The translations under genes were made by a program, and so were the position numbers. This document shows, one piece after another, positions 1 through 14,533 of a stretch of DNA of 14,533 nucleotides. The stretch's first letter is position 1, and every line of letters begins with the position of its first letter. This DNA is from Candidatus Acetothermia bacterium (GTDB lineage Bacteria; Bipolaricaulota; Bipolaricaulia; Bipolaricaulales; Bipolaricaulaceae), in NCBI GenBank assembly GCA_023255835.1, contig JAGDVW010000073.1, positions 2,726 through 17,258 on the forward strand, read 5' to 3'. Under the pieces are notes generated by a model that did no database searches, had not been told where the DNA came from, and was given only the letters and a program-made list of their open reading frames with translations.

Positions 1-667
1 CCCTTAAGATCCCGGCGCGCTCCTCCGGATCGACAATAACGCGGACCTCCTTCATTTTGGCCACGTATTCCTCGGGCTTGGCGAGGGCGAGGGAGCGCCC
101 GAAGAACCGATGGCCAAAAGTTTTGCGACCCGCGGAAACCCCGGCAAGCTCGAGGGGGATAATTTTGTCCCCCAAAATGGCCACCACCCAGCGGATGGGG
201 CGGAGGAAGGGCATCCCCCCATCCCAGCGCATGAACTTCGAGCAGGGGATGAGCCGCACCGCTTGGGGGATGATCTCCTTTAAAATTTCCTCCGCCGGGC
301 GCCCCGGGCGCCTCAGCCTGAGGAAAAGATATTCTTTTTCTCCAACCCTTTTGCGCACAAGATCGGCTGGGCCAGCCCCGTAGCGGCGAAGGAAGCCTTC
401 CGCGGCGGGCGTGGGGTTCCCTTGAGGATCCAAACCCACGGAAACCGCCGGGCCCCGGACCTCCTCCACCGCATCCTCTTGGCGCTCGGCTAAATCCTCC
501 AAAAGGAGGGAAAAGCGCCGCAGAGTCCAAAAGAGGCGGGCTTTGCCGAAGGAAAGGCGGGCCTCCCTGAGCCCGGAGAGGAGATTCTCGCGGAAGCTTT
601 GGGCGATGTCCGCCGCCTCCTCGGCGGGCAGGTCCTCGACCCCGATCTCAACCAAAAGCGCCGGCAC
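1..667 (-). CDS. glyS: Glycyl-tRNA synthetase beta subunit, N-terminal part (cut by window edge)
   Basis: This is the beta subunit of the alpha2beta2 glycyl-tRNA synthetase, a cytoplasmic enzyme that works with GlyQ to charge tRNA-Gly. Reading from the minus strand, the first 222 codons are present and the 3' end lies beyond position 1. The N-terminus reads [20 protein letters not shown], matching the family signature LVEIGTEELP, and later segments such as [15 protein letters not shown] and GHRFFG are also typical. I place the start at GTG 665-667 because GGAGGT (673-678) sits 5 nt upstream and the conserved N-terminus follows at once; a TTG three codons further in is the alternative. The gene overlaps the end of glyQ by 20 nt, so translation of the two subunits is probably coupled. 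Only the N-terminal portion can be judged. Confidence 0.95.
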
Positions 668-1511
668 GCACCACCTCCGCCAGGTAGACCTCGGCGCAGG
701 CCCGGGCCAAGGCCCGCACCCGGGCTATGTAGCTTTCCCGCTCCGCGGTGGCCAAAGCCCCGCGGGCATCCAAAGTGTTGAAAAGGTGGGAACAACGGAG
801 GGTGTGATCGTAAGCTGGGTACACCAGGCCCAAGGAAAGGCATTCCCTGGCCTCGGCCTCATGGAAATCGAACATCGTTCTCGCTCGCTCCACCGAGGCC
901 TTCTCGAAGTGATACACGCTGAATTGGCGCTCGCGCTCGCGGAAGAGCTCCCCATAGGTGAGCCATCCCGCCCAGCGGAGATCGAAGGCGGAATCCACGC
1001 CCTGAAGGAACAGGGCGATCCGCTCAAGGCCGTAGGTGAGCTCCACGGAAACGGGATCCAAATCCACCCCGCCCATCTGTTGGAAATAGGTGAACTGGGT
1101 GATCTCCATCCCGTCGAGCCAAATTTGCCAACCCACGCCCCAGGCGCCGAGGGTGGGGGATTCCCAGTCATCGTGGGAAAACTTCACATCGTGCTCCCGG
1201 AGGTTGAGGCCGATGGCCTCCAGGGAGCGAAGGTACAGATCCTGGATGTCCGCGGGTGGAGGCTTCAGGATGACCTGGTACTGGTGGTGGAGGCCGAAGC
1301 GGATGGGGTTTTCGCCGTAGCGGCCGTCGGCGGGCCGGCGGGAGGGCTCCACATAGGCCACCCGCCAGGGCCGCGGGCCCAACACCCCAAAGAACGTGGC
1401 GGGGTTGAACGTGCCCGCGCCCTTCTCCAAATCGTAGGGCTCCACGATGGCACAGCCTTCCCTCCGCCAAAAGTCGTGCAAAGCGAGGATGAGGTCCTGG
1501 AAGGTCTTCAT
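648..1511 (-). CDS. glyQ: Glycyl-tRNA synthetase alpha subunit
   Basis: This is the class II catalytic alpha subunit of the bacterial alpha2beta2 glycyl-tRNA synthetase, 287 residues and close to the usual length of about 290-300. Recognisable family stretches are [16 protein letters not shown] at the N-terminus, [61 protein letters not shown] and [15 protein letters not shown]. The ATG start (1509-1511) is shared with the TGA stop of rplT as ATGA. A GGAGG inside the rplT end lies about 13 nt upstream, too far to be optimal, so entry probably depends on termination of rplT. The glyS start lies inside its last codons. Finding glyQS behind rplT is less usual than pheST, which commonly follows rplT. 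Confidence 0.97.
665..678 (-). promoter_or_regulatory. Ribosome binding site and GTG start of glyS inside glyQ
   Basis: On the minus strand GGAGGT (673-678) is followed by 5 nt and GTG (665-667). It lies within the last codons of glyQ. It decides the glyS start in favour of GTG over the downstream TTG and fits termination-reinitiation coupling of the two subunits. Confidence 0.6.
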
Positions 1512-1855
1512 GCGCTTTTGGCCACCTCCACCACTTTGGAAAAAGCCGCGGGGTCGCGGATGGCGAGCTCCGCGAGGACCTTCCGGTTCAAGCCCACCCC
1601 GGCCTTGCGCAGGGCGCCCATGAAGCGGGAGTAGTTGAACCCATAGGGCCGAACCGCTGCCCCGATGCGGATGATCCAAAGGCGGCGCATATCCCGCTTG
1701 CGGAGCTTGCGGGAAACGTAGTGGTGGCGGAGGGCCTTGAGGAGCGATTGCTTGGCGATGCGGTAACAGTTCTTGCGCTTGCCCTTATAGCCTTTGGTCA
1801 TGTCCAGGATCTTCCGGCGACGGCGGGCATGCTTAACCCCTCCGGGAACGCGCAT
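1508..1855 (-). CDS. rplT: 50S ribosomal protein L20
   Basis: L20 is an early-assembly 50S protein that binds 23S rRNA; in studied bacteria it also represses its own operon. The product is 115 residues, the normal size of about 115-120. The basic N-terminal tail carries the signature stretches [46 protein letters not shown] and [13 protein letters not shown] chose ATG 1853-1855, where GGAGGG lies just upstream, rather than an upstream in-frame extension, because family L20 proteins start at MxRVxxGV. It follows rpmI by 11 nt and its TGA overlaps the glyQ ATG. No L20 leader structure of the Bacillus type is evident, as no long untranslated region precedes infC, rpmI or rplT. Confidence 0.98.
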
Positions 1856-1866
1856 TTTTCCCTCCT

Positions 1867-2061
1867 TCAGATCCCCAAAAGCCGGCGCATGAGCTTTTTG
1901 TTGGCGCCGGTGACCTCCACGGGCCGGCGGGCCGCCCGCTTGTACTGGGCCCGCTTCTTCGTGAGTTTGTGGACGTAGCCGGCCCGGCGGTGGAGGATCC
2001 GGCCCGTGGCCGTGACCTTGAACCTCTTTGCTGAGGCTTTGTGGGTCTTCCCTGGCTTCAT
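1867..2061 (-). CDS. rpmI: 50S ribosomal protein L35
   Basis: This small basic 50S protein has 64 residues, the normal size. The family pattern is clear: KPGKTHKASAKRFKVTATG at the N-terminus, then AGYVHKLTKKRAQYKR and a C-terminal GANKKLMRRLLG. The ATG (2059-2061) overlaps the infC stop as ATGA. A strong AAGGAGGT lies 5 nt upstream, inside the infC 3' end, so both coupling and independent initiation are possible. The order infC-rpmI-rplT is the standard bacterial one. Confidence 0.98.
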   Translation of the reverse strand: MKPGKTHKASAKRFKVTATGRILHRRAGYVHKLTKKRAQYKRAARRPVEVTGANKKLMRRLLGI

Positions 2062-2576
2062 TTGGAACCTCCTTTTCGGGGAAGGGGAGCAAGGAGGATC
2101 TCCAGGTTGCGGCCGCGCTCGGTCGGGTCCTGCTCGACCTTCGCCAGATCCTGGGTGAGCTCGGCCACCCGCGCCAAAAGCTCCTTCCCCTTCTCGATGT
2201 GGATGATCTGGCGACCTTTGAAGAACACCACCGCCCGCACCTTCATCCCCTCCTCCAAAAACTCCCGAATCCGCTGGACCTTGGTCCGGAAATCGTGTTC
2301 CCCGGTCTGGATGGTGAACTTGATCTCCTTAACTTTACCGGCCTTGGGCTGTTTTTTCTCCCTCTTTTGCAACTGGTACCGGTACTTCCCGAAGTCCACA
2401 ATTTTACAGACCACGGGATTGGCCTCCGGGGCCACCTCCACCAGGTCCAGACCGCGCTCTTTTGCCATGCTCAACGCCTTTTCCAAGGGGACAACCCCCA
2501 GATTCCTCCCGTCGCTGTCGATGAGCAAAACCTCTTTGGCCTGTATTTGCTCGTTTACTCTGAACTCCCGCTTAAT
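2058..2576 (-). CDS. infC: Translation initiation factor IF-3, ATT start
   Basis: IF3 binds the 30S subunit, keeps it apart from 50S and proofreads start codon and initiator tRNA. The product is 172 residues with the two-domain layout: an N-domain beginning KREFRVNEQIQAKEVLLIDS, a Lys/Arg-rich linker near YQLQKREKKQPK, and a C-domain with VKEIKFTIQTGEHDF and KVRAVVFFKGRQ. The conserved RVNEQI segment can only be included if translation starts at ATT (2574-2576). From the in-frame nadD stop down to a TTG at 2526-2528 there is no ATG, GTG, TTG or CTG, and AAGGAGGT lies 6 nt before the ATT. The TTG start would delete the conserved first 16 residues. The AUU start is known in E. coli infC, where IF3 discriminates against it and represses its own synthesis. 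Confidence 0.97.
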   Translation of the reverse strand: MKREFRVNEQIQAKEVLLIDSDGRNLGVVPLEKALSMAKERGLDLVEVAPEANPVVCKIVDFGKYRYQLQKREKKQPKAGKVKEIKFTIQTGEHDFRTKVQRIREFLEEGMKVRAVVFFKGRQIIHIEKGKELLARVAELTQDLAKVEQDPTERGRNLEILLAPLPRKGGSK

Positions 2577-2590
2577 GTGCCGACCTCCTT
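2574..2590 (-). promoter_or_regulatory. infC ribosome binding site with ATT start codon
   Basis: Minus strand: a near-perfect Shine-Dalgarno AAGGAGGT (2583-2590), a 6-nt spacer and ATT (2574-2576). The site begins 8 nt after the in-frame TAG of nadD. A strong SD paired with a non-cognate AUU start is the arrangement used for IF3 autoregulation in E. coli. That the same regulation operates here is inference. Confidence 0.8.
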
Positions 2591-2597
2591 CCCTCGC

Positions 2598-3215
2598 CTA
2601 TTCTAGGGGCGAGGTCTTCCGGGCGCCATAAAGGCCGTGTTCGCGGATGAAGCGGTCCACGGCCGCGGGCACGAGCCCTTTCGTGGGCAGTCCCAACCGA
2701 TAGCGCCTCCGCACCTCCGTGGAAGAGAGGGCGATGGGCTCCATCTCCAAAAAGTGAATCTCAGCGCGATCAAACGGAGGTTTCCGAAAAACCGCAAGAT
2801 CCACACCCGGCCGGGGAGCAACGATGAAGGGACACAGGGTCAAAAGCCTCTGCCAATCGTGCCAAATTTCTATTTGGGAGAAAATATCGGCTCCTACGAT
2901 GTAGGCCACCCCCTCAGGATGCTCTTGCTTTAGGAGGGCGATGGTATCCACGGTGTAAGCGGGGCCGGGCCGATCCAACTCCACCCTGGACACCGAAAGC
3001 CCGGGGTTCCCGGAAATCGCCAACTTCACCATTTCGTAGCGCAGCTCTCCGGGGACCCCATCGGCCACTTCCCGGTGCGGCGGTTGCCCCGTGGGGATGA
3101 AGAGGACCTCCCGCAAGGCGAATTGGCGCAAGGCTTCCTCCGCGACCCGCAGGTGCCCAATGTGGACGGGGTTGAACGTTCCGCCGAAAAGCCCAATCCT
3201 ACCCGCTAAACTCAA
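2598..3215 (-). CDS. nadD: Nicotinate-nucleotide adenylyltransferase
   Basis: NadD transfers AMP from ATP to nicotinate mononucleotide, giving nicotinate adenine dinucleotide, the penultimate step of NAD synthesis. The 205-residue product has the nucleotidyltransferase motif GGTFNPVHIGH at residues 11-21, the second family motif SSTEVR at 164-169 (usual form ISSTxIR), and the typical IPTGQPPH segment near residue 40. I chose the TTG at 3213-3215 because GGAGGG lies 7 nt upstream and it leaves only six residues before IGLFGGTF. The start overlaps the end of obgE by 17 nt. It ends 21 nt before infC. nadD next to obg is common, but the usual partner rsfS is absent here, since infC follows directly. 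Confidence 0.96.
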   Translation of the reverse strand: MSLAGRIGLFGGTFNPVHIGHLRVAEEALRQFALREVLFIPTGQPPHREVADGVPGELRYEMVKLAISGNPGLSVSRVELDRPGPAYTVDTIALLKQEHPEGVAYIVGADIFSQIEIWHDWQRLLTLCPFIVAPRPGVDLAVFRKPPFDRAEIHFLEMEPIALSSTEVRRRYRLGLPTKGLVPAAVDRFIREHGLYGARKTSPLE

Positions 3216-4464
3216 GGGTTTTCCCTCCGATTTTCACCGGGGTCCCCGGTTGTAACCCCCGCCGCCGCAGCGCCCTCACCACCCCTAGCCGATCCAATTC
3301 GTCCCAAAGGTATTCCCGGGCATCGGGGGTGGAGAGATCCAGCCGGCCCACGAGGCCCTCCACCGCTGGGCCCCTCACCTCCCAACCCTCCTCCCCCTGG
3401 ATCACCTCGTAGGGAGGTGGCCCGGGGGTGAGGTCCCAAACCTTTCTCCGCGGCCGCTCCTCCACCTCCTGGGGAAGGGCCGAAAGCCTTTCCCACAAAA
3501 CCCCAACAAGCTCCTTTACCCCTTCCCCGGTGAGGGCGGAAACGGGATGCAAAACTATCCCCTCTTTGGCAAACCGCTCCTTTTCCTTCTCCACCTGGTC
3601 TTTGGTGAGGAGATCGATCTTGTTCCCCGCCACGATTTCCGGTTTTCGGCTGAGCTCCTCCCAGGCCGCGAGCTCCTTACGGATGGTGAAATAGTCGGAA
3701 AGGGGATCGCGGCCCTCCGTCCGGGCGAGGTCCACCATGTGCAAAAGGATTTTGGCCCGGGCCGCATGGCGCAGGAATTTATCCCCCAAACCCCTGCCCT
3801 CATGGGCCCCCTCGATGAGCCCGGGCAGATCGGCCATGACAAAGCTTTTCGTCTCGTCCACCCAGACCACCCCTAAATTGGGAACGAGGGTGGTGAAAGG
3901 ATAAGCCGCCACCTTGGGCTTTTTGTCAGAAACCCGGGCCAGGAGGGAGGATTTCCCCACGTTGGGAAAGCCGATGATCCCCACATCGGCAAGGAGGCGC
4001 AATTCCAGGCGGAGCCAGCGTTCCTCCCCGCGTTCCCCGAATTCTCGAATGCGCGGGGCTTGTCGAACGGAGGTCACGAAAGACCGGTTGCCCCGGCCGC
4101 CCCGGCCGCCCTTGGCCACCACCACCTCCTGCCCCTCCTCCACGAGGTCAGCGAGGATCTCCCCGGTGTGCAAATCCCGGACCACCGTGCCCACCGGAAC
4201 AAAAATGACCAGGTCCTCCCCGCGCTTCCCTTGGCGGTTATTGGGGCCACCGGGGCCGCCGTCCTCGGCCCGAAAATGTACCTGCTGATGAAAATGGGAG
4301 AAGGTGTTGACCGAGCGACTGGCCCGGAGGATCACGTCACCACCGTCTCCGCCGCAGCCGCCGTCCGGGGATCCTTTGGGGTTATAACGGGTGCGATGAA
4401 AGCTGATGATCCCATCCCCGCCTTTTCCCGCGGCTACATGGATGACCGCTTCGTCGAACTGCAC
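3199..4464 (-). CDS. obgE: GTPase Obg/CgtA
   Basis: Obg is a ribosome-associated GTPase needed for 50S maturation. All three domains are present in 421 residues. The glycine-rich Obg fold spans about residues 1-157, with repeated GG turns such as KGGDG and GGCGGDGGD. The G domain spans about 158-330, with G1 GFPNVGKSS (165-173), the switch segment AYPFTT (188-192 region), G3 DLPG (212-215), G4 NKID (281-284) and G5 SAL (309-311). A C-terminal OCT domain spans about 360-421, with GLVGRLDLSTPDAREYLWDE. I chose the GTG start (4462-4464) because MQFDEAVIHV matches the family N-terminus; the SD (AGGA) is weak. It follows rpmA by 9 nt, the standard rpmA-obg arrangement, and overlaps nadD. Confidence 0.98.
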   Translation of the reverse strand: MQFDEAVIHVAAGKGGDGIISFHRTRYNPKGSPDGGCGGDGGDVILRASRSVNTFSHFHQQVHFRAEDGGPGGPNNRQGKRGEDLVIFVPVGTVVRDLHTGEILADLVEEGQEVVVAKGGRGGRGNRSFVTSVRQAPRIREFGERGEERWLRLELRLLADVGIIGFPNVGKSSLLARVSDKKPKVAAYPFTTLVPNLGVVWVDETKSFVMADLPGLIEGAHEGRGLGDKFLRHAARAKILLHMVDLARTEGRDPLSDYFTIRKELAAWEELSRKPEIVAGNKIDLLTKDQVEKEKERFAKEGIVLHPVSALTGEGVKELVGVLWERLSALPQEVEERPRRKVWDLTPGPPPYEVIQGEEGWEVRGPAVEGLVGRLDLSTPDAREYLWDELDRLGVVRALRRRGLQPGTPVKIGGKTLEFSG

Positions 4465-4473
4465 GCGACGATC

Positions 4474-4734
4474 CTATTTCCCCTCCCCCAGAGGGATCAC
4501 GTTCACGTAGATGCGTTTGTGGCCGGCGAATTCCACAAGGCCGGTGGTGGTGGCGTAGATGGTGAAGTCCCGGCCCATTTTCACCCCGCGGCCGGGGTAA
4601 AACTTGGTCCCCCGCTGGCGGACGATGATGCACCCGGGCCAGACCAGTTCCCCGCCGAACCGCTTCACCCCCAGCCGCTTCCCCGGGGAATCGTGGACGT
4701 TTTGGGTGGAACCGCCGCTCGCCTTGTGCGCCAT
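4474..4734 (-). CDS. rpmA: 50S ribosomal protein L27
   Basis: L27 is a 50S protein whose N-terminal tail reaches the peptidyl transferase centre. The product is 86 residues, normal for the family. The N-terminus [12 protein letters not shown] is the short form seen in E. coli (MAHKKAGGST). The cleavable presequence found in Firmicutes L27, which ends in a FF-A type site cut by Prp, is absent. Other family segments are [27 protein letters not shown] and GRDFTIYA. The ATG at 4732-4734 has a perfect SD 6 nt upstream that contains the stop of the preceding Prp-like gene. It lies between the Prp-like gene and obgE, as usual. Confidence 0.98.
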
Positions 4735-4740
4735 ATCCCG

Positions 4741-4750
4741 TCACCTCCTA
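4741..4750 (-). promoter_or_regulatory. rpmA Shine-Dalgarno containing the prp-like stop codon
   Basis: The minus strand reads TAGGAGGTGA, 6 nt before the rpmA ATG. This is a full anti-SD match, and its first three bases are the TAG stop (4748-4750) of the upstream Prp-like gene. Ribosomes ending on that gene therefore stop directly on the rpmA entry site, which suggests coupling. Confidence 0.7.
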
Positions 4751-5068
4751 GACGAGGACATCGAGCCCCACTTCCCGCACGGCTATCTTGCCGGGCCGAT
4801 CCTGGGCCAGGGCCCGGAGGCCCAAAACCATGGTCTCCATGATCGCGTCGATCTCCCGATCCAAAAAGAGGTCGGACCGGTCCACCCGGAAGCGGAGGAC
4901 CGAGCCCTCGCGGGAGACCTCGGGATCGAGGTGCAGGTAATGCTTCATCCCCAGGATGGGGGCCTCCACGAGCATGCTCGCGGCCAACCCCTCCGGGGAA
5001 TCATCCCCATAGAGGGTGACCACCTGCACCCGCCCCTCGTCGTCCCGCTCGATCAAAACCTCAACCAT
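4748..5068 (-). CDS. Prp-like (YsxB family) protein lacking the catalytic residues
   Basis: The gene lies between rplU and rpmA, the standard place of the cysteine protease Prp, which trims the L27 presequence in Firmicutes. The 106-residue product matches Prp at the N-terminus (VEVLIERDDEGRV, Prp type IxVxIxRDxxGxI) and at the C-terminus (DAIMETMVLGLRALAQDRPG, Prp type ILxTxVLGLxxxxxxYP). In the centre the Prp catalytic His of the GHA motif is replaced: G21 is followed by Asp-Asp. The DIVCA segment is missing and shortened to GLAAS. The protein has no cysteine at all, and its only histidines are at 43 and 46. A protease function is therefore unlikely. The start overlaps rplU by 8 nt, with GGGAG upstream. 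The family call rests on position plus end-motif similarity; an unrelated small protein is the alternative. Confidence 0.75.
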   Translation of the reverse strand: MVEVLIERDDEGRVQVVTLYGDDSPEGLAASMLVEAPILGMKHYLHLDPEVSREGSVLRFRVDRSDLFLDREIDAIMETMVLGLRALAQDRPGKIAVREVGLDVLV

Positions 5069-5387
5069 CGCTCTCCCGCTCGATGGCCAAAATCCTCGTG
5101 CGCATGAAGGGCTGGCGATGCCCCTTCTTGCGCCGATAGCCCTTTTTGGGCATGAACTTGAAGATTATGACCTTGGGGAGTTTCCCCACCTCCAAAACCT
5201 CCCCCACCACGCGCACCCCCCGAAGGTAGGGCCGGCCCACCTCCACGCGCTCGCCGTTTCGGAAGAGCAAAACCCGATCAAAGGTGATCCGCTCGCCCGC
5301 TTGAACCCCGGGGATGAGCTCGTGGACCACCTCCAGGCCGGGCTCCACGAAATATTGCTTGCCACCTATCTCCACGACGCCGTACAT
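5061..5387 (-). CDS. rplU: 50S ribosomal protein L21
   Basis: L21 is a 50S protein that binds 23S rRNA. The product is 108 residues, the usual size of about 100-105. Family segments are YGVVEIGGKQYFVEPG at the N-terminus, then FDRVLLF, VGRPYL, and the basic C-terminal KKGYRRKKGHRQPFMRTRI. The ATG (5385-5387) follows GAGGTGA with good spacing. It lies 33 nt downstream of metG, the widest gap in the operon, and overlaps the Prp-like gene by 8 nt. L21-Prp-L27-Obg is the common bacterial order; metG directly in front is not. Confidence 0.98.
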   Translation of the reverse strand: MYGVVEIGGKQYFVEPGLEVVHELIPGVQAGERITFDRVLLFRNGERVEVGRPYLRGVRVVGEVLEVGKLPKVIIFKFMPKKGYRRKKGHRQPFMRTRILAIERESDG

Positions 5388-5420
5388 TGGTCACCTCGCC
5401 AAAGTTTTCCGCGCTCAATC

Positions 5421-7385
5421 CTACCGAATCCGCGCGCCCGGTTCTACTTCCCGGTCCGGACCAATCAGGGCCAACGTCCCATCCGAGGCGGCGAGGATCA
5501 TGCCTTCGGAGCGGATGCCGCGGATGGTGGCGGGTTTCAGGTTTGCCACCATGGCCACCAGCTTCCCCCGCAGCTCCTCGGGTTTGTAGTGTTTACGGAT
5601 CCCCGCCACCACCTGGACCTGCCGATCCCCCAGGTCCAGGATGAGTTTTAGGAGCTTATCGGCGCCGGGCACCTCCTCGGCGTGCACGATCCGGGCCACC
5701 CGGAGATCGATCCTCCCGAACTCCTCGATCGACACCAAACCCTCTTCCTTCATCATCGCATACCTCCGCTTCAGATCATCAATATCCACGTGGGCCAAAA
5801 GCGGGCGAGGCTGAGCGGAAAGCCGGATCCCCGCGCATCCCTCTTCCACCTCGGAGAGCCTCGCCTCCTTTATTCCCAAAAGACCAAAGACCTCTTGAGA
5901 GAACATGGGGACGAAGGGCTCAAGGAGGATGGCCAGGGCTTTGACGATGTGGGCGGCGGAGGCCACGGCCTCCTCGTCCCCGGTGGCCCAGGGAGCACGG
6001 CTCTGGAAAAAGCCGTTTCCGAAATTGGCGAGCTTCGCCACCGCCCGTAGGGCCGGGGCCAGCTGCCCGCCGCCCACTGCTGCGCAAACCTCCCGCAGCG
6101 CTCCTTGGATCTCCTCCCGCACCGCGGAGAGGGTGGGCCGATCTGGGACAACCCCGTCGTGTTTGTTCCAGATGAAGGAGAGGACTCGGTGGATGAAGTT
6201 CGCGATGTTATCCACGAAGACGCCGTTGATCGCTTTGTCCAATTCCGCCCAAGAGAACTCCACGTCCTTCGTCTCCGGCCGGTTGTAAAAAAGGTAAAAC
6301 CGCCAGTAGACAGGGGGCAAAAGCTTGAGGGCCTCGTCAGCGAAAACCCCGATCCGCCGGGTTTTGGAAAACTGCTCCCCCCCTTCCCAATTCAGGTACT
6401 CGGTGGCGGAGATCTGGTCGGGGAGATGGAAGGGCCTCCCCGTGGCCAAAAGGAGGGCGGGCAGGATCACCGTATGGAAGGGGATGTTGTCCTTCCCTTG
6501 GGTGTAGATCTGCCAAACCTCGTCTCCGTACCAGAAGTCCTTCCAGCGGTCCTCCTCGCCGCGGCGGCGGAAATATTCCACGGTGGCGGAGAGGTACCCG
6601 AGGACGGCCTCGGCCCAAACATAGATCACTTTTCCTTCGGCGCCGCGGAAGGGCGCGGGGATCCCCCAAGCGATGTCCCTGGTCACCGCCCGCGGCCGGA
6701 GCCCCTCCTCGATCATCCGCTCCGTGAAAAGCTTGACGTTCCCTTGAAAAGCGCGGCTGCGCACGTACTCCAAAAGTTTTGGCCGGAGCTTCTCCAAGTC
6801 CAAGTACCAGTGGCGCGTGGGCTTGCGCACGACCTCGGTGGACCCACAAAAGGCGCAGCGCGGGGAGATGAGCATCTCCGGCTCCAAAAGGGCCCCACAG
6901 GCATCGCACTGGTTCCCTTGGGCATAGGGATAGCCACACTTCGGACAAGTTCCGATGATGAACCGATCGGCCAAGAACCGCCCGCAAGAACGACAAAAAG
7001 CGCGCTCTTCCTCCTGGGAGAAGATGTAGCCATTTTCCTCCATCTCCCGAAAGAGCGTGGTCACCATCTCTTTGTGGACCGGGCTTTCGGTGGTGGTGTA
7101 GTTGTGGATATCCACAGCGAATTCCCGGAGGATGCGGACTATTTCCTCATGGACGCGGCTGGCGAGCTCGGCCGGGGTCAGGCCCTGGCGATGGGCCTCG
7201 TACTCGATCTTGGTCCCATGGGCATCGGTCCCAGAGACGTGGAGGACCTCATACCCCGCCAGGCGATAAAAGCGGGTGAAAGCGTCCCCGGAGAGGAGGC
7301 AGCCGATGAGGTTGCCCAAATGGGGCACGCCCGAGCCGTAGGGCCAGGCGCTGCACACCAAGATCCTTTTGGCATTGGGCAGCAC
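5421..7385 (-). CDS. metG: Methionyl-tRNA synthetase with fused C-terminal tRNA-binding domain
   Basis: This class I synthetase charges tRNA-Met and initiator tRNA; the product is 654 residues. Visible are HLGN at 22-25 (HIGH motif), four CxxC knuckles at 131/134, 147/150, 160/163 and 177/180, the KMSKS region as QFSKT (338-342), an anticodon-binding helical part, and a C-terminal EMAP/Trbp111-type tRNA-binding domain from about residue 550, with DLRVARIVHAEEVPGADKLL and IRGIRSEGMILAA. The insert FLADRFIIGTCPKCGY and the stretch FSKTRRIGVF resemble archaeal and eukaryotic MetRS more than E. coli MetG. The first Lys of KMSKS is Gln. I chose GTG 7383-7385 because GGAGG lies 6 nt upstream and the family core starts eight codons later. 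A longer in-frame extension to 7463 would overlap the divergent gene. It heads the translation operon. Confidence 0.97.
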   Translation of the reverse strand: MLPNAKRILVCSAWPYGSGVPHLGNLIGCLLSGDAFTRFYRLAGYEVLHVSGTDAHGTKIEYEAHRQGLTPAELASRVHEEIVRILREFAVDIHNYTTTESPVHKEMVTTLFREMEENGYIFSQEEERAFCRSCGRFLADRFIIGTCPKCGYPYAQGNQCDACGALLEPEMLISPRCAFCGSTEVVRKPTRHWYLDLEKLRPKLLEYVRSRAFQGNVKLFTERMIEEGLRPRAVTRDIAWGIPAPFRGAEGKVIYVWAEAVLGYLSATVEYFRRRGEEDRWKDFWYGDEVWQIYTQGKDNIPFHTVILPALLLATGRPFHLPDQISATEYLNWEGGEQFSKTRRIGVFADEALKLLPPVYWRFYLFYNRPETKDVEFSWAELDKAINGVFVDNIANFIHRVLSFIWNKHDGVVPDRPTLSAVREEIQGALREVCAAVGGGQLAPALRAVAKLANFGNGFFQSRAPWATGDEEAVASAAHIVKALAILLEPFVPMFSQEVFGLLGIKEARLSEVEEGCAGIRLSAQPRPLLAHVDIDDLKRRYAMMKEEGLVSIEEFGRIDLRVARIVHAEEVPGADKLLKLILDLGDRQVQVVAGIRKHYKPEELRGKLVAMVANLKPATIRGIRSEGMILAASDGTLALIGPDREVEPGARIR

Positions 7386-7406
7386 TTCCTCCCTCCGATG
7401 GGGGCG

Positions 7407-7412
7407 ATTATA
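7407..7412 (-). promoter_or_regulatory. Candidate -10 element for the metG-glyS operon
   Basis: The minus strand carries a perfect TATAAT here, 21 nt before the metG GTG. Transcription would start near 7400, leaving a short leader holding the GGAGGGAGG ribosome binding site. No good TTGACA lies at 16-18 nt; TTTACC further up is 23 nt away. As no other intergenic space over 33 nt exists down to glyS, this is the only obvious place for the operon's main promoter. Confidence 0.5.
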
Positions 7413-7437
7413 GCCAACATGGGGGTGAGGGCTACGG

Positions 7438-7443
7438 TAAACT
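7438..7443 (+). promoter_or_regulatory. Weak candidate -10 element for the ACT-domain gene
   Basis: TAAACT matches four of six bases of TATAAT and sits 7 nt before the GTG at 7451. If used, the transcript would start at or next to the start codon, i.e. be leaderless, which agrees with the missing Shine-Dalgarno. No -35 is recognisable. This is a weak call. Confidence 0.25.
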
Positions 7444-7450
7444 ATGGGCC

Positions 7451-7855
7451 GTGCGGCCGCCAACCATTGGAAAAGAGTTAGTGGTGCGAACGGAAAACCG
7501 CGTCGGCCTTCTTGCGGATATCGCCAAGCTCCTTTCTACTCAGGGGATCAATATCCTTGCCGTCGCGGTTTTCGTCGTCGGAGAGGAGGCGGAACTGCAC
7601 CTTGTGGTGGATGCCCACCATTACGCCTTAGAGAGCCTGCGGGATGCGGAATTCCCCACGGAGGAACGGGAGGTGGTTCTCGTCACCCTCCCCAACCGGC
7701 CGGGCTTCCTCCGCCGGGTCACCGAGGCCCTCGCTCGGCAGGGCTTGGACATCCGCTACTTATACGCCTCGGCCGCCGAGGATACCTCCCACACCCTCGT
7801 GGTCTTCTCCTGCACCCACAACGGGAAAGCCGTCCTCCTTTTGCGCGAGCGCTAA
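7451..7855 (+). CDS. Tandem ACT-domain protein, probable small-molecule sensor
   Basis: The 134-residue product consists of two ACT domains and nothing else: about residues 9-70 (ENRVGLLADIAKLLSTQGIN) and 74-134 (PNRPGFLRRVTEALARQGLD). Each has the NRxG turn before the first helix, the usual amino-acid-binding spot. Stand-alone double ACT proteins are widespread and mostly uncharacterised; ACT domains generally bind amino acids and regulate enzymes. The ligand and partner cannot be read from sequence. The start is uncertain: GTG 7451 is the first in-frame codon that preserves the first beta strand, but it has no Shine-Dalgarno; GTG 7481 would truncate the strand. The gene is divergent from metG with a 65-nt shared upstream region. 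Its TAA overlaps the stop of the convergent mscL. Confidence 0.85.
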   Translation: MRPPTIGKELVVRTENRVGLLADIAKLLSTQGINILAVAVFVVGEEAELHLVVDAHHYALESLRDAEFPTEEREVVLVTLPNRPGFLRRVTEALARQGLDIRYLYASAAEDTSHTLVVFSCTHNGKAVLLLRER

Positions 7856-8292
7856 GCCAGCTGGGAAGTGCAGTTCGGACAACGCACCGCCCCAATGGGG
7901 ATCTGGGTCTTGCAATAAGGGCACTCTTTCGTGGTAGGAGCCGTGGCCTCCTTGGGCTTCCGCATCCTAATCACCGCCCGAAGGAGGAGGAACATGACGA
8001 AGGCCACGATGAGGAAGTTGATGAGGTTATTGATGAAGCGGCCGTAGTAGATGGCGGGGGCCCCGGCTTGGCGGGCGGCCTCGGCCGAGGGGTACCTTTC
8101 CGGCCCCAAAACGAAAAAGAGGTTGGAAAAGTCCACGTTCCCCACGAGCTTTCCGATGGGCGGCATGACGATGTCGAAGATGAAGGAGTTCACCACCGCC
8201 CCGAACGCCGCGCCCATGACGAAGGCCACGGCGATCTCCACGAGATTTCCTTTAGCGATGAAATCGCGAAATTCCCTCCAAAAACCACGCAT
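7852..8292 (-). CDS. mscL: Large-conductance mechanosensitive channel with C-terminal zinc ribbon
   Basis: MscL is an inner-membrane homopentameric channel that opens under membrane tension and releases solutes on osmotic downshock. The 146-residue product has the family N-terminus (FWREFRDFIAKGNLVEIAVA), TM1 at about 15-45 with the conserved GAAFGAVVNSFIFDIVMPPIG, a loop to about 86, and TM2 at about 87-109 (INFLIVAFVMFLLLRAVI). After TM2 comes a cytoplasmic tail with C124-x2-C127 and C138-x2-C141 (CPYC and CPNC), a four-cysteine zinc ribbon in place of the usual charged helix. I chose ATG 8290-8292, which has GGAGGGGG 2 nt upstream and fits the family start. It is convergent with the ACT gene, with stops overlapping by 4 nt, and divergent from the DUF554 gene. 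Confidence 0.95.
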   Translation of the reverse strand: MRGFWREFRDFIAKGNLVEIAVAFVMGAAFGAVVNSFIFDIVMPPIGKLVGNVDFSNLFFVLGPERYPSAEAARQAGAPAIYYGRFINNLINFLIVAFVMFLLLRAVIRMRKPKEATAPTTKECPYCKTQIPIGAVRCPNCTSQLA

Positions 8293-8310
8293 AACCCCCT
8301 CCTTTTTGCC

Positions 8311-8316
8311 ATTGTA
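8311..8316 (-). promoter_or_regulatory. Candidate -10 element for mscL
   Basis: The minus strand reads TACAAT (five of six to consensus), 18 nt before the mscL ATG, with the SD in between. TTGCCC (8335-8340) lies 18 nt further upstream as a weak -35. Confidence 0.4.
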
Positions 8317-8324
8317 GATGGCCC

Positions 8325-8355
8325 TTGGACGGAAGGGCAAATTGTGCGCTACCAT
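8325..8355 (+). promoter_or_regulatory. Weak candidate promoter for the DUF554-MFS pair
   Basis: TTGGAC (8325-8330) and TACCAT (8350-8355) are 19 nt apart and lie in the 70-nt divergent gap to mscL. The second box ends 7 nt before the ATG, so a transcript from here would be leaderless or nearly so, in line with the absence of a Shine-Dalgarno. Matches are modest. Confidence 0.2.
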
Positions 8356-8362
8356 TCGCGGT

Positions 8363-9061
8363 ATGCTTGGGACTTGGATCAACGTGGGGACCGTGTTCCT
8401 TGGGGGGAGCTTGGGCTGGGCCCTGGGCGAGCGCCTCCCAAGCCGGGTGCGGGAATCGGCCACCCTGGGAGTGGGCCTTGTCACCCTGGTGCTCGGGATG
8501 CAAATGGCTTTGAAGACGCAAAACATTTTGGTTCTCCTCCTTTCCGTGATCCTGGGCGGGGCTTTGGGTGGGGCTTTGGACATTTCGGGAGCTTTGGAGC
8601 GAGGAAGCAAAAAGGTGGAGGGCCTCTTTCGTGGCCGGCCGGTGGCCCAGGCCTTCCTCACCGCCAGCCTCCTTTTCTGTGTTGGGCCCATGACCCTGGT
8701 GGGGGCCATCCAGGACGGCCTTTTTGGCGATTGGACGCTCCTCGGAGCGAAAGCCATCTTGGACGGGGTTTCCGCCGCTGCTCTGGCCGCCACCCTCGGG
8801 CCGGGTGTTCTTCTCTCCCTTTTTGTGATCCTCCTCTACCAAGGGGGAGTGACCATTTTGGCCCGCCTTTTCGCCCAAAGCCTTGCCGGATTCGATCCCC
8901 AACATCCCGCGGTTTTGGAACTCACCGCCGCGGGCGGAGCCATAGTCTTGTCCATCGGTCTTGGCCTTCTGCGCCTCAAAGACACGCGGCCAGCGGACTT
9001 CCTCCCCGCCCTCCTTTTCGCCCCCCTCCTCGCCCTCCTCTTTCGGGCTTTGGGAAAATAA
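8363..9061 (+). CDS. DUF554 family membrane protein
   Basis: The 232-residue, very hydrophobic product belongs to the DUF554 family (YdfK/YqgA type), polytopic inner-membrane proteins of unknown function. The family N-terminus is recognisable (MLGTWINVGTVFLGGSLGW). It is followed by hydrophobic segments at about 35-50 and 53-75, then TASLLFCVGPMTLVGAIQDG in the middle, which is the most conserved DUF554 stretch, and further helices to the C-terminus (ALLFAPLLALLFRAL), roughly seven or eight segments in all. I chose ATG 8363 because family proteins begin MLGT or MIGT. An in-frame extension to 8318 would run back into the divergent promoter region. The MFS gene starts 4 nt after its stop, so the two form an operon. 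Confidence 0.9.
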   Translation: MLGTWINVGTVFLGGSLGWALGERLPSRVRESATLGVGLVTLVLGMQMALKTQNILVLLLSVILGGALGGALDISGALERGSKKVEGLFRGRPVAQAFLTASLLFCVGPMTLVGAIQDGLFGDWTLLGAKAILDGVSAAALAATLGPGVLLSLFVILLYQGGVTILARLFAQSLAGFDPQHPAVLELTAAGGAIVLSIGLGLLRLKDTRPADFLPALLFAPLLALLFRALGK

Positions 9062-9065
9062 TCCC

Positions 9066-10283
9066 ATGCCTTCTAAAAAACCCAGCCTTTGGCCGCTGGT
9101 GGCCATGCAAATGATCACCGCCATGGGTTTTTCTTTGGCTTTGCCCTTCCTCTCCCTGTACCTCGTGCAAAGGCGCGGTATGGCCATGAGCCTTGTGGGC
9201 ACGGTGATGCTGGGGGCGGCGTTCGCCAGCGCCGCCGGACAATTTTTGGGAGGAATGGGCGCGGATCGCCTTGGCCGCCGCCTCACCTTGGCCTCGGCTT
9301 TGGCCCTGCGCATCGCCGCTTTCTCGGCCCTAGGGATCCTCATGTACACCAACGGCCCAATTTATGCCATCGTCCTCCTTTTCCTCCTCGTGCGCGTGAG
9401 CGGCGGGCTGGCCATGCCCGCGGTCTCCGCCCTGGTCGCCGATTTGACCGAGAAAAACCGGATCGAAGGCTATGGACTTCTGCGGGTTGGCGGGAACATC
9501 GGCTGGGGCGCCGGACCCGCTTTAGGCGGATTCCTCGCCACTTTTCTTCCCTACTCCCACCTCTTCCTCCTCGCCGCCGGGGCCACGGTCCTGGCCCTCT
9601 TCCTCGCGGTGGGCCTGATCCAGGAGCCGGGAAAGATCAAAATTTCCTCTGAACGCGGCCTTTTTGCCGCTTTTCGCGACCCAGGCTTGCTCATCTTTTT
9701 GGCCCTGGCTTTCCCGGTTTTCCTTTTGGCCGGGCAGCTCGTTTCCACCCTTTCCATTTTCACCGTGGAAAAGCTGGGCCTTTCCACCGCGCAATTCGGG
9801 GGGCTTCTCACCTTGAACGGGTTTTTGGTGGCCGTGGCTCAATACCCTTTGGCACGTCTAAGCGAGCGCTGGCGGCGCTCCCGCGTCCTCGCGCTGGGGG
9901 CTTTCCTCTACGGCCTTGGGTATCTGAGCCTGGGCTGGGTGCGGGCTTATCCCCTCCTTTTGGGGAGCATGGTGGTGATAACTTCTGGGGAGATGCTTTT
10001 TGCGCCGGCCTCCTCGGCCACGGTGGCGGAGCTGGCCCCTTCCCATGCCCGGGGCCGCTATTTGGGGGCGCTTGGGCTCGGTGAAAGTTTCGGGGCCTCG
10101 GCCGGCCCGTTCTTGGGCGGTCTCCTTTTGGATTTCGTGCCCTCGGCCCCGCTCCTTTGGGGAGCCCTGGCCTCCTTGGGATTTTTAGCCACCGGGCTTT
10201 TCCTCGGGGGCGGAGAGGGCCTCTACGGCGCGCTCCAAAAAAAGGCCGCGCGAACCCTTGATGAGAAGGAGGGCCGGGCCTGA
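9066..10283 (+). CDS. Major facilitator superfamily transporter
   Basis: The 405-residue product has the length and hydrophobic pattern of a 12-helix MFS carrier of the DHA1/drug-efflux-like type. The loop 2-3 motif A is clear (GGMGADRLGRR, residues 62-72), with a degenerate copy between helices 8 and 9 (ARLSERWRRSR). The N-terminal half has a conserved RxxGNxGWxxGPxLGG pattern (RVGGNIGWGAGPALGG) in helix 5, typical of motif C proton antiporters, and the second half repeats it loosely (GLGESFGASAGPFLGG). The substrate cannot be told. ATG 9066 follows the DUF554 stop by 4 nt. The last 33 codons, covering the end of helix 12 and a charged tail, overlap the convergent murF by 99 nt. Confidence 0.92.
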   Translation: MPSKKPSLWPLVAMQMITAMGFSLALPFLSLYLVQRRGMAMSLVGTVMLGAAFASAAGQFLGGMGADRLGRRLTLASALALRIAAFSALGILMYTNGPIYAIVLLFLLVRVSGGLAMPAVSALVADLTEKNRIEGYGLLRVGGNIGWGAGPALGGFLATFLPYSHLFLLAAGATVLALFLAVGLIQEPGKIKISSERGLFAAFRDPGLLIFLALAFPVFLLAGQLVSTLSIFTVEKLGLSTAQFGGLLTLNGFLVAVAQYPLARLSERWRRSRVLALGAFLYGLGYLSLGWVRAYPLLLGSMVVITSGEMLFAPASSATVAELAPSHARGRYLGALGLGESFGASAGPFLGGLLLDFVPSAPLLWGALASLGFLATGLFLGGGEGLYGALQKKAARTLDEKEGRA

Positions 10284-11558
10284 GCCCAGGGCCTTTCGCA
10301 CCGCGGAAACCAAGCGGAAAAGATCCCCTTCCTCGGCCAACCCCGCCCCTCCCATGGCCGCCAGGGCCGCGCTCATCCGGGGACCGAAGGCGAAAATGGG
10401 CTCCACCCCAAGCCGGCGCGCGGCCTCCACCACCGCCCGATGAAAGAGGCCCTCCTCCGGGCCCAATTCCAACATGTCCCCAAGGAGGGCGGCGCGGATC
10501 TTCACGGGAAGCCGCAACCTCACGAGGGTGCGCAACGCCGCCTGCATGGAAACAGGATTGGCATTGAAACAATCGTCGAGGATCCAGCCGAAGGGCGCTT
10601 CGCGCAGCTCCAGCCGGTGGGGGAGGGGAGGGACCTCGGCCATGGCCTGGGCCGCGACCTTCCCGGGGACGCCCAGGCCCCAGGCCAGGGCCAAGGCGCC
10701 GCACGCCAAAACCGCCCGGTGGGCGCCGAGGAGGCGGAGCTTCATCGGCACCGCTCCCCCAGGCGTTTCCGCCACAAACCTGATCCCCTGCGGATCGTCA
10801 TCCACGATCTCCCGGGGGAAGAAATCGGCTTCCTCGGTCTGGCCGAAGCGCAGGCAAAAGCCATCGCAGCGCTCCACCCTGGCCCGGAGCTCCGGGAAAT
10901 CCCAGGTCAGGGCCAATACCCCCTCCTCGGGAAGGGCCTCGGCCAGGGTCCACACCGTATCCGCCGCCCTCTCCACCGTGCCCAAAAGGGCGAGGTGGGC
11001 GGGCCCCACGGCCGTGATCATCCCCGCCCAAGGCTGGAGGAGCTCGCACAGCCTGCGGAGCTCCTCGGGATCGGACTCGGCTAGCTCAAAAACCCCGATC
11101 TCCGCATCGGCCGGCAGGGAAAGGAGGCTCAGGGGAACGCCGATCTCCGTGTTGTAACTTTCGGGGGTGCGGAATACCCGATAGGTGGTGGACAGGGCAG
11201 CGGCCAAGAGTTCTTTTGCCGTGGTCTTTCCAAAGGATCCGGTGATGCCCACGGCCACGAAATCCAGGGATTCCCGGCGCCAGCGGGCCAAGTCCCACAG
11301 GGCTTTTTTCACGTCCGAAACGAGGATCAGGTTGTGGCCGACCCCGGGATCGCGGGAGGCCAGGGCGCCCACGGCCCCGCGAGCGAAAGCCTCGGCCAAA
11401 AAATCGTGCCCATCGCGTTTTTGCCCGGGCAGGGCCACGAAAAGCTCGCCCGGCTGGATCCGGCGGGAGTCGGCACAGGCCCCGCGCACTTCAAACGGGG
11501 CCCTGGGCCGGAGAAGTTCGGCCTCCAAGGCCTCCGCCGCCTCCCGCAGGTCCCACAT
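10185..11558 (-). CDS. murF: UDP-MurNAc-tripeptide--D-Ala-D-Ala ligase
   Basis: MurF is the last cytoplasmic Mur ligase; it adds D-Ala-D-Ala to UDP-MurNAc-tripeptide using ATP. The 457-residue product (usual about 450) has the N-terminal substrate domain (DSRRIQPGELFVALPGQKRDGHDFL), the P-loop ITGSFGKTTAKEL near residue 109, the SYNTEIGVPLSLL segment, VGPAHLALLGTVE, the DDCFNANPVSMQ motif (family DDSYNANPxSM), LGDMLELG, and the C-terminal KGSRGLFLER. The ATG at 11556-11558 is 1 nt from the stop of the protease-like gene, behind GGGGGG. Its 3' end, including the conserved KGSRG, lies opposite the end of the MFS gene. No other mur gene is in the window; its neighbours are sucC and an S55 protein instead. 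Confidence 0.97.
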   Translation of the reverse strand: MWDLREAAEALEAELLRPRAPFEVRGACADSRRIQPGELFVALPGQKRDGHDFLAEAFARGAVGALASRDPGVGHNLILVSDVKKALWDLARWRRESLDFVAVGITGSFGKTTAKELLAAALSTTYRVFRTPESYNTEIGVPLSLLSLPADAEIGVFELAESDPEELRRLCELLQPWAGMITAVGPAHLALLGTVERAADTVWTLAEALPEEGVLALTWDFPELRARVERCDGFCLRFGQTEEADFFPREIVDDDPQGIRFVAETPGGAVPMKLRLLGAHRAVLACGALALAWGLGVPGKVAAQAMAEVPPLPHRLELREAPFGWILDDCFNANPVSMQAALRTLVRLRLPVKIRAALLGDMLELGPEEGLFHRAVVEAARRLGVEPIFAFGPRMSAALAAMGGAGLAEEGDLFRLVSAVRKALGSGPALLLIKGSRGLFLERAVEALSAPEEKPGG

Positions 11559-11559
11559 G

Positions 11560-13308
11560 CTACCCCCCGATGGGCAAGATCAAGGAAACCTCCCCATAAA
11601 CCACGGACCCCGGGAACCTCTGGGAAACCGAGTCCACACCGTATAGCCAGGCCTCGCCCATCAATTGGGAGATGGGATCGACCGCGAAAAGCTCGACAGT
11701 CAAGGTGTCGTAGGTGGGGATCCCCTCGATGTAGTCGAGGAGATCCTCGAGGCCCTTCAAAGTTGGGGCTGGTTCGCCCTTCTCCCGCAATCGCGGCCCG
11801 CCATAGGCCCTAAGCTCCACATAAGGGGTGTCCAAATCGCGGGGCACGCGGATTGCGCCCTCCAAAGTCCTGGTCTCCCCCCGCCAAGTCCGCACCTCCA
11901 CCGTGAATTGGATCGCCTCGCCCGGCTGGTAAGAGGAGCGATCGGTGCGAAGATCCAGGATCTCCACCGCGGAAAAACCCTTGCTCACCTCGGCCTCCAG
12001 TTCCACCGCGGTGAGCAAGGGGTCGCGGAACTCGTTGTAAGCGAGGACATCAAGGACGAGGGCGGCCTCCCAGGGGATGTAGACCGCCAAATCCGAGGTG
12101 GAGAGGACCACGTTCTCCCGGGTGAACGGGCGGGGAAGGCCGCGGCCGTTGATGGTGTACTTCACCCGCGCCGTTCCCGGGCCGATGCGGTTGAGGGTGG
12201 CGTCCACGGCCTCCACCCCCGCCACGTAGAAAAGGAGCGGGGAAAGCCGGGGCTCGTCCACAAGCTGCACCTGGAACTTCCCCGTGGCCTCCCCAGCCAC
12301 CGTGAACCTCGCCTCGATGGGGAGGGGGCGGCGGTCCGTGCGGCCGGCGATCCCCGGCCAGCGGTCCACGAACACCCCGCCCCGCAGCTCCGTGAGCGTC
12401 CCGAATTTGTAGGAGACGTCCATGGCCGCCACCGTATCCAAGATGGCCGCCCCGGTGAGGAAATAACGACAAGGCCCGCTGAAAAGGAAGGGGTGGCCGA
12501 AGGCCAGGATTTTCTCATCCTCCACCAAGGTGACCGTGCCCAAGGCCCCTATGGTGAAATCGCCGAGGCTCAGGGCCACCCCCACCGGGGCGCCCGGCTG
12601 AAATCCCAAGGATTCCCGGCCCTGCCCCGCCGGGGCCGAAAGGATTTTGGTGAACCCAAGCTCGGAAAACCCGGGAAGCCTCCGGTGCCAAGGGGGGAGG
12701 AGCCCCAAAATGGGGTGATCAAGACGCCCTAAATCCACCCCTTCCTCCAAGAGACGCAAGGCCCGGGAGGAAAGGCCGCTGGCCACAAGCGGGACGGAGA
12801 TGGGCCAAGCCACCAGGGCCCCGCTGGGCACCTCCTTGGGAGGAGCACCGGCCAAAATGACCCGCTCGATCCCCAAAGCCCGGAGGTTTTGGTCCTCCGG
12901 AACGGGGATTTCCTCTTCCCCTAGCTCCGGAAGGAGCTGGAGCATGGACTCGATGGGGGTGACCAAGCCCAAAGGCTTTTCCCGGTCCAAGGCCCAGGTG
13001 GCGGCGCGGGAGAGGGCCCCGGCGAGCTTGTCCTCAAAATAAACAGGGCTCCCGGACATCCCCTGGGCGATGCCCCCGGAGCGCTGGATGGCCTCCCCAA
13101 AAACCCGGACCACAATGAAATCGTTGCGCTCACCGGGCTCATCCAAAACGTCCACCACCTCCACCTCGAACCGGGAGATCTCCAGCCCCTGGACCACGGT
13201 GAGGCCGAATCCCTTCATCCCCGGCTTTATTTCCTTCAAAGAGATGGTCTCAGTGGCCAGCGCTCCGAACGCGATAAAGGCCAAAATAAAAGCTATCAGC
13301 TTTCGCAT
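11560..13308 (-). CDS. Secreted SpoIVB-like (S55) peptidase-family protein, permuted motif order
   Basis: The 582-residue product starts with a Sec signal peptide (MRKLIAFILAFIAFGALA, cut probably after residue 18). Residues about 22-125 match the C-terminal half of the SpoIVB S55 domain: ISRFEVEVVDVL, then SGGIAQGMSGSPVYFEDKLAGA with the presumed nucleophile Ser85, then LGLVTPIESML. Residues about 250-275 match the block that comes first in SpoIVB: IGALGTVTLVEDEKILAFGHPF, with presumed catalytic His272. The two blocks are thus in reverse order from SpoIVB. The position of SpoIVB's third residue (Asp, 15 before the Ser) is Phe70 here. A beta-rich C-terminal part follows, with an Ig-like stretch (about 445-490, DRSSYQPGEAIQFTVEVR). 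ATG 13306-13308 has GGAGGGG 2 nt upstream and overlaps sucC by 13 nt. No PDZ domain is evident. Activity and substrate are unknown. Confidence 0.85.
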   Translation of the reverse strand: MRKLIAFILAFIAFGALATETISLKEIKPGMKGFGLTVVQGLEISRFEVEVVDVLDEPGERNDFIVVRVFGEAIQRSGGIAQGMSGSPVYFEDKLAGALSRAATWALDREKPLGLVTPIESMLQLLPELGEEEIPVPEDQNLRALGIERVILAGAPPKEVPSGALVAWPISVPLVASGLSSRALRLLEEGVDLGRLDHPILGLLPPWHRRLPGFSELGFTKILSAPAGQGRESLGFQPGAPVGVALSLGDFTIGALGTVTLVEDEKILAFGHPFLFSGPCRYFLTGAAILDTVAAMDVSYKFGTLTELRGGVFVDRWPGIAGRTDRRPLPIEARFTVAGEATGKFQVQLVDEPRLSPLLFYVAGVEAVDATLNRIGPGTARVKYTINGRGLPRPFTRENVVLSTSDLAVYIPWEAALVLDVLAYNEFRDPLLTAVELEAEVSKGFSAVEILDLRTDRSSYQPGEAIQFTVEVRTWRGETRTLEGAIRVPRDLDTPYVELRAYGGPRLREKGEPAPTLKGLEDLLDYIEGIPTYDTLTVELFAVDPISQLMGEAWLYGVDSVSQRFPGSVVYGEVSLILPIGG

Positions 13309-14423
13309 TTCCCCTCCTTGGCCAAGGCCACGGCCCTGGCCGCGCCCTCCTCCATGGTCCGCACCGGCACAAACCCGGCGGCGGCCAAAATCCTCCGGCC
13401 TTCCTCCTCGTTCGTCCCCACAAGGCGGATGACCACGGGGATTTCCTTTCCCCGCAAAGCCTCCACCACGCCCCGTGCCACCTCGTCGCAACGGGTTATC
13501 CCCCCAAAAACGTTCACAAAAAGGACCTTCGCCCGGCCATCCTTGAGGATCAGGTCGATCCCGGCTTTCACCCGCTCGGCCCGGGCTCCCCCACCGATAT
13601 CCAAAAAGTTCGCCGGGCGCCCCCCATTTTTCGCCACCAAATCCAACGTGGCCATGACCAGCCCGGCACCGTTCCCGAGTATCCCGATGTCCCCATCGAG
13701 GCGCACATAGCTCATCCCCGCCTTTTTGGCCTCGGCCTCCAGGGGATCCACCACCTCCTCCGCCAAACCGGCGAACTGAGGCCCTGGCGAGTGGTCATCG
13801 TCGATGATTATTTTCGCATCCAAGGCCAAAAGTTTCCCATCGTATTCGGCCAAAGGGTTTATCTCCACGAGGTTCGCCTCGTAGTGGAGGAATACGGACC
13901 AAAGCTTTTTGGCCACGTCGATCAAGGGGGGAAGGAGGTCCTTTGGGGCCAGGGAGAAGAGCCGGCGCAGGCGGAAGGTGGCCGGCCCTTCCAGAGGCGG
14001 GATGTGCGCTTTGCTCACAAGCGCGGGGTTTTCTCTGGCCACCTCCTCGATATCCACCCCGCCGCGGGGCGAGTAAAGAAAAAGCGGCATGCGTGCGGAG
14101 CGATCGATGATGATCCCCAAATAGTGTTCAGCCTGGGCCTTCACCGCCTCCACCACGAGGAGCTTTCGGACTGGGATCCCTTTTATGCTGCTTCCCAGAA
14201 GGCTTTGGGCTATTTCCTCGGCCTCCTTGGGGGTTTGCGCCAGGCGTATCCCACCGGCCTTCCCGCGGCCGCCCACGGGAACCTGGGCCTTGAGGACCAC
14301 CGGCCGGCCCAGCTCCTCCGCCACCCGCCCAGCTTCCTTTGGGCTTTCCACCACCTCCCCTTCGGGAACGCTTATCCCCTCCCGCGCCAGGACCTCCCGA
14401 CCTTGCCACTCCAAAAGCCGCAA
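13296..14423 (-). CDS. sucC: Succinyl-CoA synthetase (ADP-forming) beta subunit
   Basis: SucC is the nucleotide- and succinate-binding subunit of succinate-CoA ligase, which makes ATP from succinyl-CoA in the TCA cycle. The 375-residue product (E. coli 388) has the ATP-grasp start (LLEWQGREVLAREGISVP), the loop GGRGKAGG (51-58), the metal-binding EINP (187-190), NGAGLVMATLD (251-261), DIGGGA (275-280) and the C-terminal NVFGGITRCDEVARG. The TTG at 14421-14423 aligns with the family Met (MKLHEYQ) and has an AAAGGGGG run a few nt upstream. The alpha subunit gene sucD, usually directly downstream, is not here; the S55 protein gene follows instead, overlapping by 13 nt. sucD must lie elsewhere, perhaps upstream beyond the window. 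Confidence 0.97.
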   Translation of the reverse strand: MRLLEWQGREVLAREGISVPEGEVVESPKEAGRVAEELGRPVVLKAQVPVGGRGKAGGIRLAQTPKEAEEIAQSLLGSSIKGIPVRKLLVVEAVKAQAEHYLGIIIDRSARMPLFLYSPRGGVDIEEVARENPALVSKAHIPPLEGPATFRLRRLFSLAPKDLLPPLIDVAKKLWSVFLHYEANLVEINPLAEYDGKLLALDAKIIIDDDHSPGPQFAGLAEEVVDPLEAEAKKAGMSYVRLDGDIGILGNGAGLVMATLDLVAKNGGRPANFLDIGGGARAERVKAGIDLILKDGRAKVLFVNVFGGITRCDEVARGVVEALRGKEIPVVIRLVGTNEEEGRRILAAAGFVPVRTMEEGAARAVALAKEGKCES

Positions 14424-14442
14424 CCTTCCCCCTTTCTCAGCG

Positions 14443-14464
14443 GAAGGTTAACCTCGTAACCTTC
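14443..14464. repeat. Inverted repeat upstream of sucC, possible operator
   Basis: GAAGGTTA (14443-14450), a 6-nt loop and TAACCTTC (14457-14464) form a perfect 8-bp dyad, 19 nt before the sucC TTG. No T-run follows on either strand, so it is not a standard terminator. An operator or a leader hairpin near the ribosome binding site is possible. The remaining upstream bases to the window end (14465-14533) show no gene I can support and no clear promoter. Confidence 0.4.
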
Positions 14465-14533
14465 GGCGGACCAGGGACGCGGGGAATGCCCTTGGGGGAC
14501 AAATTTCGATGCCTTGCCGATTTTCTCCTTTTG

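Follow-up and report, generated by a model that had tools for sequence, protein, structure and literature searches.

The prp gene is generally located between rplU and rpmA, the genes for ribosomal proteins L21 and L27. Its product, Prp (ribosomal-processing cysteine protease, MEROPS C108, PF04327; S. aureus structures 4PEO, 7KLD and 7JVS), shares its fold and length with the protein described here. According to PMC9405229, a pre-cleaved L27 leads to growth defects in S. aureus, the L27 presequence is absent in some genomes that carry Prp, and bacteria with both Prp and a short L27 are already known (spirochetes, Thermotoga maritima and others). The same paper states that no specific ribosomal-protein chaperone has been defined in bacteria, and section 3.3.2 treats a chaperone role of Prp for L27 as an open proposal. 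In the open-access literature, to which our search was confined, we saw no naturally occurring Prp described as lacking its catalytic residues. Here we describe such a protein, pseudo-Prp, from Candidatus Bipolaricaulota. Our reading, to which we give a probability of roughly 0.6, is that it is a pseudoprotease, a descendant of Prp kept for a job other than cutting, most likely as a partner of L27 for the 50S subunit.

A homologue of Prp between rplU and rpmA

The window (the whole stretch of 14,533 nt that was analysed) carries the pseudo-Prp ORF at positions 4748-5068 of the minus strand (106 aa, ATG start), between rplU and rpmA, which is the place of the Prp family. The 3′ end of rplU (5061-5387, minus strand) overlaps the start of pseudo-Prp by 8 nt, rpmA follows at 4474-4734 (minus strand) and obgE (GTP1/OBG; 3199-4464, minus strand) is the next gene downstream of rpmA. 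ObgE has a link to 50S assembly. The TAG stop codon of pseudo-Prp (4750-4748) has its AG in common with the AGGAGG (4749-4744) of the rpmA Shine-Dalgarno sequence (AGGAGGTG, 4742-4749, minus strand, as read from the sequence), and this interlocking agrees with the tight coupling claimed in the original prediction. Elsewhere in the window, positions 11563-13305 of the minus strand encode a protein of 581 aa that matches SpoIVB peptidase S55 in part (residues 25-99, 39.5 bits); spore formation is not known in Candidatus Bipolaricaulota.

Profile similarity was assessed with hhalign and hmmsearch. Pfam PF04327 matched the window protein with 17.1 bits (E = 0.0068), below its curated cut-off of 27 bits, and the NCBIfam Prp model with 12.3 bits (E = 0.14, cut-off 135); two intact Prps tested from family f3 of the phylum (families are numbered f1 to f9) likewise fell under every NCBIfam Prp cut-off. 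PF04327 scores ranged from 12.7 to 92.9 bits in the 8 relatives tested, single examples giving 92-93 in f3, 68 in f9, 34.5 in f4, 28 in f8, 22 in f2, 17 for the window, 16 in f6 and 13 in f7. The model found 37 of 60 relatives, 7 of them over the cut-off, and the window protein as query found 51 of the 60. Weak PF04327 scores prove little alone, because a control search at a lax threshold was also positive in Caulobacter, Bacteroides and Methanosarcina, and 3 of the 6 control matches exceeded the cut-off. When PDB sequences were searched with the window protein alone there was no match, and Prp was reached only by profiles. A profile of 21 proteins lacking the catalytic pair of His and Cys (hereafter pair-less; the window's is included) matched residues 1-102 of S. 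aureus Prp (E = 0.0034 and 0.005), whilst hhalign against the intact Prps of the phylum gave 99.9%. Structures were compared by re-alignment of the best 1000 chains from Foldseek; the top seven PDB rows for the predicted window structure were all Prp chains, and the predicted structure has the bb-a-bb-a-b fold of Prp. The window ORF is homologous to Prp and has the Prp fold in its predicted structure, so that the similarity originally proposed is borne out by profiles and structure alike.

Loss of the catalytic site and of the L27 presequence

The window protein contains no cysteine. Gly-Asp-Asp (residues 21-23; 5000-5008, minus strand) occupies the position at which Prp has its catalytic GHA, so that Asp replaces His, and in alignments with intact Prps of the same phylum the D-x-x-C-A stretch, which bears the catalytic Cys, is a gap placed at the junction of residues 28-29 (4982-4987, minus strand). 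These alignments show that the catalytic site of the window protein has been lost. The core motif LDREIDA (residues 69-75; 4844-4864, minus strand) is retained. L27 starts directly at MAHKASGG, and a presequence is excluded by the TGA that lies in frame at 4743-4741, two codons before this start. The original prediction had stated that GHA was replaced, that the DIVCA stretch and every Cys were missing and that L27 lacked a presequence, and each of these statements stands.

We surveyed 100 genomes of Candidatus Bipolaricaulota, 93 of which contain rpmA (L27 loci were gathered with phmmer); searching by class and by phylum gave an identical set of 100. One of them (G074) encodes the same protein as L032, a record named Candidatus Acetothermia, which NCBI places in Candidatus Bipolaricaulota, and the window was assigned to the phylum through this relationship. 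The gene was found in 87 of the 100, including 38/38 of best quality, and it lies between rplU and rpmA in 87 of the 93 rpmA-bearing genomes. All seven other genomes of the window's genus that were examined carry the same gene, at 90-98% identity. Six of the 13 genomes without the gene make up family f5 and have rpmA; in the other seven (G010, G020, G036, G064, G065, G071 and G095) no rpmA was detected either. The pair-less state, in which neither motif is present and L27 starts with MAHK or MATK, is found in 78/93 genomes (f1, f2, f4, f6, f7 and f8). The intact state, with GH, D..C and an L27 presequence, is confined to 8/93 genomes, all of f3; here the presequence ends FDLQLF before AHK or ATK, and the full L27 frames of G038 and G067 read MSKFRFDLQLF before AHK. 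The f5 genomes (6/93) combine absence of the gene with a direct L27 start, and rplU and rpmA are 15-29 nt apart in five of the six; in G044, the remaining one, rplU is partly masked by Ns, but its end adjoins rpmA. Lastly, the Prp of f9, represented by one genome only (G068, L222 1309-1644, plus strand), keeps GH, but its Cys is replaced by Gly and its Asp by Thr, so that it looks like an intermediate. The frame of its L27 offers a start at MLKFDRMMVF ahead of AHK, and a Shine-Dalgarno-like GGAGG precedes this start by 9 nt; internal starts are possible and the presequence state of this L27 is therefore unsure.

The survey proposed at the outset thus reveals that loss of the catalytic pair goes with loss of the presequence. 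Relatives with intact Cys/His and a presequence had been named beforehand as a sign of sequencing error; such relatives do exist (the eight genomes of one family), but they belong to a different lineage, and the state of the window is that of 78/93 genomes. The window's genome is a draft of 90 contigs that is 83% complete, which might favour an artefact, be it a sequencing error, a misassembly or a chance ORF. However, a sequencing error or chance ORF is ruled out by presence throughout the genus and in the 87 genomes, including all those of best quality, by dN/dS far under 1 (see below) and by a predicted structure that is that of Prp, and we regard the probability of an artefact as negligible.

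The best 80 of 586 loci from named genomes were inspected, chosen by similarity of their L27 to the window's and hence not a random sample. At 79 of these 80, rplU and rpmA are at most 92 nt apart, leaving no room for a gene; the only locus with a gene in between comes from Candidatus Bipolaricaulota.

Between families, identity falls in the catalytic segment. His is absent from the Gly-His position in all 78 genomes of f1, f2, f4, f6, f7 and f8, its place being taken by Asp in 31/37 f1, by Met, Ile, Leu or Val in 28/32 f2, by Glu in 3/4 f6, by Ser in f8, by Ile in 2/2 f7, and by Gly in one and Glu in the other of the two f4. From G21 to S38 there are 18 residues in f3 and f9, 11-12 in f1 and f7, 12-13 in f2, 15 in f4 and f8 and 19 in f6. 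Identity between f3 and f4 is 32% in the catalytic segment against 54% and 62% in its flanks, as compared with 76% against 72% and 75% within f3. Judged from these alignments, the catalytic segment (His, Asp, Cys and mobile loop) is altered differently in different families.

Selection on the gene and number of inactivations

Median dN/dS in the window's genus is 0.060 for pseudo-Prp, compared with 0.099 for L21, 0.051 for L27 and 0.115 for Obg (pairs with unusable or too high dS were skipped, and some genera therefore have fewer pairs). Medians for the gene in other genera are 0.036 (f1g13), 0.059 (f2g37), 0.118 (f2g18) and 0.110 (f2g28), with weaker constraint in f1g5 (0.202) and f2g39 (0.279, at a dS of only 0.08); intact prp in f3g22 gives 0.092. 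Nine residues (M1, R8, D9, Y44, L45, R64, L69, R71 and E72, of which L69, R71 and E72 fall in the LDREIDA motif) are identical in 32/32 pair-less genus representatives. The pseudo-Prp gene is retained and is under purifying selection. In intact f3g22 the catalytic segment is more constrained than the rest (0.038 vs 0.119). The reverse is clear in two f2 genera (f2g18, 0.216 vs 0.091; f2g28, 0.245 vs 0.084), and the contrast is small in f2g37 (0.074 vs 0.051). It is small or absent in f1, where the catalytic segment is constrained nearly as much as the rest (f1g1, 0.052 vs 0.057; f1g13, 0.043 vs 0.028; f1g5, 0.209 vs 0.196).

These values bear on whether the gene is a decaying remnant, its coding sequence kept only to couple translation of rplU and rpmA and its protein functionless. 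The eroded catalytic segment, deletion of the gene in one family and the interlocked stop codon and rpmA ribosome site would all suit decay. However, amino-acid constraint is near the level of ribosomal proteins in several genera and residues are invariant across the 32 representatives; coupling by itself would not conserve the protein, and 79 of the 80 best named loci, together with f5, manage without a gene between rplU and rpmA. We therefore consider decay improbable.

Still more improbable is that the protein remains a protease with another nucleophile or another substrate, such as FlhB. Short-L27 Prps exist elsewhere, and FlhB is their proposed substrate according to PMC9405229. However, the window protein has no Cys, and the columns in which one residue reaches at least 85% of the 32 representatives include Thr79 and acidic residues but no Cys, His or Ser. 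Moreover, FlhB (PF01312, E up to 1e-5) was found in 0/100 genomes (38 with a completeness of 90% or more), whilst four control genomes were positive. On this sequence evidence, any other protease activity appears unlikely.

The main tree, built from RpoB, Obg, L21 and L27, has 29 rows, 23 from genomes within the phylum and 6 from outgroups; Obg is missing in 2 of them. RpoB was added alone because no long rpoC-like ORF follows rpoB in the window's genome; in this rpoB region (L252), the ~5.8 kb covered downstream contains no ORF of >900 aa that could be rpoC. The tree recovers clade I {f3, f4, f6, f8, f9} at 97/98 and clade II {f1, f2, f5, f7} at 100/98. An earlier quick tree had covered 44 of the 93 rpmA-bearing genomes, each genus of f1 and f2 being represented by a single genome, together with 10 of the 16 available outgroup loci; four genomes with short Obg were left out of it, and G044 gave no L21 match. 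Five AU tests were run after this quick tree had been seen, and their p values are uncorrected and rely on distant outgroups. Grouping all families without a working site apart from f3 and the outgroup was rejected when f9 was included (p = 0.0193) and rejected, but at a borderline value, when f9 was excluded (p = 0.0449). Not rejected were f4+f6+f8+f9 as one clade (p = 0.128), f4+f6+f8 (p = 0.214) and f3+f9 (p = 0.495), so that these tests do not fix the number of losses within clade I. On the unrooted tree, coding by four states gives a count of 3 changes and coding as active/dead a count of 1; the latter cannot separate one loss from several, and the argument for multiple losses therefore rests on the rooted AU tests. 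A working site is taken as ancestral because other phyla have it, according to PMC9405229. At least two independent inactivations with retention of the gene is the best reading, supported though not certain.

With the catalytic segment left out, a tree of the remaining Prp core (43 proteins, only 84 columns) places f3 with f4, f6, f8 and f9 (support 100/99.8). It thus recovers clade I, which fits vertical descent of the gene; descent of pseudo-Prp from Prp by this route is likewise supported, short of certainty. Re-import of an intact prp into f3 from outside the phylum was considered and is unsupported, given this core tree (which holds Prps of the phylum only) and the f4-like flanks of f3.

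As a separate observation, L27 has NGRD near its N-terminus in 16/16 genomes of clade I and at 70/79 named loci. In clade II, as in the window's rpmA, the motif is changed: 55/77 genomes have NVHD and the remaining ones carry other changes (no pattern match was obtained for one). NGRD is also altered in f5, which lacks the prp gene, and there is no evident tie to pseudo-Prp.

A role other than cleavage, and comparison with known Prps

The proposed non-proteolytic role in assembly or as a chaperone of L27 is made more plausible by purifying selection on the gene and by its retention through what was probably repeated inactivation. An ancestral Prp would have cut the presequence from L27. Loss of the presequence in most of the phylum would have made cleavage unnecessary and probably came first, after which the catalytic segment would have changed in different ways, family by family. 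Selection would have kept the rest of the protein because Prp also acts without cutting. As an acidic partner, pseudo-Prp would most likely bind the L27 made from the next cistron and assist its delivery to the 50S subunit at a late stage. More broadly, an old non-proteolytic function of Prp, probably that of an L27 chaperone or a 50S assembly factor, may have outlived a protease that was inactivated on at least two independent occasions; this we advance tentatively, at slightly less than even odds.

Pseudo-Prp has a pI of 4.56, against 10.3 for L27, and its gene is the upstream neighbour of rpmA. Adjacency and opposite charge are what a chaperone would show, but they are weak evidence because intact Prps share both: the pI is 4.2-5.1 in the 11 Prps and pseudo-Prps tested, intact ones included, so acidity is not specific to the pair-less form and is seen in intact f3 as well. 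That an acidic protein is encoded just before L27 and was kept after loss of the protease would nevertheless fit a chaperone. Since the substrate-binding loop is absent, L27 would need to be bound in a mode other than that of the complex of S. aureus Prp with its peptide. Moreover, absence of the gene from 6/6 genomes of f5 implies that a second function would be dispensable or replaceable there. These six (L191-L196), having wholly lost prp, are a naturally occurring contrast against which any second function can be judged.

A further alternative is that the gene was kept for a function already present in Prp that does not involve L27, such as autogenous control of rplU-rpmA or binding of another assembly factor (e.g. 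ObgE, encoded by the next gene). The constant operon position in 87 of 93 rpmA-bearing genomes, the overlap with rplU, the interlock with the rpmA ribosome site and the invariant charged residues (R8, D9, R64, R71 and E72) would all suit it. However, the window contains no Rfam family at the gathering threshold, a result that excludes known families only, and for control of the operon there is no specific pointer to RNA binding in a protein that is acidic. We consider this alternative unlikely, although the strongest of those weighed here, and prefer a role as L27 partner.

A Prp that naturally lacks a catalytic site and is kept in a setting where L27 needs no cutting makes the question of an L27 chaperone directly testable. 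The phylum presents a graded series, from intact Prp through loss of Cys beside an L27 whose extension is degenerate (in a single genome) and loss of both residues to loss of the gene, and this series is a record of the joint dismantling of a protease and the presequence of its substrate. If a non-proteolytic function does outlive the protease, pseudo-Prp would be a natural separation-of-function form.

Compared with Prp, pseudo-Prp has neither the catalytic His nor the Cys, its Asp31 loop is deleted and there is no L27 presequence to cut. S. aureus Prp, with a pI of 4.45 according to PMC9405229, is acidic like pseudo-Prp. The intact Prps of f3 (8 genomes) share its locus and conserved core and, in the 3 of 8 compared, are 41-44% identical to the window protein; they differ in possessing GH and D..CA and an L27 with a presequence. 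T. maritima TM1457 (1S12) is a Prp that likewise occurs with a short L27, but its catalytic residues are kept according to PMC9405229, and its catalytic Cys is visible in our alignment. Lastly, S. aureus Prp C34A is catalytically dead, as pseudo-Prp is predicted to be, and in PMC9405229 is reported with L27 on pre-50S particles; however, C34A is laboratory-made and, when overexpressed, is harmful to a host that makes L27 with a presequence, whereas pseudo-Prp is natural and occurs with an L27 that has none.
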